From: an uncultured beta proteobacterium
Lineage (GTDB): Bacteria; Pseudomonadota; Gammaproteobacteria; Burkholderiales; SG8-39
NCBI GenBank assembly: GCA_903859155.1
Contig: CAIOLO010000044.1
Coordinates: 1-64,000, forward strand
Reading direction: 5' to 3'
DNA: 64,000 nt
A program made the translations under genes and the position numbers. Of this stretch, positions 1 to 64,000 are shown piece by piece. The notes beneath the pieces were generated by a model, which was given only the letters and a program-made list of their open reading frames with translations, made no database searches and was not told the DNA's origin. Position 1 is the first letter of the stretch, and every line of letters begins with the position of its first letter.

Positions 1-999
1 CTGTGCCATGCGGCACAGCGCGGCGTCAGCGTACGCCTTATGGTGGACGGTTTTGGCGCGCGCGACATGGCGCCCTCGCTGCGCGCGGCGCTGCTCGCCG
101 CCGGCGTTCAGCTGCTCGTATACCGGCCGAAAATCTCGCCCTTGACCCTGCGCCGGAGGAGGCTGCGGCGCATGCATCGCAAAATGGCGGTGACCGACAA
201 CCTGGTGGCCTTCGTCGGCGGCATCAACATCATCGACGATTACGACACCCCCGGCCAGACCCCCCCCCGTCACGACTACGCTGTGCGCATCGAAGGGCCG
301 CTGGTTGCGGAAGTGCTTGCCAAAGCGGAAATGCTCTGGGGTCTGGTGGCCTGGGCGAGCCTGCGGCGGCGCTGGCGGGCCGCGCGGCGGGTACGGGCCG
401 CACCGCCCGTGGCGGGGAACCAGAGCGCGGCGCTGGTCATCCGCGACAATCTGCGGCACCGCGCCGATATCGAGGAGGCCTACCTCGAGGCCATCGATGC
501 GGCGCGCGAGGAAATCATCATTGCCAACGCCTACTTTTTCCCCGGCCAGCGCTTCCGCCGCGCGCTCACCGACGCGGCGATGCGCGGGGTGCGGGTGCGC
601 CTGCTGCTGCAGGGACGGGTCGAGTACCTGCTGCTGCATTACGCGTCACGTTCGCTGTACGGGTCGCTGCTCGAGGCGGGCGTGGAGATCCACGAATACA
701 CCCGCGGGTTCCTGCATGCCAAGGTAGCGGTCTGCGACCGTCGCTGGACAACGGTGGGATCGTCCAATATCGACCCTTTCAGCCTGCTGCTGGCACGGGA
801 GGCCAACATCGTCGTAGATGATCGCGGCTTCGCCGAAGACTTGCGCAGGAGTCTGCTCGAAGCACTGGAACAGCGGGCTCACCCCTTGCATGCCGAGCAC
901 TGGCGATCCCAATCTGCCTTGAAAAAGCTGCAAAGCTGGTCGGCCTATCAGCTGGTCCGGATCCTCATGGGACTGTTCGGCTACGGCAATCAACTATGA
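1..999 (+). CDS. clsB: Cardiolipin synthase / phospholipase D-family protein (5' end outside window)
   Basis: Phospholipase D-superfamily enzyme, probably a ClsB-type cardiolipin synthase that joins phospholipid head groups at the inner membrane. Two HKD motifs are visible: HRKMAVTD from about nt 175, followed by GGINI, and HAKVAVCD from about nt 715, followed by GSSNID. This two-HKD layout defines the family. The reading frame is open to the first base, so the N-terminus lies upstream; an internal ATG at 40 is too far into the first catalytic domain to be the true start. The stop is at 997-999. The DUF2062 gene follows after about 50 bases on the same strand and may be cotranscribed. Assignment to ClsB rather than another PLD enzyme is inference. 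Confidence 0.85.
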   Translation: MCHAAQRGVSVRLMVDGFGARDMAPSLRAALLAAGVQLLVYRPKISPLTLRRRRLRRMHRKMAVTDNLVAFVGGINIIDDYDTPGQTPPRHDYAVRIEGPLVAEVLAKAEMLWGLVAWASLRRRWRAARRVRAAPPVAGNQSAALVIRDNLRHRADIEEAYLEAIDAAREEIIIANAYFFPGQRFRRALTDAAMRGVRVRLLLQGRVEYLLLHYASRSLYGSLLEAGVEIHEYTRGFLHAKVAVCDRRWTTVGSSNIDPFSLLLAREANIVVDDRGFAEDLRRSLLEALEQRAHPLHAEHWRSQSALKKLQSWSAYQLVRILMGLFGYGNQL

Positions 1000-1051
1000 G
1001 TGCGGCCCGGCGACTGCGTCTCCCGCGCTATGACCTGATGGACACGCTCTG

Positions 1052-1609
1052 ATGGTGCGGCACCGCCTGAGAAAGTACCTGCCCAGCCGCGACAGCGTCG
1101 AGCAGAACCGGCATTTGCGGCGCTTTGGCGGCTTGCTGCAGCACCCCAATCTGTGGAGCCTGAATCGCCGCTCGGTGTCCGGGGGTGTCGCGGTCGGCTT
1201 GTTTTCCGGGCTGGTGCCTGGTCCCCTGCAGATGCTCGCCGCCGCGCTGCTTGCCGTGCCGCTGCGGGTCAATCTGCCGGTAGCGCTGGTAACCACGTTT
1301 TACACCAACCCGTTCACCATTGGACCGCTATACCTGCTCGCCTATGCGTACGGCCGGCTACTGGTCGGGGGCGAAGCTCTGACCGTGCACGCGCCTGCCT
1401 TTGACTGGCTGAACCTGTGGGCATGGTTAGAGGCCTACGCGGCCTGGACGCTTACTCTGGGCAGACCGCTACTGGTCGGCCTGACCGCCCTGGCGCTGAC
1501 GCTCGCCGCGTGTGGGTGGGTGCTGGTGCGAATCGGCTGGCGCCTGCAGGTGATCCTTGCCTGGCGCCGCCGCTCGGCGCGGCGCACCAATGCTTCGCGA
1601 CACCGTTAA
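1052..1609 (+). CDS. DUF2062 family membrane protein
   Basis: A 185-residue integral membrane protein. The core RSVSGGVAVGLFSGLVPGP followed by a TNPFT segment is characteristic of DUF2062 proteins, whose biochemical role is unknown. Three hydrophobic stretches are visible, at about residues 45-75, 78-105 and 130-165, and both ends are basic. It follows the cardiolipin synthase gene on the same strand, so a role in envelope or lipid biology is possible but only inferred from position. The ATG at 1052 is the first in-frame start before the conserved region and gives the usual family length. Confidence 0.75.
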   Translation: MVRHRLRKYLPSRDSVEQNRHLRRFGGLLQHPNLWSLNRRSVSGGVAVGLFSGLVPGPLQMLAAALLAVPLRVNLPVALVTTFYTNPFTIGPLYLLAYAYGRLLVGGEALTVHAPAFDWLNLWAWLEAYAAWTLTLGRPLLVGLTALALTLAACGWVLVRIGWRLQVILAWRRRSARRTNASRHR

Positions 1610-1710
1610 AATATACCCATAGCTATATCAAAAACAGCTGGAAACTGGCTTTATCAGGCTATTTCAATATAATAATTCAGACAATTGCCGCACAAGTGCT
1701 GGCACTGCCA

Positions 1711-2133
1711 TCAACGAATAATCAGCACCGGAACGGTACAAGCCGCTAGCACCCGGGTGGCAACCGAACCCAGCACCAGGTTCCTGAACAGGCTGCGGCC
1801 ATGCGAACCCATAACCACCATGTCGAATTTGCCCCGTTTGGCCAGGTCAGCGATTTCGTCCCCGGGTTGGCCGACCTTGAGCACTTCGGTGAATTCCAGC
1901 CCCGCGGCCCTCAGCGCGCGGCGCATCCCCTTCATTTCCTTTTCGTACGCATCCTGATAGTAGGACTGGATGTTGGTCTTGGAAAAACGACCCGCCACAT
2001 GCGGGGGGAGCGCCATCTGGACATTGACCACCATAACGGTGGTGCCCGGGCCGAAGAAATTCATGTGCTCTTTCACATAGGCTATCGCCTGCTTGCTGTG
2101 CGCGCTGCCGTCAACCGCCATCAGAATTTTCAT
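1711..2133 (-). CDS. Universal stress protein (UspA family)
   Basis: A 140-residue single-domain universal stress protein, cytoplasmic and probably dimeric. It opens with MKILMAVDGS, the usual first strand and loop. It ends with the nucleotide-binding signature G-x2-G-x9-G-S (GSHGRS then LGSVAT), so it should belong to the ATP-binding UspA subclass. The start at 2133 is chosen because the family always begins at this strand and a GGGGG-type ribosome site precedes it; 52 extra in-frame codons upstream resemble no Usp. It converges with the DUF2062 gene and is divergent from the diguanylate cyclase gene. Regulation is not evident. Confidence 0.9.
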   Translation of the reverse strand: MKILMAVDGSAHSKQAIAYVKEHMNFFGPGTTVMVVNVQMALPPHVAGRFSKTNIQSYYQDAYEKEMKGMRRALRAAGLEFTEVLKVGQPGDEIADLAKRGKFDMVVMGSHGRSLFRNLVLGSVATRVLAACTVPVLIIR

Positions 2134-2415
2134 GCTGCCCCCGAAAAATTGAGTAACAGGGGGATTATAGGGGCGAAACAAATCCTGCGATCTGATTTGC
2201 GTCAAGACGGTCCGGGCCACTCGTCGCGAAACGGCACTGCCGCGGCCACCCGGATTCCGGCATCGGCGACCACGCGGCCAATCGGGCAAGAAACCATCGC
2301 AAGCGTTTGCGTTATCCTTGGGGCCAATGTCATGAATACTGTAGAGACATGACGGCGCGGCAAGGCAGCTGTTTATCCCGATCGCGGCGCCAAGCCGTCA
2401 ACCCCCGTACTCACG

Positions 2416-3675
2416 ATGCCCGAACTCCTCCAGCAACTTTCTTTGATGGCTTTCGAAGCAGCGTTCGCCGCCGCTGTGATACTGGCGCTGTTCAGCGCCC
2501 GAGGAATTCTCGGTTTTGCCTCGATCTACACCACCGTCGGCGTGCTCTATTACCTGGCGACGCTGCTGGCCGGCACCACCTTCATCCAGGTGGCCCCGGG
2601 ACTGCTGATGAGCCCGGGCTCGGTGGCGCTGTTTCCGGCCAGCCTGTTCGCCGTGCTGCTTGTCTACATCCGCGAAGACGCAAAGGAAGCGCGCAACATG
2701 ATCTACGGGCTGCTCGCGGCGAACGTGTCCGCGAGCTTTATCGGGTTGCTTATCGTCCAGCACCTGAGTGGCCCGCTATCGGTCAACCCGCTGGGACTGC
2801 CGCCCGAGTTGTTCGTACAGTCGCCGCGCCTGTTCATCGTCGGCACCCTCGCACTGTATGCCGACACCATACTCATCATCCTTGCCTACGAGGCGGTGTC
2901 GCGGCTGCTGAAACCCCTGCTGCTCAGGATCTGGGCCACGCTTGCCCTGGTGCTGGTATTCGACACCCTGCTTTTTGTCACCGGCGGCTTTGTCGAGCAC
3001 CCGGCCTACGTCGAAATCCTTCTCTCGGGAATCCTCGGCAAGATCGCGGCGGCGGCCATATACGCTGTCGCCCTGACCTTGTATCTGCCACGCACCCGTA
3101 CCGCAGCGGATAAACACCCCGGTCTTGGCGACCTGTTCCAGGTACTCACCTACCGTCAGAAATTCGAGGCACTACTGGCGCACGCCGCGCGCGACCCGCT
3201 CACCGGCGTATACAACCGGGGATTCTGCGACGAAATGCTGCATTCGCAGATAGCTGCCGCCAGACGCGGCGACACCGCGGTCTCGGTGATGATGGTCGAT
3301 GTCGACCATTTCAAGCGTATCAATGACAATCATGGACACCCTGAAGGGGACCGGGCGTTGCGGGTGATTGCACAGACGCTCGCGGGCGTGGCACGTGCCT
3401 CGGATGTCGTTTGCCGCTACGGAGGCGAGGAATTCTGCATCATCCTCCCCGCCACGCCACTCGACAACGCCGCCATGCTCGCCGGAAGGCTCTGCGATGA
3501 AGTGCCGGCCGCGTGCGCGCGCGAGGGCATTGGCGGCGGCATGCGCGTCACTGTCACCATTGGCCTGGCCGCCTATCCGGACGATGGTGCGGCATCCGGC
3601 CTGCTGGTGTATGTGGCCGACCAGCGGCTGTACCGGGGCAAAAATGCCGGCCGCGACCGGTTCGTGGCCGCGTGA
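2416..3675 (+). CDS. Membrane-bound diguanylate cyclase (GGDEF domain)
   Basis: A 419-residue protein that should make cyclic di-GMP from two GTP. Residues about 1-225 contain some seven hydrophobic segments forming an unassigned membrane sensor region. A GGDEF domain follows, at about residues 255-418. The catalytic loop is GGEEF at residues 336-340, an active variant. An inhibitory-site RxxD lies at 327-330, exactly five residues upstream, so product feedback inhibition is expected. The segment DPLTGVYNR and the metal-binding VDVDHFK are also present. It is divergent from the usp gene and not obviously in an operon. The membrane part was not matched to a named MASE domain, so the signal it senses is unknown. 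Confidence 0.9.
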   Translation: MPELLQQLSLMAFEAAFAAAVILALFSARGILGFASIYTTVGVLYYLATLLAGTTFIQVAPGLLMSPGSVALFPASLFAVLLVYIREDAKEARNMIYGLLAANVSASFIGLLIVQHLSGPLSVNPLGLPPELFVQSPRLFIVGTLALYADTILIILAYEAVSRLLKPLLLRIWATLALVLVFDTLLFVTGGFVEHPAYVEILLSGILGKIAAAAIYAVALTLYLPRTRTAADKHPGLGDLFQVLTYRQKFEALLAHAARDPLTGVYNRGFCDEMLHSQIAAARRGDTAVSVMMVDVDHFKRINDNHGHPEGDRALRVIAQTLAGVARASDVVCRYGGEEFCIILPATPLDNAAMLAGRLCDEVPAACAREGIGGGMRVTVTIGLAAYPDDGAASGLLVYVADQRLYRGKNAGRDRFVAA

Positions 3676-3795
3676 GACTGCAGGCCCAGGGCACGACTTG
3701 AGCCTCCCCTGACCGCCCGGCGCAAGCTGCCCGGCAACACACGCCGATCCACGCAACGGTGTAAAGTTCGCGCCGCCCCTGAAGAGGAAACCGCC

Positions 3796-4782
3796 ATGTC
3801 AATTCTGCGCATGATTGTTATCGCCGTCGGGTATGTCGCCGCATTTGCCGCCGCATTTTCCGCCGCATTTTCCGCAAATGCGCAATATCCCGACAAACCC
3901 ATCCGACTGATCGTTCCGCAGGCTGCCGGCAGCAATACCGATATCGTTGCGCGCGCCCTGGCCGTGGAACTCGTGCCGCAGATCGGCGCGCAACTGGTGA
4001 TTGACAACCGCCCCGGCGCAGGACTGATCATCGGCCTGGAGATTACGGCCCGATCCGCCCCGGACGGCTACACCCTATGCATGTCGCCGATCGGCGCGCT
4101 GGTGATCAGTCCGCACATGTTCGCCAAGCTCCCCTACGACATCGAGCGCGACTTCCAGCCGGTCGTTCAGCTCACCAATAATCCGCTGATGCTGGCGGTG
4201 TCGACCTCGCTGCCGGTGAATTCGGCGCGTGACATCATCGATTACGCCAAACAGAATCCGGGCAAGCTTTCGTTTGCCTCCTCCACCGCCGGATCGCCCG
4301 GACACCTCGCCGGCGAACTTCTCAAGCAGCTGACCGGAGGACAGGTCGAACACATCCCCTACAAAGGGGGCGCGCAGGCCATTGCCGACCTCATCGCCGG
4401 ACGCGTGCAGATCATGTTCGAAGGCATGAATTCCATGGCACCGCATGTGAAGGGCGGCAAACTGCGCGGCATCGCGGTGACATCGCTGAAACGCGTGGGC
4501 GCCTTCCCCGACATCCCGACCATGGCAGAGTCCGGAGTGCCGGGTTTTGACATCAGCGCCTGGCAGGGCATGGTGGCACCGGCGGGCCTGCCGCGGCCGC
4601 TGCTTGATCGCATCAACGCGGCGGTCAATCGTGCCATCGCCATGCCCAATTTCAAGACGCGCATGGTGGAACTTGGCAGCGAGTCCTCGGGCGGTACGCC
4701 CGAGGAATTCACCGCGCTGATCCGCCGCGATTCGGCGCGCTGGGGCGAGGTCATTCGCAAGGCGGGCATCAAGGCCGATTAG
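3796..4782 (+). CDS. Bug/TctC-family periplasmic solute receptor
   Basis: A 328-residue tripartite-tricarboxylate-type receptor that would bind a small carboxylate or related solute in the periplasm. The signal peptide is Ala/Phe-rich and ends in NAQ before YPDKPIRLIVP, the conserved mature N-terminus of the family. Other family marks are PDGYTL, a GSPGHLAGE loop and HIPYKGG. No TctA/TctB membrane partner lies nearby, so it is an orphan receptor. The downstream Rieske oxygenase gene, on the same strand 283 bases away, may act on the same substrate, but that is inference. The signal peptide core contains a 12-base tandem repeat. Confidence 0.9.
   Translation: MSILRMIVIAVGYVAAFAAAFSAAFSANAQYPDKPIRLIVPQAAGSNTDIVARALAVELVPQIGAQLVIDNRPGAGLIIGLEITARSAPDGYTLCMSPIGALVISPHMFAKLPYDIERDFQPVVQLTNNPLMLAVSTSLPVNSARDIIDYAKQNPGKLSFASSTAGSPGHLAGELLKQLTGGQVEHIPYKGGAQAIADLIAGRVQIMFEGMNSMAPHVKGGKLRGIAVTSLKRVGAFPDIPTMAESGVPGFDISAWQGMVAPAGLPRPLLDRINAAVNRAIAMPNFKTRMVELGSESSGGTPEEFTALIRRDSARWGEVIRKAGIKAD
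3838..3873 (+). repeat. Three tandem 12-base units in a signal peptide
   Basis: Three consecutive copies of gccgcattttcc; the first differs by one base. They encode AAFA, AAFS and AAFS in the hydrophobic core of the Bug receptor signal peptide. The unit is a multiple of three, so copy-number change would alter core length without a frameshift. Confidence 0.85.
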
Positions 4783-4980
4783 GCACCCGCGGTATCTGCG
4801 TGGGACGCGGATTTTTAACTGGGGAATCCGTAACGGGTCGTCCCAATTTACCCGCACCACCGGGCAGGTTGAAGCCCTGCATTGAAGCATCGCTCAACTC
4901 ACGGCAAAGCGGCGGCCCGGTACTGCAAAAGGAGCGGGTGCTGCGGGGACGGCACAGCGTAAAAAATGCGCAAGAATGAT

Positions 4981-4994
4981 TTGATCCCGATCAA
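4981..4994. promoter_or_regulatory. Candidate operator upstream of the Rieske oxygenase gene
   Basis: A perfect inverted repeat, TTGATC-CC-GATCAA, 71 bases upstream of the Rieske oxygenase ATG. Its size and position suit a dimeric catabolic regulator such as a GntR or LysR member, but no regulator gene is adjacent, so the assignment is inference. The rest of the 283-base gap (4783-5065) shows only an AAGGGG ribosome site before the ATG. Confidence 0.35.
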
Positions 4995-5065
4995 GAGCGA
5001 AGCGTGGGGCCGCACCTAGAATCCTCCCGCCTGCAGTAACCAACAATCGATAATAAGGGGAAAAC

Positions 5066-6352
5066 ATGCTAAGAAGGGAACAGAACGATCTCGTTACACA
5101 AACCGGACCCGGCACCGCGATGGGCAACCTGTTCAGGAGCTACTGGACGCCGGTCCTGCTCGCTGAAGAATTGCCCAGGAACGACTGCCCGCCGGTGCGC
5201 GTCAAGGTGTTGTCCGAATCGCTGATCGCATTCCGTGACACCGAGGGCCGCTACGGCCTGATCGACGAGTTCTGCCCGCATCGCCGCGTATCGATGTGGT
5301 TCGGCCGCAACGAGCAGAACGGCCTGCGTTGCGCCTATCACGGCTGGAAGTTCGATGTCGCCGGGCGCTGCATGGACATCCCCTCCGAGCCCGAATCGAG
5401 CGGTGTCGTCGCGCGCATAAAAATGAAGTCCTATCCGCTGGTATTGCGCGGCGGCGTGCTCTGGACCTACATGGGGCCGCCGGAAAAGCAGCCGCCGCTG
5501 CCGGAGTGGGAGTTCGCGACGGTGGCCGATGACCAGCGCTTCGTCTCGAAGCGGATACAGGAGAGCAACTGGCTGCAGGCCATGGAAGGCGGCATCGATT
5601 CGAGCCACGTGTCCTTCCTGCACCAGGGCAACATCAATTCCGATCCGCTGTTCAAGGGCGCCAAGGGCAACCAGTACAACCTGAGCGATGCCCGGCCGGT
5701 GTTCGAGGTGGTCGAGAGCGCCGGCGGCCTGTACATCGGCGCGCGGCGCAATGCCGAGAACGGCAACTACTACTGGCGCATCACGCAATTCGTCCTGCCT
5801 TCGTTCACCATGATCGCGCCGCGCGGCGGCCACAGCGTGCACGGGCATTTCTGGATTCCGATCGACGACGACAACTGCATGACCTGGAGCTACGACTACC
5901 ACCCGACGCGCAAGCTGACCGAAATCGAACTTCAATCGATGCGCGACGGCAAGGGCGTGCACTGCAAACTCGTGCCCGGCACGTTTATTCCCCAGGCCAA
6001 CAAGAGCAACGACTACCTGATGGACCGCGGGGCGCAAATGCGCGGGGAAACCTACAGCGGGGTCGAGGGTATCGCGTTGCAGGACGGTTCACTGCAGGAG
6101 AGCATGGGCCCGATAGTCGACAGAACCCTGGAAAACCTGGTTGGTACCGACAAGGGGATTGTCATGGCGCGCCACCGCCTGATGCAGGCCGCCAGGGATC
6201 TGGCGGACAAGGGCACTATCCCCCCGGGAGTCGACGTGGCGCATCAGCGCGTACGCTCGGCCGCGGTGATCCTCCCGCCTGATCGCCCCTACAAGGATGC
6301 GGCCAGCAAGGAACTCACGGCACGCGCCGGCGAGGCACCGGCGACCGTTTGA
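5066..6352 (+). CDS. Rieske-type aromatic-ring oxygenase, oxygenase component
   Basis: A 428-residue iron-sulfur oxygenase resembling phthalate 4,5-dioxygenase and related demethylases. The Rieske [2Fe-2S] ligands are C70-P-H72 and C89-A-Y-H92. The mononuclear iron site appears as D178-x2-H181-x4-H186. Such enzymes hydroxylate or demethylate aromatic acids using electrons from a separate reductase. No reductase gene is in the window, so it must come from elsewhere. AAGGGG lies at good spacing before the ATG. A strong terminator follows the stop. A Bug receptor precedes it on the same strand. The substrate cannot be told from sequence. Confidence 0.9.
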   Translation: MLRREQNDLVTQTGPGTAMGNLFRSYWTPVLLAEELPRNDCPPVRVKVLSESLIAFRDTEGRYGLIDEFCPHRRVSMWFGRNEQNGLRCAYHGWKFDVAGRCMDIPSEPESSGVVARIKMKSYPLVLRGGVLWTYMGPPEKQPPLPEWEFATVADDQRFVSKRIQESNWLQAMEGGIDSSHVSFLHQGNINSDPLFKGAKGNQYNLSDARPVFEVVESAGGLYIGARRNAENGNYYWRITQFVLPSFTMIAPRGGHSVHGHFWIPIDDDNCMTWSYDYHPTRKLTEIELQSMRDGKGVHCKLVPGTFIPQANKSNDYLMDRGAQMRGETYSGVEGIALQDGSLQESMGPIVDRTLENLVGTDKGIVMARHRLMQAARDLADKGTIPPGVDVAHQRVRSAAVILPPDRPYKDAASKELTARAGEAPATV

Positions 6353-6384
6353 TTGCCGGAATTCGCGATATGAGGTGTTAAACA

Positions 6385-6423
6385 GCAGCCCCCACCGCGA
6401 CGGGGGCTGCCTCAACGCTTTTT
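6385..6423 (+). terminator. Intrinsic terminator after the Rieske oxygenase gene
   Basis: A 9-bp perfect GC-rich stem (gcagccccc at 6385-6393 with gggggctgc at 6402-6410) and an 8-base loop, followed within 8 bases by five Ts on the plus strand. It lies between two convergent genes. On the minus strand no comparable T tract follows, so its main role should be to end the Rieske transcript. Confidence 0.75.
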
Positions 6424-6873
6424 CGTCACCTCCACCACGCCGCGATCGGCGTCGACCCTCACCCAGTCGCCGGTTTCGATGACCTGCAGCGGATCGCGAT
6501 CGAAATCCGTCATGGCAGGTGCATGCGTCACCACCGCGCCCAAGGCGATCTTGGTGGTCATTTCATTGAACAGCATTGCCGCCGGCGCCGTCCCGGCCAG
6601 TCGCGCAATGTGGAACTGGTTGGACCAGCCCGAAGAGCCCTTCGCGCCGGGGAACACCAGCACCTTGCCCTTGAAGCTCTGGCCGCGCAGCTGGTGACGG
6701 GTTTCGATGATGGTGCCGGTGCTCGGGTCGATACCGCCCCAACCCGAGACGCGATCGCGCGTCACCAGGGCCTCGCCTTCGCAACAACCGCCCACCACCT
6801 TGCGGCCGCGAAGGATGATCTTTTCACCGGGCGCCCTGCCCGCATCAAGCCCTGCATTCATGGCTGCACTCAT
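6412..6873 (-). CDS. Aconitase X swivel domain (small subunit, DUF126)
   Basis: A 153-residue small subunit of an aconitase-X hydro-lyase, the swivelling domain that closes over the active site of the large subunit. Recognisable elements are the glycine-rich KGKVLVFPGAKGSSG loop and the hydrophobic core ending in VVTHAPAMTDFDRDP. It starts at 6873, where ATGA overlaps the stop of the large-subunit gene by four bases, so translation is coupled and the two form one enzyme. Known aconitase-X enzymes dehydrate cis-3-hydroxy-L-proline or mevalonate 5-phosphate; which reaction applies here is not determined. Confidence 0.85.
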   Translation of the reverse strand: MSAAMNAGLDAGRAPGEKIILRGRKVVGGCCEGEALVTRDRVSGWGGIDPSTGTIIETRHQLRGQSFKGKVLVFPGAKGSSGWSNQFHIARLAGTAPAAMLFNEMTTKIALGAVVTHAPAMTDFDRDPLQVIETGDWVRVDADRGVVEVTKKR

Positions 6874-8153
6874 TTGAGGTCTCCGTTGAAGCGCCCGCTC
6901 ACCGCCGCATCGATGCAGTCCTCGGTGGTGCCGAACCAGCCTTGTATGCCCATCATCGCGGGCAGATAGTGCGCCTGTTTCATCGAGTCGAATGCGGCAA
7001 CCTTGGTGCCTTTCGGTATGGCCTTGGCCATCGCCGAGCAGGTGTCGGTCATGATCTTCGCGCCTGCCGCCTCGATGATGCTGGTGTAACCGTTCTGATC
7101 GGCGAGGGACTTGATGACGCGCGGCGTGAATATCCACAGCGACACATCCGGATGCAGGCGCTTGCCCTCGAGCAGTTTGGCGGCCTCCCAGATCTGCTCG
7201 ATGGTGTAATGCGGGCAGCCCAGCATCACGTACTGGATCTCGCGATCCCTGGCGGTGGCATTGACCAGTTCATAGGCGCGGCGTCTCTCCGCCATGCCGT
7301 AACGGATAGTGGCCACCGGTTGCTTCGGACCGAAGGCGCTCTCCAAAGTCGGCGCCTCGGGCGTAATCCCCACCAGGTGGTACATCTCGACCCCGCCGGA
7401 TGAAGAGGCCGCCGCGCCGAAGTGCTTGAGGCGCGGCAGGTTGGGCACATGGCGGATGCCCTTCAGGACCGGGATGCGATCCTGTACGATCTCGCCCACG
7501 TAATAGCCGAGCAGGCCCCAGTCGGCGGTAGTCTCGACATCGATATCCACTTCCACCAGATGCGTGCCGTAGCGGTTCTCGTCGCAGTGGTAGCCCCAAT
7601 AAGGAATCTTGCCGGTGAGCATCGCCGCACCGGTGCTCTCGCGCCCCTCGGTATTGGTGCGCGCCCCCAGCACCGAATTGCAGTAGATCACCGCGGAGGA
7701 CTCCATCCAGGCGCAGTGCTCGCCTTTGACCGGAACATTGCCCACCTGATAAGGGGTGCAGGTGTTCATCAGTTGCACCCCCAGGCCGGAACTCCAGGCA
7801 TTGCCCTTTCTGAACAAGTTCACCACTTCGGGTGCGATACCTTGCAGCTCGGCGTAATCCGGATCCATGCCCTGCTGCAGATGGGTGGCGAAAGCGCGCA
7901 CCTTGGGCACCTGCACCACCGTGGCGCTGTCCAGGTTGAATTCGGAAAACACCGCGTCCATGCCACCGGGCTTTTGCGCATACTGGCGCATGAAGGGCGT
8001 GGTCGCGCCGATGGTGCCGCAGACGTTGCGGGTGTCGACCAGCCGCTCGGCGCCCAGCGCCTCGCCGTAACGCATGAGCAGATCCATGGCGCGTTGTATC
8101 GCCGGACCTTCGGCGCCGTCGAGCATGGCGCGTTCCTGATCGTTAAGTTTCAT
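6870..8153 (-). CDS. Aconitase X catalytic domain (large subunit, DUF521)
   Basis: A 427-residue catalytic subunit of aconitase X, which uses an Fe-S cluster in a dehydration reaction. Family landmarks include the start KLNDQERAMLDG, the segment NVCGTIGATTPF and the Cys-containing stretch that includes GEHCAWMESSAVIYCNS. The late GCPHYT motif is also present. Several of these cysteines are probable cluster ligands. It is the promoter-proximal gene of a two-gene unit with the swivel subunit. An FAD-dependent oxidoreductase gene lies upstream on the same strand, separated by a long perfect palindrome. Together they suggest a catabolic pathway for a hydroxy acid or imino acid, which is inference. 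Confidence 0.9.
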   Translation of the reverse strand: MKLNDQERAMLDGAEGPAIQRAMDLLMRYGEALGAERLVDTRNVCGTIGATTPFMRQYAQKPGGMDAVFSEFNLDSATVVQVPKVRAFATHLQQGMDPDYAELQGIAPEVVNLFRKGNAWSSGLGVQLMNTCTPYQVGNVPVKGEHCAWMESSAVIYCNSVLGARTNTEGRESTGAAMLTGKIPYWGYHCDENRYGTHLVEVDIDVETTADWGLLGYYVGEIVQDRIPVLKGIRHVPNLPRLKHFGAAASSSGGVEMYHLVGITPEAPTLESAFGPKQPVATIRYGMAERRRAYELVNATARDREIQYVMLGCPHYTIEQIWEAAKLLEGKRLHPDVSLWIFTPRVIKSLADQNGYTSIIEAAGAKIMTDTCSAMAKAIPKGTKVAAFDSMKQAHYLPAMMGIQGWFGTTEDCIDAAVSGRFNGDLK

Positions 8154-8221
8154 GCATGTCCTCGCTTCTCAAAACCGGGCCAGAGGAAAAGTACGGCCTG
8201 CTTCATATTGACGTCCGCTTT

Positions 8222-8271
8222 TCCCGTCATTTGGGCAAGTTGCAAAGGCGCAACTTGCCCAAATGACGGGA
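8222..8271. repeat. Perfect 22-bp inverted repeat between two genes
   Basis: Arms at 8222-8243 and 8250-8271 are perfectly complementary over 22 bases, with a 6-base spacer (aaaggc). It sits 50 bases before the end of the upstream FAD oxidoreductase gene's downstream gap and 68 bases before the aconitase-X start on the transcribed strand. No T tract follows on the minus strand, so it is not a standard terminator. It could act as an mRNA-stabilising hairpin, an attenuator, or a dispersed palindromic element. Confidence 0.85.
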
Positions 8272-8338
8272 CGTATACAAAACCCGGTACTTGCCAGTTT
8301 TGGCATCACCTGCTGATTGTCAGGTGAGCTGAAATGTT

Positions 8339-9781
8339 TCACGCCTGCATCGACGGCACAGCAACAGGCGCTTCCGCGGCGCGCAGATGCACGCCCTGCT
8401 TCACCAGCTCACGCTGCAATGCGCCGATATCGACGGCACGAGGCGCCACACCGGCGCGCGCGGCCAGCGCGGCGCCGACACCGGCTGCCTGCCCGGTGAG
8501 CCAGCATTGCGGAATCTCGCGCATGAATCCGTGGGAATTCGCATCGCAGGAAACATGCCGCCCGCAGGCGAGCAGTCCATCGAGGGCGCGCGGCACCAGA
8601 CTAGCGTAAGGCACGGAGATATTCGGGAATTTGGGCGACACGGCCGGGGTGACGCCGACCTCGTCGGCGAACACCTGCGCGGTCGGCCATTGCGCCCGGG
8701 TGATGCCGCCCACGCCCAGCAGGCGGCGCGAATGCCGCACTCCGAGTTGCGGCGCACTCAGCATCAGGAAGGCATTTTCGAACCCGGGCGCATTCTTGCG
8801 ATAAAAATCCAGGTGCTCGGCCATCAGGCGGTGCGAGCGGATTTCCACCGCGGTCTGGTCGTCCAGATCGAGGCCCGAGTAACCGGTCTGGCGCGGCCCC
8901 ATGAATACCGTGATGTCATTGCGCCAGGAAACGAAGGGGCGCTCGAACAGTTTCACGGCTTCGCGGCCGCGCTTCATGAAGTCGGCATGTTCCTCGGGAC
9001 GGTTGGCCTTGAAATCGATCCAGCGGTTCATGTCCACGCCGCCGAACAGCCAGGCGGTGTTCATGCAATGGTGCACGTCATCTTTCAGGATATCGGTCTC
9101 GAAGGCGCCGCCGGCGCGCGCGAACATGTCCCCATCGCCAGTGGCATCGACGACCACCTTGGCCAGCACCGCCTGGCGTCCCGCCTTGGTTTCGAACAGC
9201 GCGCCACCCACCACGCCGTTTTCCACAATGGGCAATGCCGCCCAGGAATGAAACGCCAGACGCGCTCCGGCTTCCAGCACCATTTCCTGCGAGAGCAGTT
9301 TCAGGCGCTCCGGATCGATGGTCGGGGACCAGGTCACCACACCGTGATAGGACGCGGTACGATGCGACCAGTAAGCGGCGCGCACCGGATCGCGCGATCC
9401 CCACTCTTCGCTGGCGGGCCCCGCTTTGGCGTCGGCTGGCAGCCTGTCGAGAACTTCCTCGGCAAAACCGCGCATCACCACCTTGCCTTCCCAATCGCTC
9501 ATCCTGTCTATCCAGATGACCAGACCTCCGGTGGAAAGGCCGCCCAGGTGGTTATAACGCTCCAGCAGAATCACATCGGCGCCGGCGCGCGCCGCGGCCA
9601 CCGCGGCAGCCGTTCCAGAGGGGCCCCCGCCCACCACCAGCACATCGCACTTTGCGTATATCGGCACTTCGCGCGCCGCTTCCTTGACGCTGCCCAGGTC
9701 CACCCGGGTGCGTTCGACCTTCTCGCCTTCGAAAATATCGGAAGCCAGGGCACGTTCGTCGTTGCGTTCCAGAGTTTTCAT
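8339..9781 (-). CDS. FAD-dependent oxidoreductase (PF12831-like)
   Basis: A 480-residue flavoprotein. The FAD-binding Rossmann motif is VLVVGGGPSGTAAAVAAA at about residues 48-65, followed by LLERYNHLGG. A second dinucleotide-fold element, VVVDATGDGDMFARAG, lies near the middle. This arrangement matches the family of FAD-dependent oxidoreductases often found in catabolic loci. The reaction and electron acceptor are not evident. It precedes the aconitase-X genes on the same strand and could oxidise their substrate or product. The ATG at 9781 gives a roughly 45-residue leader before the FAD domain, with no clear export signal. Confidence 0.8.
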   Translation of the reverse strand: MKTLERNDERALASDIFEGEKVERTRVDLGSVKEAAREVPIYAKCDVLVVGGGPSGTAAAVAAARAGADVILLERYNHLGGLSTGGLVIWIDRMSDWEGKVVMRGFAEEVLDRLPADAKAGPASEEWGSRDPVRAAYWSHRTASYHGVVTWSPTIDPERLKLLSQEMVLEAGARLAFHSWAALPIVENGVVGGALFETKAGRQAVLAKVVVDATGDGDMFARAGGAFETDILKDDVHHCMNTAWLFGGVDMNRWIDFKANRPEEHADFMKRGREAVKLFERPFVSWRNDITVFMGPRQTGYSGLDLDDQTAVEIRSHRLMAEHLDFYRKNAPGFENAFLMLSAPQLGVRHSRRLLGVGGITRAQWPTAQVFADEVGVTPAVSPKFPNISVPYASLVPRALDGLLACGRHVSCDANSHGFMREIPQCWLTGQAAGVGAALAARAGVAPRAVDIGALQRELVKQGVHLRAAEAPVAVPSMQA

Positions 9782-9857
9782 GAGCGAATAACAGTTCCGT
9801 GGGGATCAGGCATTGTAATGCGCGCGGCTGGCCGCACGCCAAAAGACGGGCAGCAGG

Positions 9858-10376
9858 TCACTTGGGTGGCGGAATATCCAGCGCGACGTGGCAGACCGCC
9901 AGCATCGCGTAGTAGCCCACGGCGGCAATGAGATCAACCACTCCCTGATCGCCCAGGCGCTGCTGTGCGGCCCGAAAGGTGGCATCGCTCAGCCGGTGAT
10001 CGCGGGTGAGCTCACGCGCCAGGTTGAGCGCGATCAATTCGTCCGCACTTGCGCCGCTGACGGGCGCGCGATCGAGGATCGCCTGGACAACGGCTTCATT
10101 CACGCCCATCTGCCGCAGCTGGCGCGCGTGCAACACGTATTCCGCGGGATTGTGCATTTCCGCCGAAGCCACTGTCGCCGCCACTTCGCGAAACAACTTG
10201 TCCACCGGCGAGTCAAAGCGCACATAGGTTCCAACATGGGCCATGCGCTGAGTGATATCGGGACTCACCAGTGTCACGGCAAAACCGCCGCGCACCGCAC
10301 CGCGCGTTTTGACAAGATAATCAAACGCGGCCTGGTTCTCGTTGTTCGGGGAGGTGATCTCTGGCAGGCGCGGCAT
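9858..10376 (-). CDS. Carboxymuconolactone decarboxylase-family protein
   Basis: A 172-residue all-helical protein of the CMD/AhpD superfamily. The helix EYVLHARQLRQMGV carries the conserved Glu and His of the fold, and hydrophobic helices follow. The redox CxxC pair of AhpD is absent, so it should resemble the decarboxylase or lactonase branch, not the peroxidase branch. The start at 10376 is supported by AGGAGAA a few bases upstream; a longer in-frame reading to 10460 has no such site. It lies upstream of the FAD oxidoreductase and aconitase-X genes on the same strand, suggesting one catabolic unit. Confidence 0.75.
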   Translation of the reverse strand: MPRLPEITSPNNENQAAFDYLVKTRGAVRGGFAVTLVSPDITQRMAHVGTYVRFDSPVDKLFREVAATVASAEMHNPAEYVLHARQLRQMGVNEAVVQAILDRAPVSGASADELIALNLARELTRDHRLSDATFRAAQQRLGDQGVVDLIAAVGYYAMLAVCHVALDIPPPK

Positions 10377-10474
10377 GTTCTTCTCCTTGGGTTGGGGGCG
10401 TGCTGAAGGTTTGCTAGTATTCCATCGTTGCGGATTCGCCGCATTCCCCGACCGGACCAATCAGGTCTGGAGCA

Positions 10475-10759
10475 TCAAATGGGCTGTAGTGGCTGCAACT
10501 TGAGCAGATCCACGACATATTGAAAATCCCAAGGTGCGGCTTTGCGTTTTTTGGGCAGGCTCTTGGCGTTGCTTTGGTCCAAGCGGAGCAAATTCAATGC
10601 GAAGTTGGCTGCGGCATGGCGTAACCAGATGGCCGATGCGTCCACCCGGAAGGCCACGTCCAGGCAACGATGGAATCCGTTCTCGATGCCCGAATGCGGA
10701 CGTACTGCGCGCAAAATCTCCATCACATATTGGCGCAGGAATTTCTTGCGGAGGTATTC
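10475..10759 (-). pseudogene. ISAs1-type transposase C-terminal remnant
   Basis: About 94 codons matching the C-terminal end of ISAs1-family DDE transposases. Landmarks are EILRAVRPHSGIENGFHR, which contains the conserved Glu region, then LDVAFRVDAS, NFALNLLRL and a basic tail before WDFQYVVDLL. The N-terminal catalytic part is missing: upstream of about 10760 the sequence runs into the end of the GMC oxidoreductase gene within 32 bases. No intact terminal inverted repeats were recognised. It is a deletion relic that marks an old insertion or rearrangement point between the GMC and CMD genes. Confidence 0.75.
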
Positions 10760-10791
10760 GGCGGATCGGGCTGAGCGCAGCCAAACCCGGG

Positions 10792-12411
10792 TTACGACAG
10801 TTCGGCCGCCGGCAATTTCCTTCCGCGGATCATGTCCGCGGCTTTTTCGCCGATCATGATGCTCGGCAGGTTGGTATTGCCGCCGGGCACTTCGGGCAGG
10901 ACCGAAGCATCGACCACTCGCAGGCCTTCTATCCCGCGCACCCGCAGTTGCGCGTCCACCACGGCGTCGTTCCCGACACCCATGGTGCAGGTACCCACCG
11001 GGTGCGAGCGGTGGTTGCCGTCCTTGCGGATGGCCTCGGCCAGTTGCGCGTCGCTGGTCCGTTGCGTTCCCGGGAGGCGCTCGCCGACGATCATCTCGCG
11101 CAAGGGGCTTTGCGCAAAAAGTTCGCGGCAGGTGCGCACCGCCCGGATCATGGTTTCCATGTCCTCGGGTGCCTGGTACATGTTGAACTGTATGCGCGGC
11201 TTGTCGCGCGGATCGCCGGAGCGCAACCTGACCCAGCCGCGCGAGCGCGGATGCATCACACCAATGCGGATCGAATAACAGAATAGCGGTGCCGGCGTTA
11301 AGCCGGGAAACCACAGATTCGCGCCCCCGGCGACCGTCATCGGCGTCAATTGCATGTCAGGGCGGTCCAACCCTTCGCGCGAGCGAAGGAAAATGTTGGC
11401 CGCCGCGCCGTTGCTGGCAAAAAGTCCGTCATGGCGCAGGAACCAGCGCGCCACAAAACCGGTGGCCCGGTCCAGGCGCAACGCCCCGGTCAATCCGGCT
11501 TTTTCGCGCAGGGGATAGACGTTGACGTAGTTCGGATGCTCCGAGAGGTTCTGGCCGACGCCCGGCAGATCGTGCTGCGGCGTGATGCCCATGGCCCGCA
11601 ACTGATCGGCGGGGCCGACGCCCGAGAGCATCAGAATCTGCGGCGAGTTGTAGCTGCCGGCGGACAACAGTACTTCACGGCTCGTACGCGCCTGCAGGGT
11701 CTGCCCGTCCCGCAAATATTCCACGCCTACCGCGCGACCGCGCTCGATCAGGATGCGCAAGGTCAACGCGCCGGTGCGCACCGTAAGATTCGGCCGGCCG
11801 AGGGCGGGATACAGGTAGGCACGCGAGGTACTGGAGCGCCTGCCGTCACCGATGGTCGCCTCCATGCGGCTGATGCCCTCCTGGCGTTCTCCATTGGGAT
11901 CGTCGTTTTGCGCAATGCCCATGGCCTTGGCCGCCTCGCACAACGGCCCGAGCAGCATCTCCGGGTAGTCCACCGGCGTGACGCGTATCGGTCCCTCGCC
12001 GCCGTGATAGGGCGTCGCGCCGCGCCAATTGCTCTCCAACCGACGAAAGTAGGGCAGCACATCGGCATAGCCCCAACCCTCGAGTCCCGCCTCACCAAAG
12101 CGGTCGTAATCGCGACGGTGGCCGCGCATGCATATCAGCGCGTTGATCGAGGAGGACCCGCCCAGCGTCTTGCCGCGCGGGATCGGCAGTCGCCGGCCAT
12201 CCATGAAGGGCTCCGGCTCGGTTTCGTATTTCCAGTTATAGCTATCCGAGGCCACCACCTTTTGAAAAACCAGCGGCATCAACTGAAATATATGACGGTC
12301 CTTTCCGCCGGCCTCCAGCAGCAGGACCGAAACCTCCGGATCTTCGCTCAACCGGGCAGCGAGTACCGCGCCGGCGGAACCCGCACCGATGATGATGTAA
12401 TCGAAATTCAT
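10792..12411 (-). CDS. GMC-family oxidoreductase (choline dehydrogenase-like)
   Basis: A 539-residue flavoprotein of the glucose-methanol-choline family, which oxidises alcohols and feeds electrons to oxygen or a carrier. The FAD motif DYIIIGAGSAGAVLAARL is at the N-terminus. The GGSSSINALICMRG loop and the C-terminal catalytic segment HPVGTCTMG are present, followed by GGNTNLPSIMIGEKAADMI. The ATG at 12411 starts directly at the FAD strand; a TTG nine codons upstream is possible but unnecessary. The stop lies 32 bases from the transposase relic, yet the C-terminus appears complete. No partner cytochrome is nearby and the substrate is unknown. Confidence 0.9.
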   Translation of the reverse strand: MNFDYIIIGAGSAGAVLAARLSEDPEVSVLLLEAGGKDRHIFQLMPLVFQKVVASDSYNWKYETEPEPFMDGRRLPIPRGKTLGGSSSINALICMRGHRRDYDRFGEAGLEGWGYADVLPYFRRLESNWRGATPYHGGEGPIRVTPVDYPEMLLGPLCEAAKAMGIAQNDDPNGERQEGISRMEATIGDGRRSSTSRAYLYPALGRPNLTVRTGALTLRILIERGRAVGVEYLRDGQTLQARTSREVLLSAGSYNSPQILMLSGVGPADQLRAMGITPQHDLPGVGQNLSEHPNYVNVYPLREKAGLTGALRLDRATGFVARWFLRHDGLFASNGAAANIFLRSREGLDRPDMQLTPMTVAGGANLWFPGLTPAPLFCYSIRIGVMHPRSRGWVRLRSGDPRDKPRIQFNMYQAPEDMETMIRAVRTCRELFAQSPLREMIVGERLPGTQRTSDAQLAEAIRKDGNHRSHPVGTCTMGVGNDAVVDAQLRVRGIEGLRVVDASVLPEVPGGNTNLPSIMIGEKAADMIRGRKLPAAELS

Positions 12412-12574
12412 GACAATGTGCCCGAAAATGACATTCAAAAACGGATTTTAAACATCGGCACCAAGCGCGGCGCCGCAAAGCCGCCGGAAACATGGCGATC
12501 CGCGCGCATAGTACGTCCGGCTGCAATTCGCACCCGTATCGTTTCGTGCAACAGCCTTAAGACCCCCTCGAAGA

Positions 12575-14104
12575 TCAAGTCTGTGCCCGACCGAACTGAC
12601 CTGACAGGTGCTTCACGGTCTCGGGTTCGCCGCGAATGCGAAGGTATGAGCCCTCGCCGTCGGCGCGCTCCTCCAGCACCTCACAGTTGGCGAAGATCTC
12701 CCCGCGCATTTTCTGCGCCGACCAGGGCAGGAAGAGTTCTGCCTCGGCGAGGTCCTTCCGGAAAAACGAAACAATCACCTCGTGCAGCATTGCGATGTCA
12801 CCCTCGCGGCGCGCACTCATCACCTGGCACCCGGGATACTGCGCACGCAGCGCCGCTTCGCGCGCCGCCTGTGCCGCCGCGTCGCCAACGCGGTCGATCT
12901 TGTTGAAGACCACGATCCGCGGCACCTCTTTTGCACCGATCTCCTCGAGTACCTTCTCGGTCACCGCGAGCTGCCGCCCCAATCCGGCATCGCTTGCGTC
13001 GACCACATGAAGCAGGAGCGAAGCCTCGAGCGCTTCTTCGAGCGTCGACTTGAACGATGCGACCAGCCCGTGCGGCAGATTCTTGATGAAGCCAACGGTA
13101 TCGCTGACCAGCACGCGCGGCACGCTCTCAGGGTGCAGGGCGCGCACCGTGGTATCGAGCGTTGCGAACAGCTTGTCGGCAACCAGCGCCTCGCTTCCGG
13201 TTAGCGCACGCATCAGGGTGGACTTCCCCGCGTTGGTGTAACCAACCAGCGCCACGCGCGCGAGTCCCTGGCGCTCCTGCCGCCGCGCGCGTTGCGTGGT
13301 GCGCTCCACATCCATCGCGTCGAGTTCCTTCTGCAGCTCGGCGATGCGATCGCGAATCTTGCGCCGCTCCAGCTCGCCCTGCCCCTCGCCGCCGCCGCGG
13401 CCGCCGACGCCGCTCCTCTGCCGGCCCTGCGGCCCCGCAGCCTTGGCCGCCTCGCGCAGCCGCGGCGCCATGTAGCCCAGTCGCACAATCTCGACCTGCG
13501 CGCGCGCCGCGCGCGAGCGCGCATGGCGGTGGAAAATCTCGAGAATGACCATGGTTCGGTCCATGACATCGCAGCCAACCTCTTTTTCGAGATTGCGCGC
13601 CTGCATAGGGGAAATCTCGTGGTCGACCAGGATGACGTCAGCGCGGCGGCTTACCGGATCGGCGGGAGCCTCGGCCGCTTCCTTCGCCTGGGCAGCCTCG
13701 CGTTTCGCCATCTTGACCACGGCACGTCCATCTGTCGGACGCTTGCTGCCGGGTTCACCTGCATCGGCGTCGTCGCTATCTGCGTCGTGGCGGCGCGCGT
13801 CCATTTCGGAAACATGGTCGCGCAATGCTTCCTCGGAGCCAGGCAAGGTGTCCTGAACATGCCCGGGTTCGGACTCATTGCGCACGAAGCGGCGCATCTC
13901 CTGTCTTTTACCGGCGCCGAAATACGCCGTCGTGTCGAACCTGGCGCGCTTTTGCGCAAACGAGCCGACCACCTCGAAGCCCAGCGTTTTCGCGAGCTCG
14001 CGCAACTCGGTCAGAGACGCGTCGAACTCGACGTCACTCACATGCGGCAACTGTACGGCCACCACGAGGGCACGCTTCGGTTTCTCCCTGAGCTCCTGCA
14101 TCAT
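12575..14104 (-). CDS. hflX: GTPase HflX with a large N-terminal insertion
   Basis: A 509-residue ribosome-associated GTPase that in other bacteria splits stalled or hibernating ribosomes. GTPase motifs are G1 GYTNAGKS (288-295), G3 DTVGF, G4 NKID and a late SAR. The HflX-specific segment VDHEISPMQARNLE is intact. Between YFGAGKRQE and ADVILVDHE lie about 80 extra residues (roughly 74-154), rich in Asp, Glu, Lys and Ala; the usual length is nearer 420-440. The start is taken at paired ATGs at 14104, since codons further upstream show no HflX similarity. It is not next to hfq or hflKC. It runs away from the MacAB cluster across a 295-base gap without other features. Confidence 0.9.
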   Translation of the reverse strand: MMQELREKPKRALVVAVQLPHVSDVEFDASLTELRELAKTLGFEVVGSFAQKRARFDTTAYFGAGKRQEMRRFVRNESEPGHVQDTLPGSEEALRDHVSEMDARRHDADSDDADAGEPGSKRPTDGRAVVKMAKREAAQAKEAAEAPADPVSRRADVILVDHEISPMQARNLEKEVGCDVMDRTMVILEIFHRHARSRAARAQVEIVRLGYMAPRLREAAKAAGPQGRQRSGVGGRGGGEGQGELERRKIRDRIAELQKELDAMDVERTTQRARRQERQGLARVALVGYTNAGKSTLMRALTGSEALVADKLFATLDTTVRALHPESVPRVLVSDTVGFIKNLPHGLVASFKSTLEEALEASLLLHVVDASDAGLGRQLAVTEKVLEEIGAKEVPRIVVFNKIDRVGDAAAQAAREAALRAQYPGCQVMSARREGDIAMLHEVIVSFFRKDLAEAELFLPWSAQKMRGEIFANCEVLEERADGEGSYLRIRGEPETVKHLSGQFGRAQT

Positions 14105-14399
14105 GGGCAACGGCGGGCGCGAACGCCGCCATGAATGCCCTGCAGCGCGCCGATCGGGCAGGCATTGCCGGGCCACCCGCCGGCCGGCAGCGGCAGAAAT
14201 CCACCGCCCGGGGTGATATCACAAAAATTCACGTAAATCCTCTCATCTTGAGCCGGCGGCTTCAACGAAACCTTCCAAAAACCGCGGAATGAATCCGGGC
14301 GCAGGTCGCCCGCGCAGCTCGCCCGACCCCCGCATTTTGTCCCATTGGCAGAATCATGCACTGGTTCATCTGTCCAATGCCCGAGTAGAGCATGCGGAT

Positions 14400-15629
14400 T
14401 TACTCGTGCCGCAGTGCCTCGATCGGATCCATACGCGCGGCACGGCGTGCCGGAAAATAGCCGAACAACACGCCGATACCTGCCGAAAATACCAGGGACA
14501 GAAAATTGATGGCCGGATCGAAACGGTAGGGCACATTCATCAGGCCGGACAGTCCGAAAGACGCGGCAGTGGCAATGAGTATGCCCACCACGCCGCCCAG
14601 CGCCGAGAGCACCACGGCCTCGATCAGAAATTGCAGCAGCACTTCGTTTTCGAGCGCGCCGATGGCCAGCCGCAGTCCGATCTCGCGGGTGCGCTCGGTC
14701 ACGCTCACCAGCATGATGTTCATGATTCCGATTCCGCCCACCAGAAGGCTCACCGCCGCCACGGCACCCAGCAAGGTTGTCAGGATTTTGGTGGTGCCAG
14801 CCAGGGTCTCGGCCAGTTGCTGGGTATCAAATATATTGAAGTTGTCGTCATCGTCCTCGGCGAGCTTGCGGCGCTCGCGCAGCAGTTCGCGCAGACTGGC
14901 CTTGAGCGGCGCGCTGTCGCTGCCTTCCTGCATCGACACGGACAGCGTGCTCACCTTGCGGCTGCCGGTGACACGGCGCTGCAGCGTGGACAAGGGCACC
15001 ACAACCGCGTCGTCCTGATCGCCCATGCCGCCCTGGCCTTTGGCTGCCAGAATGCCCACCACGTTGCACGAGAACTGCTTGACGCGCAGTTGTTCGCCAA
15101 GCCCGGTCTGACCCGCGGTGCCGCCGTAGATCTCACGCCGCACCGTCTCGCCGAGGATGCACACGGCCGCGCCGGCGCGCTGCTCGTCGGATTCGAAAAT
15201 GCGGCCGCTGGCGAGCTTCCAGTTGCCGGTTTCGAACCACTCGTTTCTGCTGCCGACGATACTGGTTGCCCAGTTGCGGCCATTGGCCACCACGGTGGCG
15301 CTGGCGCGGCCCTCGGGCGCCACCGCGGCAACACCGCCGATCTGTGCCTGAATGGCATCGGCGTCGGCCTCGGTGAACTGCGGCACGCCGCCGCTGCCGG
15401 CGCTGCCACTGGCACCGCCGGCGCTCAGCCGCTGGCCCGGCCGTACCATCAGCAGGTTGGTGCCAAGACTGGAAATCTGCATCTGTATCGCCTGCGTGGC
15501 GCCATTGCCCAGCGTGACCATCGTGATCACCGCCGATACCCCGATAACGATACCCAGGACGGTAAGAAACGAGCGCAGCAGATTGCGTTGCACCGAGCGC
15601 AGCGCCAGCATGAAGACGCTGAACAGCAT
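14400..15629 (-). CDS. macB: MacB-type ABC exporter permease (FtsX fold)
   Basis: A 409-residue permease of the MacB/FtsX type. There is one N-terminal membrane helix (SFLTVLGIVIGVSAVI), a large periplasmic domain (about residues 45-280) and three C-terminal helices, the first around VAAVSLLVGGIGIMNIMLVS. In canonical MacB this part is fused behind an ATPase; here the ATPase is a separate gene. Start and upstream stop share one base (TGATG), so translation is coupled. It is the last gene of a four-gene minus-strand operon for a tripartite efflux pump. Substrates of such pumps include macrolides, peptides and lipid-like molecules; the one used here cannot be told. Confidence 0.9.
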   Translation of the reverse strand: MLFSVFMLALRSVQRNLLRSFLTVLGIVIGVSAVITMVTLGNGATQAIQMQISSLGTNLLMVRPGQRLSAGGASGSAGSGGVPQFTEADADAIQAQIGGVAAVAPEGRASATVVANGRNWATSIVGSRNEWFETGNWKLASGRIFESDEQRAGAAVCILGETVRREIYGGTAGQTGLGEQLRVKQFSCNVVGILAAKGQGGMGDQDDAVVVPLSTLQRRVTGSRKVSTLSVSMQEGSDSAPLKASLRELLRERRKLAEDDDDNFNIFDTQQLAETLAGTTKILTTLLGAVAAVSLLVGGIGIMNIMLVSVTERTREIGLRLAIGALENEVLLQFLIEAVVLSALGGVVGILIATAASFGLSGLMNVPYRFDPAINFLSLVFSAGIGVLFGYFPARRAARMDPIEALRHE

Positions 15630-16369
15630 CAGGGAGTCGCGACCGAAGCCGCGTCGGCGGGCACCGCTGTGGCCGGATGCGGGTTTGCCACATCCCTGGC
15701 CACACGGCCATCGACAAACTGCACCAAGCGACGCGCGTAGGCGGCCATGTCAGCTTCGTGCGTCACCATCAGCACGGTGATGCCATGGTCGCGGTTCAGC
15801 GCCAGCAACAGACCCATGATTTCGTGGCTGCGCTGCGTGTCCAGATTGCCGGTGGGTTCGTCGGCCAGTACCACCGCGGGCTCGGTGACAATGGCCCGCG
15901 CTATGGCCACGCGCTGCTGCTGCCCGCCAGAGAGCTCGGCCGGTGTGTGCCGCTCCCAGCCGCCAAGCCCCACTGACTGCAATGCCCTGCCTGCGGCGGC
16001 ACGCCGCAACCGGGCGTTATCGCCGCGGTACAGCAGCGGCAATTCGACATTCTCCTGCGCAGACGTTCGCGCCAGCAGATTGAATCCCTGGAACACAAAC
16101 CCAAGATAGCGCCGGCGCAGCCTTGCGCGCTGGTCGCGCGTCAGCGCCTCCACATGCGCGCCCTTGAACAGGTACCGTCCGGCAGTTGGCGTATCCAAAC
16201 AACCCAGGATGTTCATCGCCGTGGATTTGCCCGAGCCGCTTGGCCCCATGATGGCGACGAACTCTCCGGCCGTGATATCGAGCTCAATACCTTTCAACGC
16301 CATCAACTCGGCCTCGCCACTGCCATAGCGTTTGGTAATGCCACGCAAGCGAATGAGCGGCTCGCTCAC
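15629..16369 (-). CDS. macB: MacB-type ABC exporter ATPase
   Basis: A 246-residue ABC ATPase of the LolD/MacB class, energising the mechanotransmitting permease encoded next. Motifs are Walker A GPSGSGKS (42-49), Q-loop VFQGFNLL, signature LSGGQQQR, Walker B VVLADEPT with following GNLDT, and an H-loop in MVTHE. It overlaps the adaptor gene by four bases (ATGA) and the permease gene by one, so all three are coupled. Together with the permease it makes a split version of MacB. Confidence 0.93.
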
Positions 16370-17691
16370 TCGGCACCCGCGACCTTCTGTTCCGTGATCA
16401 CCGCCATGCCGGCCTGCAGTTCGCCGCCGGTGATTTCAGTCATGCGTCCGTCGCTGATACCCGGAGTCACGGCCACGGCCACGGCATTGCCATCGCGCAG
16501 CACCCACACCTGCCTGGCCATCGCCGTGCTGGCGCTGGAGGCGGCCGACTTGCGCGTGGTGCTGCGCGGCATGCTGGGCAACAGGCTGGGGGGCGCGGCT
16601 TTCTTCGCCTGCTGGAGTTCCGCCGCTGATGTGGGCGTGAAGCGCAGCGCCGTGTTGGGCACCAGCAGCACGTCGAGATGCTGCGTGGCGGTGATAGTTG
16701 CGGTGGCGGTCATGCCCGGTCGCAGGCTGAGGTCGGCATTATCGACATCCAGGTAAGTCAGGTAAGTGACGACGTTGTCAGTAATGGTGGAACCGAAGCC
16801 CACGCGGGTGATGCGCGCGGGGAACCTGCGGCTCAAGTAGGCGCTGACCGTGAAACTGGCATCCTGACCCACCTTCACCGCACCGACGTCGGCCTCGTCG
16901 ACGTAGACCCACAGGCGCAGCCGGGTGAGGTCTTCGGCCAGGGTGAACAGCGTCACCGCCTGCAGCGAGGCTGCCACCGCGTTGCCCGGGTCGACGCTGC
17001 GTGTGAGCACCACGCCGTCGGCTGGCGCCCGTATCGAAGCCTTGGACAGGTTGATCCCGTCGGTGGAAATGGCTGCCTCGGCATCAGCGACAGCGGCGCG
17101 GGCGCTGCTCTGGTCGGCCAGCGCGCGCGCCAGCATTGCCCGTCCAGCATCCAGCTCGGCCCGGGAGGGCACCTTGCCGCCCGACAATAGGGCCACTTCG
17201 TCCAGCCGTGCCAACTGTGCCCTGGCCTCCTCGACCGTCGCCCCGGTCTGCGCGAGCTTGCCGTTCGCCGCGGCCAGCGACGCATTGGAGCGCAGGATCT
17301 GGTCGCGCAGCTTGGCTGTATCGAGTTCAACCAGCACATCGCCCTTCTTCACCCGGTCATTGACGTCGACATTGACCTTCAAAACCGTACCCGACAGTTC
17401 GCTGCCGATATTGATCGAGCGTGTCGGTTGCAGCGTGCCGTTGGCGGTCACATTCAACGTCAGATTGCCGCGAGCTGCATTCTGCGTGACATATCTGGGC
17501 ATGGCGCTGGCGACCGACTGCTTTTGCCAGTACCACAAACCGGCCGCCGCGCCCGCGATCACGATCACCGCTGCCCATGTCGCGGGGCGCCGGAACCAGA
17601 CGCGCGAGGCGGATTCTCCCAGCAAGGCGGCCAGGTCTGTTGGGGCGCCGGCAGGCGGCACCGGGGCTGCTACGGGATCGGGGTTGCTCAT
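16366..17691 (-). CDS. macA: MacA-type periplasmic adaptor (membrane fusion protein)
   Basis: A 441-residue adaptor that would link the inner-membrane MacB-type exporter to an outer-membrane channel. A membrane anchor lies at about residues 37-53 (WAAVIVIAGAAAGLWYW). It is followed by the lipoyl half-motif region (NIGSELSGTVLKVNVDVNDRVKKGDVL), a helical hairpin and a second lipoyl half (KASIRAPADGVVLTRSVDPGN). A beta-barrel domain follows. A Gln/Lys/Ala-rich insertion with repeated Ser sits near residue 345-390. It overlaps both neighbouring genes by four bases, showing one translationally coupled operon. Confidence 0.9.
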   Translation of the reverse strand: MSNPDPVAAPVPPAGAPTDLAALLGESASRVWFRRPATWAAVIVIAGAAAGLWYWQKQSVASAMPRYVTQNAARGNLTLNVTANGTLQPTRSINIGSELSGTVLKVNVDVNDRVKKGDVLVELDTAKLRDQILRSNASLAAANGKLAQTGATVEEARAQLARLDEVALLSGGKVPSRAELDAGRAMLARALADQSSARAAVADAEAAISTDGINLSKASIRAPADGVVLTRSVDPGNAVAASLQAVTLFTLAEDLTRLRLWVYVDEADVGAVKVGQDASFTVSAYLSRRFPARITRVGFGSTITDNVVTYLTYLDVDNADLSLRPGMTATATITATQHLDVLLVPNTALRFTPTSAAELQQAKKAAPPSLLPSMPRSTTRKSAASSASTAMARQVWVLRDGNAVAVAVTPGISDGRMTEITGGELQAGMAVITEQKVAGAE

Positions 17692-19169
17692 TGGGGTCCG
17701 TTACCGGAAGTGTTGTCGGCAGCGGCCGGTACGGCATCACCACCTTCGGCGCGCCATCCGCCGCCCAGTGCCTTGTACAAACGCACATGGTCGGCGCCCA
17801 GATCCGCGCTGGCACCTGCGACGCTGTCCTGAGCGCTCAGTTGGGTACGCTGGGTTTCAAGCACGATCTGAAAATCCGCGAGGCCGCTCGAGAAGCGCTG
17901 TCGCGCCAGCGTAGAGGCATTTCCGGCCGCCTCGGCCGCACGCTGCAGTCGCAAAAGGCGATCCCGCTGGCCACGCAATGCACTTAGCGCGTCCTCCACG
18001 TCTTTCAGGGCGCCCAACACCGCCGCTTGATAAGCAACTCCCGCCTTGTCCAGAGCTGCCTGCTGCCCGCGAACCTGCGCATGCAAGGCGCCGCCATCGA
18101 ATACCGGCAGCGAAACGCTGGCTAGCACTGCCCGCAACACCGAAGCATCGTGAGTCAGAACACCCAAAGTCGCCGCGCCCAATCCCAGCGAACCGCCGAG
18201 CTTGAAGTTGGGTGCCCGCGCCGCTTCGGCCTGCGCAACACGGGCCATTGCCGCCGTGACCTGGAATTCCGCGGCACGCACATCGGGGCGCTGGCGCAGG
18301 GTCTCGGCGGGAATGCCAATTACGAGAGTGTCCGCTGCCTGCGGCACCGGGCCTGCGGCCGCCAGCATGCTGGCCAGAGCAGCCGGCGGTTGACCGGTCA
18401 GGACCGCGAGAGCATGGCGCGTCTGCTCGATACTGGTCTCCAATACCGGCAATTGCGCACGTGTCTGTTCGGCCGCCGCGCGCGCCTGCTCCGCTTCCAG
18501 CGAGGTGATCAGTCCGGCCTGCATGCGCCATTGCGCAATCTGCAGCGTCTCCTGCTGGCTGGCAAGGTTCGCCGCGGCGATTGCCAGCCGCAATTGCGCG
18601 CCGCGCAACGTGATATAGGCAAGCGCCACTTCGGCTGCAACCGACACCTGTACGTCGCCCAGGCTCGCGGCGCTGGCGCGGGCCGTTGCATCGGCGGCAT
18701 TGAGCGCACTGCGATTGACGCCAAAGACGTCCAGTTCCCAGCTCGCGTCCAGCCCGGCCTTGTAGCTGTCGACCGCTTCGTTGCTGCCGGCGCTACTGCG
18801 TTGTGCTGAGGCCGAACTGCCGATCTGCGGAAACAAGGCAGCGGCGGAAACATCGCGCAGCGCCCTTGCCTGCCGCAGCGCGGCTTGCGCACTCCTTACG
18901 CTGGTATTGGTCTGCAACGCCTGCGTGACCAGTTGCTCGAGCAACGCGTCCTCGAAGCGCAGCCACCAGCGCGCCAGGGAGCTGTTGCTACCGAATGCGG
19001 GGATCTCGGAAACGGACCATGCGGCCGGCACATCGAATGGAACACCTTGCTCCGCCCGCTGACCCAGGGCATTGCACCCGATCATTGCCGGGATCAGGAG
19101 GGCGAGGACGACAAGGTTCCTGGATGGCCATCGGGCAGCTTCGCGACCATCAGTCCGCAGTGGAATCAT
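17688..19169 (-). CDS. NodT/TolC-family outer-membrane efflux lipoprotein
   Basis: A 493-residue outer-membrane channel of the NodT class and the first gene of the efflux operon. The N-terminus has a hydrophobic stretch ending in Cys32 (AMIGC), a lipoprotein signal. Two TolC-type repeats follow, marked by helices such as ALRQARALRDVSAAALFPQI and by RQRPDVRAAEFQV. Products of this type form the trimeric tunnel that contacts the MacA-type adaptor. The stop overlaps the adaptor start by four bases. The 251 bases upstream (19170-19420) hold no convincing gene. Confidence 0.9.
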   Translation of the reverse strand: MIPLRTDGREAARWPSRNLVVLALLIPAMIGCNALGQRAEQGVPFDVPAAWSVSEIPAFGSNSSLARWWLRFEDALLEQLVTQALQTNTSVRSAQAALRQARALRDVSAAALFPQIGSSASAQRSSAGSNEAVDSYKAGLDASWELDVFGVNRSALNAADATARASAASLGDVQVSVAAEVALAYITLRGAQLRLAIAAANLASQQETLQIAQWRMQAGLITSLEAEQARAAAEQTRAQLPVLETSIEQTRHALAVLTGQPPAALASMLAAAGPVPQAADTLVIGIPAETLRQRPDVRAAEFQVTAAMARVAQAEAARAPNFKLGGSLGLGAATLGVLTHDASVLRAVLASVSLPVFDGGALHAQVRGQQAALDKAGVAYQAAVLGALKDVEDALSALRGQRDRLLRLQRAAEAAGNASTLARQRFSSGLADFQIVLETQRTQLSAQDSVAGASADLGADHVRLYKALGGGWRAEGGDAVPAAADNTSGNGPQ

Positions 19170-19420
19170 TGCCCGGCTCTATTGCTTTTTCCATGGCGTA
19201 AGCGGTACGCGTACCAAGATTATACCCGCTTGGATCATGCGCAATCAGGACCTTCAGGCCGGTCGCACAGGCACGCAAGCACAAGCAGGCTACCGCTTCG
19301 TCTACAGCATCGATCCATTTGTTGCGATCGCAGTGCCTGGGCGGAAGAATGGCCGCAGTCACCGATGCCGTCTGTGCGCTGCCACACCAAGCCGGACCAG
19401 CGCGTCCGGCGAGGGCCTGC

Positions 19421-20263
19421 CTACTTGCGTGACGCGCTGAACGCGCTGGACGAAGTACCCGCCTTGCGCGTGCCGGTGAGCGTGCTGCCGTTGACTATCG
19501 CGTCGTATTGAACACCACCCGCGGCAAAAGTGAACCGCTCGCCGCGCAAACGGCCGCTCACCGCCACATCCTTGCCATTGGTCGACAGAGTGCCGCTCAC
19601 CATCTGGAACTCCTGCTTCAATGCGAGATCGCTCTGTCCAAGGCGCCAGTTGCCGCCGACTTTCGCCGGCACGACCCAGAAGTACGCCACGCAGTAGCTG
19701 CTGCAACCGTCCTGCGCGCTGACCGAAACCGATTCGTCTTCCTTCCAGTCGTCCATGGTGAAGGTGTTGGAGACGATGCGCGTGCCCGGCTTCATGTCGA
19801 GGATCTTGGGTCGCAGCTTCAGATTGATGCTGGAGAGCAAAAACATGGTGATCACATTGGCCTGCGACAAATCGGTCTCGAACAAATCGGCATTGGTAAA
19901 AGTCGCCCGACTGGAAACCCCGGCCTTCTCGGCGTTCTGCCGGGACAGCTCCACCATTTTCGGGTTGTATTCAACGCCGGTGGCGCGCGCGCCCAATTTG
20001 GCGGCGGTAATGACGGTTCGCCCGTCCCCGGACCCCAGGTCAAACAACACGTCCTTGGCCGTCACCCTGCCGATCTTCATCATGGCGTCGACCAGAGCCT
20101 GTGAAGTGGGCACCCAGATCACGTCCTTTCCCGCCTGACCAACCTGGGGCTCGAATTTCTGCTCCGCCTGGGCGCTGTTCTGCGCCTGGGCCATCACCGC
20201 GCCGGTAATGGTCGCGAGTACCAAAACCAGCGCGACCCGCCGCAGGACATTGAATGCCTTCAT
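19421..20263 (-). CDS. Exported class I SAM-methyltransferase-like protein
   Basis: A 280-residue protein with a clear Sec signal peptide (residues 1-25, ending VMAQA) followed by a class I methyltransferase fold. Motif I is FDLGSGDG (about 74-81) and the acidic end of strand 2 is GVEYNPKMVE. The C-terminal 90 residues form a separate region around GCSSYCVAYFWVVPAKVGG, which carries two nearby cysteines. SAM is not known to be plentiful in the periplasm, so either the protein acts before export or the domain has another role. Neighbours give no clear pathway. The ATG at 20263 is preceded by a GGGAG-type ribosome site. Confidence 0.8.
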   Translation of the reverse strand: MKAFNVLRRVALVLVLATITGAVMAQAQNSAQAEQKFEPQVGQAGKDVIWVPTSQALVDAMMKIGRVTAKDVLFDLGSGDGRTVITAAKLGARATGVEYNPKMVELSRQNAEKAGVSSRATFTNADLFETDLSQANVITMFLLSSINLKLRPKILDMKPGTRIVSNTFTMDDWKEDESVSVSAQDGCSSYCVAYFWVVPAKVGGNWRLGQSDLALKQEFQMVSGTLSTNGKDVAVSGRLRGERFTFAAGGVQYDAIVNGSTLTGTRKAGTSSSAFSASRK

Positions 20264-20559
20264 GTTGCTCTCCCTGGATGATGAATATTCCCGGGGCCGA
20301 TCACACTACCTGGCGCCCGTGTCGAGGTATATTAACCTTCTACGCTAGATCGCACGATAGGTAGTTCCCCGCAGCTTGGGCGGAAACGATTCTGCGTCCG
20401 TACAAAAATGACCCGCTGACTATTGGCAATGGCTGCACCAGGACATTCGTAAATTGCAGGGATCGCCGCGAACACGGTCAGTACTGCGCAGCGCCGGCGC
20501 GGAGCTTCACCGCAAAACGCCGCCCTGTCACCAGAACCTATTTACCAGGAGATACTCGC

Positions 20560-21522
20560 ATGCCCGAACTGCATCCGGAAGTCAGCGCGGTGCTCGAACG
20601 CGTCAAGCGCGAGGCCCCCAGGCTGCGCTCGGCGGATTTATCGATCGCCGAATCGCGCGCCCTGCGAAAAACGGAAACACCCGCTTGGTTGCGTTTGCCG
20701 CTGCGGGAAATGTCCAAAGTCGAGGACCGCAGCATTCCCGGTTGCGGCGGACCGATACGCGTGCGCATCTGCACGCCAAAAACCGGACGCGATGGCGCGC
20801 GCCCGGTGGGACTGTTCTTTCACACCGGGGGGTTTGTGTTCAGCGATCTCGATACCGATGATCCGCAGTGCCGGCGCATTGCGGATGAAACCGGCAGCAT
20901 CATGGTCTCGGTGGAATACCGCCTCGCCCCGGAGCACAAATTCCCGGCTGCCTATGAGGATGCAGTGGCCGCCTGGGATTGGGTGGCAAAAAATGCCGCT
21001 GCAATCGGTGGCGACGGCGCGCGCTTTTTTGTCTGCGGCGGCAGTGCCGGCGGCAACCTCACAGCGGGCGTGTGCCGGCACGCGCGCGACAGCGGCGGAC
21101 CGGCCATCGCCATGCAGGTGGTGTTTGTCGGCGCCTTCAACCACCCCGAGGTCCCGTCGCACGCCATGCACAACCTCGGCGGCAGCGGCCAGGCGTATTC
21201 CAACATGCTCAGGCAAGCCTACCGGTCCTCCGCCGAAGACCACAAAGACGTGCGATACGCACCGCTGATTGCCGAAGAATTCACGGGTTTTCCGCGTGCA
21301 ATGATCGTCGTCGCCGAATGCGACGCCTTCTGCGATGAAGGCAGGCTTTATGCGGAAAAACTGCGTGCCTCCGGCGTGCCGGCGGAACTGTTGGTTGCAC
21401 AGGGACAGATCCACCAGGTGTTTTCCTGGTCGGGCGCGTTTTCCCAGGGGCCGATCGTGATCGACCGCGCAGCAGCGGCGTTGCGCCAGAGGCTGGGTGC
21501 GGCGGCGGCGCCCGATGCATGA
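20560..21522 (+). CDS. Alpha/beta hydrolase of the hormone-sensitive-lipase family
   Basis: A 320-residue esterase or lipase. The nucleophile motif is GGSAG with Ser162. Asp255 (in AECDAFCDEG) and His285 (in QGQIHQVF) complete the likely triad. The oxyanion loop reads HTGGF at 88-92, where most family members have HGGG. Preceding segments VEYRLAPEHKFPAAYEDAVAA match the family closely. It has no signal peptide and should be cytoplasmic. An AGGAG ribosome site precedes the ATG. The 296 bases upstream (20264-20559) hold no recognisable gene. The substrate is unknown. Confidence 0.88.
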   Translation: MPELHPEVSAVLERVKREAPRLRSADLSIAESRALRKTETPAWLRLPLREMSKVEDRSIPGCGGPIRVRICTPKTGRDGARPVGLFFHTGGFVFSDLDTDDPQCRRIADETGSIMVSVEYRLAPEHKFPAAYEDAVAAWDWVAKNAAAIGGDGARFFVCGGSAGGNLTAGVCRHARDSGGPAIAMQVVFVGAFNHPEVPSHAMHNLGGSGQAYSNMLRQAYRSSAEDHKDVRYAPLIAEEFTGFPRAMIVVAECDAFCDEGRLYAEKLRASGVPAELLVAQGQIHQVFSWSGAFSQGPIVIDRAAAALRQRLGAAAAPDA

Positions 21523-21588
21523 AAGCTCCCACCAACAAACCGGATCCGGCGATAGCCGTGCATGCCGGACCTCAGAATAGCGGCAACG

Positions 21589-21948
21589 CTATTCCTTGTC
21601 GTCGCTGACGACCACGGTTCCGACAAAGCTGATGACGGGAAAACTGCGCTTCAGCGCATTGCTGTAAAAATTGGTCATGACCACCCCTTCTTCGAAGCGG
21701 ATGGTGTCGCCCGTCTTAACCGGAATGCTGGTGGTGGCGAGCCATTGGGGCTTCTGGTCCTGCATCACCTCGATGTAGGAATATTGGGGAACTTCGATGG
21801 TGCTCAGCACCTTGCCTTTTTTCGACAAATTGGGCGCGGTGGCACTCGGCTTCTGCGCATCCACCTGAGGATGCCCGCGAGGAAGATCCTGGGCACTGGC
21901 GGCCGAGACAAAGGCGAGCAGGTAAAGCGCGCAGAAATACGATTTCAT
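21589..21948 (-). CDS. NrfJ-like exported OB-fold protein
   Basis: A 119-residue exported protein with a signal peptide ending ASAQ at about residue 19. The mature part has the pattern GKVLSTIEVPQYSYIEV, a Trp-containing strand (QWLATT), VKTGDTIRFE and VVMTNFYSNALKRSFP. This resembles NrfJ-type small OB-fold proteins found beside multiheme cytochromes. The start at 21948 is supported by AAGGAA upstream. It lies 77 bases after the 12-heme cytochrome gene on the same strand, so it is probably the last gene of the cytochrome arm. A role in cytochrome maturation or metal handling is inferred from that pattern and position. Confidence 0.65.
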   Translation of the reverse strand: MKSYFCALYLLAFVSAASAQDLPRGHPQVDAQKPSATAPNLSKKGKVLSTIEVPQYSYIEVMQDQKPQWLATTSIPVKTGDTIRFEEGVVMTNFYSNALKRSFPVISFVGTVVVSDDKE

Positions 21949-22025
21949 GACTAAGTTCCTTTCCAAACTATGTGCGGGGAATTGCCCAATAACTGCGCCA
22001 GCAGATTGGCTTTTCTATCAGAAGT

Positions 22026-23696
22026 TCAACAACTGGTGTAACTGCAATTGTTGTGGTTTTTGCCGTGGCAGGTCAAACCGCATTTCCCGTTATTGGCCTG
22101 GCCAGACGTCGAAGGTGTAAAGGTGCGAAAGGTCACCTGACTGGTGTCGAAATTGATCAGCGATGGATAATTCTGCGATCCATGCGGGTCGTGACAGGTA
22201 TTGCAGGTTGCGCCGATGTCGCCGGTGTGTTTGCTGTGGCTGCTGCCCCCATTGAACTTGGTGTAGGTGGTGGTATGGCATTTTGCACACATTGCGGGCC
22301 GGGTCCCGGTATAGGCACGTTCGAGCAGACTGGGATTGGTTGAACCATGCTGCCCTACCGGGCCGGTTCCGCCATTGCCGGGACCGGCATTGTTGTTATG
22401 GCAATCGCCGCATTTCATGACACTGGTGGTCGTCCACGGAGAAACCAGCACCGGGGCGGGATTCACCATGGGACAGGCAGGTGCACCGTCAGCGTGAACC
22501 GGATGGCAGGACAAGTTGGTGGTCACGAAGTCCAGCCGGGTATTGTTTTGACCCGCCACGCGCGCAGTTTTTGGTGCAGGTTTATTGGGACTGTCGGCAT
22601 GGCAGCGGAAGCAGACCTCATATTCGTAGTTCGCCGGATTGATCGCCACGCCACTTATGGTTACCCCCCTCACGCCGGTCAGCGGCCCCGGCGGCGTGCC
22701 GGCACCGGGTTTGCTCGCATGCGGATTGTGGCAGTCGACACATTCCACGTGCCGCGTCAGTGCCACCGCGGCTTCCATCGGATCGTGAATTCCGGTGGTC
22801 AGGGCGACCGGGTGGCGCGAGGTCTTGGCAAATTCGGTCTGAATGTTCTTGGTCACCACATTGCCGTTGTGGCACGGGTAGCAGTTGTCCTCTTCGCTGG
22901 CCGCATTGAGCAAGCGCAGTTTGCCCGGTGCGGAATGCGGCCGATGGCAGTTTTCACAGGCATTGGCGGCAACGGTTGTGGCCGTCGTGTGCGGCCACGG
23001 GTCGGTCCCCGCACCGTTCCAGACATTGTTCGACAAGCGGTGGCTGGCCAGGCTCCAGTAATTCTTCAGATGGCAGGTCTGGCACAGCGCCGAGGCCAGG
23101 TTGGACATCACCAGGAACTTGCCATAGGTGTCGTCATGAGGATCATGGCAGGAGGAGCACTGCATCTGTCCGCCGCCGTCGAGCCGTACCTTGCCGGTCA
23201 GTGTGGACGGATTCGCCAGTTCGCCGCTGGCCGACGCGAGCGTTGAAGAATAGACAAAGGAGATCGGATGGTCATCCGAAAGATCCGTACCCAGGCGACC
23301 GGTGCCGACAGGCATGGTGGTCACTCCGCCTGACATGGCAATTTGGCTCGATCGGCTCAGCACCTCCCCAAGGGCGATGGTGCCATCGTGGCAGCTCAGG
23401 CAAAGCAACGAGGCGCCGGTGGGCTGTCCGGGATTGGCAAGCGCAGTGGAACTGGTATAGGGCGTGTAGGTGCCGCCGGAATTGCGGCGGTTCCACAATG
23501 GCGAGCTCGGCGCGCTGTTATGCGGCGCGTGGCAGAAGATGCAGATCTGGGTTTCCCCCGAGGCCTTGACGGTGCCTGGCCCGCTCACCGACAGGTTATG
23601 CTTGGTCGTCGTAATGCCCGCATGGGCAGGTGTTGATACGCCGAGTGCGGCACAGGCGAACAACACGGCCAATATTGCGACTGCACTGAGTTTCAT
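22026..23696 (-). CDS. Exported multiheme c-type cytochrome (about 12 hemes, doubled-CXXCH type)
   Basis: A 556-residue cytochrome with a signal peptide cleaved after about AHA (residue 26). Eleven canonical CXXCH motifs are present, starting with CIFCH, CLSCH and CSSCH. There is also one CX3CH (CGLTCH, near the C-terminus) and one incomplete site, NLSCH, that lacks the first Cys. Many sites are paired and followed by NPH or DPH, the doubled-CXXCH pattern. The first 220 residues are clearly related to the tetraheme cytochrome encoded 4.6 kb away. It overlaps the upstream NHL lipoprotein gene by four bases. The likely role is electron transfer at or across the outer membrane with the adjacent beta-barrel, by analogy with porin-cytochrome conduits. 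Confidence 0.85.
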   Translation of the reverse strand: MKLSAVAILAVLFACAALGVSTPAHAGITTTKHNLSVSGPGTVKASGETQICIFCHAPHNSAPSSPLWNRRNSGGTYTPYTSSTALANPGQPTGASLLCLSCHDGTIALGEVLSRSSQIAMSGGVTTMPVGTGRLGTDLSDDHPISFVYSSTLASASGELANPSTLTGKVRLDGGGQMQCSSCHDPHDDTYGKFLVMSNLASALCQTCHLKNYWSLASHRLSNNVWNGAGTDPWPHTTATTVAANACENCHRPHSAPGKLRLLNAASEEDNCYPCHNGNVVTKNIQTEFAKTSRHPVALTTGIHDPMEAAVALTRHVECVDCHNPHASKPGAGTPPGPLTGVRGVTISGVAINPANYEYEVCFRCHADSPNKPAPKTARVAGQNNTRLDFVTTNLSCHPVHADGAPACPMVNPAPVLVSPWTTTSVMKCGDCHNNNAGPGNGGTGPVGQHGSTNPSLLERAYTGTRPAMCAKCHTTTYTKFNGGSSHSKHTGDIGATCNTCHDPHGSQNYPSLINFDTSQVTFRTFTPSTSGQANNGKCGLTCHGKNHNNCSYTSC

Positions 23697-24733
23697 GTCG
23701 GACCTCCGACGTAACGCAATACCTGCACCCGCTGGTTATAGGAATCGGCGATATAAATAACGTTGTCGTCACCGATGAAGATACCTGTCGGCAGCCAGAA
23801 TTCGCCGCGATCGCGGCCCAGCGCCCCCAGTGAGAGCAGGAAGCGGCCCGATTCGTCGAAGATCTGCACCGCATGAAACATCGCATCGACGATGTAAATA
23901 TGCCCGTAGCTGTCGGTGGCTACGCCTTTCTGGCGCGCCAGGTCCCCGGTGCCGTCGCCCAGCCGTCCGAATTTGGCGACAAAGTGCCCCTGCCGGTCGA
24001 AACTCTGCACGCGGAAATTGAGCGAATCGGTGACGTAAAGCCGGCCCTGCGGCGTGAGCCAGGCGAAGGCCGGATAGTTGAATTGGCCCTCCTCGGTACC
24101 GCGGCCGCCGAAACTCGATTCGAGTGTTCCATTGCGATCGAAAACATTCACGCGATGAGCACTGGTGTCCACCACAAACAGGCGCTGCGTCGCCGCATCG
24201 AACGCGATGCCGGTAGGCTGGCCCAGCTTCGCGCTCAACGGCACTGGCATCGCAGTCTTCGCACCCGGGCGAATGACAAACACCTTGCCGAGGGCCGAAT
24301 CGCTGACATACACCTCGCCTGCCAAACCGCGCGCGAGTCCCACCGGTGACGGCAATGGCTCATCCTCGGGCGCCCGTATCAGATCGTAGTTACCGTTCTT
24401 CGGGTCGAACCGGTGCACGCCTTTTGCGCCCGGATCCGCCACGTACACCAGGTCGCCGACCGCCACCACCGCCATCGGCCGTACCAGGTGCGCTTCGGTG
24501 GCGCCGAACAGGAGGTCGGCCATGCGCTGGAAGAATCCCCGGGTGATGCCCAGGTCTTCCGGCCGGGAAAAAGTCTTTAAATAGGTGATGCGCGGTTCCG
24601 CCGGCGCGGCCGGCCACACCAGCGGCACCGGATTCTCCAGTTGCGCAGGGGACGAACAGGAAAGGACCGCCAGCGCCATGCCCGCCAATGCGGCATAGCG
24701 GAGAACCAGGCGGCGAATGCTGTCAGGATGCAT
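23693..24733 (-). CDS. NHL-repeat beta-propeller lipoprotein
   Basis: A 346-residue lipoprotein with a signal ending AVLSC (Cys26). A six-bladed NHL-type propeller fills the rest. Blades are recognised by repeats such as YVADPGAKGVHRFD, YVSDSALGKVFV, FVVDTSAHRVNVFD, YVTDSLNFRVQSFD, YIVDAMFHAVQIFD and YIADSYNQRVQV. Such propellers act as scaffolds or binding platforms. It sits between the beta-barrel gene (2 bases away) and the 12-heme cytochrome (4-base overlap), so the three should be made together and may form one outer-membrane assembly. A second NHL lipoprotein gene lies on the other side of the barrel. Confidence 0.85.
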   Translation of the reverse strand: MHPDSIRRLVLRYAALAGMALAVLSCSSPAQLENPVPLVWPAAPAEPRITYLKTFSRPEDLGITRGFFQRMADLLFGATEAHLVRPMAVVAVGDLVYVADPGAKGVHRFDPKNGNYDLIRAPEDEPLPSPVGLARGLAGEVYVSDSALGKVFVIRPGAKTAMPVPLSAKLGQPTGIAFDAATQRLFVVDTSAHRVNVFDRNGTLESSFGGRGTEEGQFNYPAFAWLTPQGRLYVTDSLNFRVQSFDRQGHFVAKFGRLGDGTGDLARQKGVATDSYGHIYIVDAMFHAVQIFDESGRFLLSLGALGRDRGEFWLPTGIFIGDDNVIYIADSYNQRVQVLRYVGGPT

Positions 24734-24735
24734 GA

Positions 24736-26850
24736 TCAGAAATCCCTGCGCATCAGGATCTGAATCAGGTCGCGCGTTCTCTCGACCGCACCCTGCGTTT
24801 CGTTAGAGCGTGACAGTTCCGCAGTCAGGTTGACCTTGCGGTAGCGCCATTGCGCCTTGATTGAAGCAAGGCTGCGGCTGCGCGTGACCGGCGTGCCGGT
24901 GTCGGTTTCAAAATTGGCGTCCGCGCTGACATCGAGGCCGAACCAGGTCCGGGACGAGAAGCGAATATCGTATCCTTTCAGGTTAACATTCTGCAGCGAA
25001 TTCTCGTAATCCACGCGCGCGCGGTGCGCGGACAAGCGGAAATTGCCGATTCCAAAAAAAGGGTCCTCGGCCTGGACATAGACATCCTGGGCCTCGCGCC
25101 GATAAGGCGCGATGGTCTCCTGCCGGGACTCGCCCTCGAGACTTCCGCCGAGCATGATTTCAAACGGTCGCCGCAGCGGAACATCGACTCTCGCGCCATA
25201 GAGACTGCTTTGAATCGCATTGAGCAGAAACGTTGACGTTCCCGCAGTCAGTCGCGGTGCACTGTTGAAATGCCGCAGGTAAATGTTCAGGTAAGACAAA
25301 AGGCTCCAGTTGAAGCTGAGCGTCTGGGCAGTCTCCTGGTAGGCGAAACTGCCGCCCACATCGTAACTGTAGTCCACCAGCACTTCCTGGCCATCGACGA
25401 TGTTTCCGCCGACCAGTCGCTGCAGGCGGGTTTCGATACCGACGACGGACAAGGCATAATCGCGCCCCTCGACGAGGGTCTGGGTGCGCGAGGCATTGCT
25501 GACCACTACGCTGGATCCGGTTATGCGCTGATGTGCAAGGGTGACCGTCGTTGTCCCAGTCAGGGTGATGCGCTCGCCAATGACCGGGGTCAGCCCCGCC
25601 ACGGCCTGCTGTTCGCGCTGATCGTGACGCAATGCATAGCTTGCCTGCGCAATGCCCACCGGCAGGGGTAACCGATAGCGGGCCGATCCGTCGAGCCCGC
25701 GGGACTGCGCGACAAACTCCGTGGTCCGGTTCTGCTCGCCACGCGCCCCGAGGGTCGTGGCCAGATCCGGGATCGGCCAGTAATTGACGCCGGCGGCGGC
25801 GGTATTGACTGTGGTCCCGAGCTCACCCTGGCCGCTGGTGCTGAAGTTGTAGGTTCCGAAAGTGTGGATCTGGTCCGAGTGCCTTGCCCGCGCGTCGAAA
25901 AACATTCGCATGTCGCGTCGCTCGGCAAGCGCGCCCCGACCGAGGGTGAAGCTTTGCGTGTTGATGGCAACCATATTGGTGAGGTCGTACTGCCGCTCGT
26001 TGCCGAACTTGAAGCGTGAATCGGCATTGAATCCCTGACTGCTCGAAGTGCTCCCCTGGACCGGCAGGTTGGGGCTTCCGCTCAGGGACTCCTGCCGGGT
26101 ACTCTGGTAATGGAACTGGGTGTCCCCCAGCGTGCCGTAAGACTTGGTCGCCCTCAGGTTGAGGCGATCGATCTGGTCGTCGACAATGCGGTCAGAGCCT
26201 GATGCCTGAAAGTGTGAGCGTGTCGCATCCAGGTGGATGGGTACCGTGGTCACCGGTGCCAGCAGAGAAAAATCGAAACCGTAGCGGGTATTCTCCTGTG
26301 CGAGGACCTGCCCGGGCGCGACGTTCAGGGTGGGATTCAGATGCTCGAAAAATGCCGAGCCCTGGTAGGGTTTGTCGCGCAGAAACGTTGCCCGGCCGGT
26401 GAAGTTGTACAACTCGCCGCGGATACGGGTGTCGCTGCTATCGGTTGAAGAGCTGCCGGTCTGCAGAATGGGTCCACCGCCTATGTCCAGGCTCAGCAAG
26501 TTCGGGTGATAGACATAGCTGTGGGTCATGACGAAGGCTTCCTGGCGCAGGCTCGTCTGACCCTGACGGGATTGAAGTCCCGCACCGAGCCCTCCCGCCG
26601 GTTGTGCGGTCGAATAATTGTCGTGTAGATAGCGCGTGGTCGTGTACCCCTCGACACCGGTGAAGCGGAAAGGGGCGATTTCCTGGGCGGTGTTTAGGCG
26701 CAACGGGGCGATTGCCTGGGCTGAGGACCATGTTGACCGGCCGCCAAACAGCACGATTGCCAGCAACAAGACACACGAGCGACGAAAATCACCCGACCAC
26801 GGCGCTTCGCCGGCGTCACAAATTCTCGCGGCGGTTCCGCCCCAAAACAT
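24736..26850 (-). CDS. Large outer-membrane beta-barrel protein of a cytochrome locus
   Basis: A 704-residue protein with an N-terminal hydrophobic signal (about residues 26-45, ending SAQA) and then long runs of alternating polar and hydrophobic residues typical of transmembrane strands. It ends in RRDF, the terminal-aromatic signal for outer-membrane insertion. Size and position resemble MtrB-type barrels that sheathe multiheme cytochromes, but no clear sequence match to MtrB was seen, and all Cys residues lie in the leader, so there is no MtrB-like CXXC. NHL lipoprotein genes flank it on both sides. Its role as conduit pore is inferred from context. Confidence 0.7.
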   Translation of the reverse strand: MFWGGTAARICDAGEAPWSGDFRRSCVLLLAIVLFGGRSTWSSAQAIAPLRLNTAQEIAPFRFTGVEGYTTTRYLHDNYSTAQPAGGLGAGLQSRQGQTSLRQEAFVMTHSYVYHPNLLSLDIGGGPILQTGSSSTDSSDTRIRGELYNFTGRATFLRDKPYQGSAFFEHLNPTLNVAPGQVLAQENTRYGFDFSLLAPVTTVPIHLDATRSHFQASGSDRIVDDQIDRLNLRATKSYGTLGDTQFHYQSTRQESLSGSPNLPVQGSTSSSQGFNADSRFKFGNERQYDLTNMVAINTQSFTLGRGALAERRDMRMFFDARARHSDQIHTFGTYNFSTSGQGELGTTVNTAAAGVNYWPIPDLATTLGARGEQNRTTEFVAQSRGLDGSARYRLPLPVGIAQASYALRHDQREQQAVAGLTPVIGERITLTGTTTVTLAHQRITGSSVVVSNASRTQTLVEGRDYALSVVGIETRLQRLVGGNIVDGQEVLVDYSYDVGGSFAYQETAQTLSFNWSLLSYLNIYLRHFNSAPRLTAGTSTFLLNAIQSSLYGARVDVPLRRPFEIMLGGSLEGESRQETIAPYRREAQDVYVQAEDPFFGIGNFRLSAHRARVDYENSLQNVNLKGYDIRFSSRTWFGLDVSADANFETDTGTPVTRSRSLASIKAQWRYRKVNLTAELSRSNETQGAVERTRDLIQILMRRDF

Positions 26851-26925
26851 TCGCGCCTTGTCCTTCGGATCACTGTGGCTTCGGTATCGGAGAGGCGCAA
26901 ACCGGCTTCTCCTTTCTGTGAGTCG

Positions 26926-28053
26926 TTAGCTGGCCGGCTTCCCAGCGGACAAATCGTCGGGCGGATAGTCGACGCCCTTCATCCTCCCGAAACCGAACAC
27001 GTCGATCTTGTTCGGACCAAACTGGCTCGCTACCAGAATCAGGTATTCGACATTGAATCGGGGATCCGCGGAACGGCGGAAAAACTCGACATTATCGTAG
27101 TCGATGGTCACACCTGCCGGGAGATTGAGTCCCTCGAGTTTGTCCCCGGGCTGACCGAAGAACAACAGGAGTTTCCCGCCGTTGTCGAACACCTGGACGT
27201 TCTCAAAGGCCGCATCGCCGACGTACATGCGACCCAGGCGATCCAGCGCGATTCCCTTGGGCCGCGCGAAAGTGCCCGGTTCGTTGCCGACCTCTCCGTA
27301 GACGCGAACCGATTTGCCATCGGCAGTGAATCGTTGCACGCGGTAATTGCTGGTCTCAACCACGTACACATCGCCCTCAGGGCCGATGGCAATATTGGTC
27401 GGATGATAAAGTTCCCCTTGCCCGGAACCTGCCTTGCCAAAGCTGAAAAGAAATTTCCCGGTGCGCTTGTCCAGCACCTGTACGCTGTGATGCTGAATAT
27501 CGACGACGTAAAGTCGGTCCGCGGAAATCACCGCATCCACGGGTTTGAACTGTCCGTCGGCACCGAAAGCAGAAACGAAACGGTCGTCACGGTCGTAGAC
27601 GAGGATCTGGTCGCGGCCGGTATCGGTGACATATTTGGTTCCGTCGCGGTCAATTTTTACGTTGATCGGCCGCTTCATCCTGCCGCCCCCGACGCCCGAG
27701 AACAGCGAGTACTTGCGTTTCGCCATATCGAAGACCGCCAATCCCTGCGCGCGGCTATCAGCTACGTAAAGCTTGCCTCCGAACATGGCCAAGCCATACG
27801 GCTGCTGGAGCGCCCCCAGGTTAGTCTCGTCGCCAAGTACAAACTTCGCGAGACCCTCGCTTGGCGGGCTGATATCGCGCTCGCTGGCGATAGTCGCCAA
27901 ATGCTGGATTCGCGGCGCATTGGGCAGCGACGGATAAAAAACTGCTTCCGGGGCCTGGGCGACCTGGTTCGGAGCGGCCGCGCAACCGGCCAGCGCTAAA
28001 ACAATCAGCAGCGCGAGGCCGCGCTCGAACATTCCAATTTGGCATTGTTTCAT
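26926..28053 (-). CDS. NHL-repeat beta-propeller lipoprotein (second copy)
   Basis: A 375-residue lipoprotein with a signal ending LALAGC (Cys24), followed by an NHL-type propeller. Blades include YVADSRAQGLAVFD, YVTDTGRDQILVYD, YVVDIQHHSVQVLD, YVVETSNYRVQRF and YVGDAAFENVQVFD. The C-terminal 60 residues form an extra segment ending in FGFGRMKGVDYPP. It is related to, but diverged from, the propeller encoded on the other side of the barrel gene, so the two are not a recent duplication. The start at 28053 is preferred because a GAGAG stretch precedes it; an ATG five codons upstream is also possible. Confidence 0.85.
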   Translation of the reverse strand: MKQCQIGMFERGLALLIVLALAGCAAAPNQVAQAPEAVFYPSLPNAPRIQHLATIASERDISPPSEGLAKFVLGDETNLGALQQPYGLAMFGGKLYVADSRAQGLAVFDMAKRKYSLFSGVGGGRMKRPINVKIDRDGTKYVTDTGRDQILVYDRDDRFVSAFGADGQFKPVDAVISADRLYVVDIQHHSVQVLDKRTGKFLFSFGKAGSGQGELYHPTNIAIGPEGDVYVVETSNYRVQRFTADGKSVRVYGEVGNEPGTFARPKGIALDRLGRMYVGDAAFENVQVFDNGGKLLLFFGQPGDKLEGLNLPAGVTIDYDNVEFFRRSADPRFNVEYLILVASQFGPNKIDVFGFGRMKGVDYPPDDLSAGKPAS

Positions 28054-28227
28054 GGTTTTTGCTCTCATCACATAAGACGGGAAAATCGGCTACAGCCAGT
28101 GCGCGCACCAACCGCACACGCCGCAACGCGCGACGAGGGCGTTAGCTGAGTGACTTCATTTTTTTGGCGCGCGGGCCAATACCCCTTGGTATCAAGAGCG
28201 GCACCAATCTCGCCCACTGGTAAGACT

Positions 28228-28252
28228 TGCTCCGGCGCGATGCGCCGGAGCA
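28228..28252. terminator. Hairpin between the tetraheme cytochrome and NHL genes
   Basis: An 11-bp perfect inverted repeat (arms 28228-28238 and 28242-28252, loop gat) with a GC-rich stem. It lies 31 bases past the tetraheme cytochrome stop, in a 229-base gap before the next gene of the same strand. No T tract follows, so it may be a partial terminator or an mRNA-stabilising hairpin giving more tetraheme cytochrome than downstream products. Confidence 0.5.
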
Positions 28253-28282
28253 GGTTTTCGCTTACTGATTGATGCCCTTGCC

Positions 28283-28945
28283 TTACTTGTTGTGGCAGGC
28301 AAGGCAAACCTGGCTGCCGGCCTGCGCAACCTTGAGCAAGCCCGTCGTTCCAACCGTAAACGTGTTGTGCACGTCATGGCAGGAAGAGCACTCGAGTTTG
28401 CCGTTGTAAAGCAAGACCGCGTTAAGGGTGCCGGATTTGATCTGGCTTCCCGAGCCGATGGTGATCATCTTGGTGGCTGGGTCGTGCAAAGATCCATCCG
28501 CAGTGGCCAGCGCGGTGTTGTAGGTAAATCCGATCGGGTGGTCATCGGCCAGCGAGGTACCAATCTTGTTCACGGCACTGATCATCGTCGTCCCAGTGAC
28601 GCCACCAAAACTGTCCACAGCCACCGTGCCGTCATGGCAGGACATGCACAGCTTGGATATCCCACTCGGTTGCCCTGTGGTCGCGTTCATGGTGGCACTG
28701 GCGTACAGGGTGTAGGACTGGGTCGTGTTGTTGTGGCTCCACAGAGGCGCATCTGTCACGCTGGTATCGGATTTGTGCGGTGTGTGGCAAGCAACGCAGA
28801 TCCGTCCGCCGGACCAGGATGATCCGGTGAAATCGTGGGCTGACCCGGCTATTGTGCCCGCCTTGGCAGGAAGCGCTGCGACCAGCAGCAACGCACACCC
28901 GGCCATTAGTTGAGCCACCAATTTACCCATAACTCTTCGCTTCAT
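28283..28945 (-). CDS. Exported tetraheme c-type cytochrome (doubled-CXXCH type)
   Basis: A 220-residue cytochrome with a basic signal peptide cleaved after PAKA (about residue 29). Four CXXCH sites are visible: CVACH, CMSCH, CSSCH and CLACH. Sequence order and spacing match the first four sites of the 12-heme cytochrome downstream, including the shared LCxSCHDGT and DDHPIxFxY segments, so the two share ancestry. A clear AAGGGG precedes the ATG at 28945. It is the first gene of the minus-strand cytochrome arm and has a near-consensus promoter 138 bases upstream. The likely role is a periplasmic electron shuttle feeding the outer-membrane components. Confidence 0.88.
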   Translation of the reverse strand: MKRRVMGKLVAQLMAGCALLLVAALPAKAGTIAGSAHDFTGSSWSGGRICVACHTPHKSDTSVTDAPLWSHNNTTQSYTLYASATMNATTGQPSGISKLCMSCHDGTVAVDSFGGVTGTTMISAVNKIGTSLADDHPIGFTYNTALATADGSLHDPATKMITIGSGSQIKSGTLNAVLLYNGKLECSSCHDVHNTFTVGTTGLLKVAQAGSQVCLACHNK

Positions 28946-29064
28946 GATGCACCCCTTTTTCAGTTGTAATACAAACGTTGAGCCATTTTGCTGCAGAGCA
29001 GCATGCCTGTCCGGTATGCCGGCAGTGCACCACCCCTCGTGAATGGCAGGTCGTCCCACAAAAG

Positions 29065-29111
29065 TTATGACAACGGAATGGATTTATAATGACATTGTCA
29101 TAAATTGTCAA
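29065..29111 (-). promoter_or_regulatory. Promoter with in-spacer palindrome, upstream of tetraheme cytochrome
   Basis: Read on the minus strand, TTGACA (29111-29106) and TATAAA (29088-29083) are separated by exactly 17 bases, a near-consensus sigma-70 promoter facing the tetraheme cytochrome gene. The palindrome ATGACA-T-TGTCAT (plus strand, 29089-29101) fills most of the spacer. The octamer TTATGACA occurs here in two orientations (29065-29072, and reversed at 29096-29103), about three helical turns apart. A DNA-binding protein here would control the promoter directly; the adjacent OmpR-type regulator is a candidate. Confidence 0.7.
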
Positions 29112-29366
29112 CTCAAATCCAGCGAATCAGTGTGATTTTTTCCACAGAGATGGAATAAAACAAAAATAACCTGATTTACTTGAATTTTTTCTCATGTTGA
29201 GGTTATCGCCAAGACCTCTGACGATCACTGCGGATTGAACCCTAACATGTCAACGGCTATAGACAGCGTGAAGGATTTCACTTTTTGTCGACAATTTATG
29301 ACACCGGGATATGCCATCAAGATGTAATTCTTGGCCCCTGGTGAACACGTGATCAAGCTTTTAGCC

Positions 29367-29397
29367 AACAAATATGCTGCTTTGCAGCATATTTGTT
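29367..29397. repeat. 14-bp perfect inverted repeat downstream of the histidine kinase gene
   Basis: Arms at 29367-29380 and 29384-29397 with a ttt loop; the stem is AT-rich around a gctgc core. It lies 150 bases past the kinase stop on the transcribed strand. It may terminate the two-component transcript, although no T tract follows on that strand, or it may be a protein-binding palindrome. Confidence 0.6.
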
Positions 29398-29547
29398 TAT
29401 AGCTCGCGCAAACCACCCCTAATTCGATGGAATCGGTTGCTTATCGGAGACAAATATAGAGCCCCAACCTGAAATCAAGCTGAACGCTGACGTCTATTTG
29501 AGACCGGCGGTTGACGATCTGGCCGGGAAGGGCGAAAGGGGACGCCG

Positions 29548-30876
29548 CTAAATGGCGGGAAAGGTAACCGCCACGTCAAAGCCCCCCAGCGCTGCTGAAC
29601 GCCCGAGGCGCAGATTCGCACCGTAGGAAGAGGCAATACTGCTGGCGATGGCGAGTCCCAGGCCATGACCTTCGGTTTCCTCGTCCAGTCGAACGCCGCG
29701 GCGCGCAATCCTGCTCAGGGCCTCTGGCGAACATCCGGGGCCGTCGTCTTCGACCTCCAGAATCAAACCGTTTTCACTGCGCACCGAAACCAGGACACGA
29801 CTGCCGGCCCACTTGCAGGCGTTATCGAGCAGGTTGCCGCACAATTCGAAAAAATCCTCGCGCTCGCCGTGAAACTGGATTCCGGCATCCAGGCGACAGT
29901 CGATGTCGAGTTTTCGGTTGCGATATAGATTGCGCAAGGTTCCGACAAGCGATTCAATTTCCATGGGGAGATCGAGGGGCGCACTGGATGCCCGCCCCCC
30001 CGCGACACGGGCGCGCCTGAGTTCACTGTCGATGCGACTGCGCAGAATTTCCAGTTGCTCCGCCATTTGCCGCGCCAGTACGGGATGGCCCTGCACATGT
30101 TCATCGCCCGCCATGTGCGTCATCACCGTAAGCGGCGCCTTCAGCGCGTGCGCGAGGTTTCCGAGTGAATCGCGCGAACGTTGCAGCCGTTGCGTGAGCA
30201 AGGCCAGCAGCCGATTGACTTCGCGCACCAGCGGCAGCACTTCGGCCGGCACGCGCTCACCGAGTTGCGCGATTTCGCCGCGTTCTAGACGGCCAACATC
30301 GGCCTGCACGCGGCGCAACGGCGCGAGCGTCAGGCGCACGATGCCCGCCTGCAGCACGACGAGCAGCAAAAACATGATGACTGACACCTCGGTATAGCGC
30401 GTCATCAGCTGGTCAAACCTGGTCTGCATCGGCCTCATGTTGACAGCGACCGCAATCGTGATCTTCTTGCCCTGCATGCGATAGCCGGCCTCGCTCAGCA
30501 GCAGCGCCTGCTCCTTCGGACCGGCGACATGCTCGACCCGGCGCTGATCGCTTTCGAGCGCTGCCATTGCCAGTGGTTGCCCGACCAGTGATGGCGAGCG
30601 CAGCACGACCCTGCCATCGAGCAGAATCTGGTAGTACCTGCCCGAATACGGTGTCAGGAACACCGGGTCGAAGTGGGCGAGGGCGAGGGTCAACTCTCCA
30701 TTGGGGAGCACATTCAGTGCGCTGAACAACTCGTCGGCTTCCTGAGACAACTCTGCAGCGATGTATTCGTTCATCACCGACTCAATGGCAGCCCGGACGA
30801 TCGACCATTGCACGCCGTACACCGCGGCAAGACTCAACACCAGGCCGAAGACCAGCGGCGCAAGCAGCGAGCGCAT
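29548..30876 (-). CDS. Two-component sensor histidine kinase
   Basis: A 442-residue inner-membrane kinase. Two membrane helices (about residues 5-27 and 164-184) bracket a periplasmic sensor of about 135 residues. A HAMP-like linker and the phosphoacceptor H-box with His243 (LGNLAHALKAPL) follow. The ATPase domain has N-box LCGNLLDNACKW, EVEDDGPG and GHGLGLAI. Architecture resembles PhoQ/QseC-type kinases. It shares one base with the response regulator gene (TGATG), so the pair is coupled. It sits between two divergent electron-transfer gene arms and may sense a redox or metal cue, which is inference from position. Confidence 0.9.
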   Translation of the reverse strand: MRSLLAPLVFGLVLSLAAVYGVQWSIVRAAIESVMNEYIAAELSQEADELFSALNVLPNGELTLALAHFDPVFLTPYSGRYYQILLDGRVVLRSPSLVGQPLAMAALESDQRRVEHVAGPKEQALLLSEAGYRMQGKKITIAVAVNMRPMQTRFDQLMTRYTEVSVIMFLLLVVLQAGIVRLTLAPLRRVQADVGRLERGEIAQLGERVPAEVLPLVREVNRLLALLTQRLQRSRDSLGNLAHALKAPLTVMTHMAGDEHVQGHPVLARQMAEQLEILRSRIDSELRRARVAGGRASSAPLDLPMEIESLVGTLRNLYRNRKLDIDCRLDAGIQFHGEREDFFELCGNLLDNACKWAGSRVLVSVRSENGLILEVEDDGPGCSPEALSRIARRGVRLDEETEGHGLGLAIASSIASSYGANLRLGRSAALGGFDVAVTFPAI

Positions 30877-31538
30877 CAGCGTGACGCTCCGAACACATAT
30901 CCCTGGCCGCGCCGGGTGGTGATGCGGGACGAGCCCAGTTTGTTACGCAGATGGTTGACATAGACCTCGATGACGTTGCTGTCCCGATCCGAGTCATTGT
31001 CGTAAATATGCTCGGCAAGGTGCGCCTTCGAGAGCACCTGGCCCGGGTGCAGCATGAAATAGCGCAACAGCCGGAATTCGATTCCGGACAGTCCGATCAC
31101 CCGCTCGCCGCAGAGGACAGTTTGGCGCATCTCATCGAGCGTCAATCCCTCGGCCGTCACGCCCCCGCTTGACTGGGAATGAGTGCGACGAATCAGCGCG
31201 CCTAGACGGGCACACAACTCTTCGGCATGAAACGGTTTGGAAAGATAGTCGTCCGCGCCGGTGTTAAAGCCATCCACTTTTTCATGCCATGCGTCGCGCG
31301 CCGTGAGAATGAGGACGGGGACGGTATTGGCCCGGTTGCGCCAGCTCTTGAGCACCTCCAGACCGGAGCGTTGCGGAAGACCGAGGTCGAGTATCACCGC
31401 GTCGTAGGGCCACTCCGTGCCGAGGTGTTCCGCGTCGACCCCGTTATGCGCGACATCCACGGCATAACCCCTGCGACTCAGGTCGTCCTTGAGGCGCAAA
31501 CAGAGCAGGGGGTCATCCTCTGCGAGCAGAATTTTCAA
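30876..31538 (-). CDS. OmpR-family response regulator
   Basis: A 220-residue regulator: receiver domain with acidic pocket EDD (7-9), phosphoacceptor Asp51 and the conserved Thr and Lys regions (LILTAR, LSKPF), then a winged-helix DNA-binding domain. The latter shows GLSGIEFRLLRYFMLHPGQVLSKAHL and VYVNHLRNKLG. It is made with the histidine kinase encoded immediately after it. Likely targets are the flanking cytochrome promoters, where repeated TTATGACA sequences occur, but binding is unproven. Confidence 0.92.
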   Translation of the reverse strand: MKILLAEDDPLLCLRLKDDLSRRGYAVDVAHNGVDAEHLGTEWPYDAVILDLGLPQRSGLEVLKSWRNRANTVPVLILTARDAWHEKVDGFNTGADDYLSKPFHAEELCARLGALIRRTHSQSSGGVTAEGLTLDEMRQTVLCGERVIGLSGIEFRLLRYFMLHPGQVLSKAHLAEHIYDNDSDRDSNVIEVYVNHLRNKLGSSRITTRRGQGYVFGASR

Positions 31539-32251
31539 CGCTGGTCCTCAAGCAGTCAGTTAATGAAGTAATCGCTGACCTGACGCCATTCAACTCGAAA
31601 GCGCTCATGCCGTTACTTTCAGCACCTTTTACCCTACTGCTCCCGCCAACATGTGAATCGGCATCGACGTCTTTATCGGCGCAGCAACTGAAGGTCGCTT
31701 GCAACCTGACGATGCAGGATATTTCCTCTTTGACGCCATAAAATACGGCCACTTCATTTCACGCGTGGCCGCATGCAATCCGAATTGCCATATTGCAAAA
31801 TTCACATTTCCATGTGATGTCAATAGCCCCGCTTCTACGAGAAAATTCCATGGATATGTTAAGGTTTTATAACGGCAAGGTCGTCGCTTGTCAATTTAAG
31901 CTTCAGGACAAGCATGCTTTGATTGCCGACCTTCATCAAATATCTACCAACCATATGATTCATATATTTTTTTAAGATAAATTGCCAATCTTCGTTGACA
32001 CACTGACGGATGGCAGCCTTGCAAGTGTGAAGAATTGCACCTTCGGTGCAAACTATTAGGACGTTGGCATAATGCTTGGAGATACCATTGGACCCATCCG
32101 GAGTCATTCATGGGATCCCCGTCGAAAAGAATGTTGCAGACCAGCAGCATAGGGAAGAACCCTGGAGCCTGTTTTCGGGAAGCGCGGGCCGGTTGCGGGA
32201 ATGATCCGTGTACGGATATCTGAAAAACATTTTTTTGGCAAGAGAACGTAA
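31539..32251. other. Divergent intergenic region between regulator and b-type cytochrome genes
   Basis: A 713-base AT-richer stretch with no recognisable gene; the small open frames inside look random. A TTGACA hexamer lies at 31995-32000 and a CATAAT hexamer at 32068-32073 on the plus strand, but neither has a good partner at proper spacing. A 7-bp hairpin with a ttc loop lies at 32035-32051. It should hold the divergent promoters of the two-component genes and the plus-strand cytochrome arm. Confidence 0.5.
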
Positions 32252-33229
32252 ATGACGACGACAGCTGCTGAGGGCCGACTGGCTGGCGATCTGACCGAAA
32301 TAAGCATGGGCACCTCAACGGGACGGGGGCCCGGGGGGCATGTCGGCAAAAATGCGCCACGCAAACCGACCTTTGTCGTGGGAGTTGCCCGGTCCAAGTC
32401 CAATTTCCCCATAGCTGCTGGTGCAGCCAGTCTTGCAGCCCTGGCCTTGCTTACGGCTGTCGCCTGGAGTATGCGGCGTGGCGCGTGGTTCTCGTCAGAC
32501 TCCGGTATCGGCTACGCGCTTGGCATTATCGGCGGCTCCTTGATGCTGGTGCTGCTGCTCTACCCGCTTCGCAAGCGCCTCCGCTTCATGCACGGTTGGG
32601 GTCCTCTCAAATACTGGTTCCAGTTTCATATGCTCGCCGGCGTACTCGGACCCTTGCTGGTGCTTTTGCATTCCACCTTCCGGGTCGGCTCTTTCAATGC
32701 CGGGGTTGCACTGTCGAGCATGCTGCTGGTTGTGGCCAGCGGCCTGGTTGGACGATTCTTCTACCGCAAGATTCACCACGGCCTGTACGGCAGTCAGGCG
32801 ACACTGAAGGAACTGCAGCAGATGCTCCAACAGCAAGTCGAATCGCTGGAGCCCATGTTGCGCTACCTGCCGGCGGTAAAGCAGGAAGTGGATGCCTTCA
32901 TCACGCTCGCCTTCTGCGAACCGGAGGGATGGTACCTGCGCAGCGCGCACTTCATGAGCGTGGGATGGAAGCGCATCCAGGCAAAACAACGTGTGCGGAA
33001 CGCCATTTCAACCTATGTCAACGATAATTCAGGTCACAGCATCGCGTCTCAGACAAATCTCGCCGACTTGTTGAACACGATCGATACCACCTTCCGGGCA
33101 GTGCAGAGGAACATCCAGTTTTCCACTTATGAGCGCCTGTTTTCCCTCTGGCACGTGGTGCACATTCCGTTTTTGTGCATGCTGGTCATCACGGCCGTAA
33201 TCCATGTCGTGGCTGTCCATATCTACTAG
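32252..33229 (+). CDS. Diheme b-type membrane cytochrome (putative)
   Basis: A 325-residue membrane protein with four to five helices and a soluble loop of about 120 residues before the last helix. The His pairs H126/H140 in one helix and H304/H318 in the last helix, each with 13 residues between, are the pattern for two stacked b-hemes; H301 and H323 are extra. A long polar N-terminus (about 50 residues) precedes the first helix. It is the first gene of a plus-strand unit with the 24-heme cytochrome and the Fe-S flavoprotein. It likely passes electrons between the membrane or quinone pool and the periplasmic hemes. No named family was recognised with certainty. Confidence 0.7.
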   Translation: MTTTAAEGRLAGDLTEISMGTSTGRGPGGHVGKNAPRKPTFVVGVARSKSNFPIAAGAASLAALALLTAVAWSMRRGAWFSSDSGIGYALGIIGGSLMLVLLLYPLRKRLRFMHGWGPLKYWFQFHMLAGVLGPLLVLLHSTFRVGSFNAGVALSSMLLVVASGLVGRFFYRKIHHGLYGSQATLKELQQMLQQQVESLEPMLRYLPAVKQEVDAFITLAFCEPEGWYLRSAHFMSVGWKRIQAKQRVRNAISTYVNDNSGHSIASQTNLADLLNTIDTTFRAVQRNIQFSTYERLFSLWHVVHIPFLCMLVITAVIHVVAVHIY

Positions 33230-33292
33230 GGAAGTAGTGAACAAGGGGCCTACGCCCCCTCGTAACGCCCCCAGATCAGAGAAAAACGCTGG

Positions 33293-35263
33293 ATGACTGG
33301 ACTGCGAAAAGGATTTAATCAGCGTTTCCCTGGAAAAGCACCGAACAAGTCTCTCTCCATGGGACGGACTGCGCGTGTTTGCGCCGAAGTGGGGGAACGG
33401 CAAGGGGGCAAGGGCTCCGTTGTTCATTACCTCGCCACATGCATATCCCTGGCCGCGGCCTGCATGTGCGCCGTCCTCCTGTTTGCATGCAGCCGCCCCG
33501 CCCAGGCGCAGAACCTCGAAGCCGCACTGATGCCCGGCGAAGTCATCCGGGGTCATGCCAAATACGAATCCGATTGCAAAAACTGCCACGTGCGACTGGA
33601 TCGCGCCGCGCAACCGCGGGCCTGCGTCAGCTGCCACAAGGAAGTGGGCAATGACATCCGCAGCAAGTCAGGCTATCACGGCCGCATCCCCGAACAGCCG
33701 TGCAGGACCTGCCACACCGATCACAAGGGCAGGGATGCAAAGATCGTGCAACTCGATGAAAAAGCCTTCGATCACGCCTTGACCGATTTCGCGCTGCACG
33801 GAAAACACAAGGGCCCGGCATGCTCGAGCTGCCATCATCCGAACACCAAGTTCAGCGCGGCCCCCAAGGAATGCATCGAGTGCCACCGCAAGGACGACAA
33901 GCACAAGAACACTTTGGGACCGAAATGCCAGAACTGCCACGATGAAGTCGACTGGAAAAAGTCGCGCTTCGATCATTCCAAGACGAAGTTTCCGCTGCTG
34001 CATAGCCATATCGACATCAAGTGCATCAAGTGCCATGCCGATCCGCAGCAGTTCGCCAATACCCCGAAGGATTGTCTTTCGTGCCACCGCAAGGACGACA
34101 CCCACAAGGGGCGCTTCGGCCCGCGTTGTGAGAAGTGCCACGATGAGGCGCGCTGGAAGACGCCGAAATTCAATCATGATCGCGACACCCGCTACCTGCT
34201 GCGCGACCGTCATCGGACCGTCAAATGCGACGCCTGCCACAGCACGCCCGCCTACGAGACAAAAACGCCCAGCAACTGCTCTGCCTGCCATCGCAAGGAC
34301 GACGTGCACAGGAACGCCCTGGGCGAGAAATGCGAGACCTGCCACGCGGAGAAAGGTTGGAAGGAATCACCGGGATTCAACCACGATCGCGACACCCGCT
34401 TCCCGCTGCGGGACAAGCACCGGGACGCCAAGTGCGTCGGCTGCCACAAGGATCCGCGTTTCCGCGAAAAAACGCCCACCGCCTGTTTCGCCTGCCACGA
34501 ACGCGAAGACCGCGACAAGGGGCACAAGGGACGCTATGGCGAAAAGTGCGAGACCTGCCATGGCGCAAAGGCATGGAAGACCGTGATCTTCGTCCATGAT
34601 CGCGACACCCGCTACCTGCTGCGCGGCAAGCATGTGCAGGCAAAATGCGATGCCTGCCACACGGGCGTGCTCTACCGCGACAAAGCCGACAGCCAGTGCT
34701 CGGCCTGCCACACGCGCGATGACAAGCACAAGGGGCAATTGGGTAACCGCTGCGATACCTGCCACAACGAGAAGACCTGGCGCGACACCAGCTTCGATCA
34801 CAATCGCTCCGCCTTCCCGTTGCGCGACAAGCACGCCGGACTGGAATGCAAGCAATGCCACCTCACACCCGAATACAAAAACGCCAAGGTGGCGTGTGTA
34901 TCCTGTCACACCAAGGATGACCGTCACAAGGAGAAGCTGGGGCCGCGCTGCGACCAATGCCACAACGCCCGCGGCTGGAAGATCGTGGATTTCGACCACA
35001 ACCTGCGCTCACAGTTCAAACTCACCGGCAAGCACGTCAAGGTAGCCTGCTTGGCCTGTCACACCCAGCCGGTCCAGGACAAACTGGTGCTACGCTCCGA
35101 CTGCGCGAGCTGCCATCAGAAAACCGACGATGTCCATCTGGGCACTTTGGGCACGCAGTGCGAACGCTGCCACGCGACCGACAACTGGAGACACATCATC
35201 GATCCCAATTATGTACCGGCTCCGCGCACAAACCAGCCGTCCAAGGCAAACCGCGCTCGATGA
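33293..35263 (+). CDS. Periplasmic multiheme c-type cytochrome with 24 CXXCH motifs
   Basis: A protein of up to 656 residues with 24 CXXCH heme sites. After three N-terminal sites (CKNCH, CVSCH, CRTCH) come seven triheme units of about 68-69 residues. Each has the layout CxxCH, about 13 residues, CxxCHxKDDxHK, CxxCH, a Trp, then FDH or FNHDRDTR and a basic stretch. Non-heme histidines in these linkers can be distal ligands. Export is indicated by a hydrophobic segment ending FACSRPAQAQ. The true start is uncertain: 33293 gives a long 70-residue leader, while an ATG at 33359 or a GTG at 33389 would shorten it. Its stop overlaps the flavoprotein start by four bases. The elongated repeat suggests a heme wire across the periplasm, which is inference. 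Confidence 0.85.
   Translation: MTGLRKGFNQRFPGKAPNKSLSMGRTARVCAEVGERQGGKGSVVHYLATCISLAAACMCAVLLFACSRPAQAQNLEAALMPGEVIRGHAKYESDCKNCHVRLDRAAQPRACVSCHKEVGNDIRSKSGYHGRIPEQPCRTCHTDHKGRDAKIVQLDEKAFDHALTDFALHGKHKGPACSSCHHPNTKFSAAPKECIECHRKDDKHKNTLGPKCQNCHDEVDWKKSRFDHSKTKFPLLHSHIDIKCIKCHADPQQFANTPKDCLSCHRKDDTHKGRFGPRCEKCHDEARWKTPKFNHDRDTRYLLRDRHRTVKCDACHSTPAYETKTPSNCSACHRKDDVHRNALGEKCETCHAEKGWKESPGFNHDRDTRFPLRDKHRDAKCVGCHKDPRFREKTPTACFACHEREDRDKGHKGRYGEKCETCHGAKAWKTVIFVHDRDTRYLLRGKHVQAKCDACHTGVLYRDKADSQCSACHTRDDKHKGQLGNRCDTCHNEKTWRDTSFDHNRSAFPLRDKHAGLECKQCHLTPEYKNAKVACVSCHTKDDRHKEKLGPRCDQCHNARGWKIVDFDHNLRSQFKLTGKHVKVACLACHTQPVQDKLVLRSDCASCHQKTDDVHLGTLGTQCERCHATDNWRHIIDPNYVPAPRTNQPSKANRAR
33821..35172 (+). 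repeat. Seven tandem triheme-encoding units
   Basis: Protein-level repeats with a period of about 68-69 residues (roughly 205 bases). DNA similarity persists in places: 34175-34205 and 34595-34625 are identical over 31 bases and lie 420 bases apart, two repeat units. This suggests growth by unit duplication with later divergence. Confidence 0.8.
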
Positions 35264-36558
35264 CCGATCCCCGGCTCTGGCTGATTTACTTCGCGATTCT
35301 GAGCGTACTGCTGTGGATTTACCTCAGTCGCCGCCGCCGGCGCGAGGCAGAAGCGCTGGCTACTCTGCGCCAGTCCCAGGAAACAGGGTTGACCGAACCC
35401 TTGAGCCTGCACCCGGTGGTCGACCCGAACATCTGCATGGGTTCGGGCGCATGCACCAGGGCCTGCCCCGAAGAGGTTCTCGGAATCGTCAAGGGCAAGG
35501 CGCACCTCATCAACCCCACGGTGTGCATCGGCCATGGCGCTTGCGCGGTCGCCTGTCCGGTGGAGGCGATCAAGCTGGTGTTCGGCACCGAGCGCAGGGG
35601 CGTCGACATCCCCTACGTCGACCCGACCTTCGAGACCAATGTGCCGGGCATTTTCATCGCCGGGGAACTGGGCGGCATGGGCCTGATCCGCAAGGCGGCC
35701 GAACAGGGGCTACAGGCAACCGCATCGATCGCGCGTCGCCATGCCGAAGCCGACCAGCTTGACGTGGTCATCGTTGGCGCGGGACCAGCGGGAATTTCGG
35801 CTTCACTGGCGGCGATGGAGAAAAAGTTGCGGTTCGTTACACTGGAGCAGGAAGACTCGCTCGGGGGCACCGTCTACCATTATCCCCGCAACAAGATCGT
35901 GATGACCCAACCGGTGTCGCTGCCACTGGTGGGCAAGGTTAAAATGGGAGAGATTTCCAAGGAATCACTACTGGAATTCTGGCAGTCCGTGGTCGAGCGC
36001 ACCGGCCTTCCCATCTCGTTTGACCAGCGCGTCGAAAAAATCACCGCGGTCGATCGCGGCTTCGTCGTGACTGCGAGCAAAAAGGAGTATCACTGCCGAT
36101 CGGTGCTTCTTGCCATCGGACGGCGCGGTACGCCCCGCAAACTCGGCGTCCCCGGTGAGGAGTTGCCCAAGGTCGTCTATCGCCTGGTCGATCCCGAACA
36201 GTACCGGGGAAAGCACGTGCTGGTGGTGGGGGGTGGGGACAGCGCCATCGAAGCGGCGGTTGCGGTAGCCGCCGAACCCGACACCACAGTAACCCTGTCC
36301 TATCGCGGCGAGGCCTTCGGCCGCGTCAAGGTCAAAAACCGGGAGCGCATGGGCGAAGCCGAGCAGGCCGGCAGATTGTCGGTGCTGCTGCGCTCGTCGG
36401 TGACCCGCATCGACGAACGACAGGCTGACATCGAACAGGACGAAAAATCAATCACGCTCGATAACGACTCGGTCGTCGTCTGCGCCGGCGGCATCCTGCC
36501 CACGCCCATGCTCAAGGCAATCGGCATTCGCGTGGAAACCAAGTTCGGCAGCGCCTAG
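35260..36558 (+). CDS. Membrane-anchored ferredoxin/flavin oxidoreductase
   Basis: A 432-residue protein. One N-terminal helix (6-22) is followed by RRRRR, placing the rest in the cytoplasm. A ferredoxin-like part has C59-x5-C65-x3-C69-P and C89-x5-C95-x3-C99-P. A thioredoxin-reductase-like FAD/NAD(P) part follows, with GAGPAGIS and VVGGGDSAIEAA but no redox CxxC. Each ferredoxin motif lacks the usual second Cys (Ser62 and His92 instead). The start at 35260 is fixed by a four-base overlap (ATGA) with the cytochrome gene. It may move electrons between NAD(P)H or ferredoxin and the b-type cytochrome. A longer upstream reading overlaps the cytochrome gene and is not real. Confidence 0.85.
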   Translation: MTDPRLWLIYFAILSVLLWIYLSRRRRREAEALATLRQSQETGLTEPLSLHPVVDPNICMGSGACTRACPEEVLGIVKGKAHLINPTVCIGHGACAVACPVEAIKLVFGTERRGVDIPYVDPTFETNVPGIFIAGELGGMGLIRKAAEQGLQATASIARRHAEADQLDVVIVGAGPAGISASLAAMEKKLRFVTLEQEDSLGGTVYHYPRNKIVMTQPVSLPLVGKVKMGEISKESLLEFWQSVVERTGLPISFDQRVEKITAVDRGFVVTASKKEYHCRSVLLAIGRRGTPRKLGVPGEELPKVVYRLVDPEQYRGKHVLVVGGGDSAIEAAVAVAAEPDTTVTLSYRGEAFGRVKVKNRERMGEAEQAGRLSVLLRSSVTRIDERQADIEQDEKSITLDNDSVVVCAGGILPTPMLKAIGIRVETKFGSA

Positions 36559-36742
36559 GCTGGCGTCGCCGCTTCGGCCTGCCCACCACCCGGGCGGGTT
36601 CATGCGATCATCCGCGCTGTCCTGCAAAGCCTCCGCCAGGCATCCGCCGCAGCCGTGGTTCAGACTGGGCAGGTCAGAACCCAGCGCCCCTGCGAAGCGG
36701 ATCTCCCGGACGGACATACCGAAACAGCATGAAAGCACAACC

Positions 36743-38137
36743 ATGAAAGACCCTTACGCCTGCGACGTCCTGGTGATCGGCGGCGGCAATGCGGCGCTAT
36801 GCGCCGCCATCACCGCCGCCGAGGCCGGCGCCAAAGTGACTTTGCTCGAATGCGCGCCGCGCCACTATCGCGGCGGCAACAGCCGCCACACGCGCAATAT
36901 CCGCACCATGCACCGCGCGCCGATGCATCCGCTCATCGAAGCCTATCCGGAGGAGGAGTATTACCAGGATCTGCTCAAGATCACCGGCGGCAACACCAAC
37001 GAGGAACTCGCGCGCCACGTCATCCGCACCTCGGAGCCGGCCATTGCCTGGATGCGCGCCCACGGCGTGCGCTTCCAGCCATCGCTCGGCGGCACGCTGC
37101 ACCTGGGGCGCACCAACGCCTTCTTTCTCGGCGGCGGCAAGGCCCTGGTCAACTGCTACTTTCACGCGGCGGAATTGCTCGGGGTAAAAGTGCTCTATGA
37201 AGCCGAGGCCGTCGACCTGGAGGTGAAAAACAACCGCTTTACTTCCGCCATCGTCAGAAAAGACGGCGCGGAAATGCGCATCGGCGCGCGCGCGGTCGTG
37301 GTGGCCGCAGGAGGCTTCGAATCCAATCTGGAATGGCTCGAGGACGCCTGGGGACCTGCGGCCAAAAACTTCCTGATCCGCGGCACGCCCTACAACATGG
37401 GCAAGATGCTGCGCGTGCTGCACCAACGCGGCGCCGAGGCAATTGGCGACCCGAAGCAATGCCACGCCGCGGCCATCGACGCGCGCGCCCCCAAGTTCGA
37501 CGGCGGCATCGTATCGCGCGTCGACTGCGTGTCCCTCGGTGTGGTGCTCAACCGCGACGGCCTGCGCTTCTACGACGAGGGCGAGGACTTCTGGCCCAAG
37601 CGCTATGCCATCTGGGGCCGCCTGATCGCCATGCAGCCGGATCAGATCGGCTACTGCATCATCGACCGCAAACCGATCGGACGCTTCATGCCGCCGGTAT
37701 TCCCCGGCTTCAAGGCGAACACCATCGCGGAACTGGCGCAGAAACTGGGACTGCCTGTCGATATCGTCGTAAAGACCATCGCCGACTACAACGCTGCTGT
37801 CGTCCCGGGCCAGTTCGACCACACCATCATGGACAACTGCCACACCCGGGGACTGGCGCCGGAAAAAACGCATTGGGCCCTGAAAATCGATGCGCCGCCG
37901 TATTACGGTTATCCGCTTCGACCCGGCATCACCTTCACCTACCTCGGGGTCGACGTCACCCCCCGCGCACAGATAAAAATGAAAAGCGGCGATGTCGCCG
38001 AAAACATGTTCGCCGCCGGAGAAATCATGGCAGGCAATATCCTCTCCAAGGGCTATCTCGCCGGCATCGGCATCACCATCGGCACCGTGTTCGGGCGCAT
38101 CGCCGGAGAGGAGGCAGCGCGTCATGTCAAAGCCTGA
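36743..38137 (+). CDS. tcuA: FAD-dependent tricarballylate dehydrogenase-like protein TcuA
   Basis: A 464-residue flavoprotein of the succinate dehydrogenase/fumarate reductase superfamily, closest in look to TcuA, which oxidises tricarballylate to cis-aconitate. FAD-binding elements are DVLVIGGGNAALCAAITAAEAG and the C-terminal AGEIMAGNILSKGYLAGIG. RGGNSRHTRNIR marks the subgroup. It overlaps tcuB by 14 bases, so the two work together, TcuB reoxidising the flavin. The start at 36743 is at the FAD strand. A tricarboxylate-type substrate would fit the many Bug receptors, but no tcuC transporter is present. Confidence 0.85.
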   Translation: MKDPYACDVLVIGGGNAALCAAITAAEAGAKVTLLECAPRHYRGGNSRHTRNIRTMHRAPMHPLIEAYPEEEYYQDLLKITGGNTNEELARHVIRTSEPAIAWMRAHGVRFQPSLGGTLHLGRTNAFFLGGGKALVNCYFHAAELLGVKVLYEAEAVDLEVKNNRFTSAIVRKDGAEMRIGARAVVVAAGGFESNLEWLEDAWGPAAKNFLIRGTPYNMGKMLRVLHQRGAEAIGDPKQCHAAAIDARAPKFDGGIVSRVDCVSLGVVLNRDGLRFYDEGEDFWPKRYAIWGRLIAMQPDQIGYCIIDRKPIGRFMPPVFPGFKANTIAELAQKLGLPVDIVVKTIADYNAAVVPGQFDHTIMDNCHTRGLAPEKTHWALKIDAPPYYGYPLRPGITFTYLGVDVTPRAQIKMKSGDVAENMFAAGEIMAGNILSKGYLAGIGITIGTVFGRIAGEEAARHVKA

Positions 38138-39281
38138 TCAGTTTGTCCTGCGCTTGCCCGCCGACACTCAGGCACTGATGGCCGAAGGGGCGCGGCAGAT
38201 GGGTATCTGCAATTCCTGCCGCTATTGCGAAGGCTATTGCGCGGTATTTCCTGCCATGGAGCGGCGCCTGGAATTTCACGGTACCGACCTCAATTACCTG
38301 GCCAACCTGTGCCACAGCTGCGGCGAATGCTATTACGCATGCCAGTATTCGCCGCCGCACGAATTCGCCATCCATATACCGCAGCTGCTGGGCGCAATCC
38401 GCGCGAAGACCTACCGGCAGTACGCCTGGCCGGCGCCGCTGGCGAACCTGTTCGACAGCAATGGCCTGTTTGTCGCGGTCGCATTGATGGCGGGTATTGC
38501 GGCAATCCTGTTGCTGGCAACGCTATTCGCCGGCAATGGCGCTGCGCTCGCCGAAGCGCGACCGGACGGCAGTTTTTACGCCGTCATTCCGCATACCGCG
38601 ATGGCGGGCGTGTTTGGCCTGGTGGGACTTTTCGTGCTGGTCGCGCTGCTGGCCGGATTCATGAAATTCTGGCGCGATGCGGGCGAGAACCTGGCCGAGT
38701 TCACACGGCCGTTCGCGCTTGCCGAGACCCTGAAAGACATTGCCACGCTCAAGTATCTGGATGGCGACAGCCAGGTTGGCTGCACCTATCCGGGCGAGCA
38801 GCCCTCGCAGGCACGACGCTGGTTCCACCACCTGACCTTCTATGGCTTTCTGCTGTGCTTCGCAGCGACCCTCGTCGGAACCCTCTACCACTATGGATTC
38901 GGTTGGCAGGCGCCCTATGGTTTCTACAGCCTGCCGGTGCTGCTTGGCACGCTCGGCGGCATCGGCCTGGCGATAGGGCCTGCCGGACTTTGGTGGCTCA
39001 AAGTCCGGCAGGATCCCCTCACCGCCAGTCCGGAACAGGCGGGAATGGACATCGCTTTCATCGCGCTGCTGATCCTCACCAGCCTGTCGGGCCTGGCCCT
39101 GCTTGCGGGGCGTGAATCACAGTGGATGGGTTCGCTGCTGATTCTCCATCTGGGAGCGGTGATGGCGCTGTTCATCAGCCTGCCTTACGGCAAGTTCGTG
39201 CATGGCATCTACCGGGGCGCTGCGCTGGTCAAGTACGCGCTGGAGCGGCGCCGCCCCGGCCTTGATCTCGGGGGAGATTGA
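38124..39281 (+). CDS. tcuB: TcuB-like Fe-S/membrane electron-transfer protein
   Basis: A 385-residue partner of TcuA that passes electrons from the reduced flavin to the membrane. Two Cys clusters lie near the N-terminus: ICNSCRYCEGYCAVFP and LCHSCGECYYACQYSPPHEF, fitting two [4Fe-4S] centres. About six membrane helices follow, from residue 110 onwards, with His residues (for example in RRWFHHLTFYGF and YHYGF) that may bind heme. The start is inside the end of tcuA (14-base overlap). No terminator is obvious after the stop. Confidence 0.85.
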   Translation: MSKPDQFVLRLPADTQALMAEGARQMGICNSCRYCEGYCAVFPAMERRLEFHGTDLNYLANLCHSCGECYYACQYSPPHEFAIHIPQLLGAIRAKTYRQYAWPAPLANLFDSNGLFVAVALMAGIAAILLLATLFAGNGAALAEARPDGSFYAVIPHTAMAGVFGLVGLFVLVALLAGFMKFWRDAGENLAEFTRPFALAETLKDIATLKYLDGDSQVGCTYPGEQPSQARRWFHHLTFYGFLLCFAATLVGTLYHYGFGWQAPYGFYSLPVLLGTLGGIGLAIGPAGLWWLKVRQDPLTASPEQAGMDIAFIALLILTSLSGLALLAGRESQWMGSLLILHLGAVMALFISLPYGKFVHGIYRGAALVKYALERRRPGLDLGGD

Positions 39282-39340
39282 ACGCGGACGAAAAGCGGAT
39301 CCCGAGATCGCGAGCCCTGGCGAAGTGGGAAACGCCGACC

Positions 39341-40192
39341 CTAATGAATCGTGGCGGGAAGCGGCAACGCGGCCATATGCCCCGTCAAACCATCAACGGA
39401 GCGCCTCAATTCGAGCATCCATTCCGCATCATCGGGCGAGCGCAGCTTCGCATAGGCAAAACCGGCCGCAACCTCGCGCGGGTCGACGCCGGAGGAGGCG
39501 AGAAGATTCAGGGCGATTTTGTCGGCTTCGTCCAGCTGCCGCGGGCGATACGAGGCAATAAGCACTTTGGAACTGGCGAAGGACGCCGCCGTCACCGATG
39601 CCGAAGCGAGGGCCGTGGTCACGCCGGAATAGACGGTTGCCAGATACTTGACCACGGATGCCACCGGGGCCAGCACCGTCGCCACCAGTGAAACCACCAG
39701 GCTGGTGGCGGTGTCTTCCTCATGGTGTTGCGACACCACATGGCCGATTTCCCGCGCCAGCACGAAAGAGAGCGCCTCATCGGTGCGCGCGATCGCGCTC
39801 ACCGGCCGCAACACGACCACCAGGCCGCCCGCAGTGGAGGCCGTGCCGGGTTCCGCCTTGTCGACCACGCTGAATTCGAAGAACGGCACGCGCTCCACCA
39901 GCTCGGGATATTTCTGATAGGCAATCGCGGCAAGCTGCATGCCAATCCGCGTTACCCGCTCATCGAACTGGGCGCTTTCCATGCAACCGCTCCGGTCGCA
40001 GGCTTCGCGCAACTCAAGCCGGGTTGCCAGCTTCAGGGTCAGATTTACCTGGGTATAGGCGTCGCTAAGCGATGTCGGCGCCGCGAGCATTGCACGCTCG
40101 CTGTGCGGATTGGTGGTGCATGCCGCCAAAAAGGTGCATGCCGCCAGAAGGACGGGAAACCTGCCGATGCGTCGAATGGTGTTCAATGTCAT
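39341..40192 (-). CDS. M48-family protease-like lipoprotein with altered zinc site
   Basis: A 283-residue lipoprotein (signal ending FLAAC, Cys25) with an M48 peptidase fold. The zinc helix reads AREIGHVVSQHHEED, so the first His of HEXXH is Arg147, while Glu148 and His151 are kept. The downstream Glu (Glu222 in LDEADKIAL) is also present. Loss of a zinc ligand predicts little or no normal peptidase activity, unless another His substitutes (His156 and His157 lie one turn away). A glycine/alanine-rich hydrophobic stretch covers about 165-205. It is convergent with tcuB and appears monocistronic. Confidence 0.8.
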   Translation of the reverse strand: MTLNTIRRIGRFPVLLAACTFLAACTTNPHSERAMLAAPTSLSDAYTQVNLTLKLATRLELREACDRSGCMESAQFDERVTRIGMQLAAIAYQKYPELVERVPFFEFSVVDKAEPGTASTAGGLVVVLRPVSAIARTDEALSFVLAREIGHVVSQHHEEDTATSLVVSLVATVLAPVASVVKYLATVYSGVTTALASASVTAASFASSKVLIASYRPRQLDEADKIALNLLASSGVDPREVAAGFAYAKLRSPDDAEWMLELRRSVDGLTGHMAALPLPATIH

Positions 40193-40464
40193 GGCATTCA
40201 GACTGTACAGCTAACCCTGTTTAGATGCTAGCCGGTGATAGTAGGCACTTTTGGCACCGCACCAGCGCGAAACAGCACCGGTTTGGCCTCCTGCCCCTGA
40301 AAATCATGCACATATCATGCCAGCCTGGATGCCACAACCTGCCGGGGACTCAAGCCTCCAACCCCTCGCTTCCCGCGGGGCGTGCGGGAAACGCTTAAAC
40401 CTCAGCTTACGGCAGCCTGTACGAAACCCATTCGAAATGTGTTCGCCGGACGATACCAGCGGCC

Positions 40465-41664
40465 TTACCCGGGCTTGCCGTCCAGCCGGGGGCGCATCAG
40501 TACCGGCCAGTAGCGTATCGCATAAAGAATAAACGCTGCGGCCCACAGCAGCGCCGAAACCTGCACGCTAACCGTATGCAGCTCAGAAGATGCGATCCCC
40601 CCGAAGACCCGAATGAATGCCGCGCCTTGTATCAGCAGAAACACCGCAAGCTCGAAGCCGTCTGTTTTCAGGGGCCGCCCGGTATGGCCGCGGGCAGTCC
40701 GCGTCATCATGCCCAGAGTTAATCCGCCAATCGCGCCCACGGTGAGCGCATGCGTGGCATACGATCCGCTTACCAGTTCCAGTGAAGACAGGCCGCGCAG
40801 CACCAGGTACACGACTATCCATGCATAGGCCGCGTGAAGTATCCATACCAGCGGCGCAGCTCGGGTGCGCCACGGCTTCCAGAGAGACAGGCGCGCACCG
40901 TGCAACAACGCGCAGATCAGTGCGATCAAGGCAATGGCTGCCTGCGGCAATTGCAGCAGGTCCGCTGCGAACAACAGTATTACGGCGCCAAGAGCCAATT
41001 TTTCGACCCACACATTGCGCGTTGCATTGGTGCCCGGCACCCCGTTGTTGGTGAACATCGGGATCACGCGGCCGCCCATCACCGTCATGATGAACAGCAC
41101 CACATCCAGCGCCAGCTGCAGGCCCAGCAGCGGCGATATCTCGAAGCGCCCCTGCAACGCCAGGTGCACTGCGAGGATCAGCACGCCCAACAGCGCCAGC
41201 AATCCGATAAAAAAGTAGTTGCGGACATTTCGCGATCGCACCAGCGGAATGGCGATTGCCACGGCGACAGCGACAGGAAAAGCCGCATTTGCCAAGGCTG
41301 CCGTCATGGCGAATGGCGTCAACACCAAAACCCTGCCGCAAACCCAGAGCGCTGCCAGTGCCATCAACGGCACGCCGCTCGGCGTCGAATGGTTCGTCCA
41401 GGTGCGCACGGCGGTCAGCAGAAAACCTGCGATGACCGCAATGGTGTATCCGAACAACATTTCATGGCCGTGCCATGCCGGCCCCTGCAGGTAGGCGTAA
41501 GGAAGGTAGCCGGAAAACTGCGCGGCCCATATCAACACGCTGACGGCACTGAAAAGGCTCGCCAGCAGGTAAAACGGGCGAAAACCCAGATTCCACAGCG
41601 CGCAGCCGGCAGCAGCAGGCGACACCGCTGGCTGTTGTGGTCGAATAGGCGGCGTTTCGCTCAT
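40465..41664 (-). CDS. nnrS: NnrS-family heme membrane protein
   Basis: A 399-residue protein with about twelve membrane helices. The family motif AWHGHEMLFGY at about residues 62-72 is intact and GFRPFYLLA lies near the start. In other Proteobacteria, NnrS proteins bind heme and copper and protect against nitric oxide or nitrosative stress. No nitrite or nitric oxide reductase gene is in this window. Upstream on the same strand lies a Bug receptor gene 88 bases away. The 272-base gap beyond its stop (40193-40464) has only a short TTCCCGC hairpin. Confidence 0.9.
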   Translation of the reverse strand: MSETPPIRPQQPAVSPAAAGCALWNLGFRPFYLLASLFSAVSVLIWAAQFSGYLPYAYLQGPAWHGHEMLFGYTIAVIAGFLLTAVRTWTNHSTPSGVPLMALAALWVCGRVLVLTPFAMTAALANAAFPVAVAVAIAIPLVRSRNVRNYFFIGLLALLGVLILAVHLALQGRFEISPLLGLQLALDVVLFIMTVMGGRVIPMFTNNGVPGTNATRNVWVEKLALGAVILLFAADLLQLPQAAIALIALICALLHGARLSLWKPWRTRAAPLVWILHAAYAWIVVYLVLRGLSSLELVSGSYATHALTVGAIGGLTLGMMTRTARGHTGRPLKTDGFELAVFLLIQGAAFIRVFGGIASSELHTVSVQVSALLWAAAFILYAIRYWPVLMRPRLDGKPG

Positions 41665-41752
41665 AGGATTTCCCGGCAGTACAACGGGTAGCGCGCCTCA
41701 CAGCGCCGCTGGCAAAGGGTAGTTTGCGCCCCTATTCGCCCTCGCGCCACCA

Positions 41753-42724
41753 CTACTCCGGTTTGATCCCGGTCAGTTTCACCACCCTGGCCACCGACGC
41801 GAGGTCGCGCTTGACCACTTCGCCAAGTTCATCGGACGTGCTGGGCGACACCACCGTGCCCGAGGCTTCGAGCTTCGCGCGCACGGCCGCACTGGTGACG
41901 ATCTTCACCATCTCGGTGTTGAGGCGCTGCACCATGGGTTGCGACATTCCGGCGGGGCCGAAATACGCCGCCCAGGTCGGCGGCGGTTCATAGCCGGGAA
42001 TCTGCTCGGTAACCGTCGGGATGTTGGGATATTTTGCGTAGCGCTTGCCGCTGTTGATGCCGAGAATTCGCACCTTGCCGGATTTCTCGAAGGGCACGAG
42101 CGTGGCGTAGATGGCCCAGCCGATCTGAATCTGTCCGCTCATCATGTCGGTGAGCACGGCCGGCCCCGCCTTGTAGGGCACGTGCACCCAGTCGATGCCG
42201 GTAATCGCCGAAAGTGCCGCCGCCGAAAAATGGTGCGCGCTGCCGATACCGGTGGTGCCGTAGGCGAGCTTGCCCGGATTTCTTTTTGCGTACTCCACCA
42301 TCTCGGCCACGTTGCCGTAGGGCTGCGAGACATCCGATGCGACCAGCAGGATGGATTCGGCGACGCGGGCGATGGGCGTGTAGCCCTTCACCGGATCGAA
42401 GCGTGAATTCACCGACAGGAAACCGTTGGTGACATGCGTGCTTGCCACCGACATCATCAGCGTGTAGCCATCGGGCGCCGCACGCTGCACCACCTCGTGC
42501 GCAATGGAACCTCCGGCGCCGGATTGGGTTTCGACCACCACCGGCTGGCCGAACGCATCGGTGAGGCCCTGCCCCACCAGTCGCGCGACGAGTTCGATTC
42601 CCCCGCCTACGGTGACGATGGTCTTGATCGGTTTCGCCGGATAGCCCTGCGCAAGGGCGGCAACGGGCATGGCGACAACGGCAGCGCACAGCGTGCCACG
42701 CAGCAATCGGTTGGCGAATTTCAT
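41753..42724 (-). CDS. Bug/TctC-family periplasmic solute receptor
   Basis: A 323-residue orphan receptor. The signal peptide ends AALAQ before GYPAKPIKTIVTVGGG; the family's usual acidic or Pro residues in the next loop are replaced by GGGIELVAR. Family marks PDGYTLM, HHFSAAALS and HVPYKAG are present. The start at 42724 matches the signal peptide; codons further upstream are not receptor-like. It is the third gene of a minus-strand unit behind two M24 pita-bread proteins, so its ligand may be their substrate, perhaps an amide or amidino compound. That link is inference. Confidence 0.88.
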   Translation of the reverse strand: MKFANRLLRGTLCAAVVAMPVAALAQGYPAKPIKTIVTVGGGIELVARLVGQGLTDAFGQPVVVETQSGAGGSIAHEVVQRAAPDGYTLMMSVASTHVTNGFLSVNSRFDPVKGYTPIARVAESILLVASDVSQPYGNVAEMVEYAKRNPGKLAYGTTGIGSAHHFSAAALSAITGIDWVHVPYKAGPAVLTDMMSGQIQIGWAIYATLVPFEKSGKVRILGINSGKRYAKYPNIPTVTEQIPGYEPPPTWAAYFGPAGMSQPMVQRLNTEMVKIVTSAAVRAKLEASGTVVSPSTSDELGEVVKRDLASVARVVKLTGIKPE

Positions 42725-42767
42725 TTTTGCGTCCTCGTTATCAGTTCGGCGGCCGCCTGCGAATTGC

Positions 42768-43907
42768 TCAACCGGCCAGGGCATCCTGCGATTCGCACAA
42801 CACCTCCGCCCCCCGGACGGTGATCGCAACCATCGCCGAGGCGATCGCACCGCCCTTGTCGTCGCGCGTGCCCACATGCAATGAATAGACGTTCCCCGCC
42901 AGCATCGGGCTGGCGTCGTCGGCACGCAAAGGGCAGCCTTCGTCGAGCGACAGCCCGACGCGCCGCCCCACCGACTGGGTCAGCACCGGGTGAATCGCCC
43001 GTGTGCCCAGCGCCTGGATCGCCCTGGAGTGCAGATCCTCGCCCACCATGCCCGGCTTCACCGCCGCCTTGAGCGCATCGAGCGCCTTGTCCACCTTGGG
43101 AAAGGCGTCAGGCCCGTTCGATGCGGTGACAAACAGCTCCGACCAGAACCCCTGCACCTTGACCGCGAAATGCGCCACCAGGGCATCACCAGCCGGCTTG
43201 AACTCGCCGCGAAACGGCACCAGCGTGCGGCCCCCGTCCAGGCTCACCAACGTGCGCACATCCTGCGCGGCAAGCGCGCGCGCCACGCGCTCGCCCTCGA
43301 GCACCGCAGCTTCCGGGTTGGCGCCTGAGCGCCAGGCGCGCACCATCGCCGCCGCGGCGGTCTTGACCACCGCACAGGACTCGCGCAGCAGTGACAACTC
43401 GCGCGGCCGCAAGGTGCGCATCGTGCCCTCGAAGCCCTGCGCCGGAGTGAGACGGATGCGCCCTTCTATGCTCTTCACGACCGACTTGAACAGGCGCGGC
43501 TGCATGCGCTCAAAACCGATGGTGCCCACGCCGATGGGCGCATCGCCCTTCAGGCCCGCGATCCAGGGATCAAAGCCTGCCTCCCACTGCCAGCCCGAGA
43601 CCACATCGGTGATCCAGGTCATCAGTTTCATCGCCGGCATGTCGCGCGAACTCATCGACACCAGCAGGCGCGGTTCGCCCTCGCGCGGAATCATCGCAAT
43701 CGTCCAGCGCACCCGCGGCACGAAGTTGGTGTAGTAGGCGAGCGTCGAATGCTCGTCGGCGTCGCCGTAGATGAACATGGCCTTCCAGCTGTTCTTGTCC
43801 ATGGCGTCGTTGAGATCCTTGCCGCGGATCTGGAACTCGTCGCGCGGCAGGCGATCCTGGTCCCAGGTGTAGGCGCCAAGGACTATCGATGGATGTACGG
43901 TTTTCAT
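42768..43907 (-). CDS. Degenerate M24 (pita-bread) family protein
   Basis: A 379-residue protein with the two-domain layout of M24 enzymes (creatinase, Xaa-Pro aminopeptidase). The N-terminal domain includes the YYTNFVPRVRW stretch; the C-terminal domain begins around residue 165. Metal-ligand positions are largely lost: the double Asp region reads AHFAVKVQGFWSEL and the His loop reads SVGRRVGLSLDEG. It starts 7 bases after the other M24 gene on the same strand, suggesting a heteromeric pair in which this subunit is structural or has a metal-free reaction. Confidence 0.75.
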   Translation of the reverse strand: MKTVHPSIVLGAYTWDQDRLPRDEFQIRGKDLNDAMDKNSWKAMFIYGDADEHSTLAYYTNFVPRVRWTIAMIPREGEPRLLVSMSSRDMPAMKLMTWITDVVSGWQWEAGFDPWIAGLKGDAPIGVGTIGFERMQPRLFKSVVKSIEGRIRLTPAQGFEGTMRTLRPRELSLLRESCAVVKTAAAAMVRAWRSGANPEAAVLEGERVARALAAQDVRTLVSLDGGRTLVPFRGEFKPAGDALVAHFAVKVQGFWSELFVTASNGPDAFPKVDKALDALKAAVKPGMVGEDLHSRAIQALGTRAIHPVLTQSVGRRVGLSLDEGCPLRADDASPMLAGNVYSLHVGTRDDKGGAIASAMVAITVRGAEVLCESQDALAG

Positions 43908-43914
43908 AGGCGCC

Positions 43915-45033
43915 TCAGACCGGGATGAAATCGAGTTCGGCGTCGCGCTCGGAAAATGACTCCGCGCCGCGCGGGGTGATCACCACCGGCTCGCCGCACA
44001 TCAGGTAGCCGGTCTCCGGAAGGTATTGATTGGGGTGCATCACGAACACCATGCCCTCCTCCAGCACCACCTCGCTGTCGTCGGTGATGTCCCCGGGCCT
44101 GTCGGAGGTGATCCCCAGGCCGTGGCCGCGCACCCGCATGTAGGGCGGCTGGCAATATTTTCCGTAGCCTGCCTCGCGGAACACGTCGTTGATGGCATTG
44201 GCCACATCGCGCACCTTCGTGCCCGGCAGCGCGGCTTCCTGGCCGCGGTGCATCGCGTCCTGCAGCACCTTGTATTTCTCGCGCAGGAGCGGCGAGGGTT
44301 CGCCGATCACCGTGGTGCGGCAGATCTGCACGAACTGCCCGTGATAGCAGGGCGTGATTTCCGAAAGGATGATGTCGCCCACATCCAGCTTGCGATGGCC
44401 GGCGGCGCGCACCGCGAGATTGTGCTGCGATGCGCTGAGCAGCAGGAAGTTGTCCTCCGCGCCCATGCCCTTCATGTGGCAATACAGATCGGCAGTGAGC
44501 TCGAACTCGCGCATGCCGGGCTTGACGATCTCGCGCAGGCGCTCGTAGCCGCGTTCGGCGATCCAGGTGCCCTTTTTCCCGGCGGCGAGTTCGTCGGCGT
44601 TGCGCACGCGCGCGATCTGGCTGGCAAAGCCGTCATTGGCGGTGCACTTGCCGCCAAGTACACGCTCGATGCTGCTGGCGGTCTGCGCGAACAGCGTCGG
44701 CAGCGCCACCGTGACCACCCGGGCGGGATTCACCTTGATTTTCTTCAACACCCGCTCCACCCCTTCGGCCAGGTCGTCGCAGCCGAGCGTGTCATCGGTG
44801 CGGCTCAGGTCCGCGGCGCGCTCGGCATCCCAGGCCGGCGTGACCACCAGTGTGGAGCGGCCCGAGCGCTCAATGATGACCGCGGCTTCGCCGATCGGCC
44901 GCACGCCGGAAAACACGAACACCACATTGGAGTCGAGGAACAGGTTCTGGCCGTTGCAGGCGGCCAGCATCGCCTCAAAACCCTCCTTCTCCAGGTAGTC
45001 CGCCGTTTCCTCTATCCTGATGTCCCTTGCCAT
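43915..45033 (-). CDS. M24-family hydrolase (creatinase/aminopeptidase P-like)
   Basis: A 372-residue M24 fold protein. The catalytic-domain His is kept in RVRGHGLGITSDRPG. The two Asp ligands of metallo-aminopeptidases appear replaced (SEITPCYHG and QICRT), and the usual E-x-GMVFTIEP reads EEGMVFVMHP. This pattern suits a metal-independent creatinase-like hydrolase acting on a C-N bond, not a dinuclear metallopeptidase. The start at 45033 has GGGAAGG upstream. It is first in a three-gene unit with a second M24 protein and a Bug receptor, and is divergent from another Bug gene. Confidence 0.8.
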   Translation of the reverse strand: MARDIRIEETADYLEKEGFEAMLAACNGQNLFLDSNVVFVFSGVRPIGEAAVIIERSGRSTLVVTPAWDAERAADLSRTDDTLGCDDLAEGVERVLKKIKVNPARVVTVALPTLFAQTASSIERVLGGKCTANDGFASQIARVRNADELAAGKKGTWIAERGYERLREIVKPGMREFELTADLYCHMKGMGAEDNFLLLSASQHNLAVRAAGHRKLDVGDIILSEITPCYHGQFVQICRTTVIGEPSPLLREKYKVLQDAMHRGQEAALPGTKVRDVANAINDVFREAGYGKYCQPPYMRVRGHGLGITSDRPGDITDDSEVVLEEGMVFVMHPNQYLPETGYLMCGEPVVITPRGAESFSERDAELDFIPV

Positions 45034-45220
45034 GGCCTTCCCTTCGCTGCTGAGTCTGGCTTTATAGCACCTGGTGCGGACTCGGGCAATGCGGCCGGGT
45101 AGTTCTGTGCCGGCGTAGCAAAAGGAAAGCACAGTGCCGACGTTGGTACCTGACGTTACACTTACCGGCAATTGCCACGCGTTTGGCGCGGCTTCAGAAA
45201 ACATCAACCGGAGCAAAGGT

Positions 45221-46192
45221 ATGAAACTCTTCACTGGCACCAAACTTCCAGCTCTGTTGTTTGCCCTCCTTGCAATCGCCCCGGCCGTGCAGGCGCAGTC
45301 CTACCCCGCCAAGCCGGTGCGCCTGATCCTCACTTATTCGGGAGGCATCGACGCGATTGCGCGCCTGATCGCTGTGCGCATGACCGAGGGACTCGGCCAG
45401 CCGGTGGTGGTCGAGGGCCAGGCGGGCGCGGGTGGCGCCATCGGCGCGAGCATGGTCGCCAAGGCGGCACCGGACGGATACACCATTCTTTCCAGCACCG
45501 GCAGCACACAGATACAGCGCGGCTTTCTCATCAAGAACGTGCCCTACGATGCGGTCAAGGACTTCACCCCGATCACGCTCTCCTGGGAAACCTTGATCGT
45601 GGTCGGCGCGACCAATAGCGCGCCATTCACCACCTTCCGTGACATGATCGCCTATGCCAAAGCCAATCCCGGAAAAATCTCCTATGGCACTTCGGGACTG
45701 GGAACCAGCCATCACCTGGCGCTGGAGCAGATCAATCTCCTGGCGGGCACCAACATCGTGCACATCCCCTACAAGGGCGGCGACCAGGTGATCACCGATG
45801 TCATCGCCGGACGCATCCAGGCTTCCTCCTCACCCCTGTTCAGCCTGGAGCCCAGTGTGAGCAGCGGCAAGGCCAGGTACCTGGCGTTCGTCAACACCAA
45901 ACGTTTCGAGGGGGCACCCGGGGTGCCCACGGTGCGCGAGACCCTGCCCGGATTCGAGGCGCCGCCGCTGTGGTCGGGCTTTTTCGGGCCGGCCAATCTG
46001 CCGCCCGCCATCGTCAAGCGACTGCACGCTGAAATTACCAGGGTCGTCGGCACCACCGAAGTGAAGGCCCGCCTGTTTGCAGGCGGCCTGCAGCTGGTGA
46101 ACAGCTCCCCCGAAGAACTCGCGCAGGCAATCAAGCGGGATATCCAGACCGTGGCGGGCATTGTCAAGCGGGCGAAAATTCAGCCGGAGTAA
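45221..46192 (+). CDS. Bug/TctC-family periplasmic solute receptor
   Basis: A 323-residue orphan receptor. The signal peptide ends AVQAQ before SYPAKPVRLILTYSGG. It shares the unusual GG-x-(D/E)-x-(I/L/V)-AR loop with the receptor at 41753, suggesting related ligands. Other marks are PDGYTIL, TSHHLALEQ and HIPYKGGDQ. It is transcribed away from the M24 operon across a 187-base gap that should hold both promoters. Hairpins follow the gene. The start at 45221 has an AAAGG ribosome site. Confidence 0.9.
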   Translation: MKLFTGTKLPALLFALLAIAPAVQAQSYPAKPVRLILTYSGGIDAIARLIAVRMTEGLGQPVVVEGQAGAGGAIGASMVAKAAPDGYTILSSTGSTQIQRGFLIKNVPYDAVKDFTPITLSWETLIVVGATNSAPFTTFRDMIAYAKANPGKISYGTSGLGTSHHLALEQINLLAGTNIVHIPYKGGDQVITDVIAGRIQASSSPLFSLEPSVSSGKARYLAFVNTKRFEGAPGVPTVRETLPGFEAPPLWSGFFGPANLPPAIVKRLHAEITRVVGTTEVKARLFAGGLQLVNSSPEELAQAIKRDIQTVAGIVKRAKIQPE

Positions 46193-46226
46193 ATGGCCGG
46201 CATCGAAAACACCAGGCCGACCCGAT

Positions 46227-46280
46227 TGGACATCACGACTTGTGATGTCCAGAATGGCCGCATAAAAGTTTAACTTTTAT
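46227..46280. terminator. Two hairpins between convergent receptor genes
   Basis: First hairpin: 10-bp perfect stem (46227-46236 with 46242-46251, 5-base loop). Second: ATAAAAGT-TTA-ACTTTTAT at 46262-46280, an 8-bp AT-rich stem whose right arm supplies a T-rich stretch on the plus strand. The gap separates two convergent Bug genes, so bidirectional termination is the likely role. Confidence 0.55.
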
Positions 46281-46347
46281 TTAAACAACACAAGCATCCG
46301 CGTATGTTTCCAGCCAGTTAAGTTGTCAGTTACAACAATAAAAACAG

Positions 46348-47337
46348 TTATTCCGGTTTGATTCCAGCCAGCTTGGCGGCCCTGCCGAACACCTCGAATG
46401 CCTGCTTGTAGGCCACCGCGAATTCCTCGGGCGTGTTGCCCACGCCGGTGTGCATGTTGGTCTCCAGCCAGTTGCGCGCCTCCGGGGTTTTCAAGGATGC
46501 GGCGAGCTCGCGATACAGGCGCACGACAATCGGCCGCGGCAGAGCCGGCTGGCCGAACAGCGCATACCAGGACGCGGGCTTCTGAAACGAAGGCACGGTT
46601 TCGGTGAAGGTCTCCAGGTCCGGCGCACCGGGATAGCGTTTGGGTTCGAGCAGCGCGAGGATCCTGATCTTGCCGGCCTTCTCCAGCGGCCGTGCCGTAC
46701 CCAGCGTCAGGAGGGTCATTTCGATGCGCCCGCCGAACAAGTCGTTGAGCGCCTGCGGCGGCCCCTTGTAGGGCACGTGCACGATATCGAGACCCGCAGC
46801 CTGTTTTATCAATTCACCGGTGAAATGAAAAAACGAACCGATGCCCGGCGAGCCGTAAGACATCTTGCCCGGATTGCGCTTCACATGATCGACGAATTCC
46901 CTGACATTCGTCACCGGCACCTGCGGGTTGAGCAGCAGCACCGTCACCGGCTCGGCGGCGATACTGATGGGCAACAATTCCCTGGCCGGGTCGATGGGCA
47001 GGGTCTTGGAGATAAACACGCTGGTCACCACCTGGCTGGGCGTGGCCCAGAGCAGGGTGTAGCCGTCGGGCGCGGCGTGCGCCACAAGTTCGGCGCCGAT
47101 CATGCCGTTGGCGCCGGCGCGGTTCTCGCCTATGACGGGGTAGCCCATGGCCTCGCCCATTTTGGTGCCGACCAGGCGCCCGAAGAGTTCGAACGACGAT
47201 CCGGGAAGCGTCGGCAGAATCAAGCGGATGGGTTTGGCCGGATAGTCCTGTGCATGGGCGGGAAGCTGCGCGATCCCCAGGCCGATGCCCGCGGCGCAAT
47301 ACAGCGCGCCCTTGATGAACTGCCGAAACGGATTCAT
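46348..47337 (-). CDS. Bug/TctC-family periplasmic solute receptor
   Basis: A 329-residue orphan receptor with a signal peptide ending PAHAQ before DYPAKPIRLILPTLPG. Marks are PDGYTLLWAT, GSFFHFTGELIKQ and HVPYKGPPQAL. It is 29 bases downstream of a glutathione S-transferase gene on the same strand, so the two may be cotranscribed. The ligand is unknown. The first ATG at 47337 is preceded by AGGAG and begins the basic n-region of the signal peptide. Confidence 0.9.
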   Translation of the reverse strand: MNPFRQFIKGALYCAAGIGLGIAQLPAHAQDYPAKPIRLILPTLPGSSFELFGRLVGTKMGEAMGYPVIGENRAGANGMIGAELVAHAAPDGYTLLWATPSQVVTSVFISKTLPIDPARELLPISIAAEPVTVLLLNPQVPVTNVREFVDHVKRNPGKMSYGSPGIGSFFHFTGELIKQAAGLDIVHVPYKGPPQALNDLFGGRIEMTLLTLGTARPLEKAGKIRILALLEPKRYPGAPDLETFTETVPSFQKPASWYALFGQPALPRPIVVRLYRELAASLKTPEARNWLETNMHTGVGNTPEEFAVAYKQAFEVFGRAAKLAGIKPE

Positions 47338-47366
47338 GACTGTCTCCTTCTTTTAATTCCGGGATA

Positions 47367-48152
47367 TTAGAGCGATCCGATGATCCGGCTCACCAGCGGC
47401 CAGGGATCGAAGTCCAGTTTCCTGAATGGTGCCCAGTCGTCTGCACCCATGCGCTGGAATACTGCCTTATCGACGCATTCCTGCTTGTGCATGCGCTGGT
47501 ACCAGGCGGCGACGCCCGGACGCTTGTCCCACATGCGCGAAAGACCGATCAGGTCGAGGCGGATCACATAGGGAATCACGGCGATATCGGCAAGCGACAG
47601 GCGCTCTCCGGCAAGATAGGACCAGCGACCGGTCGATTCCTCTATCCAGTCGAGCAGCTTTTCGTGGAATTCGATCGATTCCACCACGTACTTGGAGTCC
47701 ATGCCAAGCTTCACCACGTCGCGTTTGTACTCGGAGCGTTTTTTGCTCGGGGCCTTGGCGAAATAGGCTTCCCGCTCGGCCTCGCTCTTGTCCGCCAGGT
47801 TCGGCCGGAACACGGTGGCAAAGCTGATGACGGTGCAGTAGTTGTGCACGTATTCGTCGATCAGCTTGTTGAACAGGCGCACCCTGGCTCGCTGGTGGAA
47901 CTCGGCAGGCATCAGTGCGGGCTCGGGATATTTTTCATCGAGGTAATAGAGAATCACCGATGACTCGATTACCGGCACCGCGTCATCCACCAGTGTCGGC
48001 ACCACCGCGTTGGCATTGAGTTTCAGATATTCGGGCGTGAACAATTGGTCGCCCGAGATGTTGTGCTCCCTGGCCTGCAAGCCTTTCGCGGCCAGCGCAA
48101 TGCGCACTTTCTGCGCGCAGACCGAATTGACACTGTGATATAGCTCAAGCAT
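47367..48152 (-). CDS. Glutathione S-transferase-family protein
   Basis: A 261-residue cytoplasmic GST-like enzyme. The N-terminal thioredoxin-fold domain (LELYHSVNSVCAQKVRIAL) has Ser and Cys at the usual active-site turn, and VVPTLVDD plus VIESSVILYYLDE are the glutathione-binding cis-Pro and ESxxI elements. The C-terminal helical domain carries the N-capping box LSLADIAVIPYV. The start at 48152 is set by the first strand. It is divergent from the selenoprotein candidate, only 146 bases away, and precedes a Bug receptor gene. Such GSTs often dechlorinate or isomerise aromatic intermediates, but the substrate is unknown. Confidence 0.88.
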   Translation of the reverse strand: MLELYHSVNSVCAQKVRIALAAKGLQAREHNISGDQLFTPEYLKLNANAVVPTLVDDAVPVIESSVILYYLDEKYPEPALMPAEFHQRARVRLFNKLIDEYVHNYCTVISFATVFRPNLADKSEAEREAYFAKAPSKKRSEYKRDVVKLGMDSKYVVESIEFHEKLLDWIEESTGRWSYLAGERLSLADIAVIPYVIRLDLIGLSRMWDKRPGVAAWYQRMHKQECVDKAVFQRMGADDWAPFRKLDFDPWPLVSRIIGSL

Positions 48153-48298
48153 GGTGGCTCCTGTTTGCGGATGGTCGGCAGTGTGCATTAACGCGGGCAT
48201 TTTCGCCAAACGACCGGGGCCGGATCAGACCCGACGCGGCGGCCAGCAGCGGAATCGGCGTAGAATTCCTGCGTCACCCCAACAGAAAGCCTGCTGCA

Positions 48299-48925
48299 AT
48301 GGCTGATCCTATCGTCGTCAACGTCTTCTCCGATTACGTTTGACCCTGGTGCTACCTCAGTACCGTGCGTATTGAGAAACTGAAAGCAAACTACGACATC
48401 GTCGTCAACCTGGTGCATTTTCCGCTGCACGCCGACACGCCCGCCGAGGGCGTCTCCCTGGATGTATTGTTCCCCGGCAGCAAGGCCGCCGAACGCGCCG
48501 CCAGGCAGGAGCGCATGATGGGCCTGATGGAGGCCGAAGGCCTGCCCTACGGCGAGCGCACCCACACCTACAACAGCCGCCTGGCGCAGGAACTGGGCAA
48601 ATGGGCCGATACCCAGGAGGGCGGCGCGGCCTTGCACGATGCGATTTACAAGGCCTATTTCGTCGAAGGCAAAAACATCGGCGACCTGGAAACCCTGGTA
48701 GCACTGGCGCAATCGGCAGGCCTCTCCGCCGAGGCGGCGCGTAAGGTGCTCAGCGAGCGCAGCTTCAAGGATGCGATAGACGAGGACTGGTCATCGTCGC
48801 GCAAGGCGGGTGTCACCGGAGTGCCCACCTTTGCCGCCGGCGGCTACGGTGTGGTGGGCGCGCAACCCTACGAGGTGCTGGAAGAACTCATGACGACGGC
48901 GGGGGCGAAGCCGCGGAATGTCTGA
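48299..48925 (+). CDS. Candidate selenoprotein: DsbA/FrnE-like oxidoreductase with in-frame UGA (UPWC)
   Basis: A 208-residue thioredoxin-fold protein of the DsbA/FrnE (2-hydroxychromene-2-carboxylate isomerase-like) group, if the UGA at 48341-48343 (codon 15) is read as selenocysteine. The N-terminus reads VVNVFSDYV-U-PWCYL, exactly where FrnE-type proteins have CPWC, and the second Cys is kept. Downstream landmarks HFPLHADTP and the cis-Pro loop GVTGVPTF are intact, with no other stop. A hairpin fitting a bacterial SECIS follows 12 bases after the UGA. Ignoring the UGA would leave a GTG start at 48365 and a protein without its active site. No sel genes are in the window. The alternative is a point nonsense mutation or sequencing error (TGC or TGT to TGA). 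Confidence 0.72.
48356..48376 (+). promoter_or_regulatory. Candidate bacterial SECIS element
   Basis: CTCAGTAC (48356-48363) pairs with GTATTGAG (48369-48376) over 8 bp with one G-U wobble, leaving the loop CGTGC. The loop starts 20 bases after the UGA and has G at its second position. These features fit the usual bSECIS model: apical loop about 16-37 bases from the UGA, a stem of at least 4 bp, and a G within the first two loop bases. Confidence 0.6.
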
Positions 48926-48960
48926 CGATTTTGCCGGTTTTGGGGTGATTACTGTCGCAA

Positions 48961-49374
48961 CTATTTCATAGGTAGATATTTCATCAGACGTACCAGGTCT
49001 CGGTCGAAGCTGAAGACTTTCCAGCCATTTTCGTGCGCAGTAGCGGCAACCAGCGCGTCCACGAAGTCCACGTTCTGGTCCCGATAAAGCGTCAACGCTC
49101 GGCGCACAGCCCCAGATTCAGTTGCGACACCACGGTAATCGAGCAAACCCAGAAGTTTGTTCGCGACATCCTCTCGCGTGATCGTATAGACGCGCGTCAG
49201 CACATATACACACTCGGCGAAGACGGCAGCGGGAGTATAGGCTGTCGCCGACCCTTCTCGGACCGGCTCGAAAAATGCCTTGGCGCGCTCGAAATGCGCT
49301 CTCTCGTTTCCGAGCAGCAGGGAAACGATGACGTTTGCGTCAACGACGCTTGTGCTTTTGTCTGACAACGGCAT
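48961..49374 (-). CDS. vapC: PIN-domain toxin (VapC-like)
   Basis: A 137-residue PIN-domain ribonuclease, the toxin of a type II toxin-antitoxin pair. Acidic active-site positions are visible in VVDANVIVSLL, FAECVYVLTR, DFVDALVAA and FSFDRDLVR. VapC-type toxins cut tRNA or rRNA when free of antitoxin. The start at 49374 lies inside the antitoxin gene (35-base overlap), which ties their translation. The pair sits alone between the selenoprotein candidate and a Bug receptor gene. Confidence 0.85.
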   Translation of the reverse strand: MPLSDKSTSVVDANVIVSLLLGNERAHFERAKAFFEPVREGSATAYTPAAVFAECVYVLTRVYTITREDVANKLLGLLDYRGVATESGAVRRALTLYRDQNVDFVDALVAATAHENGWKVFSFDRDLVRLMKYLPMK

Positions 49375-49585
49375 CCCAGGCCCGCTCACGTGCAAGCGCA
49401 TAGGGCACCGGTTTTCTAGCGTAGTGCGCCAGACTTCCAGCCAGATCCGCTACCGGCTCGATACTGACTTTGCCGGCGTCGCAAACTATCCGGACAAAAT
49501 CCGTACCGAGTACTTCACGAACCTCGCGCGGCAGCGTGATCTGTCCCTTGCTGGAAACTTTAGTGCTCTTTACCACGGCACTCAT
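49340..49585 (-). CDS. AbrB/SpoVT-domain antitoxin
   Basis: An 81-residue antitoxin with an AbrB-type swapped-hairpin DNA-binding domain: STKVSSKGQITLPREVREVLG is the family signature at about residues 7-27. The C-terminal half should wrap the PIN toxin. It lies first in the pair, as usual for antitoxins, and would repress its own promoter. An A/T-rich stretch with a possible AAGG ribosome site precedes the ATG. Confidence 0.88.
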   Translation of the reverse strand: MSAVVKSTKVSSKGQITLPREVREVLGTDFVRIVCDAGKVSIEPVADLAGSLAHYARKPVPYALARERAWDAVVRQKHKRR

Positions 49586-49666
49586 GCTTTACACCTTGGT
49601 TATTCCTTTACATTTTAACGTAGAACGGCCGATCAAGGGATGCCTGCTTGCCCGACAAGACACGCG

Positions 49667-50641
49667 CTAATCGATCTTGATGCCCAGGCCGCGCACCAGC
49701 TTGCCGTAGCGTTCATGCTCGCTGAGGATGAACTGGCCGAAGGCCTCGCGCGTGGTGATCCAGGATTCCGCGCCGCCGACACTGCTGATTCTTTCCGCCA
49801 CTTCCTTGTTGGCAAGTGCGCTGTTGATTTCATTGTGCAGCCGCGCGACGATGGGCTCGGGCGTGCCCGCCGGTCCCCAGATGCCCAGCCAGTTGTTGAA
49901 CGAAACCCCCGGGAAGAACTCGCCTATGGTCGGAACGTCCGCCAGGTAGGTCAGGCGGTTCTTGCCTGAGACGGCGACCGCGCGCAGCTTGCCGGCCTTG
50001 ATCTGCGGCGCTGCGGATGTGCCCGCCACAACCACGGGGACGTCTCCCGCAATCGCCGCGATCACCGCGGGCGTGCCGCTCTTGTAGGGCACGTGGGTAA
50101 GCTCGATCCCCGCCTGCTGCTTGATGGCCTCCATGGTCAGATGATGGATGCTGGCGTTGCCGCCGGATGCGAAATTGAGCGGCGGATTGGCGCGCTTCGC
50201 ATAATCGAGAAACTCCTTGAAAGTCTTCACGGGCACAGAAGGATGCACCGAGACCACCACCTGGCTGATGGTGGTGCTCGCAATCGGCACGATGTCCTTG
50301 AGCGTGTCGAAAGGCATCTTGGCATAGACGTGCGGATTGATCGCCACCAGGCTGTCCGCGCCGTACAGGATAGTGTAGCCGTCGGGCGGCGCCTTGGCGA
50401 CGTATTCTCCGGCAATGTTGCCGTTGGACCCTACACGGTTCTCGACGACGACCTGTTGCCCCAGTCTCTCCGACATTGCGGGCGCGATCACCCGGGCGCC
50501 GATATCGGGCGCCCCGCCGGGTGCGATCAGCACGATCAGACGGATAGGTTTCACCGGGTAGGACTGCGCTTGCGCGTAAGAGTGCAGAAACGCGAACGCG
50601 ACCGGCGCGAACGCGAGAACCAGCTTGCTGACAGAATGCAT
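49667..50641 (-). CDS. Bug/TctC-family periplasmic solute receptor
   Basis: A 324-residue orphan receptor. The signal peptide ends YAQAQ before SYPVKPIRLIVLIAPGG. Marks are PDGYTILYG, GGNASIHHLTMEAIKQ and HVPYKSGTP. ATG at 50641 is the start; an in-frame TTG four codons earlier is less likely. It is followed on the same strand by the toxin-antitoxin pair, separated by about 80 bases. Upstream lies another Bug gene in the same direction, 205 bases away. Confidence 0.9.
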   Translation of the reverse strand: MHSVSKLVLAFAPVAFAFLHSYAQAQSYPVKPIRLIVLIAPGGAPDIGARVIAPAMSERLGQQVVVENRVGSNGNIAGEYVAKAPPDGYTILYGADSLVAINPHVYAKMPFDTLKDIVPIASTTISQVVVSVHPSVPVKTFKEFLDYAKRANPPLNFASGGNASIHHLTMEAIKQQAGIELTHVPYKSGTPAVIAAIAGDVPVVVAGTSAAPQIKAGKLRAVAVSGKNRLTYLADVPTIGEFFPGVSFNNWLGIWGPAGTPEPIVARLHNEINSALANKEVAERISSVGGAESWITTREAFGQFILSEHERYGKLVRGLGIKID

Positions 50642-50846
50642 GAGCGCTCCCAAATGAACAGAACCGAAGCATCCTGCGCGCCATCCGCGGCCGATGTCAA
50701 GCCTCCGGAATCATGCAGCCATGCACGGCCACCGATACGGCCGCATTGGAAATACGGAAATCGAACCATGAACCAACATCAGGTTGCTTCAAGTTTCTTG
50801 CAGGCGCTGGGTTGAACCCCTGACCCGCAACAGCCCTTCGATGGGC

Positions 50847-51821
50847 TCAGTCGGCGCTCGCGCCACTGGCCTTGACGACCAGCTCATAGCGGGCGAGTTC
50901 GGCTTTCATGAATGCGCCGAACTGCTCGGGCGTGGTGGGAACCGGTTCGGCCATCAGTGCCGCAAAACGCGTCTTCGTCTCCGCGGCATTGAGTGCCGCG
51001 ACGAATGCCTGATTGAGCCGCGCGACCACGCCGGCAGGCGTTGCGGCAGGCGCCACCAGGCCCCACCATGTATCGATCTCGAAACCCTTCAGGGTCTCGG
51101 CCACTGCCGGGATATCGGGCAGCACCGCTGAACGCCTCGCAGTGGTGACCGCCAGCGCTCGCAGTTTGCCGGCGTGGATATTGGGTGCCGCGGTGGCGAG
51201 ATTGTCGAAATTGAAATGCACCTGCCCGCCCAGGAGCGCCAACTGCGCGGGTGCGCCGCCATTGTAGGGAATATGCACGGCGTAAATGCCGGCAGCCTTC
51301 TTGAACATCTCGCCGGCCAGATGGCCGGCGCTGCCGTTGCCGCCGGAACCGTAATCCAGCTTGGCCGGATTGGCACTTGCAAACCGGATCAGGTCGGCCA
51401 CGTTGCCGATGCCGTAGCGGCGCGCGGTCTCGATGTTCATCACCAGCACATTGGGCACGCGGACCACCTGCGTGATCGGCGCGAAATCCCTGGCCGCGTC
51501 AAAGGGCATCCTGGCGAACAACCAGGGATTGATGGCGTGGGTGGCCACCGCGCTCACTCCGATGGTGGCACCGTCGGGCGCGGCCTTGGCGACCAGGTCC
51601 GCACCGATGTTGCCGCCGCCCCCGGGTCGGTTGTCGACGACCACCACCCCGAGCGAATTCCTGACGCCCTCGGCCAGCACTCTGACGGTGACATCGATCG
51701 GCCCGCCCGCCGCATAGGGAACGATCAGGCGGATGGGCTTGCCCGCGCCCTGCGCCAGCGCGGCGCCGGCCACGCCGCAGAGAACCTGCGCGGCGACAAG
51801 ACAAACAATGAATTTCGGCAC
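50847..51821 (-). CDS. Bug/TctC-family periplasmic solute receptor (GTG start)
   Basis: A 324-residue orphan receptor. No ATG precedes the signal peptide; the GTG at 51821 directly before PKFIVCLVAAQVLCG is taken as the start. The signal ends ALAQ and the mature part begins GAGKPIRLIVPYAAGGP, lacking the usual Tyr-Pro. PDGATIG, SAGHLAGEMFKKA and HIPYNGGAP are family marks. It is 23 bases downstream of an FmdB-type zinc-ribbon gene on the same strand, suggesting cotranscription. Confidence 0.85.
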   Translation of the reverse strand: MPKFIVCLVAAQVLCGVAGAALAQGAGKPIRLIVPYAAGGPIDVTVRVLAEGVRNSLGVVVVDNRPGGGGNIGADLVAKAAPDGATIGVSAVATHAINPWLFARMPFDAARDFAPITQVVRVPNVLVMNIETARRYGIGNVADLIRFASANPAKLDYGSGGNGSAGHLAGEMFKKAAGIYAVHIPYNGGAPAQLALLGGQVHFNFDNLATAAPNIHAGKLRALAVTTARRSAVLPDIPAVAETLKGFEIDTWWGLVAPAATPAGVVARLNQAFVAALNAAETKTRFAALMAEPVPTTPEQFGAFMKAELARYELVVKASGASAD

Positions 51822-51844
51822 GGACACCCGCGACGACGGGTGAA

Positions 51845-52066
51845 TTATCGGCAGGCGCAATTGCCGCCGCAGCAGCTTTGCAGACTGTTGCCGGTGCTCG
51901 CCGCGCTGGGACTGGTAAACATGCCGTGCAGGGCCGGCACGGTAAGTGTCACCCGCGGCGAGGCCGCCGCACACTTCGGGCAGGGCTGGGGGTCGCGAAA
52001 CTGCGCCAGCGGCCGGATCGCAGTGAAACCGCCGCAGCTGGCGCACTCGTATTCGTAGGTTGGCAT
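51845..52066 (-). CDS. FmdB-family zinc-ribbon protein
   Basis: A 73-residue protein with MPTYEYECASCG and PCPKCAA, a two-knuckle zinc ribbon typical of FmdB-type regulators that often sit with amidase or formamidase genes. A Cys-rich tail (SCCGGNCACR) is extra. The start at 52066 is exact, since the family begins at MPTYEY. It precedes a Bug receptor gene; no amidase lies next to it, although M24 and hydantoinase-type genes are within 10 kb. Regulation of the receptor is possible but unproven. Confidence 0.88.
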   Translation of the reverse strand: MPTYEYECASCGGFTAIRPLAQFRDPQPCPKCAAASPRVTLTVPALHGMFTSPSAASTGNSLQSCCGGNCACR

Positions 52067-52251
52067 GGTGTTGGAGAGCCTGTTCCGGAATTTTCGCTTT
52101 GGACGGCGCAAATGATACCAAGGTTCCGGCCTCGCCCCGGTTTGACACCCGCTTTCCGGTGTTATCGGCCCGGGAAAGGACCACTTGATTGCCGCTGCAT
52201 AAACGTTTCTAATCGGGTGCGCGCAACACCACATGGAAGAAAAAAAACACG

Positions 52252-53223
52252 ATGAAACAATACACACCAGGCCTGTTTTGCCTGTGCGCCTGCCTTGCAG
52301 CACCACCAGGGGCCATGGCGCAGGCTTATCCGGTCAAACCGATACGCGTCATCGTGCCCTTCACGGCGGGCTCGCTCCCTGATCTGGTGCCGCGACTGGT
52401 GGGCGAAAAAGCCTCCGCGGCGCTGGGCCAGCCGATTCTTGTAGAGAACCGTATCGGCGCAGGCGGGCGCATCGCCGCCGATGCCGTGGCCAAGGCCGCA
52501 CCCGACGGCTATACGCTGCTGCTGGGCACCGCGACCACGCATGTGGTCGCCCCGTTCCTCGTCAAGAACATGCCCTACGATCCGTTCAAGGATTTCACCC
52601 CCATCATCAACGGGGTGAGCCCGGTCAACGGGTTCGTCACCAACGCAGCGCTGCCGGTCAATTCGGTGCGCGAATTCATCGACTACGCGAAGAAAAACCC
52701 CGGCAAGATCGCCTATGGCAGCAACGGCATCGGTTCATCGCATCATCTGCGCGGCGAGTTCCTGAAAATGGTGGCGGGCATCGACATGCTGCACGTGCCC
52801 TACCCCGGCTCCAACGAAGTGGTCACGGCCGTGGTCAACAACTCCGTGCAGCTGACATTTTCCACGCCCAGTTCGGCACAGCAGCACGTCGCCGCCGGCC
52901 GGCTGAAACTGCTGGCGATCACCATGCCCAAGCGCGCGCCCAATCTGCCCAATGTACCGACCGCGGATGAGTTGCTGCCGGGATTCTTCTCAACCCTCGA
53001 CTGGTTCGGATTCTTCGGCCAAGGCAACCTGCCGCAAGCCATCGTCGCCCGGCTCAATGCCGAATTCGGCCGCGCGCTGGCGCATGCCGATGTCAGGTCC
53101 AGGTTCGAGGCCATGTCGGTGCAGATCATCGGCGGCACGCCGGAAGAGTTCGCCGCGGTGATGAAATCCGACTATGCCCTTTATGCCAAGATCGCCAAGG
53201 CCGCGGGCATACAGCCGGAATAA
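52252..53223 (+). CDS. Bug/TctC-family periplasmic solute receptor
   Basis: A 323-residue orphan receptor with a Cys-rich signal peptide ending AMAQ before AYPVKPIRVIVPFTAGS. Marks are PDGYTLLLG, GIGSSHHLRGEFLK and HVPYPGSNE. It starts a plus-strand unit with the hydantoinase B-type gene (36 bases on) and the CaiB-type CoA transferase gene, so it probably imports or senses the substrate of those enzymes. An AGAAAAAAAA stretch precedes the ATG with only weak ribosome-site character. Confidence 0.9.
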   Translation: MKQYTPGLFCLCACLAAPPGAMAQAYPVKPIRVIVPFTAGSLPDLVPRLVGEKASAALGQPILVENRIGAGGRIAADAVAKAAPDGYTLLLGTATTHVVAPFLVKNMPYDPFKDFTPIINGVSPVNGFVTNAALPVNSVREFIDYAKKNPGKIAYGSNGIGSSHHLRGEFLKMVAGIDMLHVPYPGSNEVVTAVVNNSVQLTFSTPSSAQQHVAAGRLKLLAITMPKRAPNLPNVPTADELLPGFFSTLDWFGFFGQGNLPQAIVARLNAEFGRALAHADVRSRFEAMSVQIIGGTPEEFAAVMKSDYALYAKIAKAAGIQPE

Positions 53224-53259
53224 CCAGCTTGTATCTGAACAGTCATTGAAGGAAACCGC

Positions 53260-55026
53260 ATGGACGCACGCGTCAAGGAATCCCATCTGGACCCGGTCAC
53301 GCTGGAGGTGATCCGCAACGCCCTGCCGGCGATCTCCAATGAAATGGCGGTCGACCTGCAGCGCACCTCCTACAACATGATCATCTACGAGGTGCGCGAT
53401 TTCTGCACCGCGCTGGTGTTGCCCAACGGCGATCTGGTGTCGCAGAACGTAGGCGGCGTATCGCACTTCATCGCCGACCTCGGGGTGATCATCACCGACG
53501 CCGTGCAGCACTACGAAAAAGAAGGCTTCCAGCCCGGTGATGTGCTCATCAGCAACCACCAGCGGGTGGCGGGGCAGCACCTGAACAACGTGTGCATCCA
53601 CATGCCCTATTTCTACAAAGGCGAACTGCTGATGTTCGCCATCGTGCGCGCGCACTGGATCGACGTGGGCGGCAGCAGCACCGGCTTTGGCGCCGGGCTC
53701 ACCGTGGCCGATCCCTGGCTCGAGGGCCTGCAGCTCGACCAGTTGAAGATCTATCGCGGCGGCGAGGTGGACGAGACCTTGTATCGCGTCATCAACGACA
53801 ACATCCGTTACCCGGAGTCGTCGCTTGGCGACATGAAATCGCAGATGGCCGCCTGCCGGCTGGCGCTGCGGCGCCTCGATGAATTGTTCGACAAGTACAG
53901 CCGCGACACCGTGCTTGCCGCGATTCAGCATATTTTCGACGAGACCGAGCGCAAATGCCGCAACGTGGTGTCGACCTTCCCTGACGGCGTCTACGAGGCC
54001 GAATCGGTGCTCGACGATGACGGCGTGCAAAAGGGCGAGCCGGTGCGTTTTCACGCCAGGGTCACCATCAATGGCGGCGAGATGACCATCGACCATACGC
54101 TGGGCGCCGGCGAGCGGCGCTCGGCGATGAATTCGCGCACGCTGGCCGCGCCGCGCATCGCCTACAAGGCGCTCACCGCGCCCAACGAAGCGGTGAACGA
54201 AGGCTCGTTCCGCGCCCTGAAATGCATCATCCCCGAGGGCAACATGATGATGGCGCGCTACCCCGCGCCGATGGCGCACTGGAGCGTGGTGCTGCCGATG
54301 GTGGTGGATACGATCGTCGCCGCGCTCGCCAAGGCGATTCCTGATCGCGTACCCGCGGCGCACTTCGGCCTGATGGGCAACAACGGCGTGTTCTTCGGCG
54401 TGAACCCGAAATCAAAACGGCGCTTTGTCATCAGCGCCTCGGGCGGCGGCGGCTGGGGCGGCCGTCCCACCGAGGATGGCGAATCCGCCGCGGTCACCGT
54501 CTGCCAGGGCGACGTGCGCAATGCCTCCATAGAGGAACTGGAAATGAAAAGCCCGGTTGTGATTTACACCCGCGGCCTGCGCCAAGACTCAGGCGGCCCC
54601 GGCAGGTTCCGCGGCGGCCTGGGAAGCACCATGCATATACGCAACCTCACCGAAGGCCGCTGGAACATCGAGCGCCCGCGCCGGCAGAACTGTCCGCCCT
54701 GGGGACTCGATGGCGGGCTGCCCGGAGAAGCGGGCACCAAGATGCTGAAGAAACCGGGCGATGCGAAATTCGTCGACATCGATGTCAGCCGCCATCTGGT
54801 GCCGAACGACTCCGAAGTTATCATCCACGCCGGCAGCGGCGGCGGCTGGGGCGATCCGCTGGATCGCGAGGCCGAACGCGTGCGGTGGGATGTGATCGAA
54901 GGAATGGTTTCGATCGAAGCCGCGCGCAAGCACTATGGCGTGGTGCTCCTGCCCGACGAATCGATCGACTTGCCCGCGACCACTGCGCTGCGCCGGGATC
55001 TGGCCGCGCAGCGCCGCAGCGTCTGA
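53260..55026 (+). CDS. Hydantoinase B/oxoprolinase-family protein (HyuB)
   Basis: A 588-residue HyuB-type subunit, the ATP-independent half of N-methylhydantoinases, acetone carboxylases and related enzymes. It shows DPVTLEVIRNAL at the start, the metal-site region NHQRVAGQHLNNVCIHMPYF, and GGGGWGGRP late in the chain. The usual HyuA partner (ATP-binding) is not encoded nearby, so it must act alone or with a distant gene. It is between a Bug receptor gene and a CaiB-type gene on the same strand, an apparent operon. The ring-opening or carboxylation substrate is not clear. Confidence 0.88.
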   Translation: MDARVKESHLDPVTLEVIRNALPAISNEMAVDLQRTSYNMIIYEVRDFCTALVLPNGDLVSQNVGGVSHFIADLGVIITDAVQHYEKEGFQPGDVLISNHQRVAGQHLNNVCIHMPYFYKGELLMFAIVRAHWIDVGGSSTGFGAGLTVADPWLEGLQLDQLKIYRGGEVDETLYRVINDNIRYPESSLGDMKSQMAACRLALRRLDELFDKYSRDTVLAAIQHIFDETERKCRNVVSTFPDGVYEAESVLDDDGVQKGEPVRFHARVTINGGEMTIDHTLGAGERRSAMNSRTLAAPRIAYKALTAPNEAVNEGSFRALKCIIPEGNMMMARYPAPMAHWSVVLPMVVDTIVAALAKAIPDRVPAAHFGLMGNNGVFFGVNPKSKRRFVISASGGGGWGGRPTEDGESAAVTVCQGDVRNASIEELEMKSPVVIYTRGLRQDSGGPGRFRGGLGSTMHIRNLTEGRWNIERPRRQNCPPWGLDGGLPGEAGTKMLKKPGDAKFVDIDVSRHLVPNDSEVIIHAGSGGGWGDPLDREAERVRWDVIEGMVSIEAARKHYGVVLLPDESIDLPATTALRRDLAAQRRSV

Positions 55027-55058
55027 GCAATCCCCGACAACCTTCACCCAAGGTTCCC

Positions 55059-56297
55059 ATGCAAAAAAAGGCCGGCGCGCAGCCGGGCGTGCTCCCGCTG
55101 CGGAACATCAAAGTCCTGGAACTCGGTCACATCGTCGCCGGCCCGGCCGCGTCGCTGATCCTCGCCGATCTGGGCGCCGATGTGATCAAGATCGAGCGTC
55201 CCGACGGCGGCGACCAGGCGCGGCAGATGCCCGGCACCGGCAACTCAAGCTTCTTCTACTACAACCGCAACAAACGCAGCCTCGCCGTCGACCTCAAGTC
55301 GCCCAAAGGCAAAGCGCTGATGCTGCGACTGATCGCGGACACCGACATCTGCCTGGACAACTATGCACCCGGCGCACTGGAACGGCTGGGACTTGGCTAC
55401 GAAGAGCTCGCCAGGATCAATCCGCGCCTGCTGTACCTTTCGCTGAAGGGCTTTCTGCCAGGCCCTTACGAGAACCGCCTTGCGCTCGATGAAGTCGCGC
55501 AGATGATGGGCGGCCTGGCTTTCATGACGGGCCCCCCGGGAAAACCCTTGCGCGCCGGTGCTTCCATCATCGACATGGGCGCGGCAACCTACGGGATCGT
55601 CGGCATCCTCGCCGCGCTCTACATGCGCGAACTCACCGGCGTCGGGCAGAAGATCACCTCGGGCCTGTTCGAGACCAGCGTGTTTTTCGTGGGCCAGTGG
55701 CTGGCCCGCTCCGGCCAGAGCGGGCTGCCGGCAAAACCCATGGCCACCGAAGGCCAGGGCGTGCGCATGGGCTGGGGAATTTTTCACCTCTTCCCCACCA
55801 GCGACAACTCGCAGGTCTTCATCGCGGTGACCTCGAACACGCATTGGGAGCGCTTCTGCAAGGAATTCGGTCTGGCCGACCTCTACGCCGACGAGCGCCT
55901 CGATTCCAACCCCAAGCGCGCCCTCGCGCGCGACTGGCTGCTGCCGCGCATCAATGCGGAGACCGCCAGGTACACCGCGGAAACGCTGATCGCGAAACTC
56001 GACGGCGCGAACATCCCCTACGCGCCGGTGAACCGCCCCGACCAGCTGATCGAGGATCCCCATCTGCTCGCGGCAGGCCAGCTCATGCCCACCGCGTTTC
56101 CCGGCGGGCGTGTATCAGCCGTGCCCAAGATGCCCTTCAAAAGCAGCCTCTATGAGATGGACACCCACCGTCCGGCGCCGGGGCTTGGCGAACACACCCG
56201 CGAAGTGCTGGCCGAGGCCGGCTACAGCGCCGCAGAGATTGAAGCGATGCTGGCCGAGGGCACGGTGATGAGCGGCGGGGCGGCGGATCTGCGCTGA
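55059..56297 (+). CDS. CaiB/BaiF (class III) CoA transferase-family protein
   Basis: A 412-residue class III CoA transferase, moving CoA between carboxylic acids. KVLELGHIVAGPAASLILADLGADVIKIE is the N-terminal signature in two parts, and the catalytic Asp is Asp172 in ASIIDMGAATYG. The ATG at 55059 begins just before the first strand; an upstream in-frame extension would overlap the HyuB gene and is not likely. It follows the HyuB gene by 32 bases and should activate an acid produced or consumed there. A GGGGCATGCCCC palindrome follows the stop without a T tract. Confidence 0.9.
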   Translation: MQKKAGAQPGVLPLRNIKVLELGHIVAGPAASLILADLGADVIKIERPDGGDQARQMPGTGNSSFFYYNRNKRSLAVDLKSPKGKALMLRLIADTDICLDNYAPGALERLGLGYEELARINPRLLYLSLKGFLPGPYENRLALDEVAQMMGGLAFMTGPPGKPLRAGASIIDMGAATYGIVGILAALYMRELTGVGQKITSGLFETSVFFVGQWLARSGQSGLPAKPMATEGQGVRMGWGIFHLFPTSDNSQVFIAVTSNTHWERFCKEFGLADLYADERLDSNPKRALARDWLLPRINAETARYTAETLIAKLDGANIPYAPVNRPDQLIEDPHLLAAGQLMPTAFPGGRVSAVPKMPFKSSLYEMDTHRPAPGLGEHTREVLAEAGYSAAEIEAMLAEGTVMSGGAADLR

Positions 56298-56385
56298 CCT
56301 GGACCGCGCAGGGGCATGCCCCCTTCAGGGATCCGGATGAGGGTACGGTTCATCCGAAAAATCGCACCGCACGCGGATTGACGCG

Positions 56386-56772
56386 CTACCCCCCGTCCTT
56401 GCGTTTCAGCAGCGCTTCCAACGCGGCAAACGGTTTGTGCGTTGCGGAGGCCTGCGCGCCAGCGCCAGCTCCGCCGCCTTCGGCCTGATGGTCGAGCAGA
56501 CGCGCATGCTCGTTCTCGTGGCAATAGACGCACAGCAACTCCCAGTTGCTGCCGTCGGCCGCATTGTTGTCGTGATTGCCGTCTTTGTGGTGCACGGTCA
56601 GTGTGCTCACATTGGCGCCGGTGAATTCACGCGCGCAGCGTCCGCAGATCCACGGAAACAGCTTGAGCGCGCGTTCCCGGTAGCCCGACTCCCTCAGATC
56701 GCGCTGTCGACGCGTGTCGGCGATGAGCTTGTCGAGCTTGCTTTTGTCCGCTGCTGGCTTGTTCGGGGTCAT
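56386..56772 (-). CDS. yajD: YajD-family HNH nuclease
   Basis: A 128-residue HNH protein. Zinc knuckles are CGRC and CVYC, and the HNH core is HHKDGNHDNN followed by NWELLCVYCHENEHA. This matches the small YajD family, whose cellular role is not established. A Gly/Ala-rich linker and a short C-terminal helix complete it. The start at 56772 is the first ATG before the basic N-terminal helix. It is alone, convergent with the CaiB gene. The 234 bases upstream (56773-57006) hold no clear gene. Confidence 0.85.
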   Translation of the reverse strand: MTPNKPAADKSKLDKLIADTRRQRDLRESGYRERALKLFPWICGRCAREFTGANVSTLTVHHKDGNHDNNAADGSNWELLCVYCHENEHARLLDHQAEGGGAGAGAQASATHKPFAALEALLKRKDGG

Positions 56773-57006
56773 GACGGGTTTGCTGGTATCCGCTCCAGGG
56801 GAAATCCCCACGCAATAATACGACAGGTCTGCGATTTTGCCGATCTGCCGCGATTCATGAGGGTTCGCCGCACGCTCAGGAATAATTCCACGGCAAGCGC
56901 AATGCTTTCAACGCGGCAATTGACGCTGCCGGGAACAATGCGGAAAACAGTTGCCCGGAAAAACACGGCTCGCCGATTGAAATGCGGCATGGTCGAATTG
57001 CAGCCC

Positions 57007-57675
57007 TCAGACAAAGGGGAAAATAATCAGCGCGTACAAGTAGGCAATGGATTCGTTAATCACAGTGCGCACACCTTCACTTGATACCCACCAGTGCGTT
57101 GGGTCATATTCCTGATTCTCAATTGCTATAACTCCCACTCGCGAAAACTCGCCAAACGCCTGCTGGAAAAGCAGTTGGGAGCGCCTCGCGTGTAGGCCAA
57201 TGGACACGAGATTAATGTTTGAATTGCTTGCGGCTTGTTGAATTAGAAGGCTCTTCAGAGCTTTTGCGGATGCGTGGGTCCTGTCTCGAAGCACAGCGGG
57301 CGCGGGAATTGCCTCAATCACATCCTTCGCCAACCCCATCCGTAGCAATGTTGCCACCCCAATTTCGGCATAGGTCTTGTATTGAGACAGATACCCCCCG
57401 ATTTCAAGCGGGCCGCCAGTGACATACAGCTTGCGATAGTGCTGCCGTTCAAATTCGATTTTTGCCTTCTCTAATGCGTAGTCGGGCAACCACCCTTCGA
57501 CAACCAATATTTCAGCTTGAACCGGGTTAGTAACTGCCAGGAATGGGTGAACCGTGGCTGCGCCGATTCCCAAGAGCAGGATCCCGGAAAGCAGCAATAA
57601 AAGCAGACCGCGCCACGTTGGAATTAGACATTCGCGGCGGTACAGTAGATCCCAAGACCCGATGCGTGGTTTCAT
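57007..57675 (-). CDS. DUF218 (YdcF/SanA-like) membrane-anchored protein
   Basis: A 222-residue protein with one N-terminal membrane helix (about 22-42) and a DUF218-like domain. Landmarks are EILVVEGWLPDYALEKA, a YVTGGPLE turn and a central helix with DRTHASAKALKSLL. Related proteins SanA and YdcF influence the envelope or exopolysaccharides, but their reactions are poorly defined. Base composition here is visibly lower in GC than in neighbouring genes, suggesting a recent transfer. It begins about 225 bases from a divergent cupin gene. Confidence 0.7.
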   Translation of the reverse strand: MKPRIGSWDLLYRRECLIPTWRGLLLLLLSGILLLGIGAATVHPFLAVTNPVQAEILVVEGWLPDYALEKAKIEFERQHYRKLYVTGGPLEIGGYLSQYKTYAEIGVATLLRMGLAKDVIEAIPAPAVLRDRTHASAKALKSLLIQQAASNSNINLVSIGLHARRSQLLFQQAFGEFSRVGVIAIENQEYDPTHWWVSSEGVRTVINESIAYLYALIIFPFV

Positions 57676-57899
57676 TATTGCCTGTGCTGTTTATTGGAAC
57701 GAAATCTAAATGTCAATTGATAACGCAATAATGAACCGAATCGCCGATCTCTGATAGCACGAGGCAAAGGCAAGTGCTGACACGAATAATGGGCCGTTGG
57801 CGGTTGCTTTTCACCAATGTCACCGAAGTCCCACAATCGCAGGAAACGCCTTGCCCCAGGTCCAACCTGGCGAATCGACTGCACAGCAGTGCCTGTAAA

Positions 57900-58307
57900 A
57901 TGCTTCATTTTAGCGAGGCTCCATTGTCAACCTTTACGAAAGTGATCCTATATACCGATACAGACGGCCGGGCGAAATTCCGCCAAGAGGAAATCGTTCT
58001 ATCGGAGGGCACGCCTCAGTCCATGCTCTCGAAACTGCTTCCGTCATCCGGCTATCAAATGCGTCACAGTCCAGTCGGTTTTCGCAGCGCCTTCCATTGC
58101 ACGACCATCACACAGTTCGTATTTATTCTCTCCGGCGAAATGGAGATCGGATTGCAGGACGGAACTTTACGTTCTTTCAAACCTGGCGAACACTTTTACT
58201 CCGCAGACCTGTTGCCTGAGGGCACTGCTTTCGATGCTTCCATTCACGGGCATTGGAGTCGCCAGGTCGGCAATATTCCTCTTGTCACTCTTTTTGTAAG
58301 GGGGTAA
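57900..58307 (+). CDS. Cupin-fold protein
   Basis: A 135-residue single-domain cupin. The second cupin motif is recognisable as FVFILSGEMEIGLQDG, then FKPGEHFYSADLLPEG; a His/Ser-rich strand (HSPVGFRSAFHCTT) precedes it. Metal ligands are not complete by eye. The start at 57900 begins before the first strand; upstream in-frame codons look non-coding. It shares the lower GC of the DUF218 gene and is divergent from it. The function is unknown. The 235 bases to the next gene contain nothing recognised. Confidence 0.6.
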   Translation: MLHFSEAPLSTFTKVILYTDTDGRAKFRQEEIVLSEGTPQSMLSKLLPSSGYQMRHSPVGFRSAFHCTTITQFVFILSGEMEIGLQDGTLRSFKPGEHFYSADLLPEGTAFDASIHGHWSRQVGNIPLVTLFVRG

Positions 58308-58542
58308 TGGCGTCACCAAATTGGACAGCACCATGACGATTAAGTTTTCCGGCGCGGGCATGGGGTCGAAGATTTCTAATTTTGCGCGTATGGCAATTTT
58401 TCCCAAACCTGATCCCGCGAGAGAAGAATGGATCTTTGAACGCCGGCTTTCTGGAAATCCGATCGTCCATTCAGGGTCACCATTTAGTGTCGCTATGTAA
58501 AGCTTTACACAGCGACCCGCCTCAACCACCAGGGAATGGACC

Positions 58543-59517
58543 ATGCGCGCATTCTGGATTCAGATCAAAGATGGAAAATCGGTGCTCGAAGAACGCGACA
58601 CGCCCATGCCGGTTCCCGCGGCCCCGCAGATTCTGGTCAAGGTTCATGCCGCGGCCCTCAATCGCGGCGAATTCATCGCCAGCCACGGCCTGACCGCCGC
58701 TTCGGCCGCCTCGCCCGCCGGCATCGAGGGCGCCGGCGAAGTGGTGCAGCTTGGCAGCGCTGTCAGTGGCATTCAAACCGGCGCCCGCGTCATGGGCCGG
58801 CTCGCAGGTGCTTACGCGCAATACGCGCTGATGGATGCGCGCGAGGCAATTCCGGTACCGGCCTCGCTCTCGTGGGAGGAGGCCGCCGCCACGCCCATCA
58901 CCTTCTCGGTGGTCTACGACATGCTGGTGGAACAGGGCAGGATCGCGGCGGGGGAATGGCTGCTGGTTGCCGGGGTGTCCTCAGGCGTGGGCGTGGCCGC
59001 GTTGCAGGCGGGCAAAGCCCTGGGCGCTAAAGTGATCGGCACTTCGGGTTCGCCGCAAAAACTGGAGCGCTTGAAGGCCCTGGGCCTGGATGTGACGATC
59101 AACACGCGCGCGGCGGATTTCAGCGGCGCGGTGATGCAGGCCACCGCGGGTCGCGGCGCCGACCTCATGGTGAATACGATAGGCGGCACGGTGTTCGCCG
59201 AATGTATGCGCTCGCTGGCTTTTCAGGGGCGGATCGCCATGGTCGGTTACCTGGACCGGACAACGCGCGCCGAAATCGACCTTGCCGCGCTGCACGCGAA
59301 ACGCCTGCGTCTCTTCGGCGTTTCCAACAAGTATCGCGACGCCGCGGCGCGCGCACAAACCACCCGCGGATTCATCCGGGATCTGCTGCCCGCATTCGCC
59401 GACGGCCGCATCAAACCGCTGATCGACCGGGTATTCCCTTTCGACGCCGTGCCCGAGGCCAAGCGCCACATGGAATCGGACCTGCAGACCGGAAAAATCG
59501 TCGTGCGTGTGATCTGA
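58543..59517 (+). CDS. Medium-chain reductase (quinone oxidoreductase-like)
   Basis: A 324-residue NADPH-binding MDR enzyme. The GroES-like N-terminus includes AAALNRGEF, and the Rossmann fold carries GVSSGVGVAALQAGKALGAKVIGT. Structural and catalytic zinc Cys residues of alcohol dehydrogenases are missing, so it should be a zinc-independent quinone or enoyl reductase. It ends two bases before the stop of the convergent Bug gene, without a terminator between them. An AGGGA ribosome site precedes the ATG. Confidence 0.88.
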   Translation: MRAFWIQIKDGKSVLEERDTPMPVPAAPQILVKVHAAALNRGEFIASHGLTAASAASPAGIEGAGEVVQLGSAVSGIQTGARVMGRLAGAYAQYALMDAREAIPVPASLSWEEAAATPITFSVVYDMLVEQGRIAAGEWLLVAGVSSGVGVAALQAGKALGAKVIGTSGSPQKLERLKALGLDVTINTRAADFSGAVMQATAGRGADLMVNTIGGTVFAECMRSLAFQGRIAMVGYLDRTTRAEIDLAALHAKRLRLFGVSNKYRDAAARAQTTRGFIRDLLPAFADGRIKPLIDRVFPFDAVPEAKRHMESDLQTGKIVVRVI

Positions 59518-59519
59518 GC

Positions 59520-60497
59520 TCAGTTCGAGGTAATGCCGGCGGTCTTGACGACCTTTCCCCACACCGCATATTCACGCTCGATGTATTTCTGCAGTGCCTC
59601 ACCGGTGCCCGGTGCAGGATCCATGGCGTGCGAGAGCAACTGCGTCCGGGTCTCGTTGTCCGAGAGCACCGCAACCAATTCACGGTTCCAGCGCTGCACG
59701 ATGTCACGCGGGGTCTTGCCCGGCGCGAGGTAACAGTACCAGTTGAGCGCCTCGTATCCGGGGAAGCCGGATTCGGCCACGGTGGGCACCTCGGGCATGG
59801 AAGCCGACCGCGCCGGGCCGGTCACCGCCAGCACCCGGATCTTGCCCGCCTTGATATGCGGAATTGCCGTGGGAGGCGCGGAGAAAATCGACATGATCTG
59901 TCCGCCCAGCAGGTCGGCCATGGCCGGCGCGCCACCTTTGTAGGGCACGTGAATCATCTGCACGTTTGCCACCATGGCGAGGAGTTCGCCGGCGAGATGT
60001 CCGGCGCCGCCAATGCCCGAACTGCCATAGTTGACCGTACCCGGTTTGGCGGCCGCCATCTTTACGAACTCGCCGACGGTCTTGGCTGGCACCGAGGGGT
60101 GCACCACCAGCACATTGGGAAAGGTCACCGCCATGGTGAGCGGCGCAAAATCACGCAGCGGGTTGTAGGCCAGATTGGCGACAATATGCGGCGCCACTGC
60201 GAGCGAACCCACCGAACTGAGCAGGATCATGTGGCCGTCGGGGGTCGCCCTGGCGAGGATTTCATTGGCGATATTACCGCCGGCGCCGGCATTGTTTTCC
60301 ACCACCACCGGCTGTCCCATGGCGCTGGAGACCTTTTTCGCGACAATGCGCGCCGCGGTGTCCGTTCCGCCGCCTGGCGCGAATCCGACCAGCATGGTGA
60401 TCTGCTTGCTGGGAAATCCGGCCTGCGCCTGCGCGCCTGCCGCGACCAGCAGTCCCGATACAGCCACTGCGCAACACACCAGTCCCGACTGCTTCAT
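59520..60497 (-). CDS. Bug/TctC-family periplasmic solute receptor
   Basis: A 325-residue orphan receptor, the eighth in the window. The signal peptide ends GAQAQ before AGFPSKQITMLVGFAPGGGTDTAAR, the classic ligand loop. PDGHMIL, GGAGHLAGELLAM and HVPYKGGAP are family marks. The start at 60497 has GAGGA upstream. It is convergent with the MDR gene; its stop codon and that of the MDR gene are two bases apart. Confidence 0.9.
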   Translation of the reverse strand: MKQSGLVCCAVAVSGLLVAAGAQAQAGFPSKQITMLVGFAPGGGTDTAARIVAKKVSSAMGQPVVVENNAGAGGNIANEILARATPDGHMILLSSVGSLAVAPHIVANLAYNPLRDFAPLTMAVTFPNVLVVHPSVPAKTVGEFVKMAAAKPGTVNYGSSGIGGAGHLAGELLAMVANVQMIHVPYKGGAPAMADLLGGQIMSIFSAPPTAIPHIKAGKIRVLAVTGPARSASMPEVPTVAESGFPGYEALNWYCYLAPGKTPRDIVQRWNRELVAVLSDNETRTQLLSHAMDPAPGTGEALQKYIEREYAVWGKVVKTAGITSN

Positions 60498-60667
60498 GTT
60501 CCTCACTCCCAAGTGAATCAAAAACAATCTAAGGCGGCAGCGCGCTCCTTGGCCGCCGACTTTACCGCCGACACCGGGGAGGATTCATTACCAGCGCCGA
60601 TGATAGCCGTGTTCTCTAGATGCGGCCAAGCCCCTCCTCCCCCGGCTGCACTGGGCCTCGCGATCGA

Positions 60668-61249
60668 TCATTGATTTGCGGAAAGATATTGCTGAATGCT
60701 CATCGACAGGAAAACCTCCGGAGTGATGTCGTTTCCCGGAAATTCCTTGCGCAACTGGCCGTATATCTCGCGTATTTCGGTGAGTTGGTCCGCGTCCAGG
60801 GACGCCTTGGCGTCGCGGCTTGTGCCGATGCTGCGAACGGTAACACCGCCCAATCGCTCATTACTGTTTATGCGCAACGCAGTCTGCATTTTTGTGCGCG
60901 CCGCAACCGACAATCGCTGTACCTGTGCGGGCGCCGATCCCGGATTTTGCGGGCCATTGCCGATATTGAATTCCATCGGACCATTCCACAGCTCCGAATT
61001 GCCGCTCTGCAAATAGAGAATTCGCAGCGTTGCGCCGGGACGCAGGGTGAATCGGTCGTTGGCACGTATCCGGCCGAACGGCTTGGGAACCGATTCATCT
61101 CCCGCGCTCGAGCGCAATCTGACTTCGCCCGAGACGAAGGTGACGATACCCAGATCGGATGGGAGTTGCGCGAAACACGCTGCTGAGAGGAAATAAAGTG
61201 CGACGAGAAGAAATAGAGATTTTGAGCACATGTTTGCAATCCTATTCAT
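60668..61249 (-). CDS. Exported FecR-like domain protein
   Basis: A 193-residue protein with a signal peptide ending ACFAQ (about residue 28). The segment IVTFVSGEVRLRSSAG, then FGRIRANDRFTLRPGATLRILY, resembles the FecR beta-rich domain, with no membrane helix behind it. The C-terminal 60 residues look helical. The gene is divergent from the caspase-like gene, with 367 bases between the starts. FecR domains often neighbour exported caspase or cell-surface signalling proteins, so a functional link is plausible but unproven. Confidence 0.6.
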   Translation of the reverse strand: MNRIANMCSKSLFLLVALYFLSAACFAQLPSDLGIVTFVSGEVRLRSSAGDESVPKPFGRIRANDRFTLRPGATLRILYLQSGNSELWNGPMEFNIGNGPQNPGSAPAQVQRLSVAARTKMQTALRINSNERLGGVTVRSIGTSRDAKASLDADQLTEIREIYGQLRKEFPGNDITPEVFLSMSIQQYLSANQ

Positions 61250-61616
61250 CTTTGAAACCCGATTCGAGCGACCAGCGGGACTTTATTCTCCGCCGATTCT
61301 TGCCCCCGTGGCGATTTGCGCTTTCTGAACCATGCTGACGCTGCCGACGAATCAGTTCCAGGCGCTCCGTCACGCGATTGCCGCTCGCATCGCGCCTATG
61401 GTAGATTTTCGGCTCGGCCTTTATCGCCTCCGCGACGGCTGCTTGGCGAATTCGCGCGCCTGCCGCTTGAGTGCGGGGTCTTTGGCCGCAGACAATTGCG
61501 CGTCGCGGCCGATTCCGCGAACGCGGTGAACGGGCGGGCATGGGTCATCGGCAGGCGCGATCGGACCCATTTGGCGGCGAAAGGTCAAAATAGTGGTCCG
61601 GTGACGGGGGTTCTTC
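61250..61616. other. Intergenic stretch with a possible small gene
   Basis: The 367 bases between the FecR-like and caspase-like genes. A 99-codon minus-strand frame (61242-61541) overlaps the FecR-like start by 8 bases. Its middle part, AVAEAIKAEPKIYHRRDASG, looks more protein-like than its ends, and a second frame continues upstream as AKDPALKRQAREFAKQ, hinting at a frameshifted short gene. No family was recognised, so it is not called as a CDS. Confidence 0.3.
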
Positions 61617-63236
61617 ATGCAGCTTGAAAATCTCGGTAGAAGGCGACTCATCAAGTTTGGGCTCGCCAGTGGATCGCTGTTCCTGCCCATGCCTTATGCC
61701 CGGGTCTGGGCGCAGTCCGATGGAACGCTGAAACTGTTGCGCCTGCCAAAGATCGCGCTGGTGCTCGGAAACAGCAAATACAAGGACGTGCCACTCAAGA
61801 ACCCGGCTAACGATGCCCGTGCGATCGGCGAGGCGCTTGCGGCGACCGGATTCAAGGTCAACGTGAGGCTGGACGCGACACACGCCGAAATGGCCGAAGC
61901 GCTTGCGACCTATGTCAAGGATGTTGCGGCCAGACAATGCGTTGGCCTGTTCTATTACGCCGGCCATGGCGTGCAACTGGCTTGGCGCAACTACATCCTG
62001 CCGGTGGATGCTGATATTGCCACCATAAGCGACATTCAAAAGCAGGGTCTGGAAGTCAATGCGCTGCTGGAGGGATTGAACAAGGCGGCCAATCCAATGA
62101 ACATGATCATCCTGGACGCCTGCCGTGACAATCCGTTCGGCAATCTGAAAGGCGTGGACCAGAAAGGCCTGTCGCAGATGGACGCGCCGCAGAACACGCT
62201 GCTTGCCTATGCAACCAGCCCCGGCAATGTGGCAAGCGACGGCGAAGGGGCAAACGGCCTTTACACCGAGAACCTGCTGCGCGAGCTCAAAATTCCCGCG
62301 GCCAAGGTCGAGGATGTGTTTAAACGCGTGCGCCTGGGTGTGCGGGTGAGCTCGAAAGGCGCGCAAATTCCCTGGGAAAGCACCTCGCTGGAGGACGATT
62401 TCTGGTTCATTCCGCCCAAAGAATTGAAGCAGATCGACCAGGCCGATCAGGACCGGCAGTTCGAAGAGGAACTGGCGCTTTGGGAAAAGATCAAATTGTC
62501 CGCCGACCCGGCACCACTGGAGAATTTCCTGCGCCGTTACCCAAGCGGTCCGTTTTCGGAACTGGCGCAGACGCAGCTCGAACGAGCGCTCGCCGCGATC
62601 GGCGAGAAGCGCGTGCGCATCGCCTCGCAGGAGGGCAATCCGTTCACGCGCGGTTCGTCGGAAGCCAACATGAATTGGCAGGCCGGCGACCGCTATGCGT
62701 ACAAGAATACCGACCTCCTGAAACCCGAGTCGTCCCGCAACATCACCCAGGTGGTCACCGAGGTCTCGAGCGGCGAGGTTCACTACGCCAATGGCTTGGT
62801 CACCGACTTGCTAGGCAACCTGCTGCGCCGGCCCGGTGGCCGCATCTATTCGCCCAACCAGCTCGAGCCCCTGGAATACGTTGTCGGCAAGCAATGGGTG
62901 ACGCGGTTCCGGATCAACACGCCCAGCGGCGCTGCCGGAAACAACGAAATGGAACTGCGCATCGTCGCACGCGAATCGGTGACGGTGCCGGCGGGCACCT
63001 TCAATGCCTTTCGCATAGAAGGTCGCGGCGTGTTTGCGATGGAAAGCGGCGGCGTCGAGGTGACCACGCTGACAAAATGGGTTGCGCCGGACCGTCTGCG
63101 CCGCGAGGTCGCCATGGAGGAAACGCGCGAACGCAGCGGCGGCAACAATCCTATCGGACGCAGGGGGCGCAGGTCCCAGGCAAACCGCATTACCCAATCG
63201 CAACGCTGGGAGCTGCTTTCCTTCACGCAGAAATAG
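61617..63236 (+). CDS. Tat-exported caspase-like (peptidase C14) protein
   Basis: A 539-residue protein. The N-terminus GRRRLIKFGLASG with a hydrophobic stretch ending WAQ is a Tat signal. A caspase p20-like domain follows (about 44-260), with the His of YYAGHG (His117) and the Cys of ILDACRDNPFG (Cys169), so the dyad is intact. A helical linker rich in Asp, Glu and Gln (270-320) leads to a C-terminal beta-rich domain of about 170 residues without a family match. Folded export by Tat suggests activity in the periplasm. Prokaryotic caspases cut after Arg, Lys or Asp, but the target here is unknown. The start at 61617 fits the signal. Confidence 0.85.
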   Translation: MQLENLGRRRLIKFGLASGSLFLPMPYARVWAQSDGTLKLLRLPKIALVLGNSKYKDVPLKNPANDARAIGEALAATGFKVNVRLDATHAEMAEALATYVKDVAARQCVGLFYYAGHGVQLAWRNYILPVDADIATISDIQKQGLEVNALLEGLNKAANPMNMIILDACRDNPFGNLKGVDQKGLSQMDAPQNTLLAYATSPGNVASDGEGANGLYTENLLRELKIPAAKVEDVFKRVRLGVRVSSKGAQIPWESTSLEDDFWFIPPKELKQIDQADQDRQFEEELALWEKIKLSADPAPLENFLRRYPSGPFSELAQTQLERALAAIGEKRVRIASQEGNPFTRGSSEANMNWQAGDRYAYKNTDLLKPESSRNITQVVTEVSSGEVHYANGLVTDLLGNLLRRPGGRIYSPNQLEPLEYVVGKQWVTRFRINTPSGAAGNNEMELRIVARESVTVPAGTFNAFRIEGRGVFAMESGGVEVTTLTKWVAPDRLRREVAMEETRERSGGNNPIGRRGRRSQANRITQSQRWELLSFTQK

Positions 63237-63352
63237 CAGATTGCCGGGCCTGCAACATGCTCGAGGCTGGAAACCCCTGCGGGCAATGGCGGATAGAATT
63301 GCCGTATTGAAGCAATGAATTTGGCTCTGGCCCAAACCAAGGGAGACCTGGC

Positions 63353-63786
63353 ATGATCATCGACATGCACGCCCACTGGCGCCCCCAGGCGCTTGCCCAA
63401 GCGCCGCGCAAGCGCTGCGCAAGCGCAGCAAGCCGCCGCTGATTGAAAAAAATGCCGAGAGCGGGGAGGTCTATCGCGACCAGCGCCTCTACATGGACAC
63501 ACCGGACCTGCCGCTGCCTTCAACGCAGGTCAGGAAGCCCAACCTGTTCCTCGACTGCAATTCATTCGGGGCGCGGGCCATCGAGCTGGGCGTCGACCTC
63601 TACGGCGCGGACAAGATCATGTTCGCCACCGACGGCACCGACTTCTCCACCGAGTGGTCGCTCAAGGCATTGCAGGAAGCGCGCATCGATGAAAGCGCGA
63701 AGGCGGGCATCCTCTATGCCAATGCCGCGCGCGTCATTGGCGGGCTGACCCGGCTCGCGCCGGCGCGCGAGCGGCAAGCCGCGTAA
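63353..63786 (+). pseudogene. Decayed amidohydrolase (ACMSD-like) gene
   Basis: Remnant of an amidohydrolase-2 gene. It begins MIIDMHAHWRPQALA, with the metal-binding HxH, then shifts frame at a near-perfect 11-base duplication (gcgccgcgcaa/gcgctgcgcaa, about 63396-63417). Reading resumes as KRSKPPLIEKNAESGEVYRD in another frame. The middle (about 150-200 residues in relatives) is missing: DTPDLPLP is followed soon by the C-terminal GADKIMFATDGTDF and ILYANAARVIGGL. A frameshift plus a large deletion makes function very unlikely. Confidence 0.8.
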
Positions 63787-64000
63787 GCGGCCGCATCCCG
63801 CCGCGGTGGCGCGCAGCGCTTTCGCCGATGAATATCCTTTTTACAGGATTTATAATGTTCTGCAACATCCGTCATCAGGGCGTCCAACTGATTTAATCTT
63901 GTCGATTTGTGCGTGGCGGTATGATCGCCATGCTCCTTTTCCGGAAACGCACCACCATGTACGCGCTGCGACGCCTGGCAGTACGCCATTCGAGTTTTTT
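63787..64000. other. Window end, no supported gene
   Basis: 214 bases with no recognised gene. An ATG at 63958 opens a frame that runs to the window end (MYALRRLAVRH and onward), but only 14 codons are visible and no strong ribosome site precedes it, so it is not called. Confidence 0.4.

Follow-up and report, generated by a model that had tools for sequence, protein, structure and literature searches.

DsbA-like selenoproteins of COG2761 carrying a UxxC motif were first reported in 2005, from nine Sargasso Sea sequences (PMC1088965). The same kind of protein was found again in GOS as "DsbA 1" (PMC2398784), and a "DsbA-like protein form 1" is listed in a 2026 review (PMC13188914). A small apical loop containing a G has been described as a common feature of bacterial SECIS elements (PMC1088965), the hairpins found downstream of the UGA. 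Among proteins of solved structure, FrnE of Deinococcus radiodurans (DR_0659; PDB 5CNW, 5CO3, 5COH, 5CP1) has been described as a cytoplasmic disulfide reductase whose mutant shows sensitivity to cadmium and diamide (PMC8945050). An earlier survey, based on the genomes available in 2006, named FdhA, a Sec-containing formate dehydrogenase encoded next to selABC, as the sole selenoprotein in alpha- and betaproteobacteria that decode Sec (PMC1794560).

Here we describe a gene in a stretch of 64,000 nucleotides of DNA, the whole of which we refer to as the window. With a probability of about 0.96, judged from sequence comparison, this gene encodes a FrnE/DsbA-like enzyme with selenocysteine at an in-frame UGA (Table 1). 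Like the COG2761/PF01323 selenoproteins, its product is DsbA-like, would carry Sec at the first position of the CxxC motif, has widespread Cys homologues and is encoded with a downstream hairpin that has a G in the apical loop; this likeness to the Sargasso Sea and GOS proteins rests on the published description of their family. Unlike those proteins as described, the window member belongs to a betaproteobacterial-type family, its close orthologues are near-universally of the Sec form, and one relative of the gene lies beside selABC. The gene is a well-supported addition to a selenoprotein kind known since 2005, and its newer aspects are an unusually clear pattern of hairpin conservation and an interesting lineage.

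Table 1. Coordinates of the seleno-DsbA gene, its elements and a second likely selenoprotein gene of the same genome
Feature	Position	Strand	Details
FrnE/DsbA-like selenoprotein CDS	48299..48925	+	208 residues plus terminal TGA; translation with TGA = U
TGA read as selenocysteine (residue 15), attacking residue of UPWC	48341..48343	+	Sec/Cys pairing in homologues
Cys18, resolving Cys of UxxC	48350..48352	+	Sequence; invariant in alignment A2
Candidate bacterial SECIS hairpin	48356..48376	+	Arms 48356-48363 and 48369-48376; loop 48364-48368 (CGUGC), G at 48365
GTG, expected start for a standard gene caller, inside the hairpin loop	48365..48367	+	ORF list
Pro176 of GVPTF, expected cis-Pro loop opposite the UxxC site	48824..48826	+	V175 and P176 invariant in A2
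UGSC-family gene, second likely selenoprotein	L146:9705-11600 (G000:C9)	minus	Two genes upstream of selA

The initial annotation had described a frame from ATG 48299 with one in-frame TGA, and direct reading bore this out: the TGA is codon 15, within SDYV-U-PWCYL, the frame between 48299 and 48925 is free of further internal stops, and it ends at TGA 48923-48925. The read-through product is MADPIVVNVFSDYV-U-PWCYLSTVRIEKLK..., 208 residues in which Cys18 is the sole ordinary Cys. The TGA had also been placed at the first Cys of a CPWC motif with homology on both of its sides. Both points held, in that homologues have TGC or TGT at this position of SDYV-U-PWC and relatives align with the protein from end to end. 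Translation table 11 gives a longest ORF of 186 aa that begins at GTG 48365 and lacks the active site, as had been foreseen for a standard annotation.

The proposal that Sec takes the place of the attacking Cys called for an alignment of Cys and Sec homologues. At the UxxC codon, 100 homologues compared at 40% identity or more have TGA in 29 cases and TGC or TGT in 71; the 29 TGA rows comprise 27 distinct sequences, and some of the loci from the genome contigs are themselves family assemblies (e.g., L009 and G002:C12). The residue found as the alternative to TGA is always Cys. Such pairing at exactly one codon is far beyond chance and supports Sec at the catalytic position. Scanning the GTDB genome contigs yielded 80 homologues, seven with TGA and the others with TGC or TGT, and one of the seven (L042, 50% protein identity) is from Desulfobacterales. 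The 98 genomes of the window's family contain 23 close orthologues (58-100% identity, counting the window's own), 22 of which have TGA at this codon; the lone close orthologue with TGC is L114 in genome G075, and its downstream sequence differs. Of 399 sampled genomes from the order, just four have a close relative (E <= 1e-50), and all four belong to the window's family.

Downstream of the UGA, the RNA can form the hairpin CUCAGUAC-CGUGC-GUAUUGAG (48356-48376), which agrees with published bacterial SECIS elements in its position and in the G of its small apical loop. The initial annotation makes no mention of such an element. Seven base pairs are preserved in 10 of 10 aligned hairpin variants. 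Each of the positions +5 to +10 (Leu Ser Thr Val Arg Ile) is written with essentially a single codon in the Sec orthologues, where the mean codon homozygosity (F) is 0.988 vs 0.575 at 17 other conserved codons. The same region of the Cys homologues has a mean codon homozygosity of 0.267 and no frozen hairpin sequence. The frozen-codon pattern reaches as far as the Desulfobacterales locus at 50% identity, where a G-U to A-U change preserves the pair. The 50-nt stretch has a fold energy of -9.2 kcal/mol, and when the window stretch was recoded synonymously 5000 times, only 15 versions folded equally well. Against dinucleotide shuffles the hairpin has a z of -1.0, unremarkable alone, and covariation carries no information in arms that hardly change; the weight of the SECIS case therefore lies on the synonymous constraint. 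Rfam at gathering thresholds gave no match in the window, which we do not count against the hairpin, and a search of viral contigs for the hairpin pattern gave none either. In the window's genome the pattern occurs once, at the seleno-DsbA gene.

The initial annotation had named a search of the genome for selA, selB, selC and selD as a check and a lack of sel genes as grounds for refutation; all four genes are present, and the proposal stands on this point. The tRNA-Sec (selC) scores 60.2 bits in Infernal (cut-off 47) and has a UCA anticodon; selA (580 bits), selB (364 bits) and selD (428 bits) all score above curated cut-offs. ARAGORN misses this tRNA-Sec (L001:1501-1589, on contig C9), which Infernal finds clearly. 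selA and selC lie on C9, selB on C35 and selD on C101, and the seleno-DsbA gene, on C44, does not adjoin its own sel genes. We infer that Sec is inserted at residue 15 in a SelB-dependent manner: SelB carrying Sec-tRNA-Sec (UCA anticodon) would bind the hairpin and insert selenocysteine at UGA 48341, and the terminal UGA of the same gene would still terminate translation.

The TGA form also goes together with the machinery across the 98 family genomes. selA is present in 20 of 22 genomes with the TGA form vs 23 of 76 others (Fisher p 6e-7) and selC in 17 of 22 vs 23 of 76 (p 1.3e-4); these p values assume independent genomes, an assumption that does not hold, and selC was counted at 55 bits or more because tRNA-Ser and tRNA-Leu genes also give 45-51 bits. 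Neither selA nor a clear tRNA-Sec was found in two TGA-form genomes, G052 and G066 (73% and 85% complete), and three more (G085, G050 and G059) have selA and no clear tRNA-Sec match. In G075, the genome with the close Cys form, neither selA nor selC was detected. Physical linkage occurs in several relatives: (i) in G070, selA, selB, selC and the seleno-DsbA gene lie head to tail on one strand; (ii) in G022, selB and selC lie ~2.3 kb upstream of the seleno-DsbA gene on the same contig; and (iii) in G086, selC follows a thioredoxin-reductase-like gene and lies ~1.2 kb upstream of the seleno-DsbA gene. The thioredoxin-reductase-like gene (L150:71-982; G086:C46), which immediately precedes selC and thus also lies upstream of the seleno-DsbA gene, encodes a flavoprotein that is a possible reducing partner.

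There are several other ways to account for a TGA at this position. A sequencing or assembly error for TGC or TGT, in what would be an ordinary Cys-containing FrnE-like enzyme, would need a single base change, and the window does come from a draft assembly of 172 contigs. However, the TGA is common to 29 homologues in many separately assembled genomes from at least two phyla, which excludes a base error, and the TGA forms share a hairpin sequence that is missing from the Cys forms. An ordinary gene with a stop at codon 15 would be inactive, as expected of a pseudogene, yet the TGA is kept across the family down to ~58% protein identity, with the remaining frame intact and the synonymous sites downstream under strong constraint. 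The UGA here is followed by C, generally a leaky stop context, and one could suppose an unspecific leak without Sec or a genetic code in which UGA is tryptophan or another standard residue genome-wide. Against both, TGA terminates the gene itself and many neighboring ORFs, the genome has a dedicated UCA tRNA-Sec plus selA, selB and selD, and the site alternates only with Cys. We regard sequencing error, a pseudogene, a reassigned code and plain readthrough as effectively excluded.

It could also be argued that the true product is the 186-residue protein from GTG 48365, the longest table 11 ORF, which has no active site. This start would discard the invariant DYV[C/U]PWCY block and the N-terminal strand; moreover, the upstream ATG is conserved in 25 of 27 distinct Sec orthologues, and the GTG itself sits in the hairpin loop. 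We consider such a product exceedingly improbable and favor the selenoprotein translated from ATG 48299.

The assignment of the protein to the FrnE/DsbA-like group proved right. With C put at position 15, the sequence matches Pfam DSBA (PF01323) with an E value of 2.8e-33 (115.8 bits, cut-off 25.6), the domain including the motif U15-P-W-C18, and a phmmer search of solved structures matched FrnE of D. radiodurans (E 3.7e-24). An AlphaFold2 model built from 24 homologues has a mean pLDDT of 94.0 and a pTM of 0.90. Its best solved match is again D. radiodurans FrnE (Z 26.3, rmsd 1.7 over 202 residues, 32% identity), whose structures were ranked first by both Foldseek and VIA-align and were joined among the best matches by SCO1869. 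Below these, at Z ~19-21, came kappa-class glutathione transferases, YjbH, a putative protein disulfide isomerase and 2-hydroxychromene-2-carboxylate isomerases. In the model, residue 15 directly precedes the helix of residues 16-31, a position at which the attacking residue of a DsbA-like fold is usually found. Residues 12-19 are invariant across the 24-sequence alignment (A2), as is V175-P176 of the expected cis-Pro loop, and the frame is intact through that loop, as initially proposed.

FrnE of D. radiodurans shares with the window protein the fold, the CPWC/UPWC position and a predicted cytoplasmic location, the last judged for the window protein by eye from an N-terminus with no signal-peptide-like sequence. 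It differs in having Cys rather than Sec and in its C-terminal CxxxxC (PMC8945050). This second motif, present in many FrnE proteins, is absent from the window protein, which has one ordinary Cys; it is also missing in some FrnE proteins and is not strictly defining (PMC8945050). No second close copy or Cys paralogue of the gene was found in the window's genome. A role like that of D. radiodurans FrnE is plausible by analogy. The gene product would be a cytoplasmic thiol-disulfide oxidoreductase with Sec in place of the attacking Cys. By the same analogy, from which its substrate and reaction direction are taken, the selenolate, at the N-terminal end of helix 1, would attack a disulfide or other oxidized thiol substrate and Cys18 would resolve the intermediate; glutathione, thioredoxin or another thiol may then recycle the enzyme.

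In the window, the seleno-DsbA gene has as neighbors a glutathione-S-transferase-like gene and, on the opposite strand, a PIN/antitoxin-like pair. The pair consists of a PIN-domain gene and an overlapping AbrB/MazE-like gene (48961-49585, minus strand), lies just downstream and is likely a toxin-antitoxin system. Genes with the sequence appearance of tripartite-tricarboxylate-type (Bug) substrate-binding proteins surround the locus at 45134-46192, 46348-47337, 49667-50653 and 52252-53223.

Searching the sel-gene regions for conserved TGA positions identified a further candidate. A UGSC-family gene in the window's genome (PF24696, E 3.7e-19) has TGA at the U of the motif (C9:77629-77631), near selA, and by its sequence is likely a second selenoprotein. 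The idea that the seleno-DsbA protein is the genome's only selenoprotein was dropped once this gene turned up. The UGSC family (PF24696/NF041046) is unrelated to the FrnE/DsbA-like protein, and the two have only the use of the Sec machinery in common. The UGSC gene of the window's genome also encodes a long C-terminal region after the UGSC domain that has no Pfam match. More UGSC genes lie near sel genes in several family genomes. Family genomes also contain peroxiredoxin/SelL-like genes (L165, L166, L160, L119 and L124) with TGA at the first position of UPYC (GHW-U-PYC), located close to sel genes or to the seleno-DsbA gene. Arsenite-methyltransferase-like genes with an in-frame TGA (DLWT-x-U-IAGG) were seen near selA in three family genomes (L164:10672, L166:12144 and L167:8677).

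FdhA was considered as the main Sec client of this lineage, and the FdhA searches do not support it. No Sec-containing FdhA was found in the window's genome, and the examined sel-gene regions of the family contained no FdhA-like gene with TGA; their few FdhA-like (molybdopterin oxidoreductase-like) matches are not of the Sec type.

A protein tree of 109 rows, in which the Sec/Cys column was kept and written as C throughout, requires at least four changes for the Sec forms. The close Cys form (L114/L022) is nested in a mostly Sec clade with support 90/95, and this placement suggests a reversion from Sec to Cys there. Taking these observations together, we see an even chance that the Sec machinery of this Burkholderiales-type family works for redox and detoxification selenoproteins (FrnE/DsbA-like, UGSC, peroxiredoxin-like UPYC and arsenite-methyltransferase-like), not formate dehydrogenase, that selABC travels with them, and that the FrnE/DsbA-like subfamily, maybe ancestrally Sec, gave rise to Cys forms by repeated reversion.

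Our results suggest that the FdhA-only statement of the earlier survey (PMC1794560) does not hold for the window's lineage. Standard annotation would cut the enzyme short at GTG 48365, and public genomes therefore probably carry it misannotated. The clade offers an unusually clean natural comparison: near-identical hairpins accompany proteins that have diverged deeply, and a single close orthologue with Cys occurs in a genome from which selenium use has apparently been lost.

Follow-up and report, generated by a model that had tools for sequence, protein, structure and literature searches.

The hairpin at positions 48356-48376 of the window (the whole 64,000-nucleotide stretch of DNA analyzed here) is very probably a real bacterial SECIS element (bSECIS), with the UGA codon upstream of it read as selenocysteine (Sec) in an enzyme of the FrnE/DsbA type. 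Taken alone, the hairpin would be weak evidence for such an element; the comparison with orthologs, in which the hairpin accompanies the UGA and is lost or decayed where the codon encodes Cys, is decisive.

Geometry of the hairpin and the gene that carries it

The original prediction described an 8-bp stem with one G-U pair, closed by a 5-base loop (CGTGC), with the stem beginning 12 nt and the loop 20 nt after the UGA and with a G at loop position 2, and direct reading of the sequence agrees with this description in every particular (Table 1). The published bSECIS model asks for an apical loop of 3-9 nt, an upper stem of 4-16 bp, a distance of 16-37 nt from the UGA to the loop and a G at loop position 1 or 2, the next base commonly being G or U. 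With its loop of 5 nt, its stem of 8 bp (7 bp of them conserved) and its distance of 20 nt, the window element lies within all of these limits, and the fit to the model that had been proposed for it stands; the loop G is invariant and the base that follows it is U or G in 27/27 orthologs with TGA at the same codon. Folding of the downstream region also gives the hairpin as its centroid structure (-9.0 kcal/mol), at an energy that is unremarkable compared with shuffled sequences (z-score of -1.39; an equally good fold arises in 16 of 200 shuffles). Within the window, bSECIS-like stems of at least 8 bp lie downstream of 67 of the 1687 TGAs (4%) and stems of at least 7 bp downstream of 155 (9%). 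No match to the region was found in Rfam, even at an E value of 10, generic bSECIS elements being poorly covered there. A covariance model of the element found only this site in the 5.26-Mb genome, and a search of viral contigs for the 19-nt core gave no exact match.

Table 1. Features of the predicted selenoprotein gene and its hairpin in the window
Feature	Position	Strand	Remarks
FrnE/DsbA-like oxidoreductase gene, predicted to contain Sec	48299..48925	+	208 residues; supported by PF01323, 5cnw, same-TGA orthologs and dN/dS
In-frame UGA, codon 15, predicted selenocysteine	48341..48343	+	Opens the U-P-W-C active-site motif
Codon 16, CCC, adjoining the UGA on its 3' side	48344..48346	+	CCC in 25/27 Sec orthologs
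Codon 18, predicted resolving Cys in UPWC	48350..48352	+	Cys in all homologs
bSECIS stem, 5' arm (putative), CTCAGTAC	48356..48363	+	
bSECIS apical loop (putative), CGTGC	48364..48368	+	GU at loop positions 2-3
bSECIS stem, 3' arm (putative), GTATTGAG	48369..48376	+	GTATTGA invariant in all Sec orthologs
cis-Proline codon (TGVPTF)	48824..48826	+	From sequence; Pro column conserved

The gene frame runs from an ATG at 48299 to a TGA stop at 48923-48925 and, with the internal TGA translated as Sec, its product begins MADPIVVNVFSDYV-U-PWCYLSTVRIEKL. This product matches the DSBA domain (PF01323, E value of 2.8e-33), and the nearest relative of known structure is the FrnE of Deinococcus radiodurans (PDB 5cnw, E value of 3.7e-24). 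The cis-proline presumably stands opposite the active site, as is expected in DsbA/thioredoxin folds. No other CxxC or CxxxxC motif was found in the translation, including the C-terminal CxxxxC of the FrnE subfamily. No NCBIfam model covers the gene, the best being NF041057 (Rcas_1661 thioredoxin-like selenolipoprotein), which reaches 42 bits versus a cut-off of 190 and matches the C-terminal part of the protein only. In comparisons with congeneric orthologs, the part of the window gene that follows the hairpin shows a dN/dS of 0.06-0.15. Purifying selection is also seen in the 13 codons preceding the UGA when these are compared with the nearest relative, L107 (pN of 0.00, pS of 0.43), and the stretch upstream of the UGA is therefore most likely translated; orthologs with the same TGA align from codon 1.

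Orthologs with UGA or Cys at codon 15

A search in which each GTDB species was represented by one genome yielded 80 loci, with TGA at codon 15 in seven and TGC or TGT in 73, the UGA standing where the non-TGA homologs have the first Cys of the CxxC motif. Whole-genome searches of the order and the family added many more TGA orthologs, giving a set of 27 sequences (window included, two duplicates removed) from betaproteobacteria, alphaproteobacteria and Desulfobacterales. A sample of 398 genomes of the phylum contained no further ortholog at an E value of 1e-40, and the gene is therefore patchy; a plasmid collection gave distant relatives only, at less than 60% identity. Outside the assembly of the window, the nearest ortholog, at 90% identity, comes from a MAG, L018, labeled Bordetella parapertussis, a label that looks doubtful because there is an apparently identical match in a draft genome of the window's genus (L107).

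All 27 TGA orthologs have a bSECIS-like stem with its loop 20-21 nt after the UGA. The loop is CGTGC in 24 of them, CGGGC in two (L051 and L112) and GGTGC in one (L024). Among 66 Cys orthologs, any bSECIS-like stem was found in four, and a stem in the register of the window in none. The refutation set for the original prediction, that Cys orthologs keep the hairpin equally well, thus failed when it was tried (4/66 versus 27/27).

The same orthologs bear on the possibility that the UGA does terminate translation or arose by a recent nonsense mutation, which would leave either a pseudogene or a protein that starts at GTG 48365. The standard code does yield such a frame, of 186 residues, in which the gene is truncated at the internal GTG and the active site is lost, and readthrough is a prediction from sequence. 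However, 27 non-redundant orthologs of three classes share the TGA at this codon, the codons before it are under a purifying selection that an untranslated stretch would not show, and the hairpin downstream is frozen. A stop at this codon is consequently very improbable and, with the hairpin in step with the TGA, the earlier view that the UGA is less likely to be a random mutation is borne out.

If the UGA is read as Sec, two Cys lineages look like reversions from Sec to Cys. The first is a Cys copy, L116 (identical to L031), from the same bacterial family as the window, which is nested among 15 betaproteobacterial Sec sequences in one clade (SH-aLRT of 97) and whose hairpin region is fully recoded, reading LASARVAR with other codons. 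The second is a Caenispirillum MAG, L034, which has Cys, yet retains a decayed hairpin at the right place (L034:1015-1041; 22.3 bits, E value of 3e-4) that is likely a relic of a Sec-to-Cys change. Neither SelA nor SelB was found in the genomes of L031 and L034. The loss or decay of the hairpin with Cys is what would be expected if it served no purpose but Sec decoding. Trait columns were excluded from the tree, which is a quick search with many weak forks, and the number and direction of the Sec/Cys switches are accordingly approximate.

Sequence constraint on the hairpin

In the TGA set, codons 20-25 read CTC AGT ACC GTG CGT ATT almost without exception, and no other of the 165 six-codon windows has a mean pairwise synonymous diversity as low as theirs, 0.012. 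Adding codon 26 raises the diversity to 0.080, compared with 0.436 elsewhere, and none of 100,000 permutations was as low. Cys homologs, by comparison, show synonymous differences at codons 20-25 in 0.5-0.8 of comparable pairs. Minor codons are among those frozen: AGT accounts for 3.6% of Ser, CGT for 5.3% of Arg and ATT for 15% of Ile codons within the same ortholog genes. Judged by its synonymous sites, the hairpin is an RNA-level signal. The CCC at codon 16 has a synonymous diversity of 0.15 in the Sec set versus 0.73 in the Cys set and is possibly part of the decoding context, in which case the surroundings of the UGA would also be selected.

These data also speak to an explanation in which the hairpin reflects only a conserved peptide, LSTVRIE, together with codon usage, the UGA being read through by other means. 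Such a peptide is indeed conserved among the Sec orthologs, and hairpins of similar size follow 4-9% of the TGAs in the window, but the synonymous sites are frozen with rare codons in place, and the Cys copy L116 of the same family has LASARVAR in other codons. Moreover, when the same peptide was recoded synonymously, drawing on the codon usage of the window genes, a comparable stem (at least 7 bp and meeting the model) arose in just 19 of 20,000 recodings. We therefore give this explanation very little credence.

The compensatory changes in Sec homologs that the original prediction proposed to look for are almost absent, the element having been kept as a fixed sequence with little room for covariation. 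Six of the eight pairs never vary, so there are too few changes for the covariation test, and none is significant. Of 12 distinct sequences, 6 lack the outermost pair (48356-48376), and the conserved stem is accordingly 7 bp. In L051, from the Desulfobacterales, A-U replaces G-U and U-A replaces C-G with eight pairs retained, and the outer pair of this sequence is the sole cell with a double change. The support that sequences lend to the element is thus freezing, not covariation. A primary sequence conserved more than its pairing could point to some other RNA function unrelated to Sec, for example a regulatory or protein-binding site, but this is exceedingly improbable, given that the element is present with UGA at codon 15, is lost or decayed with Cys and lies at the distance required for SECIS function.

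For a SECIS, a primary sequence this rigid over a large taxonomic distance is less expected. It might represent a sequence-rigid element of ∼19 nt (UCAGUACCGUGCGUAUUGA) that forms a gene-specific class read by base identity, possibly with the CCC after the UGA as an extension, or a Sec-DsbA cassette that has spread between lineages, the element having stayed nearly unchanged with its gene across classes and phyla. We put this forward tentatively and consider it rather unlikely.

Selenocysteine machinery and known selenoproteins

A complete Sec machinery is encoded in the window's genome (98.7% complete, in 172 contigs), with full-length SelB (363.7 bits), SelA (580 bits) and SelD (428 bits), each of which exceeds its curated cut-off. 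A candidate for tRNA-Sec (60.2 bits, above the gathering score of 47) with a UCA anticodon in the loop CTTCAAA is located ∼2.6 kb from selA; ARAGORN did not call this candidate. Near the tRNA-Sec gene is a phage-type integrase gene (L138:7701-8597, minus strand), which may mark a mobile element inserted there. Beside selA we found a frame with an in-frame TGA at AAUGSC (L138:15630-15632, minus strand; contig C9 of G000, near 77,630), followed, starting 15 nt after the TGA, by a bSECIS-like hairpin of 6 bp (GCGGCC-GGUCG-GGCCGC). The match of this frame to the UGSC (seleno)protein family is weak (NF041046 at 42 bits, below the cut-off; PF24696 just at the cut-off), and we regard it as a probable second selenoprotein of the genome. 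The frame extends well past the UGSC domain. Formate dehydrogenase was rejected as a second selenoprotein, its best match having no internal stop.

In a relative, G288, the TGA-containing dsbA gene comes directly after selA and selB, all three in the same orientation (L141:4476-8456, contig C64). Among genomes holding orthologs, SelA scores over the cut-off in 5 of 7 with TGA versus 11 of 40 with Cys. The genome of L051 has the TGA without SelA, yet SelB is present. Searches for SelB in the TGA genomes G007 and G106 gave no match, which may result from missing sequence in these draft genomes.

By analogy with established bacterial Sec decoding, SelB-GTP-Sec-tRNA(Sec) would bind the hairpin where the mRNA enters the ribosome and, with SelB encoded elsewhere in the genome, Sec would be placed at UGA 48341 in place of termination. 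The predicted product is a cytoplasmic FrnE/DsbA-like thiol-disulfide oxidoreductase, in which the selenolate would be the attacking residue of UPWC and Cys-18 would provide the resolving thiol. SelB binding, the actual insertion of Sec and the enzyme activity are what we infer from sequence. On both sides (45134-52184) the gene is flanked by several others that, by sequence resemblance, look like receptors of tripartite tricarboxylate transporters (TctC/Bug type), and such genes also flank some orthologs. The adjoining small genes (48961-49585, minus strand) resemble, by eye, a VapC-type toxin and an AbrB-type antitoxin, and no match to this pair was found near the other TGA orthologs.

The SECIS of E. 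coli fdhF has a bulged U in its upper stem, which the window hairpin does not. The window element resembles the bacterial SECIS consensus of the fdhF type (PMC13188914, Fig. 2) in its stem of 7-8 bp, its loop of 5 nt, the loop G followed by U and the 20 nt that separate the loop from the UGA, and differs from that consensus in how unusually rigid its primary sequence is across distant taxa. DsbA-like UxxC selenoproteins (COG2761/PF01323) with bSECIS-like hairpins were predicted in a 2005 survey of the Sargasso Sea (PMC1088965), the GOS data include 63 sequences of "DsbA 1" (PMC2398784), and a review table grades the UxxC DsbA-like selenoprotein as "predicted with high confidence" (PMC13188914). 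By its sequence, the window gene is a well-supported new example of these already known selenoproteins. It shares with form 1 of the DsbA-like selenoproteins the DSBA domain, the Sec in first position of UxxC, the bSECIS-like hairpin directly downstream and the widespread Cys homologs, whereas here the gene occurs in a betaproteobacterial family and in alphaproteobacterial and Desulfobacterales MAGs, the subclade being likened to form 1 by published description only. The D. radiodurans FrnE (5cnw; PMC8945050) is likewise a cytoplasmic DsbA-family protein with a motif of the C/U-P-W-C type, the first Cys of which is replaced by the predicted Sec in the window protein. The FrnE of S. roseofulvus also lacks the C-terminal CxxxxC, a motif of many FrnE members but not all, and in Deinococcus FrnE proteins act in oxidative and cadmium stress (PMC8945050).

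Sec-containing FrnE/DsbA proteins would thereby be extended to a betaproteobacterial family, in which they are covered by no curated NCBIfam model. The 27 natural Sec sequences and the matching putative Cys reversions should be useful for establishing which bases SelB reads, and equally for tracing the replacement of Sec by Cys in a genome.
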